This document shows positions 1 to 39,289 of a DNA stretch of 39,289 nt, in pieces (positions within the stretch are counted from its first letter, which is position 1; each line of letters starts with the position of its first letter). A program made the translations under genes and the position numbers. This DNA is from a virus: the IMG/VR virus record IMGVR_UViG_3300035670_000570, positions 1 through 39,289 of that record; one strand, given 5' to 3'. The notes under the pieces were generated by a model that was not told where the DNA came from, did no database searches, and was given only the letters and a program-made list of their open reading frames with translations.

Positions 1-441
1 ACTTCAACGATTGGAACAACGGGACGCGAGCCATCTTGTCTGACGTGACACCGTAGGTGTACTGCATCCATTTGCCAAACAGATAGCGCATTTTCTTTTC
101 TTCTTGAATGGTTTGCGCTTGCCAATAGCCAGCTTTTTGTGGTGCGCGTGGATCAGAATAAAGTGCGACCTCTCCGCTGGCTGGATCTCCGTTGCGAAGG
201 AACTGCCTGAACTCGCGGGTTGCGCGAGGACCTTCTGCTGTTCTTGCACCAAGAGTGCGCACAGTGCCATCAGGCAAAGCAAATCGCTGGTCAGCGATTG
301 CTTTGATTGCGTTGCGGTTTCCGCCAGTTACACGCATAATCATGTCGCGCAACAACTCAACGCGTTTCTGTGCTTCGGCAAGAGTGTCCCAGTTGTAACC
401 AGGAACCTTATCTACGCCTTTGAAATACTTTTCAAAATAGA
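1..441. repeat. Left copy of imperfect 441-bp end repeat (circular overlap)
   Basis: Positions 1-441 align without gaps to 38849-39289. I count 12 mismatches (window positions 8, 20, 32, 62, 83, 131, 167, 173, 245, 302, 311, 314), about 97% identity. All lie inside the giant virion gene, and all fall at third codon positions: 11 are silent and one is Met/Ile. An exact terminal repeat would show none. The pattern fits a circular or permuted genome assembled from a mixed natural population. Confidence 0.95.
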
Positions 442-3400
442 CGCGGCCTTTACCTTGATGCAGCCATCTTGCGGTTGAACCCAACGAAATGTCAACTCCA
501 TTCAACAATGCAAATGCAACTTCACGAACATCGGGTTCGGTTGACAATCCGACAATCTCATCGGCAATAGCACGTTCCCATTCCCGCGGCGACACATTTC
601 GATCTACAACCTTTTGTACGCGGCCAACCACATAACTTGGTGTACCGTCACGAGTGATCGTTTCGTACGCCAAACCTGGTTTGCGGCCAATCATTGCATC
701 AAGAACGCTTACACCATCGTCGTTGAGAATCGACTCAATTTCAACTTGACGGTTTAGCAACACTTCTTCAAGATCAAGCTTGTCCAACGCTTTCTGTATC
801 CGCGAGGCAGTAACGTCGTCACCAGCTGCAATAGCGATATCGAGTTCGTCATTCAGTCTTCGCACAGTCAACAAATCGGCAGCAACTTGGCTTGCCTCAT
901 TTGCTTTAGGTATTACACGACCATAAATATCTTTATTGAGACGTCCAGTGATAATTTCCGAAACATAAGAAAATGGTCCGCGGAACTGTCCAGACATCGT
1001 TGTGCGCATAGCTTCATCTGCCACAACGCGAGTCGTGTAACGCAACCCAAACAAAACATTAGCCTTCCACAAACCCTGTGCGTTCAATGCCTTTTGACGC
1101 ATGAAGTCTTTGAATTTTCCGGCCTCGTAAATACCTGGGAAACGACGTAGCGAATACATCATTTCAGACCACGGTTTGAACAGTTTTACAAGTTTGTCAA
1201 TGTCTTCTGGATCAACAAGTGCAATATTGGAATTGAACAATTCCGATATGAGTGCCGGTCCCAAACCGTCGCCATCCAAATAAGGCAGCGGTACGGCATT
1301 CATCATGTCGTCGCCAACAAAAATGCGCAACTGGTCAAGATCGTCACGACGCCAACGCGATGCCCTATCAATAAAGGTTTGTAGGTCATTGGCAGCTTTG
1401 GACGCACCCATCTTTTTGACTATCGGCGCAAGTCGCTGTTGCAAAACTTCTTTTTCAAATCGACGGGCGAAAGCGAACAATCCTTGTTTTCTTATCGAAG
1501 CATCAGGTATTGAGGCGGTCTGCAAAAAGTCGCCCATGATTTTTGCTCGGTCATCAAACGGAACACGGAACAGTTGGAGTAGATCGTCAACATGGCGTGC
1601 GCCTTCGTCAAGATCATCGAGTGGAATAAACGGGGTGCGTGGAAGACTTGCGAAAATGTTGCTTTCACGAGAGGCGGCTTGTTTGATTCGGAAACCGGCT
1701 TCTGAAATAAGATTTCCTGACCAGCCTGGAAGTTGGCGCATGTAGTTCAAAGGATCTGGGTTGTATACGGCAACGTCCATCAATCGGGTTACTTCTTCTG
1801 GTGTGGTTGCTTTAGCCAAAAGAGTTGCAAGTTCTGGAGAACGACGCTTCAAAACGGTTGACCAAATCTTGTATGGGTTGCTTTCGGAAGCCAAATACAA
1901 TGCCAAATTTTTCCATGATCCGCCGGCTTTGTATACTTCCCATTTGGTTGGGCTGGCAGATACGTGACTACCAGCTTCGACAAGCCCTGCGGTGGACGCA
2001 AATCCGCGAGCCGCAGCCAAATCTTCTGCATGGTTTTTGATGCGTCTGGCATCTTCTAGCAGTTCTACGGCTTGATTGGTGGGGATCTTATTCCCAGTTG
2101 TCTGATCCACCATTCTCATCTTGGATGGGCGCAATACGGCATGTGCGGTGTGGCGACCATAGCCACCGATGCGGGTTCCACCGTCATATTTGAGCGCGTC
2201 AACACCTTTTGAAAGAAGCCAATCGTTTACAATGTTTGTGTCAGGCTCTTTTACGTATACACCAGTTTGTATATAGGTGGATTTTTCTTTTAGTTTGATG
2301 CCGGCAATTTCGTCAATCTGCAAAGACAGTTTTGGTCCGCCAACACTTGACCGTCCAAAAACCAAGCGCACATTTTTTGCAGTCCCGATATCACCGAAGG
2401 ACTGTAAAACGAATTGCGAAAAACCCCTGGTTCCCCTGAGATATAGTGCCGCATTCAAAACTTGCTGCAAATCAAATTGTTGTTCTGGGTCAATATTCGC
2501 AACAATAAACGCTGCAATTTGTTCTGCGTTATCTTCCCGCAACTGGCGAATTGGCGTAAAATTGCCAGCACCAATTTGTTCCTCAACAAGTTTTGACAAT
2601 TTGCCAGACGGTACAGACGTTTTTGTAATTTCGTCAATGGTTTTACCATAAAACAATGTGAGCAATTCATCAAGTTGTTTTTTGGTATTTAGGTCTTTTG
2701 CAGAATCCGGAATCAAAACACGAGTTCTCGGATCTCGTTTGCCAATCGTCCACTCTTCATAAAGACTGTCAATTTTTTTTGTAATTCTTGTTCGAATTTC
2801 TGTCATTGCAAATGTGTCATACCCGACATTTGTCCGAAATCCATCGACAATAGCTTCCTGAATTTCTTCTTTGAGTGTTGGGAAATAGGTTGCCCAATTT
2901 TGGCGAAAATCTCGCGCATAGGGACTTGCGCTCAATTCAAACATGTTGTTATTTATTAGATTTATTGCGCTGATTCGATCTAGCGGCAAGTTGTATTCTT
3001 GAAGAAATTGATACATTGGCAAATTTTCAGCTAGCCGCGCAAATTCTTGAGCTGTTCTGTATTCCCCGTGAATAAAATGACTATCGACAAGAGACCTAAT
3101 CATTTCGCGTGGCATTGGAAAACCGCGGTCCCACAACGCTTCCGCAAATTCAAGCGTTTCGTCATAGCCAACAATAAAATCTTTTGCAAATTCTTCAATT
3201 CCAAAAGGTTGATTTTGGCCGACGGTGATGTAAGGCAATTCGGTATCAACAATGTTCATTTCTGGGGTTAGTTCAAACTTGTAGACGCGGGCGACATTTT
3301 CTTCAACTGCGCCCAGCGGAAGTTCTGCGGTGCCGGTTCCAAGTTTGGCTTGTTCTTCTGGCGTCAATCCGATAATGCGGCTTTGTGGCGTGTAGCTGCT

Positions 3401-4876
3401 AGCCACATACGGGGCATCGGTTACATAGAGGCCAGCACCCAAAAGGTTGCCGTGATTGCGTGGATGCGCTGGATCATCAAGATCCAAAAAGTTTTCTTTT
3501 ACAATTCCTGGTGATACGTCATCGCCGCTGTAGACAATGTTTGGTTTTGGTTGCAGCATGTCGATTGCGTCATCGCTCAAACCTTGTGCCTGTTCAATAA
3601 GTTGTTTGGCTTTACCTGCATCACGCCATAATTCAGGATCAACAATGACGCCTTTTTTGGCAAGCTTGGCCAACTGCCGTGTCGTTGCCGGTGCTGTTGG
3701 CAAGTCGGCTACTACACCAATGCCTTTGTAGTAGTCGGCAATCGAAATCCAGGAAGCTGGATCACCATAGATTTGGAATGCAGCGTCAGTAAGACCGCTA
3801 ATAAGGCTATGAAGATCATCGCCAGCTTGCACAACACCCCACTCGACAAGGGGTGATGCGGCAACGCGACCAATGGTAGCGGTCTGTCCATAGAGGGTGG
3901 GACGCAAATATTCTTCGAGTTTGTTTTTGTTTTGCATTGTTTCCCCTGTGATGAAGAATCCTTCGCCACCAGGGGAGTATTGGAATTGTCCTTCGCCGCC
4001 TTCGAATTCGCGTGAACGCCAACGTTGCATTCCATATTGGGCATACGTGGTATTGGAAAAGATGCCAAGTGCGCGTTCTTTCCAGGATGCTTGCGATTTT
4101 TCAACGGCTCCTGGCGTGTTGAATTCGTCAACGTTGGCTTCAAGAATTGGGCCGAAGATTCCTGTCATTACCAAGTTTTCAATTATTTCAATCGGCATCA
4201 TTAGGAGGCCAGTTGCTTCTCGAATGGTTGGTTTGAACCATTCGTCGTATAGCCATTGACCCAAAATTTCGCTGCGTGTTACGGCATAGCCAAGTACATC
4301 TTCACTCCATTCCGGTGTAAGACGATCAGCCACCCAGCGTCCACCGTTGAATACTGGTTTGCCAACGTTTTCACGCAAATAGACGAAAGGGTGGCGAATG
4401 AGACCGGATGCGTCAGATGCCATGCGTCCAACAAGTTGGTTGGTTGGCGCATTGCTAAATTCGAGTTGCCAACTCATTGAACCGGTTCCGGCACCTGCAG
4501 CTTTGGACCACATGCCAACTTTGTCAATGTTGATTACTGGTGTTTGTCCAGCAATCCACACGTTTGGGCGAACAATATCTCGGTCTGCTTCTTGTGCCCA
4601 TCGTTTGTAGGCGTCTTGTGTTGCGCGATAGTCAAGGCGTTTCTGTTCAAGTGACGCATCATTTTTGGGTGTCGTCAACGCTAGAACGGGTCTTGTTTCA
4701 CCGGATGGTGTTGGGTATCTTGTGCCTGGGGTTGGACCTTGCCCTGGTTGATTCCAAGTGATTTTTTGGCCTGACTCGGCCTGCATCGCTTGGTTGATTT
4801 CGTCAAGAGTTTTGTAATACTTCCCTTTGAAAAGGATGCCCTTATCTTCTTGCGGGTTCGGCTGTACGTCAGACAC
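1..4876 (-). CDS. Giant internal virion/ejection protein, N-terminal 1,625 residues (continues at 38848)
   Basis: The gene starts at a GTG (4876-4874), 8 nt after GAGG, and overlaps the stop of the 102-aa gene upstream. It stays open to the window edge. Joined to 38848-36984 it encodes 2,246 aa. Residues 1-430 are rich in Trp and charge, with a hydrophobic stretch around 230-260. Around residues 447-500 there is VYSGDD, then GAGLYVTD (480-487) and ASSYT, a pattern like the central Tyr motif of ADP-ribosyltransferase folds. Residues about 891-918 carry GVDALKYDGG and HAVLRPSK, like the C-terminal strand of such domains, but the usual catalytic His and Glu are not evident. The rest looks largely helical. 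Size, place between portal and capsid genes, and lack of enzyme motifs elsewhere suggest an internal protein ejected with the DNA, possibly of the polyvalent type. It does not resemble the N4 virion RNA polymerase. Confidence 0.85.
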   Translation of the reverse strand, partial: MSDVQPNPQEDKGILFKGKYYKTLDEINQAMQAESGQKITWNQPGQGPTPGTRYPTPSGETRPVLALTTPKNDASLEQKRLDYRATQDAYKRWAQEADRDIVRPNVWIAGQTPVINIDKVGMWSKAAGAGTGSMSWQLEFSNAPTNQLVGRMASDASGLIRHPFVYLRENVGKPVFNGGRWVADRLTPEWSEDVLGYAVTRSEILGQWLYDEWFKPTIREATGLLMMPIEIIENLVMTGIFGPILEANVDEFNTPGAVEKSQASWKERALGIFSNTTYAQYGMQRWRSREFEGGEGQFQYSPGGEGFFITGETMQNKNKLEEYLRPTLYGQTATIGRVAASPLVEWGVVQAGDDLHSLISGLTDAAFQIYGDPASWISIADYYKGIGVVADLPTAPATTRQLAKLAKKGVIVDPELWRDAGKAKQLIEQAQGLSDDAIDMLQPKPNIVYSGDDVSPGIVKENFLDLDDPAHPRNHGNLLGAGLYVTDAPYVASSYTPQSRIIGLTPEEQAKLGTGTAELPLGAVEENVARVYKFELTPEMNIVDTELPYITVGQNQPFGIEEFAKDFIVGYDETLEFAEALWDRGFPMPREMIRSLVDSHFIHGEYRTAQEFARLAENLPMYQFLQEYNLPLDRISAINLINNNMFELSASPYARDFRQNWATYFPTLKEEIQEAIVDGFRTNVGYDTFAMTEIRTRITKKIDSLYEEWTIGKRDPRTRVLIPDSAKDLNTKKQLDELLTLFYGKTIDEITKTSVPSGKLSKLVEEQIGAGNFTPIRQLREDNAEQIAAFIVANIDPEQQFDLQQVLNAALYLRGTRGFSQFVLQSFGDIGTAKNVRLVFGRSSVGGPKLSLQIDEIAGIKLKEKSTYIQTGVYVKEPDTNIVNDWLLSKGVDALKYDGGTRIGGYGRHTAHAVLRPSKMRMVDQTTGNKIPTNQAVELLEDARRIKNHAEDLAAARGFASTAGLVEAGSHVSASPTKWEVYKAGGSWKNLALYLASESNPYKIWSTVLKRRSPELATLLAKATTPEEVTRLMDVAVYNPDPLNYMRQLPGWSGNLISEAGFRIKQAASRESNIFASLPRTPFIPLDDLDEGARHVDDLLQLFRVPFDDRAKIMGDFLQTASIPDASIRKQGLFAFARRFEKEVLQQRLAPIVKKMGASKAANDLQTFIDRASRWRRDDLDQLRIFVGDDMMNAVPLPYLDGDGLGPALISELFNSNIALVDPEDIDKLVKLFKPWSEMMYSLRRFPGIYEAGKFKDFMRQKALNAQGLWKANVLFGLRYTTRVVADEAMRTTMSGQFRGPFSYVSEIITGRLNKDIYGRVIPKANEASQVAADLLTVRRLNDELDIAIAAGDDVTASRIQKALDKLDLEEVLLNRQVEIESILNDDGVSVLDAMIGRKPGLAYETITRDGTPSYVVGRVQKVVDRNVSPREWERAIADEIVGLSTEPDVREVAFALLNGVDISLGSTARWLHQGKGRVYFEKYFKGVDKVPGYNWDTLAEAQKRVELLRDMIMRVTGGNRNAIKAIADQRFALPDGTVRTLGARTAEGPRATREFRQFLRNGDPASGEVALYSDPRAPQKAGYWQAQTIQEEKKMRYLFGKWMQYTYGVTSDKMARVPLFQSLK

Positions 4877-5177
4877 GGCGCAACCTCAATGGTGCTGTTT
4901 TCTTCCGTATGTACCACTGACGCGATTTGTGGATTGTGTTACCGGTGCGCATCGTTTCACGTGCAATTTGTTCACCAACTTTAGGCAAAAGATCGGCGTT
5001 ACCGAAAAGCACGAGGGTTGTGACGATCTCCGGATTTACCCAGGGGTATTGGGCGTATGCGCGACCAAGTTGTTCTGCTTGTTCTTCGGTTGCGTTTTCG
5101 AAGTGTTGCTTCATGCGATCCAATTTGCGTTGGTGCTGTTGCAACTGTAATTCGGTTTTTGTTAGATCGGCCAGCAT
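4869..5177 (-). CDS. Small structural-operon protein, 102 aa
   Basis: This is a 102-aa soluble, charged protein. Its N-terminal third (residues 2-40, KTELQLQQHQRKLDRMKQHF) is likely a coiled coil, and its C-terminus is very basic (SRQWYIRKK ... LRLRRV). The ATG shares its A with the TAA of the 118-aa gene (TAATG). Its last codons overlap the GTG start of the giant gene, so the three are translationally coupled. I do not recognise a family. Its place between portal and giant ejection protein suggests a minor head or connector role, which is inference only. Confidence 0.8.
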   Translation of the reverse strand: MLADLTKTELQLQQHQRKLDRMKQHFENATEEQAEQLGRAYAQYPWVNPEIVTTLVLFGNADLLPKVGEQIARETMRTGNTIHKSRQWYIRKKTAPLRLRRV

Positions 5178-5533
5178 TACTGTCCTTCAAGGGATACAAG
5201 CAATGCGTAAAGGTTTGGGTTTGGGTAGCGGGCGTAGATGGCACGTACGCGTTCGGTGAGATCTTCACGTGAGGCAATTTGTGGTGTTGCTTGTAGTGGT
5301 ACGCCAGCTTGGACACTGTTCATTCCTGGCCCAAAATCTGCTCCGGCGGTGATTGGTTCTTGTGGGCGTGCGGTTGGTGCAGTCAACGAACCTGGTGCGT
5401 TTGGTGTGACTTGACGTGCTGCTTGTTGTGCAGCCTGTTGGGTGGGTGCGGCTCCAGTTGGAACGGTGCTAGTGCGACGCTTTTGCTGCGTTGCTTCTCC
5501 GTAGGTTTGTCCTTTGAATTGTGGCTGAACCAT
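5177..5533 (-). CDS. Small Ala/Gln/Pro-rich protein after the portal, 118 aa
   Basis: The first 75 residues are low-complexity (TQQAAQQAARQVTPNAPG, many Pro, Thr and Gln) and probably disordered. The last 30 (REDLTERVRAIYARYPNPNL) look like a short helical domain. The helical tail resembles, in its AIYARYPNPN phrase, the RAYAQYPWVNPE phrase of the next gene, hinting that the two share a short motif. It starts with ATG 3 nt after the portal stop. Function unknown; probably virion-associated by context. Confidence 0.75.
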   Translation of the reverse strand: MVQPQFKGQTYGEATQQKRRTSTVPTGAAPTQQAAQQAARQVTPNAPGSLTAPTARPQEPITAGADFGPGMNSVQAGVPLQATPQIASREDLTERVRAIYARYPNPNLYALLVSLEGQ

Positions 5534-5536
5534 TGT

Positions 5537-7291
5537 TTATCCCCCTAGTTGAGCTAATAGTTGTTCTAATTGCGGTGGGCCTTGTGGTGCTTGAACTGGT
5601 GCTTGTGCGCCCATCCCTGGCATTGCAAGTCCTGGCATTGTTTCTGGTGAACCTTCTGGCATTTCTTGTGCTTGACGTTCGCGTGCGCGTTGGTCGGTTC
5701 GTGATACTGCTTCGAACAATGGTACATCTTGTTCGATAACGAGACGTGTCAGGTAGGCAAGATCTTCTGGTTGGTATGGCCCTTGCGGGTTGGCTGCCTG
5801 CTGTTGGATGGATTGGAGAAGTGCATCTTCTACGCCTTCTGCGATGATGCGATCATGTTCGAAGTCTGGGTCTGAGATAAGTGGGTCGGCTTCGCGTGCG
5901 GATTCTTTGGACATCAATCCGACACCTAAACGTTGACCCAATCCGATGATGAGATTGTTTACGTCTGTTCCTGATGCCGAGTATGCGACGTAGTGGAAGT
6001 CGGTTTGCCACACTTTGTTCGGTGTGTAGGTTTCTTGTCCGACGGATGATCGGGATGGGATGAAGAAAAACTTTTGTTGGTCACCCCAATACGCTTTCTC
6101 TACTGCTATCGCAATCTTGTCTTCGTGTAGGAGTGAGTTGGCGAATACTTCTTGTGCTTCTTGTACACGGTAGTCAACGGTTGCTGAGAGGACTGCTTCG
6201 CCTCGACGTCCGGTGCGAATGTTGGTTGCGGATTCGCCACCGAACTCGGCTGGGATTGCGCCTTCCAATCGTTCTTGGCGTTCCAAACGATCCAACGCAG
6301 TATCGGTTTTATATCCTGGGTTGAGTTGCAACTGTTGGATGTCGCCACCTTTGACGACGCCGAGGATGCCTGATTTGCCGTCAGCCAACTGCATGATTTC
6401 TGGGTTTTCGCCTGGGCGGGCAACAAGATATTCTTCAGGGAAGATGCCGCGCTCGATGGCGATTTCGGTCAATGCTTGCAAACGGGCACGCGTGTAGTAC
6501 ATGCCGAGTACGCCATCGAATTGGCCGCGTGGTTTGTCGAGTGTGATGCGCTGGGGTACGACTGCGAGTGGCATACCGGTGCGATTCGGGATTGCTTCGA
6601 GGAGGATTGCTTCTAAGCCTGCTCGTTCTGATTGGGTGAGTTCAGGGTTGTCTTCGGCACCCAACACGATGAGTTGCATTGAGTCTTCGCAAACGTATTC
6701 GAGGAGTGTGTAGCGGGAGTCGGAGTCAACTCGTCCGAAACGCAACTGGTTGGCAACCAACTCCCCATAGTTCTTCAGCAGGTATGAGGCGGTGACGCGG
6801 CTGGTGAAGATGCAGTTTTCTGGGACGACATCATCTTCGTCCATTGGTGCAGCGAACGTGTCCAATGGGTTGCGTACGACCCATTTTGGGGTGAGGGTTG
6901 CGAAGTCGGGTTTGATGAATACTGGTGATTGGGAGTAGGCGAGGAGGTGGCGGGCACGGCGACGCAGTTTCATCTGCATACGGTTCTCATCCCAGAACGA
7001 CATCAACGCTTTTTTGCGCATTCGCGCATACTTCTTGGCGTTCTCCGAACCTTCTTTGACTGGTGGGAAGAATGGTGATGGCATGGTGCTGGAGACACGC
7101 ATGGACATCTGATCGAGTCCTTGTACGAGTAGGTTGGCGACGTTCGTTTTTGCGTTCTTGTCCAACTCGTTGAGTGGGACTACGACATCACCGTTGGCAA
7201 GGTCGCGTACGCGACGCATTTGCTCATGTACGGGACCTGCAGCGAGTCTTCGCTGATGGTACAGCTCAACGATATCTTCTAAGGAACGCAA
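5537..7291 (-). CDS. Portal protein, 584 aa
   Basis: The protein would form the dodecameric ring at the capsid vertex through which DNA is packaged and ejected. It follows the terminase gene by one small gene, and its size (584 aa) fits podovirus portals. The sequence begins with helical MRSLEDIVELYHQRRLAAGPVHEQMRRVR, then a region around LLVQGLDQMSMRVSSTMPSPFFPPV, the stem/wing region, and a Gln/Pro/Gly-rich tail (MPGLAMPGMGAQAPVQAPQG) that may be the flexible crown. The start is TTG (7291-7289) with GGGAG about 10 nt upstream; no better ATG lies before the preceding stop. Assignment rests on size, context and general sequence character rather than on a short diagnostic motif. Confidence 0.8.
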   Translation of the reverse strand: MRSLEDIVELYHQRRLAAGPVHEQMRRVRDLANGDVVVPLNELDKNAKTNVANLLVQGLDQMSMRVSSTMPSPFFPPVKEGSENAKKYARMRKKALMSFWDENRMQMKLRRRARHLLAYSQSPVFIKPDFATLTPKWVVRNPLDTFAAPMDEDDVVPENCIFTSRVTASYLLKNYGELVANQLRFGRVDSDSRYTLLEYVCEDSMQLIVLGAEDNPELTQSERAGLEAILLEAIPNRTGMPLAVVPQRITLDKPRGQFDGVLGMYYTRARLQALTEIAIERGIFPEEYLVARPGENPEIMQLADGKSGILGVVKGGDIQQLQLNPGYKTDTALDRLERQERLEGAIPAEFGGESATNIRTGRRGEAVLSATVDYRVQEAQEVFANSLLHEDKIAIAVEKAYWGDQQKFFFIPSRSSVGQETYTPNKVWQTDFHYVAYSASGTDVNNLIIGLGQRLGVGLMSKESAREADPLISDPDFEHDRIIAEGVEDALLQSIQQQAANPQGPYQPEDLAYLTRLVIEQDVPLFEAVSRTDQRARERQAQEMPEGSPETMPGLAMPGMGAQAPVQAPQGPPQLEQLLAQLGG

Positions 7292-7294
7292 GGG

Positions 7295-7681
7295 TTACAT
7301 GCTCCCGCGACGAAGACCGCCTCCACGCATCCACGACTTCATTCCTTCAAGCAGTGAGCGTGTACCGAACTCTGCGGTACGACCAGAAAGTTTGTCGCCT
7401 TTTGCTGGACCCATTGCCATCACTCCGCGCGAAGGATACTTAGCCTGATTTTTTACATAGGCTCGTTCACCAGCGTTGATGGCTTTGATTTTCATGCTCA
7501 GGTCGCGTTGTTCGCTGCGACTCAATGGCAAACTTTCACCAGGTCTAATGCCTGCTTTACGATTTGCCATTACGGTATTTTCCAAGTTTGCTCGGCGGTT
7601 TGATTGTCTTACCCATTCAGCATCATCACCGATTGGTGGCTGATTCATTGCAGGTTTCTTGGTTGCGCGCTTCTTAGCCAT
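7295..7681 (-). CDS. Small basic protein between terminase and portal, 128 aa
   Basis: This 128-aa protein is strongly basic. It has a Lys-rich N-terminus (MAKKRATKKPAMNQPPIG), a central helix-prone part (RSEQRDLSMKIKAINAGERAY) and a Gly/Arg-rich C-terminus (MRGGGLRRGSM). The stop lies 3 nt before the portal start. I recognise no family. The charge suggests nucleic-acid contact, for example during packaging; that is inference. Confidence 0.8.
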   Translation of the reverse strand: MAKKRATKKPAMNQPPIGDDAEWVRQSNRRANLENTVMANRKAGIRPGESLPLSRSEQRDLSMKIKAINAGERAYVKNQAKYPSRGVMAMGPAKGDKLSGRTAEFGTRSLLEGMKSWMRGGGLRRGSM

Positions 7682-7702
7682 AGTGTCTTTCAGGGTAGCA
7701 CA

Positions 7703-9709
7703 TCATATCCAAGATGGACGCCACAGTTTCGGTGGGCGACGCACCGGACCAAGCTGAGGCATATGCAACTCGGCAAACCAATGCGCCATCACCAAGTCGG
7801 TACCGTTCTTCTTGTTCCGAGTCCACGACGACATCTCCTCAATGAACGCCAACGTCTTCCAGTTCTCCCGCATCGTCGGCAGGCGAACCTGACCAGCCCG
7901 CCACAACGGTGGCAGCAACGCTTCCACACCCAAATTCTCGTCTAGTTTGTTCCTAGAGGTTGTATGCGGAACGACGAGAACACCGTGAAGGGCCTGCCAT
8001 TTACGGACGAAATCGTGGGCAAGCAAGAAACGTTGAGCAGCGTTCACTTCCACAATCCAGTGGGAGATCGGGTAGCCCATCTCGAACGACCTGTTTTGCC
8101 AAACCTCCATTATTCCGCCGTACTCACGCGAGCCGGTGTCATACCCCAATAGTTCCTCAGCTGTCAACTTAGTACGCTCCACATCCACGAGGTAGCGGAG
8201 GTTTGTGTTGGGTTGGAATAGCCACCATTGAACAGCCCAAAAGTTCGTAGGGCTAGGGTCCACCGAAGCAATCGAGATGATTGGTGGTTCTAAGCCTCCT
8301 GGGATGTATCCAGGTTTCCTATCCCCATCGATACACCCTGGGTATAGCACCCCGTCGTTGCCCATGCCACCTGTTGCCCAGACTCGTTCAATCAGGTATT
8401 GGCCTTGTGCTAAATCTTCTTGCTGATAAATCACCTGGAATTTCGCTGGGGTGGAATGTTTCAGATACGACAAGTCTTTCCATGACAACCTGTATGGGTC
8501 GAGGAGTGGGCCGTTGGGCCACGGTGGGGCAGTCGTCTTACGGGAATCCCTACCGGTGTCCAATTCTTCGTAGTATGCCCTATAGACGAAATGGGTGTAT
8601 TTGGATTTCTTTTCTGGTTCCTTGAGGTCCGAAACGTCCGTGACATCGGAACCGTCGTATGCGTCAGGGTCCTCCTCGTAAGTGACTTTGGAGAGACAAT
8701 GGGCATAGAGATCACCTGGCCCCAAACGTTGCCCGATGACAGCGAGCAAGCCACCTGGATCGACACGTGCTTCAGCTACGGTGTCCCACCGTTCCAAAAG
8801 TTTGTCACGAGCGACAGACTCTTTGGCGTTCTCTGGGGTTGCAACGTCATCAAACAAACAGAGATCGGCACGATGACCGATGAACTCTGAATCAATACCG
8901 TACGAAGACACCGTAGGTTCCTTGTTATCCAACCCCGATAAGTCTTCTTGTTCAACGATGAACTCCTCGGCACGCCACAATGCACCAGAAGATGACGGTT
9001 TGAAGCGTCCGTAGTCGATGGAGAGGCAGGCTTCAGCGTTGATAGCCAACCCTTTCTCAATCAAAATAGGGTCGGGGCTAAGCGGAAACGGTCGCTCCAA
9101 CGTTTCGCGGATACGACGGCTGTACATCTTCGCCAACGTTTGTGTAGCCGATCCGATAAGTACACGAATCTTGCGATTCCGCACAATCATCCACACCGCA
9201 AAATCGTGAAACAGCGTTGATTTACCTGCACCTGGGGGACAGTTGATGCAAATAAACTCTTTTTCTGGTGATTCCAACATTTTTACGATCTTGTACGCGG
9301 CATCCACCTGCCATGCAGACGGAACACGCCCCAAGTACCGTTTGCGAAAGTAATCAAAATCATCCCAACCACGTTGCGCCTCCGGAGAAAGACGGTCATA
9401 CGGGATAACAGGAGGCAAATCTGCGACATCCATCGCATGTTTCCACGCATCAGCCTGAACACCACCCTCCTTCTTGCGAACCTGCCCCTTCTCCACCTCC
9501 GCTAAAGCAATCTCAGCTTTCGCCTTTCGACGTTTCGCCTCCCATTTTGAGGCAGTGTTCACATGGATGCCGGCAACACCGGCGGCGTCTTGTATTGACA
9601 TCCCTGATGCGCGGGATTGCCAGTAGCGGGCTACGTCTTGTGGCGGAATCTGCCGTCGCCCTGATCTACCTGCTGGCATGAGTGTGATAAACTCTACACG
9701 CCGGTTCAT
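7703..9709 (-). CDS. terL: Terminase large subunit with N-terminal helix-turn-helix
   Basis: This is the packaging motor ATPase and headful/cohesive-end nuclease. Residue positions assume the ATG at 9709. The N-terminal 60 residues include a resolvase-like HTH (MSIQDAAGVAGIHVNTASKW, 37-56), a part usually found in a separate small subunit. Walker A is PPGAGKST (158-165), Walker B LCLFDD (283-288), and a nuclease-type acidic strand IASVDPS has Asp484. Length 668 aa fits the family plus the HTH. No separate small terminase gene was seen, so the HTH may do its job. The start is uncertain: ATG at 9679 gives MPAGRSGRRQ, and a perfect AAGGAGG lies about 30 nt upstream of 9709 with no start codon at normal spacing. 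It is the first gene of the leftward structural operon. Confidence 0.95.
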   Translation of the reverse strand: MNRRVEFITLMPAGRSGRRQIPPQDVARYWQSRASGMSIQDAAGVAGIHVNTASKWEAKRRKAKAEIALAEVEKGQVRKKEGGVQADAWKHAMDVADLPPVIPYDRLSPEAQRGWDDFDYFRKRYLGRVPSAWQVDAAYKIVKMLESPEKEFICINCPPGAGKSTLFHDFAVWMIVRNRKIRVLIGSATQTLAKMYSRRIRETLERPFPLSPDPILIEKGLAINAEACLSIDYGRFKPSSSGALWRAEEFIVEQEDLSGLDNKEPTVSSYGIDSEFIGHRADLCLFDDVATPENAKESVARDKLLERWDTVAEARVDPGGLLAVIGQRLGPGDLYAHCLSKVTYEEDPDAYDGSDVTDVSDLKEPEKKSKYTHFVYRAYYEELDTGRDSRKTTAPPWPNGPLLDPYRLSWKDLSYLKHSTPAKFQVIYQQEDLAQGQYLIERVWATGGMGNDGVLYPGCIDGDRKPGYIPGGLEPPIISIASVDPSPTNFWAVQWWLFQPNTNLRYLVDVERTKLTAEELLGYDTGSREYGGIMEVWQNRSFEMGYPISHWIVEVNAAQRFLLAHDFVRKWQALHGVLVVPHTTSRNKLDENLGVEALLPPLWRAGQVRLPTMRENWKTLAFIEEMSSWTRNKKNGTDLVMAHWFAELHMPQLGPVRRPPKLWRPSWI

Positions 9710-9765
9710 CGTACCGTACTTCGGGTGTTGTTACGGGTCCTCCTTGACGGTGAACCGGCAACTAC

Positions 9766-9793
9766 TTGCAAACCTCACAACACCTGCTACACT
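9766..9793 (+). promoter_or_regulatory. Promoter-like sequence, rightward
   Basis: TTGCAA (9766-9771) and TACACT (9788-9793) are 16 nt apart, close to the sigma-A consensus. It would start a transcript near 9800 that runs through the palindrome and C-rich block into the early operon. It is based on sequence pattern only. Confidence 0.4.
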
Positions 9794-10023
9794 CAACACG
9801 TCACGTCGAGAGACGCACAACAAACCCCAAGAATACGGACCCTAAACGAGTAGATTCCTCCACGCAAACAACTGCCTGGGAAGCATCGCTAGATCGCATG
9901 GGATTAGTGGCCTGAAAAGGGGACCGTAGATTGTCGCCTTCTTTCGGTATCAAGACAGACGGGTTCAGGCGTAAAACAGAACTTGGGGGGGCTAAAAAAC
10001 CTTGTGGCCCCAAACAGCCCAAC

Positions 10024-10040
10024 ATCACGCTCAGCGTGAT
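10024..10040. promoter_or_regulatory. Perfect 8-1-8 palindrome, possible operator
   Basis: ATCACGCT and AGCGTGAT are exact inverted repeats around one central C. The size and symmetry fit a dimeric repressor site. It sits mid-way in the divergent control region, downstream of the 9766-9793 promoter-like pair. No cognate repressor is obvious; candidates in this genome are the HTH protein at 13063-13401 and the WhiB protein. Confidence 0.5.
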
Positions 10041-10141
10041 ACGACACCAACCCCAACCACCGGAGGAAAGGGGTACGAAGATACCAATGTTGAACCATGA
10101 CCCATACCCCAGAGGGCACAGAGACGAGGCCCCGACCTCGA

Positions 10142-10173
10142 CCCCACCCCCCGCGGCCCCCCGCCTCCCTCCC
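10142..10173 (-). other. G-quadruplex motif on the minus strand
   Basis: Read on the minus strand, the block contains G-runs of 3, 3, 6, 6 and 4, separated by loops of at most four bases, which satisfies the usual G4 pattern several times over. The surrounding sequence is also strongly strand-asymmetric (C-rich on plus). Such a block could impede transcription or mark a replication or packaging site. Confidence 0.6.
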
Positions 10174-10441
10174 TGCAAACTCTTGCAAGCACCCCGCAAA
10201 CAAAAATGACCACACAGAAAACACCTAATACAACTCCACACCCCCCGATGCCGCGGCACACTACCGGTGAGGATCTAACTACGGTGGGTGGCCGGCAATA
10301 GGTGGTGGTGGTCGATGGTGCCGGCTGCTGCGGATCATTGCAGCTGCGGCTAGTGGGCTGCACGTGGGTGGCATTGGCAACGAATGAGGGAGCGCCGGCG
10401 GTGGGTATGGGCGCGGATGTCGCGCCTAGTTGGGTTGGTGG

Positions 10442-10470
10442 TTGTGTTTGTGTTCGGCCTCCACTATCCT
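10442..10470 (+). promoter_or_regulatory. Promoter-like sequence before the early operon
   Basis: TTGTGT (10442-10447) and TATCCT (10465-10470) are separated by 17 nt, 20 nt before the ATG at 10490. The ribosome site TAGGAGG lies between. The very short leader implied would begin just before the ribosome site. Confidence 0.45.
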
Positions 10471-10489
10471 ACTGTTAGGAGGTTCGTTT

Positions 10490-10660
10490 ATGTCCGGTGA
10501 TCTGTTCGCTATGTGGATGGTGGCCAACGTTGCCGCGTTGGTGATCTACTGTTGGGCGCGGTATGTCATGTACTGGCGTCCGCGTCCGCGGAGGGAGCTG
10601 CGCCGGCATCCTGGCGCGGCTGCGCGTCCGGTGCTTGACAAGGTTCTAGGCATCAAGTAG
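10490..10660 (+). CDS. Small membrane protein, 56 aa
   Basis: The ATG at 10490 follows TAGGAGG by 7 nt. An upstream in-frame start at 10430 would lie before the likely promoter and is not preferred. Residues 4-28 (LFAMWMVANVAALVIYCWARYVMYW) form one transmembrane helix, followed by an Arg/Pro-rich cytoplasmic tail (RPRPRRELRRHPGAA). By the positive-inside rule the C-terminus is probably inside. First gene of the rightward operon. Function unknown. Confidence 0.75.
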   Translation: MSGDLFAMWMVANVAALVIYCWARYVMYWRPRPRRELRRHPGAAARPVLDKVLGIK

Positions 10661-10701
10661 TTTCATATTAGGTAATAACACACTGCATAGGAGGTAGTGA
10701 C

Positions 10702-11052
10702 ATGGCAACGAAGATATCCAACACACTGCGCGAGGAGGCGCGCGAGGAGCTGCGGCAGTTATTGGACGGAGATCGTCCGCAAGTACTGACGCTGCTGCGT
10801 CACGTCTCATCGTCCGGAATGTCCCGCGACATCTCGCTATTCATCATCGATGGCGACGGAGATCTACGGAATATCACGTACACTGCCGCGGCTGCGTTGG
10901 GCGAATCGTGCAAGGATAAGCACGGCCATAACGTCATCCGCGTGCATGGCTGCGGAATGGATATGGGTTTTCATATCGTGTATAACCTGTCCTCCGTACT
11001 GTTCGCCGGCCAGGATCGTGCCGGCTACGTCATCTCCCATAGGTGGATTTAG
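10702..11052 (+). CDS. Conserved phage protein with GCGMDMGFH signature, 116 aa
   Basis: The start has a good ribosome site (TAGGAGG, about 7 nt). The protein has a helical N-terminus, then LLRHVSSSGMSRDISLFIIDGDG and HGCGMDMGFHIVYNLS, phrases I recognise from small conserved hypothetical proteins of actinobacterial and marine phages. The conserved Cys, Asp and His could bind a metal, which is inference. No enzymatic role is known to me. It leads the group of small soluble early proteins. Confidence 0.8.
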   Translation: MATKISNTLREEAREELRQLLDGDRPQVLTLLRHVSSSGMSRDISLFIIDGDGDLRNITYTAAAALGESCKDKHGHNVIRVHGCGMDMGFHIVYNLSSVLFAGQDRAGYVISHRWI

Positions 11053-11054
11053 TC

Positions 11055-11273
11055 ATGGCCGCGAATGACGTCACGGTAACGCGCATAGCTCCATCGGGAG
11101 CGCTGCAGCTATCGGCCTTAGTGATCGATAAGAATCCCGCCGGTAATCCATGGGGCAGCGCGTTTTTTCATCGCGTTACCTATATGGGCTATACGCGACG
11201 GGAGGCCATTGCAGCATTCTTAGACAGTCTGCAACGCGACGGGCTGCGAATCGTGGAGGAGGCGCAAGTATGA
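11055..11273 (+). CDS. Small early protein, 72 aa
   Basis: The chosen ATG at 11055 lies 2 nt after the stop of the previous gene, with AGGTGG 8 nt before it. A start at 11043 would overlap the preceding gene. The protein mixes beta-type sequence (DVTVTRIAPSGALQLSALVI) with a C-terminal helix (TRREAIAAFLDSLQRDGLRI), as in small alpha/beta folds. The stop overlaps the next ATG. Function unknown. Confidence 0.75.
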   Translation: MAANDVTVTRIAPSGALQLSALVIDKNPAGNPWGSAFFHRVTYMGYTRREAIAAFLDSLQRDGLRIVEEAQV

Positions 11274-11632
11274 CTGGCGCGGAGGTATGCGAGACATGCG
11301 GCGCGGAGGTGGCCGGCGACGATGCCGGCTACCTCATGGCGGAGGTGATCTGTCCGCAGTGTTTCGCGGCCACATTCCACGATGCCGGCTGCACGATATC
11401 AGTCTGCGAAGACTGCCTACTAGCTGCTAATGGATGGGAGGAGATCTGCCGCGATGCCGGCCACGAATCCCGCTACATGGCAGCTATGGCGCTCCACGGA
11501 GCGCAGCCGGAGGCATTCATCAATGCAGCCGGCGAGGTACCTCAGTCATTCGGCAAGGATCCTTGCGGATTCTGCGGTGGCACACTATGGGGGAGCCGCT
11601 ATGAGGCGCAGCTACATGAGGTGACGCGATGA
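11270..11632 (+). CDS. Cys-rich zinc-finger-like protein, 120 aa
   Basis: The ATG at 11270 overlaps the previous TGA, and GGAGG lies about 10 nt upstream. A longer frame from 11150 would overlap the preceding gene completely. Cys pairs CETC, CPQC, CEDC and CGFC occur along the chain, so two zinc-binding knuckles or ribbons are likely. The sequence suits a small nucleic-acid- or protein-binding adaptor. I do not recognise a named family. Confidence 0.8.
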   Translation: MTGAEVCETCGAEVAGDDAGYLMAEVICPQCFAATFHDAGCTISVCEDCLLAANGWEEICRDAGHESRYMAAMALHGAQPEAFINAAGEVPQSFGKDPCGFCGGTLWGSRYEAQLHEVTR

Positions 11633-11787
11633 CTGGCCACGTGACGCGAGGCATTGCCACCACATTGGTGGCCTTGACATTCATCGCAGCATTGGCAGAT
11701 CTCACGCTACGCGATGCCATCGCAGCCGGCGCGATGATCTTCCCATTCGCATTCCTAATAGGTAAGTACGTAATTCGCAATTCATAA
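11629..11787 (+). CDS. Two-helix small membrane protein, 52 aa
   Basis: The ATG at 11629 overlaps the preceding TGA (ATGA). It encodes two hydrophobic segments, about residues 9-26 (IATTLVALTFIAALADLT) and 31-45 (IAAGAMIFPFAFLIG), with short charged ends. The topology suggests a hairpin in the membrane. A role in altering the host membrane early in infection is possible but unproven. Confidence 0.7.
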   Translation: MTGHVTRGIATTLVALTFIAALADLTLRDAIAAGAMIFPFAFLIGKYVIRNS

Positions 11788-11814
11788 CAACAACACAACA
11801 ATATGGAGGTAGTA

Positions 11815-12438
11815 ATGAGCAAGGTAACGGCAACGATGGATGTCTATACGCTCGACGAGCTAACGGACTCCGCTAAGTATCAGGCCACGGAGCTGCTATG
11901 CCGCGACGCATGGGAGTCTCTCGATAGCGATATCATCGCGGAATCGGTAGCGGGATCATTCGCATGGCACGCGTCAGGTAGTGACTGCGGAGTAATGTCC
12001 GCTAAGGATCTCAAAAAACAGTATGGGATCTCAATTACCTGGTCAGTGTCCTATTCGCAGTCGGATCATGCCGGTATCGATGGAACACTGTCACGGAGCG
12101 ATGCACCTAACCTGGCATGGCCGGACGGTATCCACACACTGCGGATAACGTCGGGACGCATGGGATGGTCCTACTGCACCGATGTCTACGGGATCGATGA
12201 GGATGGTAGCGAGGGTAGTCACGTTTATGACGCTAAGCTCCGTGAGGCTGCCGACGAATTCGTGCATGATCTATGCCGCATGATCTACCGATGGTGCCGC
12301 GATGAGGTGGAGGCCATGACTTGCGCGGAATATGTACTGCAGTGTTATCAGGATTATGGGCTGCAGCGCCGATTCCGTGAGGATGGATCATATGCGCCAG
12401 GATCATTCTGGCGTGACGCCACGGAGGTGCCGGCATGA
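11815..12438 (+). CDS. Conserved phage protein starting with VYTLDEL motif, 207 aa
   Basis: The start ATG at 11815 has GGAGG about 6 nt upstream; an in-frame start at 11803 is inferior. The N-terminus (VTATMDVYTLDELTDSAKYQA) matches a phrase common in phage proteins of unknown function, where it forms a short strand followed by a helix. The remainder is acidic and rich in Trp and Cys, with a helical C-terminal half (AADEFVHDLCRMIYRWCRDE). It is the largest protein of the early operon. Function unknown. Confidence 0.8.
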   Translation: MSKVTATMDVYTLDELTDSAKYQATELLCRDAWESLDSDIIAESVAGSFAWHASGSDCGVMSAKDLKKQYGISITWSVSYSQSDHAGIDGTLSRSDAPNLAWPDGIHTLRITSGRMGWSYCTDVYGIDEDGSEGSHVYDAKLREAADEFVHDLCRMIYRWCRDEVEAMTCAEYVLQCYQDYGLQRRFREDGSYAPGSFWRDATEVPA

Positions 12439-12770
12439 CTACGGAGCAGATCCTCACGCATGACGACGATCATGCGCGTCAACGTGGATCAGTCGATGGG
12501 ACCAATAACGCTATTGGCACCATTGAGATCGATCCGATGAGCTATCAGGACGCAATAACCTGGATCAGTCACTACGAGAATGGCGAATTGGGGGACCATT
12601 ACGCGTTACCGGAGCCGCTATCTGGCCAATGGGCCGGCGAGAGTCTGATCGAGATGGGCATGGGCGACTGGGATGATGAGATGCTCAACCAGTACGAAGA
12701 TTCGTATCTCGAAGCATGGCTAGACACATACCTGGCCCATGCACGTAGCGTGATCGAGGCCGCAGCATGA
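12435..12770 (+). CDS. Acidic early protein, 111 aa
   Basis: The ATG overlaps the preceding TGA, and GGAGGTG lies 5-10 nt before it. The sequence is acidic and Trp-rich. Its order, Gly-rich helix, then DAITWISHYENGELGDHY, LPEP, and a YEDSYLEAWLDTYL helix, is repeated loosely in the next gene (VEWCKAADAGTLHEF, LPDE, and a final helix), which suggests an old tandem duplication. High negative charge could mimic DNA, but that is speculation. No family recognised. Confidence 0.75.
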   Translation: MTTEQILTHDDDHARQRGSVDGTNNAIGTIEIDPMSYQDAITWISHYENGELGDHYALPEPLSGQWAGESLIEMGMGDWDDEMLNQYEDSYLEAWLDTYLAHARSVIEAAA

Positions 12771-13066
12771 CTGAGATCATCGATCTAGGTATCGCGCATG
12801 GCCGGCAGTACGCGGACGAATATTGGCAAGTATGGCCGGCGGACTATAACGATGCAGTCGAATGGTGCAAGGCTGCCGATGCCGGCACGCTGCACGAATT
12901 CGGGCTGCCGGATGAGGCCGATGACGTTATGGGATTCCATCCCGATCTGAACACTGCCGGATGGTCATGGAGTGAGCTTGCGGACTACCAGGGCGCATGG
13001 CAACAAGGTCTATACGCCAGGTTCACGGAGCTATGCCGCGACGTGATAGCACGCGAGGTGGCATGA
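12767..13066 (+). CDS. Acidic early protein, 99 aa, probable paralogue of the preceding one
   Basis: It starts at an ATG overlapping the stop of the preceding gene (ATGA). The chain is acidic and Trp-rich. It shares with its neighbour a pattern of an initial Gly...Ala helix, an acidic ...W...G.L segment, an LP-acid turn, and a C-terminal helix ending in RDVI/RSVI. Similarity is weak and by eye. Function unknown. Confidence 0.75.
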   Translation: MTEIIDLGIAHGRQYADEYWQVWPADYNDAVEWCKAADAGTLHEFGLPDEADDVMGFHPDLNTAGWSWSELADYQGAWQQGLYARFTELCRDVIAREVA

Positions 13067-13401
13067 CTGAACAGCTGCCATTCGAATCCTGGCTGCCGGT
13101 ACCGCGAGCGAGACAGTCTGATCCATCTACCTCCCACGATGGAGTTCGGGCTGTCTCGCTACGTGCCGGCACGCAAGCGGCACGCCTAGCGCGTGCTTAC
13201 CGCGATGCCGGAGAGCTAACAGACGATGAGGCTGGTCAGATCGCGGGACTACGCGATGCCGGCTATTGGAAACGATGTAGCGATCTTCGTCGCGCCGGCA
13301 TCATAGAACCCACCGGCGAGACAAGGCCAGGACGCAGCGGAGAGCAGCAGCGTATATGCCGGCTCACTCCGTTTGGCGTGATCCTTGCAGCGGACCTATG
13401 A
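13063..13401 (+). CDS. Winged-helix-like DNA-binding protein, 112 aa
   Basis: The ATG at 13063 overlaps the previous stop and has GAGGTGG nearby; the frame from 12997 is only an upstream extension. The core (LTDDEAGQIAGLRDAGYWKR, then RCSDLRRAGIIEPTGETRPG, then QQRICRLTPFGVIL) follows the helix-turn-helix plus wing order of small phage winged-helix proteins that begin with a RQSDPSTSH type motif. It probably binds DNA, and could be a regulator of the early or divergent promoters or a helper in replication. Confidence 0.85.
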   Translation: MTEQLPFESWLPVPRARQSDPSTSHDGVRAVSLRAGTQAARLARAYRDAGELTDDEAGQIAGLRDAGYWKRCSDLRRAGIIEPTGETRPGRSGEQQRICRLTPFGVILAADL

Positions 13402-13670
13402 TCCGGAGGCTCCGGCGACTACGCACCGCGATGCTGTTGCGAGAGGTAGCGAAGATCAAACGTCCGGCTCGTATCGTATGGGCCGCGAAGCGGGCTGATG
13501 GCAAGTATTGGATGGGTCCGTGGCATTTGCGGGGTAACGCATTCACGACGCACGAGCTGAGAGCATATAGATGGGGGACGCGGGCAGCTTGCGAGTCTGC
13601 AATTCTGTGTGATGGGTTACTCGATGCTGAACCCGTGCCGATGGAATTTGTTTCTCCGCAACGCCGCTAA
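13398..13670 (+). CDS. Small basic protein ending the early operon, 90 aa
   Basis: The ATG at 13398 overlaps the previous TGA. The N-terminus is very basic (IRRLRRLRTAMLLREVAKIKR), followed by beta-type Trp-rich sequence (IVWAAKRADGKYWMGPWHL). The TAA at 13668-13670 overlaps the stop of the convergent minus-strand gene by two bases, so the opposing operons meet without a gap and no terminator hairpin separates them. Function unknown. Confidence 0.75.
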   Translation: MIRRLRRLRTAMLLREVAKIKRPARIVWAAKRADGKYWMGPWHLRGNAFTTHELRAYRWGTRAACESAILCDGLLDAEPVPMEFVSPQRR

Positions 13671-13840
13671 GATTTATTGGCGGCCTGCCGAGAGTTCCCT
13701 TTCTCCTCTTGGTGGGCCGCTTCCATCTCGACGCGTTTACCGGAATGTTTCTTCGGGTTGTAGCACGTAGGTGGCACCGACGTGTTGACGTGCAGCGTTA
13801 CCGCATTGCCGCAGTTAGGGCAGACGAATCGAGTCTTCAT
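13667..13840 (-). CDS. Single zinc-ribbon protein, 57 aa
   Basis: This short gene begins at the ATG 13840-13838, which overlaps the stop of the next upstream gene, and ends at 13667. It encodes MKTRFVCPNCGNAVTL, so CPNC forms one half of a zinc site; a later Cys and His (PPTCYNPKKHSG) may supply the other. The C-terminal 20 residues are polar and likely disordered. Similar phage proteins are of unknown function. It ends the leftward operon. Confidence 0.75.
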   Translation of the reverse strand: MKTRFVCPNCGNAVTLHVNTSVPPTCYNPKKHSGKRVEMEAAHQEEKGNSRQAANKS

Positions 13841-14010
13841 TTCTGTTTCCCCTTTTTCTTTTGCCAGCGGTCCTCAGCTGACGTGAGTTTGCCCATCCGA
13901 TACAGGTGGCAGCGGCATGGGCAGGTGTCGTGGATGTGTTGCGGTAACGGTGTCAACGCTTTTTCGACGGTGCCACAGTGATCGCATCCCCATTCAGAAG
14001 GGTTCTTCAT
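13837..14010 (-). CDS. Small Cys/His-rich protein, 57 aa
   Basis: The start ATG at 14010 lies inside the end of the preceding gene; a frame reaching back to 14118 would overlap it fully and is not preferred. The sequence holds CDHC and CPCRCH with neighbouring His residues, a likely zinc-binding site, and a Lys-rich tail (RWQKKKGKQK). A nucleic-acid-binding role is plausible. No named family. Confidence 0.7.
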   Translation of the reverse strand: MKNPSEWGCDHCGTVEKALTPLPQHIHDTCPCRCHLYRMGKLTSAEDRWQKKKGKQK

Positions 14011-14218
14011 CCAATGTCTTGTGTGTTGGTGTTTCTGGCTGGTCGGATGTGACTTCCCAGAGTTGGGCGTCATCGAACTTGGCTGCGCGTGATACGAGCC
14101 AAACGGTTTTGGTTTCACCTTTCTTGTTGGTGACTTCTACTTTGTCGCCTGGTTCTCCGTTGTGTCGGATTTTGACACCCCATTCACCGGACTTCAGTTT
14201 GTACCATGATGCTGACAT
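13994..14218 (-). CDS. Small beta-rich conserved protein, 74 aa
   Basis: ATG 14218 shares its A with the preceding TAA. The sequence SASWYKLKSGEWGVKIRH, then KVEVTNKKGETKTVWL reads as a compact beta-barrel with alternating charged strands. I have seen similar small hypothetical phage proteins with this Trp/Gly strand pattern and have no function for them. Confidence 0.75.
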   Translation of the reverse strand: MSASWYKLKSGEWGVKIRHNGEPGDKVEVTNKKGETKTVWLVSRAAKFDDAQLWEVTSDQPETPTHKTLDEEPF

Positions 14219-14394
14219 TATTCATCTCCTCGTTGTTGTATTAGGTTGCTGATTTTGTTTCCGTATTCCGCTACGAGAGCTTCGAGTTGGGCGACTTTGC
14301 GTAACAGGTCACGCTTGTCCTCTCTCAACTGGTCTACGTCTCGTTGCAGATCATTTATCCATGCGCTGTAAAAGATTGAATCATTGTCGGTCAT
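14218..14394 (-). CDS. Short coiled-coil protein, 58 aa
   Basis: The ATG at 14394 overlaps the WhiB stop (ATGA). Residues 12-50 (INDLQRDVDQLREDKRDLLR then VAQLEALVAEYGNKI) have Leu/Val heptad spacing, so a parallel coiled-coil dimer is likely. An in-frame start at 14493 would lie inside WhiB and is rejected. Function unknown; it may partner one of the neighbouring small regulators. Confidence 0.7.
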   Translation of the reverse strand: MTDNDSIFYSAWINDLQRDVDQLREDKRDLLRKVAQLEALVAEYGNKISNLIQQRGDE

Positions 14395-14696
14395 ACGATC
14401 ACACTGTTCACTGGTAGGGATGGGGCTTTGCCGTCGCGTCGGTATCTGTAGCGGCGGAGACTGCGACGATTGGCCGCAGTTTTGCCACCCCAAATCCCGT
14501 AATCGATACGGTTATTCATAGCGAAGTCTAAGCATTGTTGTTTCACGGGACACTGATTGCAGAACTTGGTGGCTATCAGAATCTTGGTGTTCACTTGTTG
14601 TTCTGGGAAGAAGTCAACACCGGAGTCCCGACAGTACGCCTGCTGCTGCCATTCCATGTCGTTGTCTTCAAGGTGGAATGAGGCGAGGATTTCCAT
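14391..14696 (-). CDS. WhiB-family Fe-S transcription factor, 101 aa
   Basis: WhiB proteins bind a 4Fe-4S cluster and sigma factor region 4 and occur only in Actinobacteria and their phages. The four ligands are C22, C46, C49 and C55 (C-X23-C-X2-C-X5-C), preceded by the usual W-x-x-x-A-x-C and followed by GIWGG at 67-71 and a basic tail (RRSLRRYRYRRDG). The ATG at 14696 sits one base after the transglycosylase stop with AAGG 5 nt upstream, so I prefer it to the ATG at 14756. Phage WhiB homologues such as TM4 gp49 interfere with host WhiB2 and can cause superinfection exclusion; a similar role here is inference. Confidence 0.93.
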   Translation of the reverse strand: MEILASFHLEDNDMEWQQQAYCRDSGVDFFPEQQVNTKILIATKFCNQCPVKQQCLDFAMNNRIDYGIWGGKTAANRRSLRRYRYRRDGKAPSLPVNSVIV

Positions 14697-14697
14697 T

Positions 14698-15228
14698 TCA
14701 GCCTTTGATAGACCACGGTTGCCAACCTGCATCATTTTCTCGAAGTGAGTAGTCATAGATTGCTTTGGCTGCTTTCAGGTTTGTGTATGGGTCAAAGAGT
14801 TCGTTGCATCCAACATAATTCAGGACGCCGATGGTTTGCAAGTATCCGTTTGGATACCAGCGTGTACCTAAACACCAGCTGCGATCATTCACTTGGGTGA
14901 GGCCCATGTCGGAGGAGCCGTCTTTGTTGAGGGTGGTGTTGTGTTGGTCTGGTAGGCAACGGGACTCGCGCCACATCACGTAGTCGAGGGTGGGGAGGAG
15001 GTCGAGGGTCCAGCCTGCTTCGATGGCGAGGGGCCACCATTGGGGGCAGAGGGCGTCGGATGGCACCGGCACCGTGGTTGTGGTGGTCTCAGGCGCAATA
15101 GGAAGCGTTATGAGCGTCGTTACAGGGGTGGGGGTAGGGAGGGAGGGGGTGGTTTCCTCAGCCCCTCTGAATGCGAGGAGGGCGAGGGCGGTTGAGGTTA
15201 TGGCAAGGAACCTGGGTATCCATTCCAT
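14698..15228 (-). CDS. Secreted lytic transglycosylase-like protein, 176 aa
   Basis: The ATG at 15228 has AAGG about 9 nt upstream; the GTG at 15237 is less likely. Residues 5-24 form a signal peptide or anchor (RFLAITSTALALLAF), followed by a Thr/Pro linker (30-60). The domain from about residue 65 holds LDYVMWRESRCLP with the probable catalytic Glu, GSSDMGLTQVND, and a C-terminal YDYSLRENDAGWQPW helix, the usual order of SLT/Rpf-like transglycosylases. Three Cys in the domain suggest disulphides outside the membrane. It is encoded away from the lysis genes, so it may remodel peptidoglycan early or serve release. It could also act from the virion. Confidence 0.85.
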   Translation of the reverse strand: MEWIPRFLAITSTALALLAFRGAEETTPSLPTPTPVTTLITLPIAPETTTTTVPVPSDALCPQWWPLAIEAGWTLDLLPTLDYVMWRESRCLPDQHNTTLNKDGSSDMGLTQVNDRSWCLGTRWYPNGYLQTIGVLNYVGCNELFDPYTNLKAAKAIYDYSLRENDAGWQPWSIKG

Positions 15229-15244
15229 TGGTAGCACCTTTCAG

Positions 15245-15334
15245 TTAGGGGGAGGTGAGCAGGGTCGCAATGTCAGCGAACTCGGACAGTGACATCAACA
15301 CTATCCCATCCGTAGTCCACAATATCACGATAAA
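15245..15334 (-). pseudogene. Relic of a resolvase-like C-terminus
   Basis: Thirty in-frame codons ending at TAA (15245-15247) read FIVILWTTDGIVLMSLSEF followed by ADIATLLTSP. They match the end of the gene at 15894-16340 (FIMVAMPDGTTKGIVLMDLD EF ...), with GIVLM, L, EF and D shared. The frame has no start of its own and a stop just upstream. The first 10 bases overlap the 3' end of the Mom-like gene. The likely reading is a remnant of the original end of the resolvase-like gene, or a diverged duplicate, left beyond the Mom-like gene. Confidence 0.6.
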
Positions 15335-15894
15335 TCAATTTCCCATCTTGCTTTCGCAGCCAAACTTTGTTCTTTATTTCTTTTTCTGGTCGAATTGGTC
15401 CAAGACTGACCATCATTGATTACTGCCAGCTTCCAGCCAGAAGCCCTATAAATCGTGCCCGCATGGACTTCTGTATCTTGATAACTAATCAAGCCCAACA
15501 AATCTGGGAACTTTTTGCGGATCATCTTGCGCATAATTCCAAGCATTCGAGTTGCAGTATTTTTGGGAGCCGATGAATTGATTGCAAATCTACGAAGTTC
15601 TAACAACTGTTGACCATTTTTCAATCTATTTGCCGCAACCGGAGATGACCAAATTGCCACCGCAAAAAGATTGCCGTCAAACCTTGCACCGTAACAAACG
15701 TAATGTTTATTACGAACAACGTTTGACCAGTGAATTTGTGGCAAACGGCTGTGCCATTCTGAATTCAACTTGCAGGCAGTATGAACATCTATTTGCTCTA
15801 TTGAAAACTGGAGCGGCGAGGTCGGAGTTGCACCGCCATCTTCCAACTGGAGTGTTGGTTGTTCTGCTGTTGAACTATCGCCGCATACAGTCAT
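15325..15894 (-). CDS. Mom-like GNAT-fold DNA-modification protein, 189 aa
   Basis: Mu Mom makes N6-carbamoylmethyl-adenine in DNA and protects it from restriction. Here residues about 44-85 (WHSRLP, then CYGARFDGNLFAVAIWSSPV) and 97-155 (LELRRFAINSSAPKNTATRM, then LISYQDTEVHAGTIYRASGW) match the order and typical phrases of Mom-related proteins: APKNTAT, SYxD and GTIYRASGW. The ATG at 15894 overlaps the upstream TAA (TAATG), indicating coupling. Residues 4-28 are the translation of a tRNA-like sequence (15809-15884), so this start may be wrong, but no ATG lies between and GTG/TTG options would cut into conserved sequence (only TTG near residue 40). A different GNAT specificity remains possible. 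Confidence 0.75.
   Translation of the reverse strand: MTVCGDSSTAEQPTLQLEDGGATPTSPLQFSIEQIDVHTACKLNSEWHSRLPQIHWSNVVRNKHYVCYGARFDGNLFAVAIWSSPVAANRLKNGQQLLELRRFAINSSAPKNTATRMLGIMRKMIRKKFPDLLGLISYQDTEVHAGTIYRASGWKLAVINDGQSWTNSTRKRNKEQSLAAKARWEIDLS
15809..15884 (-). tRNA. Degenerate tRNA-Gly(UCC)-like element with encoded CCA, inside the Mom-like ORF
   Basis: The minus strand gives 76 nt with perfect stems: acceptor GCGGCGA/TCGCCGC (7 bp), D stem GTTC/GAAC, anticodon stem CCAAC/GTTGG (5 bp), T stem GGCGG/CCGACC (5 bp if one A is bulged), discriminator T and encoded CCA. The loops are abnormal: the anticodon loop is six bases (ACTCCA) instead of seven, the D loop lacks GG, and T55 is G. The sequence resembles tRNA-Gly(UCC) by stem and position. 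The two compensating indels keep the protein frame open. It may be a tRNA mimic or relic rather than a working tRNA. Confidence 0.5.
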
Positions 15895-16340
15895 TATTGA
15901 ACCAAACTAACCAAATCTGAGAACTCGTCCAAATCCATCAAAACAATGCCTTTTGTAGTCCCATCCGGCATCGCCACCATTATGAAAGGACGTATATCGC
16001 CCAACGCTTTCGCGGCATCAGACTGTGCTTTCGCCAACTGGAAACGCGTAGCAATCGGACCGACTTGCGCGCCTGCTTTGATCTCGGTACGAAAATAGCC
16101 ACCCCAGTTCTCCTCGTGGCGGGTAAGGTGACCACCCAACCCCAACTTTTTACGGGCGCGACGAGCTTTCGAATCTCCTTTCGTTCGATTGCGACGACCG
16201 CGAGCAGACGGATCGCCACATCCTCGGACACGTCGGCGTCCCTGTCGGTCGGGTCTACCCAAAGTGCCAAACAGAGGACATCCCGCCACGGAGCATTTCT
16301 CTCGATTGCCTTGACAATCTCCTTTGCGCTCATCGGTCAC
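15894..16340 (-). CDS. Resolvase-like PDDEXK-type nuclease, 148 aa
   Basis: The ATG at 16340 overlaps the stop of the ERF-like gene (ATGA), and the stop overlaps the Mom ATG (TAATG). An N-terminal Cys cluster (CQGNREKCSVAGC and a later Cys) suggests a small zinc site. The core has GDSKARRARKKLGLGG, then HEENWGG and FRTEIKAGAQ, where the acidic residues and the E-x-K pair fit a PDDEXK-type active site as in Holliday junction resolvases of phages. The end PFIMVAMPDGTTKGIVLMDL is homologous to the relic at 15245-15334. A frame on the same strand (16333-15980) lacks these features and is rejected. Probable role: resolving recombination junctions before packaging. Confidence 0.7.
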   Translation of the reverse strand: MTDERKGDCQGNREKCSVAGCPLFGTLGRPDRQGRRRVRGCGDPSARGRRNRTKGDSKARRARKKLGLGGHLTRHEENWGGYFRTEIKAGAQVGPIATRFQLAKAQSDAAKALGDIRPFIMVAMPDGTTKGIVLMDLDEFSDLVSLVQ

Positions 16341-17149
16341 TTCATTGCCTCGATAGCGGTAATGATTCGGTTCGCATCACCTTTGCTGAGATGCTCAATC
16401 TTCTTCAAGTCAGGGTTGTTCAGAATCTCCTGGCACTTCTCCAACTTGTCGGTGTACGACGCCAACCCTTTACCGGACAGTGAGGCACGGATCATGCCCA
16501 ACTGTGCTTTGGTTGCAGGCTCATCAGGGTTTTTGATTTGTGGTGTCTCCGGTGTCGCCTTCGGGAACGCCTCATACACCTGCTCCAAGAACTCTGACAC
16601 CTGCGTTTTGGCGGCCTCCACCTTTTCGGTGGTGGTGTTTGGTGTCAACGTTTTGAATGCGTCACGCAACTTCGGGGCATCCGAATCCTTCAACTCGTTG
16701 AGATCAACACCAGCTTGCTTGGCTACCTCTTGTGGGTCTACGCCTTTCTTGGCGCAGGCTTCACGGAACTTGGTGACGAAATCGGCGGTCAACTTCTCAG
16801 GTTGCTTCGGCTGTTCGGCGCGGGCAACCTTCTCCATCTCCTCACGGCTGGGACGTGGAGCGGTCTTCGATTGGAAGATGAAGTTGGCCAAAGCCCTCCC
16901 GATGGCGGATGTCTCTGCGTTTTCTACGTGCGATGTCTTATTCACCGGCGACAGGTCACGTACTTCTTCTGCGTAGCCTGTGGCGACGGGGCGTGGGTCG
17001 GAGATGTCTTTGTAAATCTCCGCACGGAACACCACCTTGTTGTCGTCGTAGTGGTGGATGGCGGTGAACACTTGTCCGTTCGGGTACTGTGCCCAGAACT
17101 TCGCTAAGCGTGTCTCCACTGTCTCATAGTTATCAAGGTTGAATCTCAT
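16337..17149 (-). CDS. ERF-like single-strand annealing protein, 270 aa
   Basis: The start has GGAGG about 8 nt upstream. The N-terminal 110 residues have the beta-type run FTAIHHYDDNKVVFRAEIY and the phrase VENAETSAIGRALAN (about 76-90), typical of ERF/annealing-type phage proteins in which ETSAIGRAL is conserved. The middle (110-190) is a Lys/Glu/Pro-rich linker (EEMEKVARAEQPKQPEK and similar). The C-terminus (about 215-270) is a helical RNA-polymerase-alpha-CTD-like or KOW-free helix bundle region (KAQLGMIRASLSGKGLASYT). It lies directly beside the YqaJ-like nuclease, the standard exonuclease-annealase pair for recombination-dependent replication. Confidence 0.75.
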   Translation of the reverse strand: MRFNLDNYETVETRLAKFWAQYPNGQVFTAIHHYDDNKVVFRAEIYKDISDPRPVATGYAEEVRDLSPVNKTSHVENAETSAIGRALANFIFQSKTAPRPSREEMEKVARAEQPKQPEKLTADFVTKFREACAKKGVDPQEVAKQAGVDLNELKDSDAPKLRDAFKTLTPNTTTEKVEAAKTQVSEFLEQVYEAFPKATPETPQIKNPDEPATKAQLGMIRASLSGKGLASYTDKLEKCQEILNNPDLKKIEHLSKGDANRIITAIEAMK

Positions 17150-17327
17150 TGTTTTCCTCCATTTGTTTGTTGGTTTCTCTTTTTATTTCGACTGCGATAT
17201 CTGGCAGGTTCTCTTTGATGTACGCCCAAGCAAGCCGGTTGCGTAACAACATGCGCCTGTTGGACAGCATTTGGGAATGCTTGCCACCGTTGTGATACCA
17301 GCGGTTACGTGCTTCCTTCGAGGTCAT
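17133..17327 (-). CDS. Small basic protein, 64 aa
   Basis: The ATG overlaps the stop of the exonuclease gene (ATGA). The chain MTSKEARNRWYHNGGKHSQM and RRMLLRNRLAWAYIKENLPD is basic and helical, suggesting a nucleic-acid contact or accessory role for the nuclease. It overlaps the annealase start by 17 nt. No family recognised. Confidence 0.7.
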   Translation of the reverse strand: MTSKEARNRWYHNGGKHSQMLSNRRMLLRNRLAWAYIKENLPDIAVEIKRETNKQMEENNEIQP

Positions 17328-18265
17328 TTGCGATCCTTTGCGACACGGAACGTGCGAACCGTGGTCGTCTTCTTGAACTTGTCAAACAACGCTGGGTGTG
17401 CAGCCTTGAATGCTTTGCTGTCGAATGATTCGCGGGTGGAGGATTTCCAGGAGCATACGAGTTCGTCTTGGATGAGACCGTACTCGGCGTCACCTAACAC
17501 GTTGCAGAGTTCTGCTTTGAGTAGGTCCTCGGTGGTTTCCAGTTGTTCCCGTTGCGTTTTGATTGCAAGGTAGTTCTCCAATGTGTCCAATGCGGACATC
17601 GGCAACTCGATCTCTTTGCTCGGCTGAGCATTTGAGTGAATCTCTTGGACGTGCCGGTATTCCAACACTGCATCATCGGGCATCATCCCCATGTCAATGC
17701 ACGCCAGGAACTTGCGGCAGGCATCAATGTGTGCCTGCTTCTCGTCGCTGGACACAGCTTGGATGTGGAAGTGCAGGTCAAGGGTGGAGTCGAAGATGAC
17801 CCACGTGATCTCTGGGACGCCCGTGCAGATGGCCTGCTGAACGCCTTGCCAATACCAGTAGTCGGGCAGTTCACCACGCCAAATCTTGTTCGTCGTCTTC
17901 TGCTCAAATACGCGTCCGTCTGCACTCATTGAGTCGATGGTGGCGATGAGGCGTACGCCTGGTTCGTCGTAGCAGTAGAGGATGTCTGGTTCTGTTAGCG
18001 AATGTCCTAACAGTTTGGCTGCCCAGTCACGGATGGGGGCTTCGAGGGTTGTGCCGCGAAGCATCGCACTGTTCGCCTCTTTCGGTTCCGGTGCCGTATC
18101 GGATAGCAGTTCGACTGCGAGATCGGTGACTGAGATGAACGGGTGTTGGCCGTGGACTGCTGCTGCTGCTGAGGCTGCGATGCGGGCTTCGCCGTTGTCG
18201 TTCTTCCAGCGGACATCAAGCCAAGCTTGTGACCCGTGTTCGGGTTTGTTGATTTGGGTAAGCAT
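17324..18265 (-). CDS. YqaJ/lambda-exonuclease-like recombination nuclease, 313 aa
   Basis: The ATG has AAGGAG 6 nt upstream. The order matches YqaJ-family viral recombinases: SQAWLDVRWKNDNGEARIAAS near the N-terminus, MLRGTTLEAPIRDW (Glu about 74), LIATIDSMSADGRVFEQKTT with Asp and the E-x-K pair (about 107-123), and YWYWQGVQQAICTG. These residues fit a two-metal PD-(D/E)XK active site. C-terminal helices resemble coiled coil (LAIKTQREQLETTEDLL). It would degrade one strand of double-stranded DNA to expose a 3' end for the annealing protein two genes downstream. Confidence 0.9.
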   Translation of the reverse strand: MLTQINKPEHGSQAWLDVRWKNDNGEARIAASAAAAVHGQHPFISVTDLAVELLSDTAPEPKEANSAMLRGTTLEAPIRDWAAKLLGHSLTEPDILYCYDEPGVRLIATIDSMSADGRVFEQKTTNKIWRGELPDYWYWQGVQQAICTGVPEITWVIFDSTLDLHFHIQAVSSDEKQAHIDACRKFLACIDMGMMPDDAVLEYRHVQEIHSNAQPSKEIELPMSALDTLENYLAIKTQREQLETTEDLLKAELCNVLGDAEYGLIQDELVCSWKSSTRESFDSKAFKAAHPALFDKFKKTTTVRTFRVAKDRK

Positions 18266-18297
18266 TCCTGTCTCCTTGTGTTAGGTATTGCTTTGAG

Positions 18298-18324
18298 GTT
18301 ATAGGTGGGGTGTTACAAAGTCAA
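18298..18324 (-). promoter_or_regulatory. Promoter-like sequence before the recombination genes
   Basis: On the minus strand TTGACT (18324-18319) and TATAAC (18303-18298) are 15 nt apart; using TAACCT as the -10 box gives 17 nt. It lies in the gap between the 91-aa gene and the exonuclease gene. It would drive exonuclease, annealase, resolvase-like and Mom-like genes. Pattern evidence only. Confidence 0.5.
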
Positions 18325-18325
18325 G

Positions 18326-18601
18326 TCACAAATCTGGGGTGCCAAGAACCACGACTTTTTGTACCATCCCTGTCGGAATGTGGGTGACCATCCCTACGGT
18401 GTCCATTTCCGGTTCCTCATCAGGGCAATAGGAGCAGGTTACGGACACATAGTTTTCGAGCAGGTCGGGCCATAGCCACCCGACGGAGACGACGTGTTGG
18501 GCTTTCGCTTTGTAGTCCTTCGTGTTGATCCAACCGTTCGCTGAGTCAAACGCGTCAATCCAATGTACGGCCACCAGCGACCAGGGGCATGGGCTTACCA
18601 T
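18326..18601 (-). CDS. Conserved small protein with VVSVGWLWPD motif, 91 aa
   Basis: The ATG at 18601 overlaps the end of the phosphoesterase gene; longer frames from 18796 lie inside that gene. The protein is Trp/Val-rich beta-type (LVAVHWIDAFDSANGWINTK, then AQHVVSVGWLWPDLLENYVS), a pattern I know from small hypothetical proteins of actinobacterial phages. The conserved Cys pair (VTCSYCPD) could bind metal. No function known. Confidence 0.75.
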   Translation of the reverse strand: MVSPCPWSLVAVHWIDAFDSANGWINTKDYKAKAQHVVSVGWLWPDLLENYVSVTCSYCPDEEPEMDTVGMVTHIPTGMVQKVVVLGTPDL

Positions 18602-19656
18602 TTCTCTGCCTTCCTTTCTTGACAGAACACCGGTGCATGGAACGTTATCCCGTTCGTTGGTGTCACCACAGCCAACGCCTGCTGGGGTGGCTCGAATGAG
18701 AAGTTGTTGATGAACGCATACTCGTCGTACCCTTTCATCGACCCGTTGATAACAAGCTGTTGGGATGGCATGTATTGGTGCCAATGTCCGAGCCACAACG
18801 TTGAGAAGTTCTCGTTCGTGGTGAGGTACCGTTGGGCTTTGCGGGCACGCAGACGCATGATCGGCGGGTAGATGCCACCGATGCCACCGCCACCGGAAGT
18901 CTGGTCACCGTGCGTCAACAGATGCCCCCAGTCGTACACCTTGATGAGAACATCGGTGCCTTCTGGGATGTCGAAGGTTACGCGTTTGTCTTTGCTGAAA
19001 TGCTTCTCCACCATTTTGGCGAGTAGCCAATCAAAGTTGGTTTTGACTCGGAGTTTGGCTCGTGGTTTGCGGGACATGCGCCCGTGGTTGCCGACGACGG
19101 AAGCGACGTGGACTTTGCCGAACTCGTCAGCCAACAGATCGATGGAGGCCGCTATCTGTTCGGACCAGTAGAGCAGGGAGCCGAGCATCGTGTCCTCGTT
19201 CGTTTGAGCCAGCTCCTCGTGGATGTCTCCTGAGAAGATGTCGCCACCCAACATGAGTACGCATCCGTCGTAGGTGACACCGGCAAGGTAATGCCTGGAT
19301 ACTTTGACGACGTTCGTTCCCCACTTGTGCAACCGTCGCGTAGCGATATCACGGTTGTATGCGTTCAGTCCCTCAACTTCTTCGGGTATGACCACCTCAT
19401 CGAAGTGGGTGTCTGAGAGCATGACCATGAGGGTGGCTGCGGATGTTTTGGGTTTCGTTGGGGACAACCATTTCGGTGGTTCCAGTTCGGCTGCCTCGGC
19501 AGCAGAGACAACGGAGAGGGCACGGTTCGCTGCATCCAACTGTTCTTTTACTCGTGACAGTTCGGAGGTGGCGAGGTCGCGTTCCCTTCGCATCTTGATT
19601 ACTTCGGCTCGAACAAGGGTTTCCTGTTCTTCGTTGATGTCGTTACGCAGCGTCAT
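18595..19656 (-). CDS. Calcineurin-like metallophosphoesterase, 353 aa
   Basis: I place the start at ATG 19656, 5 nt after GGAGG, rather than at ATG 19668. The N-terminal 65 residues are a likely coiled coil (RRERDLATSELSRVKEQLDA). The metal-binding motifs follow in the family order: SDTHFDE, GGDIFSGD, GNHGR, then HGDQ and GHWHQ, so the two-metal site is intact. Such enzymes hydrolyse phosphomonoesters or phosphodiesters; SbcD/Mre11-type DNA nuclease action is possible, but no partner ATPase was found. The gene sits between nucleotide-metabolism and recombination genes, so DNA is a likely substrate. Length is within the range for phage phosphoesterases. Confidence 0.9.
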   Translation of the reverse strand: MTLRNDINEEQETLVRAEVIKMRRERDLATSELSRVKEQLDAANRALSVVSAAEAAELEPPKWLSPTKPKTSAATLMVMLSDTHFDEVVIPEEVEGLNAYNRDIATRRLHKWGTNVVKVSRHYLAGVTYDGCVLMLGGDIFSGDIHEELAQTNEDTMLGSLLYWSEQIAASIDLLADEFGKVHVASVVGNHGRMSRKPRAKLRVKTNFDWLLAKMVEKHFSKDKRVTFDIPEGTDVLIKVYDWGHLLTHGDQTSGGGGIGGIYPPIMRLRARKAQRYLTTNENFSTLWLGHWHQYMPSQQLVINGSMKGYDEYAFINNFSFEPPQQALAVVTPTNGITFHAPVFCQERKAEKW

Positions 19657-19891
19657 TGTCGCCTCCATGTTTGCGGATGTATTCCCGTCTCATCTCTGAG
19701 ATTGTTCCTTTGCCGATGTGGATGTCGCGCCGTTGAAGGGCACGAACCAACGCCATCTGGCTGATACGCACATCAAGCATCGCTTCAATGAACTCTTTGT
19801 AATCCTGCTTGGTGAGCTTCTCTTTGATCTCATCCATCTTGTTGCGACGTACCGGATTGGAGTCGGATTTCACTTCGTCCATCAGGCCCAT
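19643..19891 (-). CDS. Small basic helical protein, possible DNA-binding, 82 aa
   Basis: The ATG follows CGGGGGAAAC. The chain has a Lys-rich N-terminal helix (VRRNKMDEIKEKLTKQDYKE) and a C-terminal part (ISQMALVRALQRRDIHIGKG, TISEMRREYIRKH) that looks like a helix-turn-helix where a short helix-turn precedes an Arg-rich helix. DNA binding is plausible, not established. It overlaps the start of the phosphoesterase by 14 nt. Confidence 0.7.
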   Translation of the reverse strand: MGLMDEVKSDSNPVRRNKMDEIKEKLTKQDYKEFIEAMLDVRISQMALVRALQRRDIHIGKGTISEMRREYIRKHGGDNDAA

Positions 19892-20229
19892 GTTTCCCCC
19901 GTTTTGAACATACGGGACAACTCCAGTTCGGTGTTGCGAATGTATTTGCGGGCCATCGCCAAACAGCCGAGATACCCTGCGGCATCAATCGTGTTATCGG
20001 GGTGGTCCATCCCGTTATCTATTTCGTGGACGAGGCGTGACAGTTTGACGCACAGCATGAACAGGATGCCGTCTTCGGTGGTCATCACATCTTCGCCTTT
20101 CATTGCGTTGAAGATGGAGACCGTTCGTGAATAATCTTCGAACGGGTGACTGTATGCCTGTTGGCGGTCACCGGTAATCAGCTCATGTGCTTTGGTCAGA
20201 ACCTCCGCGCCGAGTGTTGGGTCGTGCAT
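19882..20229 (-). CDS. DUF6378-like protein, possible MazG-type pyrophosphohydrolase, 115 aa
   Basis: Phrases TGDRQQAYSHPFEDYSRT near the N-terminus, LCVKLSRLVH in the middle and DNTIDAAGYLGCLAMARKY near the C-terminus match the order of DUF6378 proteins common in phages. The all-helical pattern with Glu/Asp in helices recalls MazG/dUTPase-like NTP pyrophosphohydrolases, but which substrate it acts on is unknown. Start ATG has AAGGGG about 9 nt upstream. Confidence 0.8.
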   Translation of the reverse strand: MHDPTLGAEVLTKAHELITGDRQQAYSHPFEDYSRTVSIFNAMKGEDVMTTEDGILFMLCVKLSRLVHEIDNGMDHPDNTIDAAGYLGCLAMARKYIRNTELELSRMFKTGETWA

Positions 20230-20371
20230 TTGATTTCCCCTTTATGAGTTGCTCAATTTTGTTGATGAGATTCCACAGATCGTCTTGATCTCCGACCCCT
20301 GGATATACCTTCCTAAGAAACTTTGCTAGTTCCTTCAACTCCATCTTGGTGAATTGCTCGCCCATTGTCAA
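20183..20371 (-). CDS. Small helical protein, 62 aa
   Basis: The frame starts at TTG (20371) 6 nt after GGAGG, or at ATG 20365. It overlaps the previous gene by 59 nt and the next by 47 nt, an unusually large overlap, but it alone fills the gap between them. Two amphipathic helices (KMELKELAKFLRKV, DLWNLINKIEQLIK) are followed by a polar tail. Function unknown, and its reality is less certain than that of the neighbours. Confidence 0.55.
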   Translation of the reverse strand: MTMGEQFTKMELKELAKFLRKVYPGVGDQDDLWNLINKIEQLIKGKSNARPNTRRGGSDQST

Positions 20372-20597
20372 GGATTCCCTCCGTAACGTGGAACTCTAGG
20401 TGGTTCGAGAGCCGTTCGTCAACCCGATCCACCTTGTCCTCTACCCGCTGTTGGGACTTGCGTAATACTTGGAGGAGACCGACGACTACCTGATGGTCGG
20501 TATGGTTCTCCCTACGGAATTGTTGGATGATGGCGACGATAATGCCGCCGACTGCTGTTACTGCCGCAGCGATGATGAGTGCGGCATTGGCATCCAC
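20313..20597 (-). CDS. Holin-like membrane protein with coiled coil, 94 aa
   Basis: A GTG start (20597) with GAGG upstream follows the endolysin stop by one base; ORF extensions from 20627 are not needed. Residues 3-24 (ANAALIIAAAVTAVGGIIVAII) form one transmembrane helix, followed by a charged coiled coil (VLRKSQQRVEDKVDRVDERL). This single-helix plus coiled-coil plan, right after the endolysin, is that of phage holin- or spanin-like helpers. The exact lysis role is inference. Confidence 0.75.
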   Translation of the reverse strand: MDANAALIIAAAVTAVGGIIVAIIQQFRRENHTDHQVVVGLLQVLRKSQQRVEDKVDRVDERLSNHLEFHVTEGILDNGRAIHQDGVEGTSKVS

Positions 20598-20598
20598 G

Positions 20599-21153
20599 TC
20601 ACGCCTCGGGCGCAGGACGTGTAGCAAGCCACTGTTTTACGGCTTCTGGGGTGGCATCACCGGCTACATAGCGCAGGTGCCACGGTTCGCTTTGGAGTTC
20701 CCATGAGAAGCCGAAGCGTTGAGCGTTCTTCAGCATCCAGTTGAGGCGGGCACCACTCGCATTAGCGATGTCGATGGCGATGCCGAGGTTATGGTTGGAG
20801 GTCCCTGGCACCGCCATTGGTGCCATACCCTTCTTCAGGTACCACGCTTTGCCTTTGTAGATGCGCGGCTTTTGTTTGAGGAGCTTTTTGTTCGGGTTGT
20901 CCGTGTGCCTTTGGTAGAACCCGTATTCTTGGGTTTCGAGGCTGCGGTACGTGTCCGCTTGGCTGGTTGGGGAGAGGTCGATGCCTTCGGCGTTGGCGGC
21001 TGCGTCCATTGCTTCGTATGCGTCAGCCGCACAATGATGGAGTTTGCCTTTGCCTTCAATGCCGCGAAGAAGTTCTGGACCGAGTTCACCAGGTTTTACC
21101 CCTTTCAGGTGAGAACACAGAGTTACTTTGACGATTGGGAGTTGGGTTGCCAC
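20599..21153 (-). CDS. Endolysin, M15 D-Ala-D-Ala/L-Ala-D-Glu peptidase family
   Basis: This zinc peptidase cuts peptidoglycan peptides at lysis. In numbering from the GTG at 21153 the M15 motifs are SNHNLGIAIDI with zinc ligands H121 and D128, and SEPWHLRY with catalytic E156 and ligand H159. No cell-wall-binding repeat or signal peptide is present, so it needs a holin. The longer frame from GTG 21195 adds a very basic leader (KKSRKRSARKPKR) that is just the overlap with the preceding gene, so I prefer 21153; this choice is not certain. It lies between two small membrane proteins upstream and a holin-like gene downstream. Confidence 0.9.
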   Translation of the reverse strand: MATQLPIVKVTLCSHLKGVKPGELGPELLRGIEGKGKLHHCAADAYEAMDAAANAEGIDLSPTSQADTYRSLETQEYGFYQRHTDNPNKKLLKQKPRIYKGKAWYLKKGMAPMAVPGTSNHNLGIAIDIANASGARLNWMLKNAQRFGFSWELQSEPWHLRYVAGDATPEAVKQWLATRPAPEA

Positions 21154-21157
21154 GCGT

Positions 21158-21415
21158 TTAGGCTTTCTTGCCGAACGCTTCCGCGATTTCTTCACTCGTC
21201 AACTCTCCGTCAGTAGAAGCAGCAGCAAGCTTTTGGATTACTTGGATGACAGCCATGAATCCTGCGAGCAGGGCAGACTTGGCTACCGATACACCGATCA
21301 CGGCTCCACCGGTGACAGCTGGGAGGGCATTGGCAAGAAAGAGGGAGAACAGTCGTTGCCCCAAGTCAAGGAACTTGGCGACGGTCTTGTTTGCTACTTC
21401 CATGAATCTACTCAC
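21158..21415 (-). CDS. Small membrane protein, holin candidate, 85 aa
   Basis: GTG at 21415 follows AGGGGAAG by about 7 nt; an ATG at 21403 is also possible. Residues 20-60 carry one or two hydrophobic segments (LFSLFLANALPAVTGGAVIG, then SALLAGFMAVIQVI), followed by an acidic tail STDGELTSEEIAEAF. The pattern fits a holin or a pinholin-type partner. It is one of three candidate membrane proteins around the endolysin. Confidence 0.75.
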   Translation of the reverse strand: MSRFMEVANKTVAKFLDLGQRLFSLFLANALPAVTGGAVIGVSVAKSALLAGFMAVIQVIQKLAAASTDGELTSEEIAEAFGKKA

Positions 21416-21578
21416 TGTCTTCCCCTATCGTGAAGGTCAATACTGAGTGTAGCACCAGTGCTACTCCTGTGATCCAGAGGGCTTGACGCAGAGTGGGGCC
21501 TGAGAGGGTAATAAGTACCATGCCGGTGCCTGCGAGAGTCCACGAATTCTCGGTGATGTAGGAGAGGAGCTTCTTCAT
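21408..21578 (-). CDS. Small two-helix membrane protein, 56 aa
   Basis: The ATG 21578 shares its A with the TAA of the PA14 gene. The chain MKKLLSYITENSWTLAGTGM is followed by VLITLSGPT and ALWITGVALVLHSVLTFTIG, giving two short membrane helices separated by a basic loop (TLRQ). The end overlaps the start of the next membrane protein gene. Holin/antiholin pair with its neighbour is possible. Confidence 0.7.
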   Translation of the reverse strand: MKKLLSYITENSWTLAGTGMVLITLSGPTLRQALWITGVALVLHSVLTFTIGEDSE

Positions 21579-22870
21579 TATCGTCGAATCCTAGTTGATG
21601 CCCCTGCTGCTGCGGTCATAAGAGTGCCCGCAGTAACAGCGATGAGGGTGCGGCGTTGGGATACCGGAATCTTGGAGTCCACAGGAATGTAGGTGTCTAG
21701 CCCCGATTTGTAGATGTCTACTTCTTCTTCGAATGCTTCTCTGATTTCGGTTGGTGCGTTCTGGACAGCGGCTACTAGGGCGGCGACCTGTTCCTCATCC
21801 AACTCCTCGACCTCTAGGGCAGCGAACACTTCGGTTGCCTGGTCGGGTTCTAGCGATACCAAAAGTTGTGCTATTTGGGAACTATCGGTGTCGCTGTTGA
21901 GGGTAACCTGTGGGAGTGGCGTATTTTCTGGCTCTGTGGTTGTCGATAGGACTGGTGCTGTTGTTGGCACTGGGGTGGTTGTCGTTTCTGGGACGGATGT
22001 TGTCGGAGGAACCGTTGTGCGAACCGTCGTCGTGCTGCTGTGAGTCGTCGTCGTTGAAGGCTCAACGGTTGTTGAAGGAGGAATCGTTGTTGTCGGGGGA
22101 AGCGTTGTCGTCGTCTCAGGAACGGTTGTCGTAGTTGTTGTTGGCGGGGGTGGTGCCTCCGTCGTAGGTGGGATATAGACCGTTGTTGTCGTCGTTGTTG
22201 TGGTGGTTGTTGGCGGTTCAGTCGTCGTTGTCGTTGACTCAGTAGTTGTGGTGACGAGTTCCGTTGTCGTCGTCACAAGTTCCGTCGTCGTAGTCACAAG
22301 CTCCGTCGTCGTAGTCGTAGTTTCCGGAGTGTCAGTCCAGAACCATTCCTCCGGAACAGGCAACCAGCCAACCCCCGTATAGTGCAACAAGGTTGCGTGT
22401 GCCCCACCACCGTTCTCGTAATACCAAGCAAGCAACTGCTTCGGTTCACCATCAGAGAAGTCAACGTCAGCGGTTTGCCCGCAACCGCCACCACGGTCAT
22501 ACCAATCGTTGATAACCACCTCAGAATCTAAGATGAGTTTGAAGCCGTCATCTGATGCGGCACACAGGTAATAGGTTTGCTGGTCTGGTGGTAGCAGCCA
22601 GCCAGTCCAACGCACCACCACATCCTCTGTGACGTTGCTACCGAGGATCGGGCCGCCTCCCCACGCGTATTCGATGTTTGGGGATGTCCCTTCGTCAACT
22701 ACCGGTGTGATCGGTGGGAGTGGGGGTGCTGCGTTGTATTGGTTGTTTTGTCCTGTCCGATTGTCGTAGACGGTGTAGGTGAGTCCGTTGGTTACATCCG
22801 CTTTAGCAGTTGACGTAAGTGCAAGTAGCGCGGCGGGTGCAAATATCAGCCAGCGGAGGCGGCGACCCAT
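21578..22870 (-). CDS. Exported PA14-domain protein with Thr-rich stalk, 430 aa
   Basis: The start has GAGG 10 nt upstream. Residues 1-24 are a signal peptide (RRLRWLIFAPAALLALTSTAKA). Residues about 27-165 look like a PA14 sugar-binding domain: VVRWTGWLLPP, TYYLCAASDDGFKLILDSEV, INDWYDRGGG and a repeated Gly/Tyr core. About 180-325 is a Thr/Pro/Glu stalk with ELVTTTT repeats. A short acidic helical region (about 330-390) precedes a hydrophobic end (TLIAVTAGTLMTAAAGAS) with terminal Arg, which could anchor it in a membrane. It lies between tail adhesin genes and the lysis genes. It may be displayed on the infected cell or be part of the tail tip; sequence does not decide. Confidence 0.75.
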   Translation of the reverse strand: MGRRLRWLIFAPAALLALTSTAKADVTNGLTYTVYDNRTGQNNQYNAAPPLPPITPVVDEGTSPNIEYAWGGGPILGSNVTEDVVVRWTGWLLPPDQQTYYLCAASDDGFKLILDSEVVINDWYDRGGGCGQTADVDFSDGEPKQLLAWYYENGGGAHATLLHYTGVGWLPVPEEWFWTDTPETTTTTTELVTTTTELVTTTTELVTTTTESTTTTTEPPTTTTTTTTTTVYIPPTTEAPPPPTTTTTTVPETTTTLPPTTTIPPSTTVEPSTTTTHSSTTTVRTTVPPTTSVPETTTTPVPTTAPVLSTTTEPENTPLPQVTLNSDTDSSQIAQLLVSLEPDQATEVFAALEVEELDEEQVAALVAAVQNAPTEIREAFEEEVDIYKSGLDTYIPVDSKIPVSQRRTLIAVTAGTLMTAAAGASTRIRR

Positions 22871-23211
22871 GATGTCGTATCCTCATCCCAGCGGTATTGT
22901 CCCCCGTCGGTTGGATACGCCACGGGTGCTTCCCAGCGGCACGTTGATTCGTTCAATATCCACGAGGCATAAGGTTGTGGTGCGATGAACGCGTCACGCG
23001 CAACATCGTACGTGTAGCCGATGCCCGCGTAGTTCTTGCGGAAGTTTCCGTTGTAGGAGGTTTGTTTCCAGTTGGTGCCGAGTCCGAGTCCTGCGAGGAA
23101 GTCAATGCCTTGCTGTTCGTTGGCGGGTGCAGGATCAGGTGCGTCGTTATTGGAAACCGAGAGGACTCGAAGCACCACATTGTTTTCGTCTAGTTCTGCA
23201 AAGTATGCCAT
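22846..23211 (-). CDS. Phage tail-associated small protein with KNYAGIGYTYD motif, 121 aa
   Basis: The N-terminus MAYFAELDENNVVLRVLSVS, the middle YNGNFRKNYAGIGYTYD and the end with paired Trp (SWILNESTCRWEAPV, YRWDEDTTSWV) match a small protein common in marine and freshwater phage genomes, often next to tail fibre genes. It is probably a virion or tail-fibre-assembly protein. Start has AAGGAAAAAACA upstream. The 3' end overlaps the start of the PA14 gene by 25 nt. Confidence 0.8.
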   Translation of the reverse strand: MAYFAELDENNVVLRVLSVSNNDAPDPAPANEQQGIDFLAGLGLGTNWKQTSYNGNFRKNYAGIGYTYDVARDAFIAPQPYASWILNESTCRWEAPVAYPTDGGQYRWDEDTTSWVAASAG

Positions 23212-23221
23212 TGTTTTTTCC

Positions 23222-24100
23222 TTACGCCCATCCTATGGAGCCTGTGCTATTGAATACGTAAATATGATACCCACCCGAAGTTGTTAGTGTTCCGCCAGTA
23301 AGTGTTTGTGCTGGTGGGGTTGAGTCTGGATATCGCAAAATAACCACACCGCTGTCTCCGCTTGTCCGTCCCGCTCCAGCACCACCACCAAGATTTGCAC
23401 CGTTGTTGCCCAATCCATTTGCGCCAAGAACGCTCGTGTAACTTCCAGTTTCGTCGCTTGCTTTTCCACGACCTCCGCCGCCACGATATGTGGCGGTTCC
23501 AGTTATTGACGATTGAACACCGTTGCCACCCGCACCAGTTGTATAAACGGTGCCATTGAGTGATGGCGCTCCACCAGCAGCAGCCGCTCCACCACCACCA
23601 GCACCAATGCGAGCATTGTTGCCTGTGTTGATTGCATTGCCACCGGCAAATCCCTGTCCGGTGGTTCCAGCACCTCCGCTGTTATCGGCACCGTTGGCAT
23701 TTCCGCCACCAGCACCCGAACCACCGCTCTGACCAGTTGATTGACTTCCGTATCCACCGCCAGTTGAAGTGATTGTTGTAAGACCAGTGCCAGACAATGA
23801 CGAGTTAGAGCCGTTAGCTTCGCCCGTTCCACCGGCACCTACGGTGATCGTGTAAGTGACGCCTGCGGTTGGCACAAATCTGCTTTCGGCAGATGCGCCA
23901 CCGCCAGAGTTTTCTCCGCTAATGGATGAACGGTATCCGCCAGCACCGCCACCACCACACCTGTCATTGTTGTTGCCACCACCACCAGCAAGAACCAACC
24001 ACTCAACCTGGCTTGGAACATAAACTGGGGCACGCCAAGCGTTACCGAACCATTTGCCTACAAGCGTTGAAGGTCGAGTACGGGCACCTGAACGGCTCAT
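23222..24100 (-). CDS. Glycine-rich tail adhesin, second paralogue, 292 aa
   Basis: It begins ARTRPSTLVGKWFGNAWRAP and ends GGYHIYVFNSTGSIGWA, nearly the same plan as the preceding paralogue. The core has many Gly runs (GGGGAGGYRSSISGENSG, GSGAGGGNANGADNSGGAG), the composition of polyglycine-sandwich adhesins such as the gp38 type. Such proteins sit at fibre tips and set host range. The ATG overlaps the paralogue's TGA (ATGA). Confidence 0.8.
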   Translation of the reverse strand: MSRSGARTRPSTLVGKWFGNAWRAPVYVPSQVEWLVLAGGGGNNNDRCGGGGAGGYRSSISGENSGGGASAESRFVPTAGVTYTITVGAGGTGEANGSNSSLSGTGLTTITSTGGGYGSQSTGQSGGSGAGGGNANGADNSGGAGTTGQGFAGGNAINTGNNARIGAGGGGAAAAGGAPSLNGTVYTTGAGGNGVQSSITGTATYRGGGGRGKASDETGSYTSVLGANGLGNNGANLGGGAGAGRTSGDSGVVILRYPDSTPPAQTLTGGTLTTSGGYHIYVFNSTGSIGWA

Positions 24101-25038
24101 GCTATTACCAAACTTCCCGTGTCATTGAAAGTATGGATCGTATAGTTGCCCGAAGTGGTAATGGTGCCGCCAGTAACAGACGCAATTCTAGAAGTTGCCA
24201 AATCCGCAGTCAGATAGCGAACAATAATAACACCCTTTCCGCCATTGCCACCAAGCGGAGTGCTTGCCGAACCGTCATTGTTTCTTGCCCCACCACCACC
24301 GCCACCAGTATTTGCCGTGCCAGCAGTCGCATTATTTTGCCCGATAGAACCGTTACCACCACCGCCAGTTCCACCAGAACCAGCAGATGTGTAATGACCA
24401 CCACCGCCACCACCAGCACGAGTGACTGCTGAACCAGTAATGCTTGAAGAAACACCTACGCCGCCAACTCCACCGCTTGCGCCAGCATTGCCACCAACTG
24501 CTCCAGCACCACCTCCACCACCACCACCGAAACCAGGATTTGTATTACTTCCTTGACCGCCTGCATAACCTTGACCCGTAGTACCAGTTCCAACTGAAGT
24601 CAAGTTATTTACACCGTGCGCACCGCCACCAGAACCACCATTTCCGCCCGTGTAGCCGTTATATGAACCTCCACGACCACCGCCCGACGAAGTAATTGTT
24701 GTGTAGTTGTCGCCAGAAATCGAACTATCCGAACCTGCTGCGCCAGCAGCACCAGTTTCACCTGTTTTCCCTGCTCCTCCTGCACCAACGGTTATTGTGT
24801 GGGTTCCGGCACCAACAAACAATGATGCTTCAGCAGAAGCACCACCACCAGAAGTTTCCCCGCTTACATTTGTGCGATAACCACCAGCACCACCACCTGC
24901 TCCAGCAGATGCACCGCCACCACCGCCACCCGCAATAACCAGATATTCAACGGATAAAGGTGCAGGACCTAATGCGCTACCAAACCACTGACCGACAAGT
25001 GTTGAAGGTCGTTCTCGCTCACCGAAACGCAAAGTCAT
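24097..25038 (-). CDS. Glycine-rich tail adhesin, first paralogue, 313 aa
   Basis: N-terminus MTLRFGERERPSTLVGQWFG and C-terminus SGNYTIHTFNDTGSLVIA mirror those of the next gene; both start with a conserved RPSTLVG(Q/K)WFG segment, probably the fibre attachment. The central 220 residues are built of Gly runs with Ser/Ala/Asn (GGGGGASAGAGGGAGGYRT, GGRGGSYNGYTGGNGGSGGG). The two genes are a tandem duplication that has diverged mostly in the Gly-rich middle. Receptor binding is inferred. Confidence 0.8.
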   Translation of the reverse strand: MTLRFGERERPSTLVGQWFGSALGPAPLSVEYLVIAGGGGGGASAGAGGGAGGYRTNVSGETSGGGASAEASLFVGAGTHTITVGAGGAGKTGETGAAGAAGSDSSISGDNYTTITSSGGGRGGSYNGYTGGNGGSGGGAHGVNNLTSVGTGTTGQGYAGGQGSNTNPGFGGGGGGGAGAVGGNAGASGGVGGVGVSSSITGSAVTRAGGGGGGHYTSAGSGGTGGGGNGSIGQNNATAGTANTGGGGGGARNNDGSASTPLGGNGGKGVIIVRYLTADLATSRIASVTGGTITTSGNYTIHTFNDTGSLVIA

Positions 25039-25047
25039 ATGACGAGC

Positions 25048-25410
25048 CTACGAAATGCGGTTGACGTAACCGCCAATCGAGATGACGTTTGCCGTAGCAG
25101 CAAACGCACGAACATTCACAGCCGCAGAACCAGTGCCCGTCAATAGCAACCCAGGGACCACAAGAACCAAACCAGATTCGGCAGCAATGGTCAACTCAAT
25201 CAAATCGTCAGGGGCACTGACACCGCCAAACTCAATCGTCAACTTGCGGGCAGTCGTATCCGAGTTCACCGCATACAACCAAATCTCGTCAATGATGCTT
25301 GACGAAGTACCAGTCGCATGAATCAAAGTGCCAGCCGTCGCAGTCTGGGCAACCTTGACCATTCGCCCAGTTGTTGATTCGCTGAGTTTTACTTTTGTAT
25401 AAGTTGCCAT
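25048..25410 (-). CDS. Small tail/virion structural protein, 120 aa
   Basis: The beta-rich sequence KVKLSESTTGRMVKVAQTAT, LYAVNSDTTARKLTIEFGG and VNVRAFAATANVISIGGYVN is typical of small structural proteins in phage tail modules. RBS TAGGAG 6 nt upstream. It follows the 165-aa protein by 8 nt. Exact role not recognised. Confidence 0.75.
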   Translation of the reverse strand: MATYTKVKLSESTTGRMVKVAQTATAGTLIHATGTSSSIIDEIWLYAVNSDTTARKLTIEFGGVSAPDDLIELTIAAESGLVLVVPGLLLTGTGSAAVNVRAFAATANVISIGGYVNRIS

Positions 25411-25418
25411 TGTTGCTC

Positions 25419-25916
25419 CTAACTAAAAATCTGTACGGGTAAAACAATCTGGTCGGTGTCACCCGACGAAAGTGCCGTCGCCCACTTTACACCAGCCGAC
25501 TCCGAAGAATCAGCCGTCAACACCGTATCGTTCGCACCCACCCCAACACGCACCACATCGGTACCGTTGAACACCACAACGTCACCCTTCGTCGTGTAGC
25601 GCGACGCAAGGAAGTTGGCCTCATCCGCATCATCAGCAGAGAACACCGGATAAATCGTCGCACCCGACGAATGCGATTGAGCAGTCGTATCATCCTGCCC
25701 ACGAGTCAGGGTCAGGGTAGACCCAGAGATCGTGGCGAGACACTTCTCCTCACTCGAAGTCCCAGGACTAATCACCACAAAGAACGGGACAGCAGCCGTA
25801 GAAGGCCAACCCGTAGTTGCCGCAATAGTAATCGACGTATCACCAGACGCCAAAGCGTTAGTGATCGTCGTCTGAGCTGCTGCGCCCTTATATTGTCTAC
25901 GAGTTACTGCTGGCAT
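25419..25916 (-). CDS. Tail structural protein with Ser/Thr-rich beta sequence, 165 aa
   Basis: After a basic start (MPAVTRRQYKGAAAQTTITN) the chain shows beta repeats, CLATISGSTLTLTRGQDDTT and AQSHSSGATIYPVF, and ends YTTKGDVVVFNGTDVVRVGV and more Ser/Thr. The GDVVVFNGTDVVRVGVGAND phrase resembles shaft segments in phage fibre proteins. Most likely a connector between nozzle and adhesins. Confidence 0.75.
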   Translation of the reverse strand: MPAVTRRQYKGAAAQTTITNALASGDTSITIAATTGWPSTAAVPFFVVISPGTSSEEKCLATISGSTLTLTRGQDDTTAQSHSSGATIYPVFSADDADEANFLASRYTTKGDVVVFNGTDVVRVGVGANDTVLTADSSESAGVKWATALSSGDTDQIVLPVQIFS

Positions 25917-25923
25917 TAGGACC

Positions 25924-27774
25924 TCATCTTACACTACGCATCACCACAATAGCAGTACCCTCAAAATCGTTGTCCCAATGGGTAGTCACAATCTGACGGG
26001 CCTGCCACTGGATGTTCTCCACGACCACCGAGAACGTGTTCGCGTTCTCCTGATACGTCACGATCCTGGGGGTATCCACCAAGTCGCGGAGCAACGCCAT
26101 CTCATTGTCCACATCCTGCCAATACTCACGCCCATTGATATTCAACTTGTGATGCATCAAGATTGGGACGGAGAAGATTTGGCTGCGCAATGGAGCTGCG
26201 TACGCCCTAGCCATCCAACGAGTCAACGTCGGACCCGTCGTAGCAGTCGCCTGGGTAAGGGTCAGTTTGATCTCAGCCTCAAAGATACGTTCCTCCAACC
26301 CATCAAACGTCTTCTCTTTCGCCCCAGCCGTATTGAACACAGGGAAACTGTCATAATCCCCACCATCCGAAGCAATCGACATCGTGATAGACCCAACCAG
26401 CGGAAGGGTTCGAACATCAAGCTTCGGTACGAACTTGGCGTCAGGGACACCCCAACGGTAGATACCGGAAGTGAGGTAGCCGGAGGACACCAGGTTCGTG
26501 GCATGGGGGGTAAAGACGCCGACCCCAGACACGGTGAACAGCGGCTTGTTGTTGAACTCGTGGATAGAAACAATCGTCCCCTGGGCAGTAGCCATCAAAT
26601 CGGATGCGTATGCGGGCTGGTTCGTAGAGATGAACACGGAGATGTCCATGCGCCCGATACCTGTGGAAGTGGAGTCGTAGTTCGACCATGCGAAGTAGAT
26701 GTATTTGCCGATACCTGCGAACGTGTTGACTCCGCCACCAATCTCAATCAGCGGTCCGATGACAAGGTTTCCGTCGCCGTCCGTGGAGCAGAAACGGAAC
26801 CCTGTCGTGGTACCCAGCACGATGTAACCGAGGTAGCCGTAGATCGAGGTAATGATTTCGCCTTGCGGGAGTTCGGCGGCAGCCGTAGGAATATCAAGGG
26901 AAGTGCCGTCTGCCTTGATTTGCGTTTTGTAGACGAGGCTGATGTTGCCTGAATAGCCTGCCGCATAGATGTGGGTTTGACCAGCAGCGAAACCAATCCA
27001 AGCCCAGTTTGTGCTCGGATGCGTATAGAGCGCACCAGGGTTGTTCGCCGTTGAACCAGCGGGAGTCGTGATGTTCCAAATCTTGCGTTTATCCGCACCC
27101 TGACCAGCCACCATGAGGCGACCCTTGACATACGCCATAAGCCCAGCCTCAATACCTGTGATGTATGCAGAGGAAGCACCAGTACCAGCGTTCGTCTGAT
27201 CGATGTCACCGTTGGCATACGAATAGAACACGTTGTAGCCGTCAGAGGTGAGACTGTAAATGTTGGATGCAGCCGTACCAGTCACCGTGGTAACCGTTGA
27301 GAAGTCAGTCGTATATTTGATGTTCTGCCCATCCGACCCATACAGTCGCCCATCAGCAGTTGTCGCATACAGGTTCGTACCCGAAGTCGGATACACGTTC
27401 GTCGTATCAGAAAGAAGACTCAGGCGACCCTTCTCCCAAACATCCACACCCTTCGACTCATGGAAACGGAACGCCTCAGAATCCGACGCATCCGAATACT
27501 CCTGCCCAGCCCCATAATGCCAAGACGACTGGCTACGACGCCACAAACCCTGCGGGTTGATAGCACCCTCACCAGGCTCAGTTGACTGGTCAACCGAATC
27601 ACGAACACGCGCATCATACTGACGAGTGAACTGATTACTCGCCATATCCAACATGTACGGGCGACCATTGATCGCCACCGGAAACACATCAGGAACAAGC
27701 TGCGACGCACCAGTACCCGTATAGAACGATGGCGCAGGAAAGAACGCCGTCGTGAACTCGGCCAAAGAAGCCAT
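25924..27774 (-). CDS. Tail nozzle-like beta-propeller protein, 616 aa
   Basis: The 616-aa chain is nearly all beta with repeated blades: NLYATTADGRLYGSDGQNIK, then IYSLTSDGYNVFYSYANGD, HIYAAGYSGNISLVYKTQIK and GYIVLGTTTGFRFCSTDGDG. This resembles the T7 gp12-type tail nozzle, which also has propellers. The C-terminal part (REYWQDVDNEMALLRDLVD, QNIQWQARQI-like end) appears globular. It directly follows the adaptor-like gene, the usual order of podovirus tail genes. Confidence 0.8.
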   Translation of the reverse strand: MASLAEFTTAFFPAPSFYTGTGASQLVPDVFPVAINGRPYMLDMASNQFTRQYDARVRDSVDQSTEPGEGAINPQGLWRRSQSSWHYGAGQEYSDASDSEAFRFHESKGVDVWEKGRLSLLSDTTNVYPTSGTNLYATTADGRLYGSDGQNIKYTTDFSTVTTVTGTAASNIYSLTSDGYNVFYSYANGDIDQTNAGTGASSAYITGIEAGLMAYVKGRLMVAGQGADKRKIWNITTPAGSTANNPGALYTHPSTNWAWIGFAAGQTHIYAAGYSGNISLVYKTQIKADGTSLDIPTAAAELPQGEIITSIYGYLGYIVLGTTTGFRFCSTDGDGNLVIGPLIEIGGGVNTFAGIGKYIYFAWSNYDSTSTGIGRMDISVFISTNQPAYASDLMATAQGTIVSIHEFNNKPLFTVSGVGVFTPHATNLVSSGYLTSGIYRWGVPDAKFVPKLDVRTLPLVGSITMSIASDGGDYDSFPVFNTAGAKEKTFDGLEERIFEAEIKLTLTQATATTGPTLTRWMARAYAAPLRSQIFSVPILMHHKLNINGREYWQDVDNEMALLRDLVDTPRIVTYQENANTFSVVVENIQWQARQIVTTHWDNDFEGTAIVVMRSVR

Positions 27775-27777
27775 CGG

Positions 27778-28662
27778 CTACTTCCTAAACTGGATAGGGT
27801 ACTGAGCCTTCAAACGGCCAGCCTCAGCCGTGATACGTTCACGACGCAAACGCAACAAGTTCGCCACCGAATCACGCGACGAACCAGGAGGCACCTCATC
27901 CGAACGACGAGTATCACCCTGCGACTCGATAAACGAACGCTTGATCTCACGACCAGCCATCATTCGAATAATCACACCAAGCTCAACCAAATCGTCACAC
28001 GTAGAAGGTAACCCGCAGAACGAGGTCAAATCCGAAGACTCGCTCGTAGCACGAGTGAACGGCGACTTGTAGCGGACACGCAACGTGCCAGCCATACATT
28101 CCTCATCGAACACGATGGCGATACCTGACGCAAAATCGCTCGTCGGCAAATCACGTTGCAGACGCACCCCACGCACCACCGGATAATCGTCCGACGTGTA
28201 ACGCAAACGAACATCAATCAACTCCAACACGTTCGTTGCGCTCGTCAAATTGATTTGGCGATCAGACCCGTTATAGGTGATGTCTAATGCGGTGACTTTG
28301 AACAGTCCGTTCGCCGTAGAGGAAAGGTCATCGATGTCTGCGTTGAGCGCATCAAGCATCTGTCCTCTCGGAAAGCGCGGATTGAGCGTAGCCAATACGT
28401 TGGCTGAGTGAGCCGCAGGGGTCGTTCCGTTGAATCCTCGTTCCACCGTAAGCGTCTTCGTAGCCGTGTTCGCTTCCCAAACGTAGAAAAGTTCGGACTC
28501 CAACTCGAATACAGAACCAGGGCGAAACCCGCCAAGATCGTAAGACAACACAACACTCGTCGCACTATCGTTGATGCTCGCAGCAAGTTTGTTACGCTCC
28601 TCGACGGTCCCCGACAACAGTTGCCGCGACGCACGATTCAGGATCGCCGCCGCAGTTGTCAT
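27778..28662 (-). CDS. Tail adaptor-like structural protein, 294 aa
   Basis: The ATG overlaps the stop of the 44-aa gene (TAATG). The N-terminal half is beta-rich (SVVLSYDLGGFRPGSVFELE, FYVWEANTATKTLTVERGF) and the C-terminal half helical, ending with basic LRLRRERITAEAGRLKAQY. Order adaptor then nozzle matches podovirus tail modules (T7 gp11/gp12 positions). Direct sequence similarity to gp11 cannot be judged by eye. Confidence 0.65.
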   Translation of the reverse strand: MTTAAAILNRASRQLLSGTVEERNKLAASINDSATSVVLSYDLGGFRPGSVFELESELFYVWEANTATKTLTVERGFNGTTPAAHSANVLATLNPRFPRGQMLDALNADIDDLSSTANGLFKVTALDITYNGSDRQINLTSATNVLELIDVRLRYTSDDYPVVRGVRLQRDLPTSDFASGIAIVFDEECMAGTLRVRYKSPFTRATSESSDLTSFCGLPSTCDDLVELGVIIRMMAGREIKRSFIESQGDTRRSDEVPPGSSRDSVANLLRLRRERITAEAGRLKAQYPIQFRK

Positions 28663-28796
28663 TAGTAAATATAACCCCCGTAACCTGGGAATGAACCTGC
28701 TTGTGCTTTAGCCGAGGTCTTACGGGTACGCTTACCCTTCTTGGCTTTAGGACCAGCCTTGATTTGGCTTGTCGGCTTCTTGGAAGACTTCTTCAC
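28662..28796 (-). CDS. Tiny Lys-rich protein, 44 aa
   Basis: It starts at a GTG (28796) overlapping the stop of the previous tiny gene (GTGA) and ends with TAA that shares its A with the adaptor ATG. The N-terminal 30 residues are almost entirely Lys, Ser, Ala and Gly (KKSSKKPTSQIKAGPKAKKG), then PGYGGYIY, a Tyr-rich end that may be buried. It is probably DNA-binding or packaged. Confidence 0.65.
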   Translation of the reverse strand: MKKSSKKPTSQIKAGPKAKKGKRTRKTSAKAQAGSFPGYGGYIY

Positions 28797-28909
28797 TTCT
28801 TTTTCTTCTTCCCAGACTTCATCTTCTTGCCGGTGCGCTTAGCTTCGGCTTTTGCCATAGCCATACCTTTAGCGGTGTATGCGTATTCCTTCTTGCCGAC
28901 CTTTGGCAT
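28793..28909 (-). CDS. Tiny Lys-rich protein, 38 aa
   Basis: ATG at 28909 has GGAG 5 nt upstream. Sequence MPKVGKKEYAYTAKGMAMAK then AEAKRTGKKMKSGKKKKK: about half Lys/Arg, with a helix in the first half. The stop overlaps the next start. This small conserved type occurs near tail genes of several phage groups; function unknown. Confidence 0.7.
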   Translation of the reverse strand: MPKVGKKEYAYTAKGMAMAKAEAKRTGKKMKSGKKKKK

Positions 28910-28948
28910 AAATGCTCCTGTCTAGTGGTTTGACTTACAGATATTACT

Positions 28949-29209
28949 CTAACAGTCCCACTTGCGTAGAGCGAGAGCCTTTCGTGTTGGGCGACCTTTC
29001 TTGTCTTTCATTGGCCCAGGCATTCCGGACATGCGGGCACAGAATGATCGGCGTCGAGCCGCAGCCTTCGGGGAACGTTTTGCTTGCGCAGCTGACACGG
29101 GAGGTTTCAGGTTCATGCCTTGCGCACGAGCCGACGCACGACCCTTAGCGTTCAACCCGCCCTTCGGGTCCTTGCCCTCTTTGCGTTGCCACGCAGGAGT
29201 CTTAGCCAC
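28949..29209 (-). CDS. DUF6321-like basic protein, 86 aa
   Basis: I prefer GTG at 29209, which overlaps the upstream stop by 8 nt, because KTPAWQRKEGKDPKGGLNAK is the typical start of the family. Conserved parts follow: GRASARAQGMNLKPPV, RRRSFCARMSGMPGPMK and RKALALRKWDC. The protein is strongly basic with three Cys-containing turns. Phage DUF6321 proteins are of unknown function. Confidence 0.8.
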   Translation of the reverse strand: MAKTPAWQRKEGKDPKGGLNAKGRASARAQGMNLKPPVSAAQAKRSPKAAARRRSFCARMSGMPGPMKDKKGRPTRKALALRKWDC

Positions 29210-29360
29210 GACGAGACGCCCACGCGTTATCAACAAGGTTCGGGTATGGGCGACCAGCTTTGGCGGCACGTGCCTTCGCAGCAGACTTCTGCTTAGGGGA
29301 CAACGACTTCGACTTCTTCTTCGGGTTCTTGGTATCCCAGAACGCTTTCTTCTTTTTCAC
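29202..29360 (-). CDS. Tiny basic protein with AGRPYPNLVDN motif, 52 aa
   Basis: GTG at 29360 overlaps the glycosyltransferase stop (GTGA) and has GGAG 7 nt upstream. Sequence starts MKKKKAFWDTKNPKKKSKSL, continues with an Ala/Lys helix and ends AGRPYPNLVDNAWASRRG. This motif-ending type recurs in phage genomes. A DNA- or capsid-linked role is likely but not shown. Confidence 0.75.
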   Translation of the reverse strand: MKKKKAFWDTKNPKKKSKSLSPKQKSAAKARAAKAGRPYPNLVDNAWASRRG

Positions 29361-30451
29361 AGTGCTTCTCCTATCACGTTTCCGTTCTCAAACACTACTT
29401 GATAAATGTTCTCCGGTACCACATACTCCTGCCCTGGGAGGTAGGTGAAGTCTTTGCCGTTGATGCTGCCTGTGACCTTGCGTTTGACTCGCATCGGCAT
29501 ACTGATTTTGGCGTCATCCCAAACAGGGTCGGTGAGTAGCCCGCCGACGGGGAGGGCGTCAGCCAACTGGCGGGCAGCGTTATCCCACGACCACACCTTC
29601 GTTTTGGTGATCCTCTGTTTGGCTTGCTTCTTGTAGTTTGCATGACTTGAAAATAAGGTTCTCATAGCGTCAGCCAAATCATCAGGATCGGACTCATCCC
29701 ACAGGCCACCGAACATCGATGGGGACTGTCCGTGGGGAATGACGATGGATGCCAGGTCTGCGAACTCTGCTTGCCCAGATGAGGCGTTGATAATCGTTGG
29801 GATACCCATAGCCATCGCCTGCAACGGCATCAACCCAAATCCTTCACCTCTCGTGGCTGCGATATAGCAGTCGGCGTCATTGAAGAATTTGACGGTTTCT
29901 TCTTGGGTGAACCATTTCCTGTGCATGAACACGTTGTCCGGCAACGTAAGCGGCGGAACACCATGCGCTTCAGGGTTCGGTTTCAAGTGCAGTTCGGCAT
30001 CCAGGTCGGCACGTTTGAACGCCTCCAACACGATGTCCAACCCTTTACGCAACCACTGGGAGCCACCGGCATGGAACCTGAACCGTTTATTCTCAGGGCG
30101 AGGCGTAGCTTTCCACACCGAATGATCGACCCCCAACGGCACCTTCTTCACGTTCTTGTGATGCCGAGAAAACAGTTCAAGATTGTGGTCGCACGGAACG
30201 AGTATCTGATCGTAGAACTCCATCCACCGTACGAACCTGGGGTTCAGTTCGGTTGATTCCCACATCGTAAAACAGGTGCGATGCTGACCTTTATAAACCC
30301 CTTTGATTTGATACGGCTGCAACATGTTCACCATCACATCGGCATGTTCATGCAACGTGATGTCGTCGGGAACATGTTTGATGAACGCATCCCACATCGC
30401 CCCATAGCCGTACCGTGGGTCGGCAAACCCCAACCAAGACTGATAGTTCAA
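29357..30451 (-). CDS. GT4-like glycosyltransferase, 364 aa
   Basis: The TTG at 30451 overlaps the upstream TGA (TTGA), with no other start near. The N-terminal half holds a Rossmann-type region and VPLGVDHSVW; the C-terminal half has FHAGGSQWLRKGLDIVLEAF, WFTQEETVKFFNDADCYIAA, then TRGEGFGLMPLQAMAMGIPT. The usual GT-B E-x7-E pair appears as E...Q (EGFGLMPLQ), so the second Glu is replaced. A C-terminal extension (from about residue 310) has a small beta domain (KVTGSINGKDFTYLPGQEYV). It may glycosylate virion proteins or host envelope receptors. Sugar donor not predictable. Confidence 0.85.
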   Translation of the reverse strand: MNYQSWLGFADPRYGYGAMWDAFIKHVPDDITLHEHADVMVNMLQPYQIKGVYKGQHRTCFTMWESTELNPRFVRWMEFYDQILVPCDHNLELFSRHHKNVKKVPLGVDHSVWKATPRPENKRFRFHAGGSQWLRKGLDIVLEAFKRADLDAELHLKPNPEAHGVPPLTLPDNVFMHRKWFTQEETVKFFNDADCYIAATRGEGFGLMPLQAMAMGIPTIINASSGQAEFADLASIVIPHGQSPSMFGGLWDESDPDDLADAMRTLFSSHANYKKQAKQRITKTKVWSWDNAARQLADALPVGGLLTDPVWDDAKISMPMRVKRKVTGSINGKDFTYLPGQEYVVPENIYQVVFENGNVIGEAL

Positions 30452-30681
30452 TCAGCAATCTTTTCTAGTTTCGCAGACCCATCAATCTTCATCGGTTGCC
30501 CACCCGTTTGACGTATCCGCTTATAGGCATCCAAATCCTTATCCAATGCCCGTTCCTTTGAGTTGAGTTGCGCAACATTGTGACGTGTCGGCATCGCAGT
30601 ACCGGACATACGCACATGCGAAATACGGCAAGCGAAACAACCTTCAACGTTCAGGTCCGGATGAGTCTCCCTATGTTTCAT
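30448..30681 (-). CDS. Conserved small protein with GCFACRI motif, 77 aa
   Basis: ATG has AGGGG upstream. Sequence has GCFACRISHV near the start (a Cys pair plus nearby His that may bind zinc) and ERALDKDLDAYKRIRQTGGQ plus PMKIDGSAKLEKIAD at the end. I recognise this small type from actinobacterial phage structural regions; no function known. Its TGA overlaps the start of the glycosyltransferase. Confidence 0.75.
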   Translation of the reverse strand: MKHRETHPDLNVEGCFACRISHVRMSGTAMPTRHNVAQLNSKERALDKDLDAYKRIRQTGGQPMKIDGSAKLEKIAD

Positions 30682-30687
30682 ATTCCC

Positions 30688-30972
30688 CTACGAAATGTAT
30701 GCGCCGTAACCTGCCGCAGTAAGACTAGCAACCTCATCAGCAGACACTTCGTTCTCCGACCCACCCCAATACACTTTTGCAATCGTCGTAATATCGTTCG
30801 GTTCGTTCTCCGTATAGGTGCCGTTTGTCAACAGGAACACGTTACGGCCACGAGGTTCAGCGTCATAATGTTTGAACAGGTTGTATGCCAACCTGACTTC
30901 CTGCGAATCGAACTCCTGCGGTGGAACACCCAACGCTACGAAGTCATCGGTTGGCGGTCTGAAGATACTCAT
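30688..30972 (-). CDS. Paralogue of the fibre C-terminal domain, 94 aa
   Basis: The ATG overlaps the upstream stop (ATGA). Residues about 40-94 (GRNVFLLTNGTYTENE, KVYWGGSENEVSADEVAS, AAGYGAYIS) align with the last 60 residues of the upstream fibre-like protein (GVNVYKLLDGTFTSTE, KTYWGGSKNFVTAEEKAE, AAGYGSYIT). It is thus a free-standing copy of that domain with a new N-terminus. The domain may be a trimer tip or an attachment unit. Confidence 0.8.
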   Translation of the reverse strand: MSIFRPPTDDFVALGVPPQEFDSQEVRLAYNLFKHYDAEPRGRNVFLLTNGTYTENEPNDITTIAKVYWGGSENEVSADEVASLTAAGYGAYIS

Positions 30973-32045
30973 GTGATGTAACTACCGTAGCCTGCCGCCA
31001 CCAACTCGGCTTTCTCCTCAGCAGTCACAAAGTTCTTACTCCCACCCCAATACGTTTTCAACACAGGATCACGAGTCTCCGTACTCGTAAAGGTGCCATC
31101 CAACAGTTTGTAGACGTTCACCCCTGCAATCGTCGGGTCGGCGTATCGGAACAAACGACCAGCGATAGAGAAGTCATCTCGTTCGGCTGCCGGCACCTCG
31201 GTTGTGGAGGGCGTGTAGAAGATGAGCAGTTTGACGACGCTGCTGCTCGAAGTGCCCGAACCTGAACCCGTGGCGGTGCGACGATCCACTCTTGCGCCGA
31301 TAGCGGACTGTGCGCCGACACCTGAGCCGGTAGCAGTACGGGGCGCAATATGCAGTCCTGCAGCCGACTGTGACCCCGTACCGCTACCAGACGCGCTACG
31401 AGGCGAGATATGCAACCCCGTGGCTGTCTGAGTACCCAACCCTGAACCTATCGCAATACGCGCCCTCGTAGCCTGCCCTGAAGCCGTTCCAGTACCAGTA
31501 CCCGAACCCGTCGCCGTACGGAATACGACACGAACCCCAGACGCCGAACTGGACCCGATACCGGAACCTGACGCTGTGAACGCTCGAACACGAACCCAGG
31601 AGGCGGTACCTGAACCGGCACCTGAACCTGTTGCGGTCCGAGGTGCGATATGCAACCCGACAGCACCACCAGCAGTGGTGCCTTGACCACTGCCCGTAGC
31701 CGAACGGGGAACGACACGCTCACCCTCAGCAACCTGGGTACCCGCACCAGAACCGATTGCCGTACGTTTCGCCGTCAGCACAGTGACAGTCGATGATTCG
31801 CCTGTACCTGACCCTGACGCTGAACGTGGACTTACATGCAACCCTAACGCTGACTGTGATCCTGCACCTGAACCGGTGGCGGTACGGTCAACGACAACAA
31901 GCCCACGATAAAAACCCTGAGTCGCCTTGAACGGAGACGCAAAATAGATGACCTTACGAGGCGCATAATTTGGGACTTCCGCAAACTCACGGAACCCAGG
32001 CGTGTCAGTGAAACCGAACGTAAAGTCGGTTGCTCCAGTAGCCAT
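30969..32045 (-). CDS. Repeat fibre-like virion protein, 358 aa
   Basis: The ATG has GAGG about 8 nt upstream. Residues 1-53 are the N-terminal attachment domain; 54 to about 273 are 11 tandem copies of a 20-residue unit with consensus R-(T/S)-A-(T/S)-G-S-G-x-G plus a beta part often ending GLHI(A/S)P; about 274-358 is the YWGGS domain shared with the next gene. The pattern suggests a regular beta structure or collagen-like stalk. It lies between a small structural protein and its C-terminal-domain paralogue, so a role in the virion surface is likely. No named family. Confidence 0.85.
   Translation of the reverse strand: MATGATDFTFGFTDTPGFREFAEVPNYAPRKVIYFASPFKATQGFYRGLVVVDRTATGSGAGSQSALGLHVSPRSASGSGTGESSTVTVLTAKRTAIGSGAGTQVAEGERVVPRSATGSGQGTTAGGAVGLHIAPRTATGSGAGSGTASWVRVRAFTASGSGIGSSSASGVRVVFRTATGSGTGTGTASGQATRARIAIGSGLGTQTATGLHISPRSASGSGTGSQSAAGLHIAPRTATGSGVGAQSAIGARVDRRTATGSGSGTSSSSVVKLLIFYTPSTTEVPAAERDDFSIAGRLFRYADPTIAGVNVYKLLDGTFTSTETRDPVLKTYWGGSKNFVTAEEKAELVAAGYGSYIT
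31226..31886 (-). repeat. 11-copy 20-residue coding repeat in the fibre-like gene
   Basis: The repeat encodes 20-residue units, one of which is 22 residues long, so the DNA period is about 60 bases. Units 1, 7, 9 and 10 keep the consensus best, while units 2-6 and 8 are diverged, suggesting old duplications and drift rather than recent slippage. Confidence 0.85.
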
Positions 32046-32058
32046 TCGGCTACCTCAC

Positions 32059-32427
32059 TTAGTCGAGACTAAGCGTGAGCGAAGTGATTTGGAACGTGTC
32101 ACCAGCAGTGACAGCAGCCGACGACGACAACGCACCAGTCCACAAACAGTTACCGGCAGTGCTGTTATCCCAAGCCGACCAATGACTGTACGTTTCCGTT
32201 GCAGCCACATTCGTCCACTCCAACGTTGCAGAAGTGGAGATAGAACCAGACGAAGCAGCCGACCAAGACGCGGCCTTACGAGTCGTCTCCGTAGCGGCAT
32301 TAGTTGTGCCATCTTCCCCAGCGTCCCCCGTATGCAACTTGATGTACACCGTTGAAGGTGCAGTCCACGAAGTAGTTCCCGTTAGGTGATCCAAAATCTT
32401 CAATTCAGCGTAATTAGAAATTGACAT
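32059..32427 (-). CDS. Small head/tail structural protein, 122 aa
   Basis: GAGG precedes the start by about 6 nt. Sequence AELKILDHLTGTTSWTAPST, VYIKLHTGDAGEDGTTNA, TYSHWSAWDNSTAGNCLWTG and DTFQITSLTLSLD follows a beta-rich phage structural family frequently next to the capsid gene. It may decorate the capsid or form a fibre; assigned by general pattern. Confidence 0.75.
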   Translation of the reverse strand: MSISNYAELKILDHLTGTTSWTAPSTVYIKLHTGDAGEDGTTNAATETTRKAASWSAASSGSISTSATLEWTNVAATETYSHWSAWDNSTAGNCLWTGALSSSAAVTAGDTFQITSLTLSLD

Positions 32428-32458
32428 CAGTTACCTCGCAGACATGATAGCACGAAGC

Positions 32459-32498
32459 GGTGGCGCAGGTCGCAAGGGGACGGACGACCCGCGCCACC
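32459..32498 (-). terminator. Strong hairpin after the major capsid gene
   Basis: GGTGGCGC (32459-32466) pairs with GCGCCACC (32491-32498), and GGTCG (32468-32472) with CGACC (32485-32489), a 13-bp stem with one mismatch and a 12-nt loop. No T tract follows on the minus strand, so it may be an RNA processing or attenuation structure rather than a simple terminator. It lies 21 nt past the capsid stop. Confidence 0.55.
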
Positions 32499-32518
32499 AC
32501 ATTCGGTGGCTGAACTAA

Positions 32519-33481
32519 TTAGTTCGCGCCAATGCTTGACGACGACTCAATGCGACGCAGCGACGCTTCACGGAAGCGTGCGTAACCGCCGAGCCAGTAC
32601 CAGCCGACAGGCTGGAAGCGGCTGAGAACGTCGACCACCGGACCGCGCACTACGCGTGGGAACGCACCATTGCCATCGACAATGGAGTGTGCCTTTGCGA
32701 GAGCCTGACGGCCACAGATGTGGGTGCAGTACGCATCCACAGTGCCCGTCGAGCCTGAGCCGTTCGAGGCGTTCTCGAAAATCTTCGCACGTGGCGTCTC
32801 AATGAAACGCACACCTTCGAAGGCTCCGACTTCACCGTTGTAGATGAGTGCTGGGTCGCTGTACACGTGCGGGTCACGCCACGAAGCAACACCGGTCTCA
32901 CGACGGAGATCGTACGACACGTCAGGGTGAATGTAACCCATGTACATGCCGTTGAACGAAACGGCGTTTGCCTTGCGGAGAGCTGCAACGATCTTGCGAA
33001 CGTCGTTTGCCTCGATGATGTCTTCGGCGGCGATTTCGGTGCGCGAAGTTGGGGTGGTGCTTCCGCCACCGCCGTACACCACGTTCGAGCCAGCGGCAAG
33101 AACGTCACGGATAACTCCGTCGATGGAGATACCGGCGTTGTAGCCAACGAGGTTGGCTGCTGCGGCATCCACGTCGAGGAACGAAGTTCCACGCAACTTG
33201 GCGGTGGTGTTCACGGCGTTGCCGTACTCGGCAAGCGTCACTTCCACCTGGCTGTCACCCATGACAACTGGGGTCACGTCGGTGTCCTCAGTCAAGGTGC
33301 TGGTCTTCTCCGACAGGTCGTTGAAGATCGTGAACTTCACGCTCGAACCTGGCATGGATTGGGCAACCGGCATCACGTCGGCAACCGCGTCGAACAAGAG
33401 TTCGCTGCGGAGTGCGAAGTACGCAATCCGATCAAATGCAACCTGGTCTGTGAGCAGGTCGCTCGTCTGTGTCTTTGTCAT
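32519..33481 (-). CDS. Major capsid protein, N4-gp56-like, 320 aa
   Basis: The protein builds the icosahedral shell. It begins with QTSDLLTDQVAFDRIAYFAL, and has VKFTIFNDLSEKTSTLTEDT, VTPVVMGDSQVEVTLAEYGN, then MGYIHPDVSYDLRRETG and GVRFIETPRAKIF, the order typical of the N4-gp56 family of HK97-fold capsids. It follows the scaffold gene by 40 nt, and it has an RNA hairpin just before the start (33483-33506). Length matches the family. Expression is probably the highest of the genome and likely set by the hairpin, inference. Confidence 0.9.
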   Translation of the reverse strand: MTKTQTSDLLTDQVAFDRIAYFALRSELLFDAVADVMPVAQSMPGSSVKFTIFNDLSEKTSTLTEDTDVTPVVMGDSQVEVTLAEYGNAVNTTAKLRGTSFLDVDAAAANLVGYNAGISIDGVIRDVLAAGSNVVYGGGGSTTPTSRTEIAAEDIIEANDVRKIVAALRKANAVSFNGMYMGYIHPDVSYDLRRETGVASWRDPHVYSDPALIYNGEVGAFEGVRFIETPRAKIFENASNGSGSTGTVDAYCTHICGRQALAKAHSIVDGNGAFPRVVRGPVVDVLSRFQPVGWYWLGGYARFREASLRRIESSSSIGAN

Positions 33482-33482
33482 T

Positions 33483-33506
33483 GCTGTGGTTTCTTTCTCC
33501 CACAGC
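33483..33506 (-). promoter_or_regulatory. Hairpin carrying the ribosome site of the major capsid gene
   Basis: On the minus strand GCTGTGG and CCACAGC (7 bp) close a 10-nt loop GAGAAAGAAA, one base before the ATG at 33481. The ribosome-binding purines lie at the stem edge and in the loop, so translation could depend on the structure or on a bound protein. Confidence 0.5.
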
Positions 33507-33521
33507 TTTCAGACTGCGGGA

Positions 33522-33974
33522 CTAGAGGTTTTGTGCTTCCTGTCGGGCTTGAGCCAAAATCTGTAGAACCTCTTGTTCGCTACGAGCCTGATTGAGCTTG
33601 GCGTTCCAGTCGGCTACAGGTTCACTCGTCTCACCAGCCCGCTGTGCCCGCGAAATGCGGTTCCAAGCATCAACCTCGGATTTTGCTTTCGCATCATCCG
33701 CAGCCTTCTGGATAAGGTTCGCTTCCTGTGCTGCCGCCCTGATTGCTTCAGCCGAGATTTCACCGTCGTAACCCTTTACGAAATACTTGGCCATCGGATC
33801 ATCCATTGGGATGCCCGCTTTCATAAACGCATTCTCGCGTTTGATGGCTTCCGCTTCCGCTAGTGCCTGCTTTGATTGCTGCAACTCTTTTTCAAGTTGC
33901 TTCATCCGTGCCCGCACTGGGTCTTTCGGTGTCTCGTCAGTATCGTCTTCGAACGAATCGTGGACATTAGACAT
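33522..33974 (-). CDS. Scaffold protein, 150 aa
   Basis: I use ATG 33974 (MSNVHDSFEDDTDETP), 7 nt after GGAG; the ORF from 33995 adds residues without signal. The N-terminus is acidic, then a coiled coil (RARMKQLEKELQQSKQALAE), a middle part resembling a helix-turn (KYFVKGYDGEISAEAIRAA) and an Ala/Gln-rich helical C-terminus. Place directly before the capsid gene, small size and high helix content fit a scaffolding protein that guides shell assembly and leaves later. Confidence 0.8.
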   Translation of the reverse strand: MSNVHDSFEDDTDETPKDPVRARMKQLEKELQQSKQALAEAEAIKRENAFMKAGIPMDDPMAKYFVKGYDGEISAEAIRAAAQEANLIQKAADDAKAKSEVDAWNRISRAQRAGETSEPVADWNAKLNQARSEQEVLQILAQARQEAQNL

Positions 33975-34042
33975 TGGCTCACTCCTTCTACCCACACCAC
34001 AGGGGAGGTCCTTGTGGCGGCTGTATCTTTTACGACAAGTTC

Positions 34043-34072
34043 ACCATACCACACGCCTCCTTGTTTCTACAA
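34043..34072 (-). promoter_or_regulatory. Promoter-like sequence and small inverted repeat before scaffold/capsid
   Basis: On the minus strand TTGTAG (34072-34067) and TATGGT (34048-34043) are 18 nt apart, in a gap between structural genes. CCTTGT/ACAAGG (34059-34074) forms a short hairpin in the same place. It would allow stronger transcription of scaffold and capsid. Pattern evidence only. Confidence 0.4.
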
Positions 34073-34079
34073 GGGGTAT

Positions 34080-35162
34080 CTATTGTGCGGTGCCGACACC
34101 CGTTTCAACGGTGCCTGATGTTGCACCGGTGGTGCGAGCGAACTGTCCGCCAGCTTGGAACTCTGCGAGGCGTTGACGTTGACGCGTCGCTATTTGTTCG
34201 GTGGCTTCAACGTTATATCCAAAGGCTGCACCGATCTTTTCTGCTTCAGTCAAAGCCTGTTCGCCAGCCATTTCGGTATAAAGACCACTCAAAAGATTGA
34301 GGCGTTGGAAGGCTTGGTTGGCTTCCTGTTCAGTGAATCCACGGGCAGCCAGCTCCTCAGCGGTCATTGCGCTGAGTTGGACACCACCCTGTTCGCGGCC
34401 ACGGGCAGCAATTTGGGCTGCTTGGGCTTGCGCTTCAAGGATGGGGGTGGCACGTTCAGGATCAAGAAAGTAGGCGGCAAGGCCCGAATCATCGACATTG
34501 TATAAACGTTGCATTTGGCGTTTTACTTCTGGGTCGGCTTGGGCAACTTTCCGATATCCATTTTGAATCCTGGCTTGAAGTTCCGCTGGAGACACATCGC
34601 CGGCAATGAGATTCTGGAAGTCTTCGGTGCTGTCATAGAACTGTGCTGGTAGCCCGTTGGCTCGCAGAATGGTGCGATACGAGTTTTCTAATTCCAGGTA
34701 TGAACCTGGGTCTAGTTCTGGAAGGTTCTTGCTGGCGCGTCGAGCATTGGCAGCAAATCGGGTTTGGTATTCCGGAGTATCCCTAATTGATTGAACCAGA
34801 GCATCGGGATTATTGAGATCTACTTCGCCGCGGGCATATACGTCATAGATGTAATTGGCAAGACTGGCCAATCCAAATCTGGCCAATACTGAAGAAATTG
34901 TGTTGCGGGCATCTGGGCGTGGTTCAAACGCTGTCGTGGTTGTGCCGGTTGTCGTCGTGGTTGTGCCGGTTGTCGTCGTAGTTGTGCCTGTGCCGGTTGG
35001 GGGAACTGGCAAACCAGTTGGGGGAACTGGCAAACCTCGATTGTCTGGGGGTGGCGGAACTTCGCCAGCCGGCACGGGAACAACATTGGTTACGGAACGA
35101 GCTTGCTCAACAGGGACCATCATCTGTTGTGTCGGATCATAAGTCAATTCAACGTTGCTCAT
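34080..35162 (-). CDS. Internal virion protein-like, 360 aa
   Basis: The N-terminal 75 residues contain Pro-rich and Thr-rich repeats (LPVPPTG twice, TTTTTGT repeats). From there to about residue 310 the protein is helical, with NPDALVQSIRDTPEYQTRFA, ELDPGSYLELENSYRTIL, FYDSTEDFQNLIAGDVSPAE and EQEANQAFQRLNLLSGLYTE, phrases I know from tape-measure- or ejection-type proteins of podoviruses. It is preceded by two related-looking genes. Function: probably part of the internal core. Confidence 0.75.
   Translation of the reverse strand: MSNVELTYDPTQQMMVPVEQARSVTNVVPVPAGEVPPPPDNRGLPVPPTGLPVPPTGTGTTTTTTGTTTTTTGTTTTAFEPRPDARNTISSVLARFGLASLANYIYDVYARGEVDLNNPDALVQSIRDTPEYQTRFAANARRASKNLPELDPGSYLELENSYRTILRANGLPAQFYDSTEDFQNLIAGDVSPAELQARIQNGYRKVAQADPEVKRQMQRLYNVDDSGLAAYFLDPERATPILEAQAQAAQIAARGREQGGVQLSAMTAEELAARGFTEQEANQAFQRLNLLSGLYTEMAGEQALTEAEKIGAAFGYNVEATEQIATRQRQRLAEFQAGGQFARTTGATSGTVETGVGTAQ
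34935..35035 (-). repeat. Low-complexity Thr/Pro coding repeats
   Basis: Three copies of a unit encoding GTTTTT, rich in GTCGT on plus, are followed by two tandem copies of a 21-nt unit encoding GLPVPPT. Such units are prone to length change and fit a flexible linker. Confidence 0.75.
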
Positions 35163-36155
35163 TTACATCATCTTTCCGAAAGTTCTGGCAACACTCAACG
35201 CAATATTAGTTGCATCTTGATTGGCTTGTGGCGTGTACTGATAACCGAAGTTTGGATCAGTTCGCAACTTGCGTACCCATTCACTAACCGTCATGCGGCG
35301 CGGGTTCCCGTCTGGTCCTATCGAGTCAAGTGCCAAACGAAACTTTGAACTTGCAGAAAACAAGTCCACTTCGTCTTCGTTGACTCCAAGAATTTCTTGT
35401 GCCGCACGAACATACGGCGCGGCGATATCACGCAAACTTGAACCAGAATCGATCAGCTGCGACAAATGCGGATACAGAGATTTGGTTTCAGTGCGGTAAC
35501 GTGCCTCTAAATCATCAACACCCAAAACACCAGTAGCAACAGCGTTGATATCCGAGTCGGTTGGTTTGATGTAATACTTCGCACCCAAAGCCACCACAGC
35601 ATCGCGTTCTGCTCCGGCCATTGGCGCGGCACCAGGCTTGGCTTGCATGTTGATAAATTGCGTAAATACGTAATTGCGCAACTGGACTCCCTGCAGACCA
35701 TTGCGTGCAGCACTTTGGGCAATCTGATTTACCTGAACATCAGTCAGGTTTCCGCGTCCGTATTCGTTGGTGATGGTTTCAACGTAGGTTTGAGTACGGG
35801 CATCTTTATCACCTTGACGCAACGCATCGAAAGCACGCTGGTTACCACTCGTAGTTTTGAAATAAGCCGTGCCCTGCAGTTCTGCAAGTAGGCGGTTCGG
35901 GTCATAATCTTGCAAAACCGCTTTTACAATCGTTGAACGAACATCCGCGCCAAAACCGCCACCGTCAGCATCCAAAAGATATGCGTATGCTGGGAACATT
36001 GTGCGAATCGTATTGATGGCCGATTCGGTGAGATCACCAGTTTCAAGTGATGAATATTCTTCGCGCAACTGTTTACGGTTTTCGGCAGTCGCCTCCAAAC
36101 CACGGGCTTTCAACTGAGCGTCAACCCACGCCTTACGATCTTTGTTTTCTGCCAT
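35163..36155 (-). CDS. Internal virion protein-like, 330 aa
   Basis: This gene lies 1-2 nt from its neighbours. The chain is helical, with MFPAYAYLLDADGGGFG, LLAELQGTAYFKTTSGNQRA and VYTP-like pieces. Phrases such as DPNRLLAELQGTAYFKTTSG align in style with SIRDTPEYQTRF of the next gene, so the two may share a repeated helical unit. The C-terminus (SVARTFGKMM) ends abruptly at the next start. Role inferred as internal core or ejection. Confidence 0.75.
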   Translation of the reverse strand: MAENKDRKAWVDAQLKARGLEATAENRKQLREEYSSLETGDLTESAINTIRTMFPAYAYLLDADGGGFGADVRSTIVKAVLQDYDPNRLLAELQGTAYFKTTSGNQRAFDALRQGDKDARTQTYVETITNEYGRGNLTDVQVNQIAQSAARNGLQGVQLRNYVFTQFINMQAKPGAAPMAGAERDAVVALGAKYYIKPTDSDINAVATGVLGVDDLEARYRTETKSLYPHLSQLIDSGSSLRDIAAPYVRAAQEILGVNEDEVDLFSASSKFRLALDSIGPDGNPRRMTVSEWVRKLRTDPNFGYQYTPQANQDATNIALSVARTFGKMM

Positions 36156-36157
36156 AG

Positions 36158-36991
36158 TTAGCCCAACAACTTTTCGAATACTTGCGCATATTGCGCGAAC
36201 TTATATGCTTGCGCTTCGTCGGGGTTCTGTTGCTCGATCTGCTCTTGGCCAAATGTGGTTGGAGATGGAGCCTGAGTAACTGTTCCGCCTGCGGCAGCTT
36301 TTTGTTGGTAGCTGCGCTCAGACTGTTGATACGCATTTACCATACGATCAACTTGCTCTTGTGGGAGATCTCCGCGACCCAGTGTGTCCTGTGCTGCTTT
36401 GCGGAACACTGAACGCAAATCGGAAGGATTGGTGACACGGTATGTTGTCAACTGTCCAGAACCTGCGGACACTGGATTCGTTTGCCGGAACTGCAACAAA
36501 GCATCCCAAGTTTGACCAGTCAAATTTGCTTCGGCCATAAGTGCTGCGAATGCTGCGATTGGCTTAGTCAAAGGATCGCCTGGTTTATGTCGGTCAGTCA
36601 AATAGTTGGCTTTCTGTAATTTCACAATAATGTCAGCTTGTTTTTCTGGACCGTAAGTTGCGAGTTCGTAGTTATCGCCGTCATAGTATTTGGGTGGAAC
36701 TTGTTGACCTGTGCGTGGGTCAACAGCTTGGAATCCTTCGTAACGCAAAATTCTGTTGGGGTCGGTTTTATCTACAACTCTTGTCCCTGGAACACCAAGA
36801 GCCGATAGGCGCATTTCGTTGGTGAACAAACTTGCGAAACGTGGATCGGCCAATAGGTTTTGCAAGTCCTGTTGGACTTGTGTATTGCCTGGGATAGCAC
36901 CAGTGGACGCCGGTGGAACCGTCGTCGTTGGCGGGATCGTCGTCGTTGGAGACGGCGGCGGCTGCTGGTTCATTGGGCGCATTTCAGCCAC
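36158..36991 (-). CDS. Internal virion protein-like with Thr/Pro linker, 277 aa
   Basis: GTG at 36991 has GGAGG 9 nt upstream and overlaps the stop of the giant gene; ATG 36982 is the alternative. A Pro/Thr linker (PPPSPTTTIPPTTTVPPAST) occupies residues 11-30. The rest is helical: QQDLQNLLADPRFASLFTNE, ALMAEANLTGQTWDALLQFR, and a coiled region RMVNAYQQSERSYQQKAAAG. The three proteins 36991-34080 together resemble the set of ejection proteins of T7-like phages by place, not by detailed sequence. Confidence 0.75.
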   Translation of the reverse strand: MAEMRPMNQQPPPSPTTTIPPTTTVPPASTGAIPGNTQVQQDLQNLLADPRFASLFTNEMRLSALGVPGTRVVDKTDPNRILRYEGFQAVDPRTGQQVPPKYYDGDNYELATYGPEKQADIIVKLQKANYLTDRHKPGDPLTKPIAAFAALMAEANLTGQTWDALLQFRQTNPVSAGSGQLTTYRVTNPSDLRSVFRKAAQDTLGRGDLPQEQVDRMVNAYQQSERSYQQKAAAGGTVTQAPSPTTFGQEQIEQQNPDEAQAYKFAQYAQVFEKLLG

Positions 36992-39289
36992 CTGTCGTCA
37001 CCTCCTGCGGAGTTTGCGTAGTTCTTGTAAGACTGTCGAGTTTTTCGGGCGTCAGACGCTCGAATTCTCTTGACAATAGATTATCCCATAGGTTTCGGAA
37101 TGCGGGATTTTGTGTCACCAGTTTCTCGCCGTGCATGAAAAGCACTTCGCGTTCCAATACACCCCCGTTATTGGTTTTCCAACCATCCGGTGCTAGACGG
37201 GGATTGTTTTCTCGGATTGCGGCAATAACGCCATCTCGATACGAAAGGTAGTCGCGCAGGGTTGCCATAACCGGCTGGTTGGCAACCTGCGGGTCATTTG
37301 AGGCATCAATGATTTCTTCCATTTGGCGACTGATTTCGGCGTCACGTTCAGATGCGTAAAGGCTGGGGTTCCAATAGGGGTTGGATTTGCGGATTTCTGC
37401 GGCTTTTAGTGACAGGATTGCGCGTCCTGCTGGAGTGTTACGAACTTCGGCAGGAAGGTTTCTTTCGTAGCGACGGTAAATAATTCCACCCATGAGACCG
37501 TCGATTGATTGGGCCAGTTCCCGTGGTGGGAGGTAGGCGCGTTCATCAATGCGGCGTTGCAGGTCATAAACCTCGAAGTCGTAGTTGCCGGTCTTTTCAA
37601 AGAACAGGCCGGCTGACGCTGGATACTTTTCAAACAGATAGCCATTGTTTGCGCGGAACGATTCGAATTCGGTTGATGGTTCTGATCCTGCGCGAGTTGA
37701 GCTACTTAGTGACGCAAAGTAGGGGACGATGAAATCGCCGTATTTGTTTATCATTGCTTCTTGTGCGTCTGCGATATTGCCGCCAGCTTTGAGGATTTGT
37801 TGTTCGGTATTGCGAATGTCGTCAAGGACGATGCCGAGTGGGATTAGGTCTTTGTTTGTTTCAACGTAATATTGGGTGATTGGTGCGGCTGGCAGGAAGA
37901 ACTGTCCAATACCGCGCATCGTCCAAAGTTTCAGTGCAGCTTCGTAACTTTCTTTAGCCAACTGTTCAATACCGGCTTGCCCTGGCGGGTAGACACGAGT
38001 GGCAGCAAAGTTTTGCATAGCGCGACTGTGCATATATTTGAACACTTCGTTTTGTTTTGGATCACCCAACAAACCGCGTACGGCTTCGCCTGCCTGTTTA
38101 TCGGATAGTTGGCCTTGCGCAATGCGTCGCGCCCACATCGGCGCAAAGTAGTCGGTAATCGTACGATCCCCTGGTTCACCATACGGGAAAATTGCTTTAT
38201 TTAGCCACGACCAGTCTTCGCCTTGTGGACCGAACATGCTGTAGGTAATACCAACCACAGGGCCTACGCCTGGGATGACGTTGGATTGCATGGTCAAACC
38301 TTCAACTGGAACAGCCAAATTGAACGGTACGTCTGACCACATTGACGCTAACGCACCAAGTAGCGGCACAGCAAGAACCTGTTTTCCGGTACCTGGGTCC
38401 GTGTAAAGGAATCCCTCTTGCTTGCCGTCAGCATTGGTGTCACGCTCACCGAACAGCATGGTTTCTCCAGGGCCACCAAGACGGAAGCTTTCGAGTCCGC
38501 GTCGTGCTACGTCAACCTTGTGAATGTTCTGCGGGTTGAGTCCAAGTTTGAGCATCGTGCTAGCAGTTTCACGGAAAGCATCAAAGAATGGGAACAGGAA
38601 AGCGTGTTGACGTCCAAAGTTTGATCTTTTATTTGCATCGAACAATAGGTTCACTGTGTCTTCCAACGCCCACTTGTTAGCAAAATCTTCCAATGTCTCC
38701 AATGTGAGTTCGCCCGCACCAGCACGATCAATGTTGGCTGCAATGCGAGCCTTCAAACTTTCGGGAAGGTCCGATTCCAAAACAATTCGCGCCAACTTGC
38801 GTCCTTCTGAAGCAGACAACATTGGTATCATGTCAGCCACTTTGTTCCACTTCAATGATTGGAACAATGGGACGCGAGCAATCTTGTCTGACGTGACACC
38901 GTAGGTGTATTGCATCCATTTGCCAAACAGGTAGCGCATTTTCTTTTCTTCTTGAATGGTTTGCGCTTGCCAATAGCCGGCTTTTTGTGGTGCGCGTGGA
39001 TCAGAATAAAGTGCAACCTCCCCGCTGGCTGGATCTCCGTTGCGAAGGAACTGCCTGAACTCGCGGGTTGCGCGAGGACCTTCTGCTGTTCTGGCACCAA
39101 GAGTGCGCACAGTGCCATCAGGCAAAGCAAATCGCTGGTCAGCGATTGCCTTGATTGCATTCCGGTTTCCGCCAGTTACACGCATAATCATGTCGCGCAA
39201 CAACTCAACGCGTTTCTGTGCTTCGGCAAGAGTGTCCCAGTTGTAACCAGGAACCTTATCTACGCCTTTGAAATACTTTTCAAAATAGA
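36984..39289 (-). CDS. Giant internal virion/ejection protein, C-terminal part
   Basis: This is the C-terminal continuation of the gene at 4876-1; the true 5' end is not here, and residues before about 1,626 are duplicated by the end repeat. The apparent internal TTG start at 39203 is only a codon of the longer frame. The segment reads as a mainly helical structural protein with patches such as FGRQHAFLFPFFDAFRETAS and VVGITYSMFGPQGEDWSWLN, typical of large virion proteins, then ends TRTTQTPQEVTTGG. The stop (36986-36984) overlaps the GTG start of the next gene (36991), so translation is probably coupled. Long hydrophobic helices (for example around IGQFFLPAAPITQYY) fit a role in crossing the host envelope. 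That role is inference from podovirus internal proteins. Confidence 0.85.
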   Translation of the reverse strand, partial: YFEKYFKGVDKVPGYNWDTLAEAQKRVELLRDMIMRVTGGNRNAIKAIADQRFALPDGTVRTLGARTAEGPRATREFRQFLRNGDPASGEVALYSDPRAPQKAGYWQAQTIQEEKKMRYLFGKWMQYTYGVTSDKIARVPLFQSLKWNKVADMIPMLSASEGRKLARIVLESDLPESLKARIAANIDRAGAGELTLETLEDFANKWALEDTVNLLFDANKRSNFGRQHAFLFPFFDAFRETASTMLKLGLNPQNIHKVDVARRGLESFRLGGPGETMLFGERDTNADGKQEGFLYTDPGTGKQVLAVPLLGALASMWSDVPFNLAVPVEGLTMQSNVIPGVGPVVGITYSMFGPQGEDWSWLNKAIFPYGEPGDRTITDYFAPMWARRIAQGQLSDKQAGEAVRGLLGDPKQNEVFKYMHSRAMQNFAATRVYPPGQAGIEQLAKESYEAALKLWTMRGIGQFFLPAAPITQYYVETNKDLIPLGIVLDDIRNTEQQILKAGGNIADAQEAMINKYGDFIVPYFASLSSSTRAGSEPSTEFESFRANNGYLFEKYPASAGLFFEKTGNYDFEVYDLQRRIDERAYLPPRELAQSIDGLMGGIIYRRYERNLPAEVRNTPAGRAILSLKAAEIRKSNPYWNPSLYASERDAEISRQMEEIIDASNDPQVANQPVMATLRDYLSYRDGVIAAIRENNPRLAPDGWKTNNGGVLEREVLFMHGEKLVTQNPAFRNLWDNLLSREFERLTPEKLDSLTRTTQTPQEVTTGG
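38849..39289. repeat. Right copy of imperfect 441-bp end repeat
   Basis: This is the partner of positions 1-441. The giant minus-strand ORF is in the same frame in both copies, so joining base 38848 to base 1 restores one uninterrupted gene. The unique circle would then be about 38,848 bp. Confidence 0.95.

What the first reader, a model, noticed from the sequence alone, without database searches (positions are those of the whole stretch)
1..4876. ADP-ribosyltransferase-like signature inside a 2,246-aa ejected-type protein
Residues 480-487 (GAGLYVTD) with ASSYT and a VYSGDD before them match the mid part of ART folds; GVDALKYDGG and HAVLRPSK about 400 residues on match the end. Polyvalent phage proteins and T4 Alt-type enzymes are known to deliver ART domains with the DNA. 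The catalytic His and Glu are not evident, so this may be a degenerate or a new ART type with a 400-residue insertion.
Basis: partly seen in the sequence, partly recalled or inferred. Interest (0 to 1): 0.7.

Follow-up and report, generated by a model that had tools for sequence, protein, structure and literature searches.

The report
ART-fold domain in phage ejection protein
A giant protein that this phage probably injects together with its DNA carries a heavily rebuilt version of the enzyme fold that tags proteins with ADP-ribose, in which the usual catalytic residues are replaced by a different, strictly conserved set.

Summary
The ORF crosses the contig ends through a 441-bp, 97% identical overlap and gives 2,246 aa. 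No Pfam or PHROG model and no INPHARED record matches. Relatives show that both motifs belong to one domain (residues ~440-926), found in 10 related contigs and absent from most others of the group. A bridging family (L108-type podovirus-like contigs) hits Pfam DUF3990 (23/23 members) and ART-PolyVal (16/23). With those rows AlphaFold2 gives a confident core (pLDDT ~80-94 around the motifs) whose best structural match is a chain of the cyanophage A4 pre-ejectosome (9k3a_B, Z 8.8), followed mainly by ADP-ribosylating/RES toxins and PARPs; profile methods independently hit the same chain. So the fold call is right and the motifs form one domain, split by a poorly conserved helical insert ~280 residues longer than in relatives. 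The Alt comparison is the wrong clade. The strand-1 His is Ser in all 8 aligned window-clade members, the strand-5 acid position is variable, while Tyr484, Gly899-Gly900 and His909 are conserved. Fold well supported, delivery likely, catalysis untested. New variant of a known kind.

The parts
2..4876 (-). N-terminal 1,625 residues of the giant protein (GTG start at 4876; open at the window edge)
   Evidence: ORF; motifs
36984..39287 (-). C-terminal 767 residues of the same protein, reached across the end overlap; total 2,246 aa
3221..3559 (-). ART core, first half (residues ~440-552: strands 1-3)
   Evidence: alignment A5, AF2 model
3521..3532 (-). strand-1 motif Y449-S450-G451-D452; Ser in place of the ART His (S in 8 sequences, H in 47, one fragment without the region)
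3416..3439 (-). strand-2 motif GAGLYVTD (480-487); Tyr484 in 55 of 55 sequences that cover it
3272..3289 (-). strand 3 (residues 530-535, RVYKFE)
2252..3211 (-). poorly conserved, mostly helical insert (residues ~556-875), mostly low model confidence; much shorter in L100- and L108-type relatives
   Evidence: faster evolution than the core
2099..2239 (-). ART core, second half (residues ~880-926: helix, strands 4-6)
2144..2188 (-). Y897-D-G899-G900-T-R-...-H909-T-A911: invariant GG...H signature at strands 4/5; presumed strand-5 acid position variable (T910)
   Evidence: G899, G900, H909 invariant in 56 of 56
1..441 (.). terminal direct overlap with 38849-39289 (97% identical); contig represents a closed or terminally redundant genome
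5537..7291 (-). portal protein gene, upstream of the giant gene (context)
7703..9709 (-). terminase large subunit gene (context; used to fetch relatives)
32519..33481 (-). major capsid protein gene (context)

Best explanation
Residues ~440-926 of a 2,246-aa internal virion (ejection-type) protein form an ADP-ribosyltransferase-fold domain of a new subclade on the ART-PolyVal/DUF3990 side of the superfamily. The protein is packaged with the genome and delivered at infection (inferred from gene position and from the cyanophage A4 pre-ejectosome match). After delivery the domain works as an early effector that binds NAD+ or a related nucleotide, and most likely modifies a host macromolecule or consumes NAD+, through an altered active site: Tyr484 is kept, the strand-1 His is Ser450 (in a conserved SGD), and an invariant GG...His909 at strands 4/5 stands where the usual acidic residue is expected. 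Shown: sequence, conservation, selection, predicted fold, presence/absence of the module. Inferred: ejection, NAD binding, catalysis, target.
For: Two-segment conservation around a variable insert in window relatives. Bridging L108-type family: Pfam DUF3990 in 23/23 (best 1.4e-6) and ART-PolyVal in 16/23 (best 2.2e-4), under the gathering scores for the member printed. Combined alignment keeps G891, G899, G900 and H909 in 56/56 and Tyr484 in 55/55. AF2 core pLDDT about 80-94 with the ART strand order. VIA-align: 9k3a_B cyanophage A4 pre-ejectosome Z 8.8 over 164 residues, then NatT, ParT, RES toxins, a diphtheria-toxin homologue and PARPs at Z 5-6.7. hmmsearch finds the same A4 chain at 1416-1583 (E 0.23) and hhalign gives E 3.2e-7, probability 93%. 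Purifying selection on the core: dN/dS about 0.1-0.2, against 0.14-0.42 in the insert (ratios of values). Polyvalent phage proteins with ARTs are an established theme (PMC5512222).
Against: No member of the window clade hits an ART model itself. Plain Foldseek gives no significant PDB hit for the 511-residue model (best E 0.79, tankyrase), and Z 5-7 can be a common arrangement; three unrelated transporters match the helical insert at similar Z. The AF2 model used the L108-type sequences in its alignment. The His and the strand-5 acid that define active H-Y ARTs are missing, so catalysis is not predicted by residue rules. No evidence here that the protein is in the virion.
Confidence: 0.5

Rival explanations
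1. Same ART fold, but a pseudoenzyme: the domain is a structural or ligand-binding piece of the internal core/ejectosome, kept for packing or for binding a partner, and does no NAD+ chemistry.
For: Ser in place of the His in every aligned window-clade member covering it, and no conserved acid at strand 5; the best structural match is a solved pre-ejectosome chain; most phages of the group do without the domain.
Against: The replacement residues S450-G451-D452, Y484, G899-G900 and H909 are conserved as a set, including in L093, whose terminase is only 63% identical; a pure scaffold would not obviously need them. GG...H is shared with L108-type relatives that keep the YHG His.
Confidence: 0.37
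2. The resemblance is convergent or spurious: two unrelated segments that happen to carry GxGLY and GxDA motifs.
For: Individual profile hits are weak (probabilities 15-44%; L108-type-only E 0.039).
Against: Motifs in the same order in divergent groups, a third motif (strand 3) that was not used in any DNA-pattern search, a confident predicted core, and agreement of sequence and structure methods on the same A4 chain.
Confidence: 0.06
3. A canonical Alt/VIP2-type (R-S-E) ADP-ribosyltransferase injected to modify host RNA polymerase.
For: Injected phage ARTs of this type exist (T4 Alt, PMC5512222).
Against: No Arg at strand 1 and no Glu at 909-911 in the window protein; relatives carry YHG and GxGxY motifs of the H-Y side and hit ART-PolyVal/DUF3990.
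Confidence: 0.02

Closest known systems
Polyvalent-protein ART (Pfam PF18760 ART-PolyVal, Tox-ART-HYD2; prototype Roseovarius Plymouth podovirus 1 vRNAP CBX87992)
   Same: ART core inside a giant phage protein; YxG strand-1 motif position, GxxY/F strand 2, GYDG/GVDA before strand 4; the bridging family hits this Pfam model; the prototype hits it at 1e-10 in the same kind of search
   Different: Window clade has no detectable Pfam hit, Ser instead of His, no conserved strand-5 Asp/Glu, an invariant GG...His signature and a long extra insert
Cyanophage A4 (Anabaena phage A-4L) protein A4L_27, chain B of the pre-ejectosome structure 9k3a
   Same: best structural match to the model (Z 8.8) and an independent sequence-profile match at residues 1416-1583; large internal protein with an ART-like segment
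   Different: A4L_27 keeps YHGT, and its sequence after GVDALT is DGDTTLVINPDAV, without GG...H; relation outside this domain was not tested
T4 Alt / ModA / ModB
   Same: phage ART delivered or expressed early to act on host proteins (analogy of mode only)
   Different: R-S-E active-site clade; nothing in this work points to it
Inactive PARP-family member PARP13 (structures 4x52, 2x5y)
   Same: ART fold with altered catalytic residues; among the weak Foldseek matches
   Different: eukaryotic, different replacements; GG...H not known there

Membership tests
ADP-ribosyltransferase superfamily (fold) | split beta-sheet core with six strands in ART order | tested here: met
   AF2 core strands at 447-452, 483-486, 530-535, 894-898, 910-914, 921-923, pLDDT about 80-94 around the motifs; VIA-align matches to a pre-ejectosome chain, toxins and PARPs. 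Foldseek alone not significant. A prediction, not an experimental structure
ADP-ribosyltransferase superfamily (fold) | sequence homology to a recognised ART family | tested here: met
   indirect: the bridging family hits DUF3990 and ART-PolyVal and aligns with the window clade over four motifs; a profile without window relatives finds the window ORF first
ART-PolyVal / Tox-ART-HYD2 | His in strand 1 | tested here: not met
   Ser450; S in all 8 aligned members of the window clade that cover it
ART-PolyVal / Tox-ART-HYD2 | Tyr in strand 2 | tested here: met
   Tyr484, 55/55
ART-PolyVal / Tox-ART-HYD2 | Asp in strand 5 | tested here: not met
   position 910 varies T/N/E/R/Q/K; 911 is A or V; 909 is invariant His. 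Register by alignment only
ART-PolyVal / Tox-ART-HYD2 | Pfam PF18760 match above gathering score | tested here: not met
   no hit for window or L093; weak for bridging families
Alt/VIP2 (R-S-E) ARTs | Arg strand 1, Ser strand 2, Glu strand 5 | tested here: not met
   Ser450, Tyr484, no Glu at 909-911 in the window protein
Polyvalent / ejected phage effector | giant protein encoded in the head/packaging block | tested here: met
   2,246 aa between portal and capsid genes; same position for the 1,511-1,869 aa proteins of relatives
Polyvalent / ejected phage effector | present in the virion and delivered to the cell | not testable with these tools
   needs virion proteomics or a delivery assay
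ADP-ribosyltransferase (enzyme) | NAD+-dependent transfer or hydrolysis | not testable with these tools
   needs biochemistry

The most novel reading that the evidence does not exclude
A new class of ART-fold enzyme, delivered by phage ejection proteins, in which an invariant Gly-Gly...His motif at strands 4/5 (with Ser-Gly-Asp or His-Gly at strand 1) replaces the standard H-Y-E/D chemistry and supports a different NAD-dependent reaction.
Probability: 0.27. Interest if true: 0.8.

Novelty: new variant of a known kind. Interest (0 to 1): 0.56.

Why it matters
ARTs in polyvalent phage proteins are recognised by H-Y-D/E residues and Pfam models. This family fails both, yet keeps the fold and a different set of fixed residues, so such domains are probably being missed in uncultured phages. 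The match to a solved pre-ejectosome chain (9k3a) ties an ART-fold segment to the genome-ejection machinery itself and makes a concrete question testable: do ejectosome ART domains do chemistry, or are they structural? Within one phage group the domain is a presence/absence module that cuts across terminase relationships, which gives a natural comparison set.

Tried and rejected
First AF2 run with 8 close sequences gave pLDDT 38 and was discarded. Pfam/PHROG on the whole protein, PDB sequence search with the close alignment, INPHARED tblastn with the window, L093, L100, L108 and L124 domains, and genome-contig scans with two alignments found nothing usable. DUF1965 and HTH/MIS13-type weak hits are taken as chance. 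Plain Foldseek on the 511-residue model has no hit at E <= 0.001; I relied on VIA-align plus independent profile evidence and say so. Transporter and cage matches at Z 5-7 map to the helical insert and are ignored. I could not obtain a residue-level structural superposition, so which residue occupies the catalytic acid's place (909, 910 or 911) rests on sequence alignment. Adding A4L_27 and the RPP1 protein to A5 aligned badly in the second half and is not used. The paper behind 9k3a was not found in the held library, so I do not know whether its authors described the ART-like segment.

Full report
Observation. The finding concerns a minus-strand ORF that starts at 4876 (GTG) and runs off the window at base 1. 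The overlap encodes the same residues except M1615/I. All quoted motifs are present at the stated residues.

Relatives. Pfam, PHROGs and INPHARED gave nothing for the protein. The terminase (26% identical to Streptomyces phage Immanuel3 and kin) led to 80 related viral contigs. In 54 of them the giant ORF is complete: 50 are 1,511-1,869 aa and four are 2,187-2,272 aa. The long ones (L037, L053, L054, L056; also truncated L050) share both motif segments with the window protein, while L007-L009 align on both sides but skip residues ~405-967. Later scans added L084, L087, L090, the more distant L093, and the similar contig of L103/L109, ten carrier contigs in all. The domain is thus a presence/absence module. 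It also crosses phage relationships: the window terminase is 94-95% identical to phages without the domain (for example L003, L005, L007), whose giant protein is only 23-26% identical, but 75-79% identical to carriers whose giant protein is 31-42% identical; carrier L093 has a terminase only 63% identical.

Anatomy. Alignment of carriers shows conserved [YW]SGD, NLxGxGLYx[TS]D...SY, a VYxF strand, and KGVDAxxY[DN]GGxRI...GxHxAxVVLxPSK, with a long variable middle. dN/dS among four close carriers is about 0.1-0.2 in the core and 0.14-0.42 in the insert (ratios of the printed values), with synonymous sites near saturation for most pairs. Both parts are under purifying selection, the core more strongly.

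Bridge to ARTs. DNA-pattern scans found two divergent groups with the same signature but with His at strand 1: L100/L092/L097 (giant ORFs; SLT and LPD38 in L100, glucosaminidase in L097; MYHGTG...GPGYYLTSD...GYDGITYNGGQRI...EHQATVIF) and L108 (FYHGTS...GNLLGNGFYTTDD...GYGGLTHQGGVRAGKGKRLHKVNIYW), which opened a family of some 60 contigs. In L108 the ART ORF follows an ORF with a lysozyme-like domain and precedes a T7-type tail fibre gene, the place of an internal virion protein in T7-like phages (established knowledge). In this family 23 of 23 aligned members hit Pfam DUF3990 (best 1.4e-6) and 16 hit ART-PolyVal (best 2.2e-4), below the gathering scores for the member printed; the established polyvalent ART of Roseovarius Plymouth podovirus 1 hits the same two models (ART-PolyVal 1e-10, DUF3990 2.3e-5). 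In the 56-sequence alignment A5, G891, G899, G900 and H909 are invariant, Tyr484 is in 55/55, and position 450 is H in 47 and S in 8. A third motif, the strand 'VYK(F/L)...(N/K)(I/F)(V/F)D', aligns although no DNA-pattern search used it. Controls: a profile without window relatives ranks the window ORF first (E 0.0012; next 2.2), and the profile-profile score 31.3 exceeds all 100 column shuffles (maximum 26.2).

Fold. AF2 on A5 (window residues 430-940) gave mean pLDDT 57.9, with blocks of about 80-94 around the core motifs and below 50 in most of the insert. VIA-align's best match is 9k3a_B, cyanophage A4 pre-ejectosome (Z 8.8, 164 residues), above the following ART-fold rows: NatT 6.7, ParT 6.4, RES 5.9, diphtheria-toxin homologue 5.8, PARP1/tankyrases ~5.5. 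Its listed chain range, 1120-1601, begins before the ART-like segment, so part of the aligned length lies outside it. Foldseek has no significant PDB hit, though tankyrase is first and several PARPs follow; the viral library has one hit at 4.6e-3 and several entries named ART-PolyVal-like further down. Independently of structure, hmmsearch with A5 lists the same A4 chain (residues 1416-1583, E 0.23) with YHGT and GVDALT in register, and hhalign of that segment against A5 gives E 3.2e-7 (probability 93%).

Mechanism. Canonical polyvalent ARTs use His (strand 1), Tyr (strand 2) and Asp (strand 5) (PMC5512222). Here Tyr is kept, His is Ser within a conserved SGD, the presumed strand-5 acid position is variable, and an invariant His sits one residue before it, after an invariant GG. 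This is replacement rather than decay. I favour an effector that still binds NAD+ or a related nucleotide and acts through changed chemistry, delivered with the genome; a structural pseudoenzyme is a serious rival. Steps shown: sequence, conservation, predicted fold, module distribution. Steps inferred: packaging, ejection, ligand, catalysis, target.

Comparison and novelty. ARTs in polyvalent phage proteins, T4 Alt, and VIP2-like ARTs in freshwater phages (PMC6802176) are known. This domain belongs to the same superfamily but fails two residue tests and the Pfam test of the nearest family, so it is filed as a new variant, not a member of ART-PolyVal/HYD2. Overturning the fold would need an experimental structure; the catalysis question is open. 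The habitats and hosts of the contigs were not tested.

Noticed in passing
window 1-441 and 38849-39289: Contig ends overlap by 441 bp at 97% identity with 12 mismatches (one residue change, M/I at 1615); an inexact terminal repeat or strain mixture rather than a clean circle.
   Followed up: partly
window 23222-24100 and 24097-25038 (minus strand): Two adjacent genes both match phrog_2295 and the Pfam glycine-rich domain PF21722, likely a tandem duplication of a tail/appendage protein; a PA14-domain protein follows at 21578-22870.
   Followed up: no
window 29357-30451: Glycosyltransferase (GT4 family; also hits GT4-conflict) in the structural block.
   Followed up: no
L003-L082 versus window 2-4876: Giant-protein genes with and without the ART module occur in phages whose terminase and portal are 90% or more identical; the giant gene diverges far more than its neighbours.
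   Followed up: partly
L100, L092, L097 (ORFs of 2,445-2,546 aa): Giant ORFs with an ART-like segment carrying YHGTG, plus SLT and LPD38 (L100) or glucosaminidase (L097) and a weak C39-like peptidase hit; no INPHARED relative of the ART segment.
   Followed up: partly
L108-L182: A family of ART-like domains with HxGG...H and retained YHG, about 60 contigs, without an INPHARED match and below the Pfam gathering scores in the member shown.
   Followed up: partly
L185 20116-25269 (Anabaena phage A-4L, A4L_27): Annotated only as tail protein and without a Pfam ART hit, yet carries YHGT...GSGTYFS...GVDALT at 1416-1583; same length (1,717 aa) as chain 9k3a_B.
   Followed up: partly
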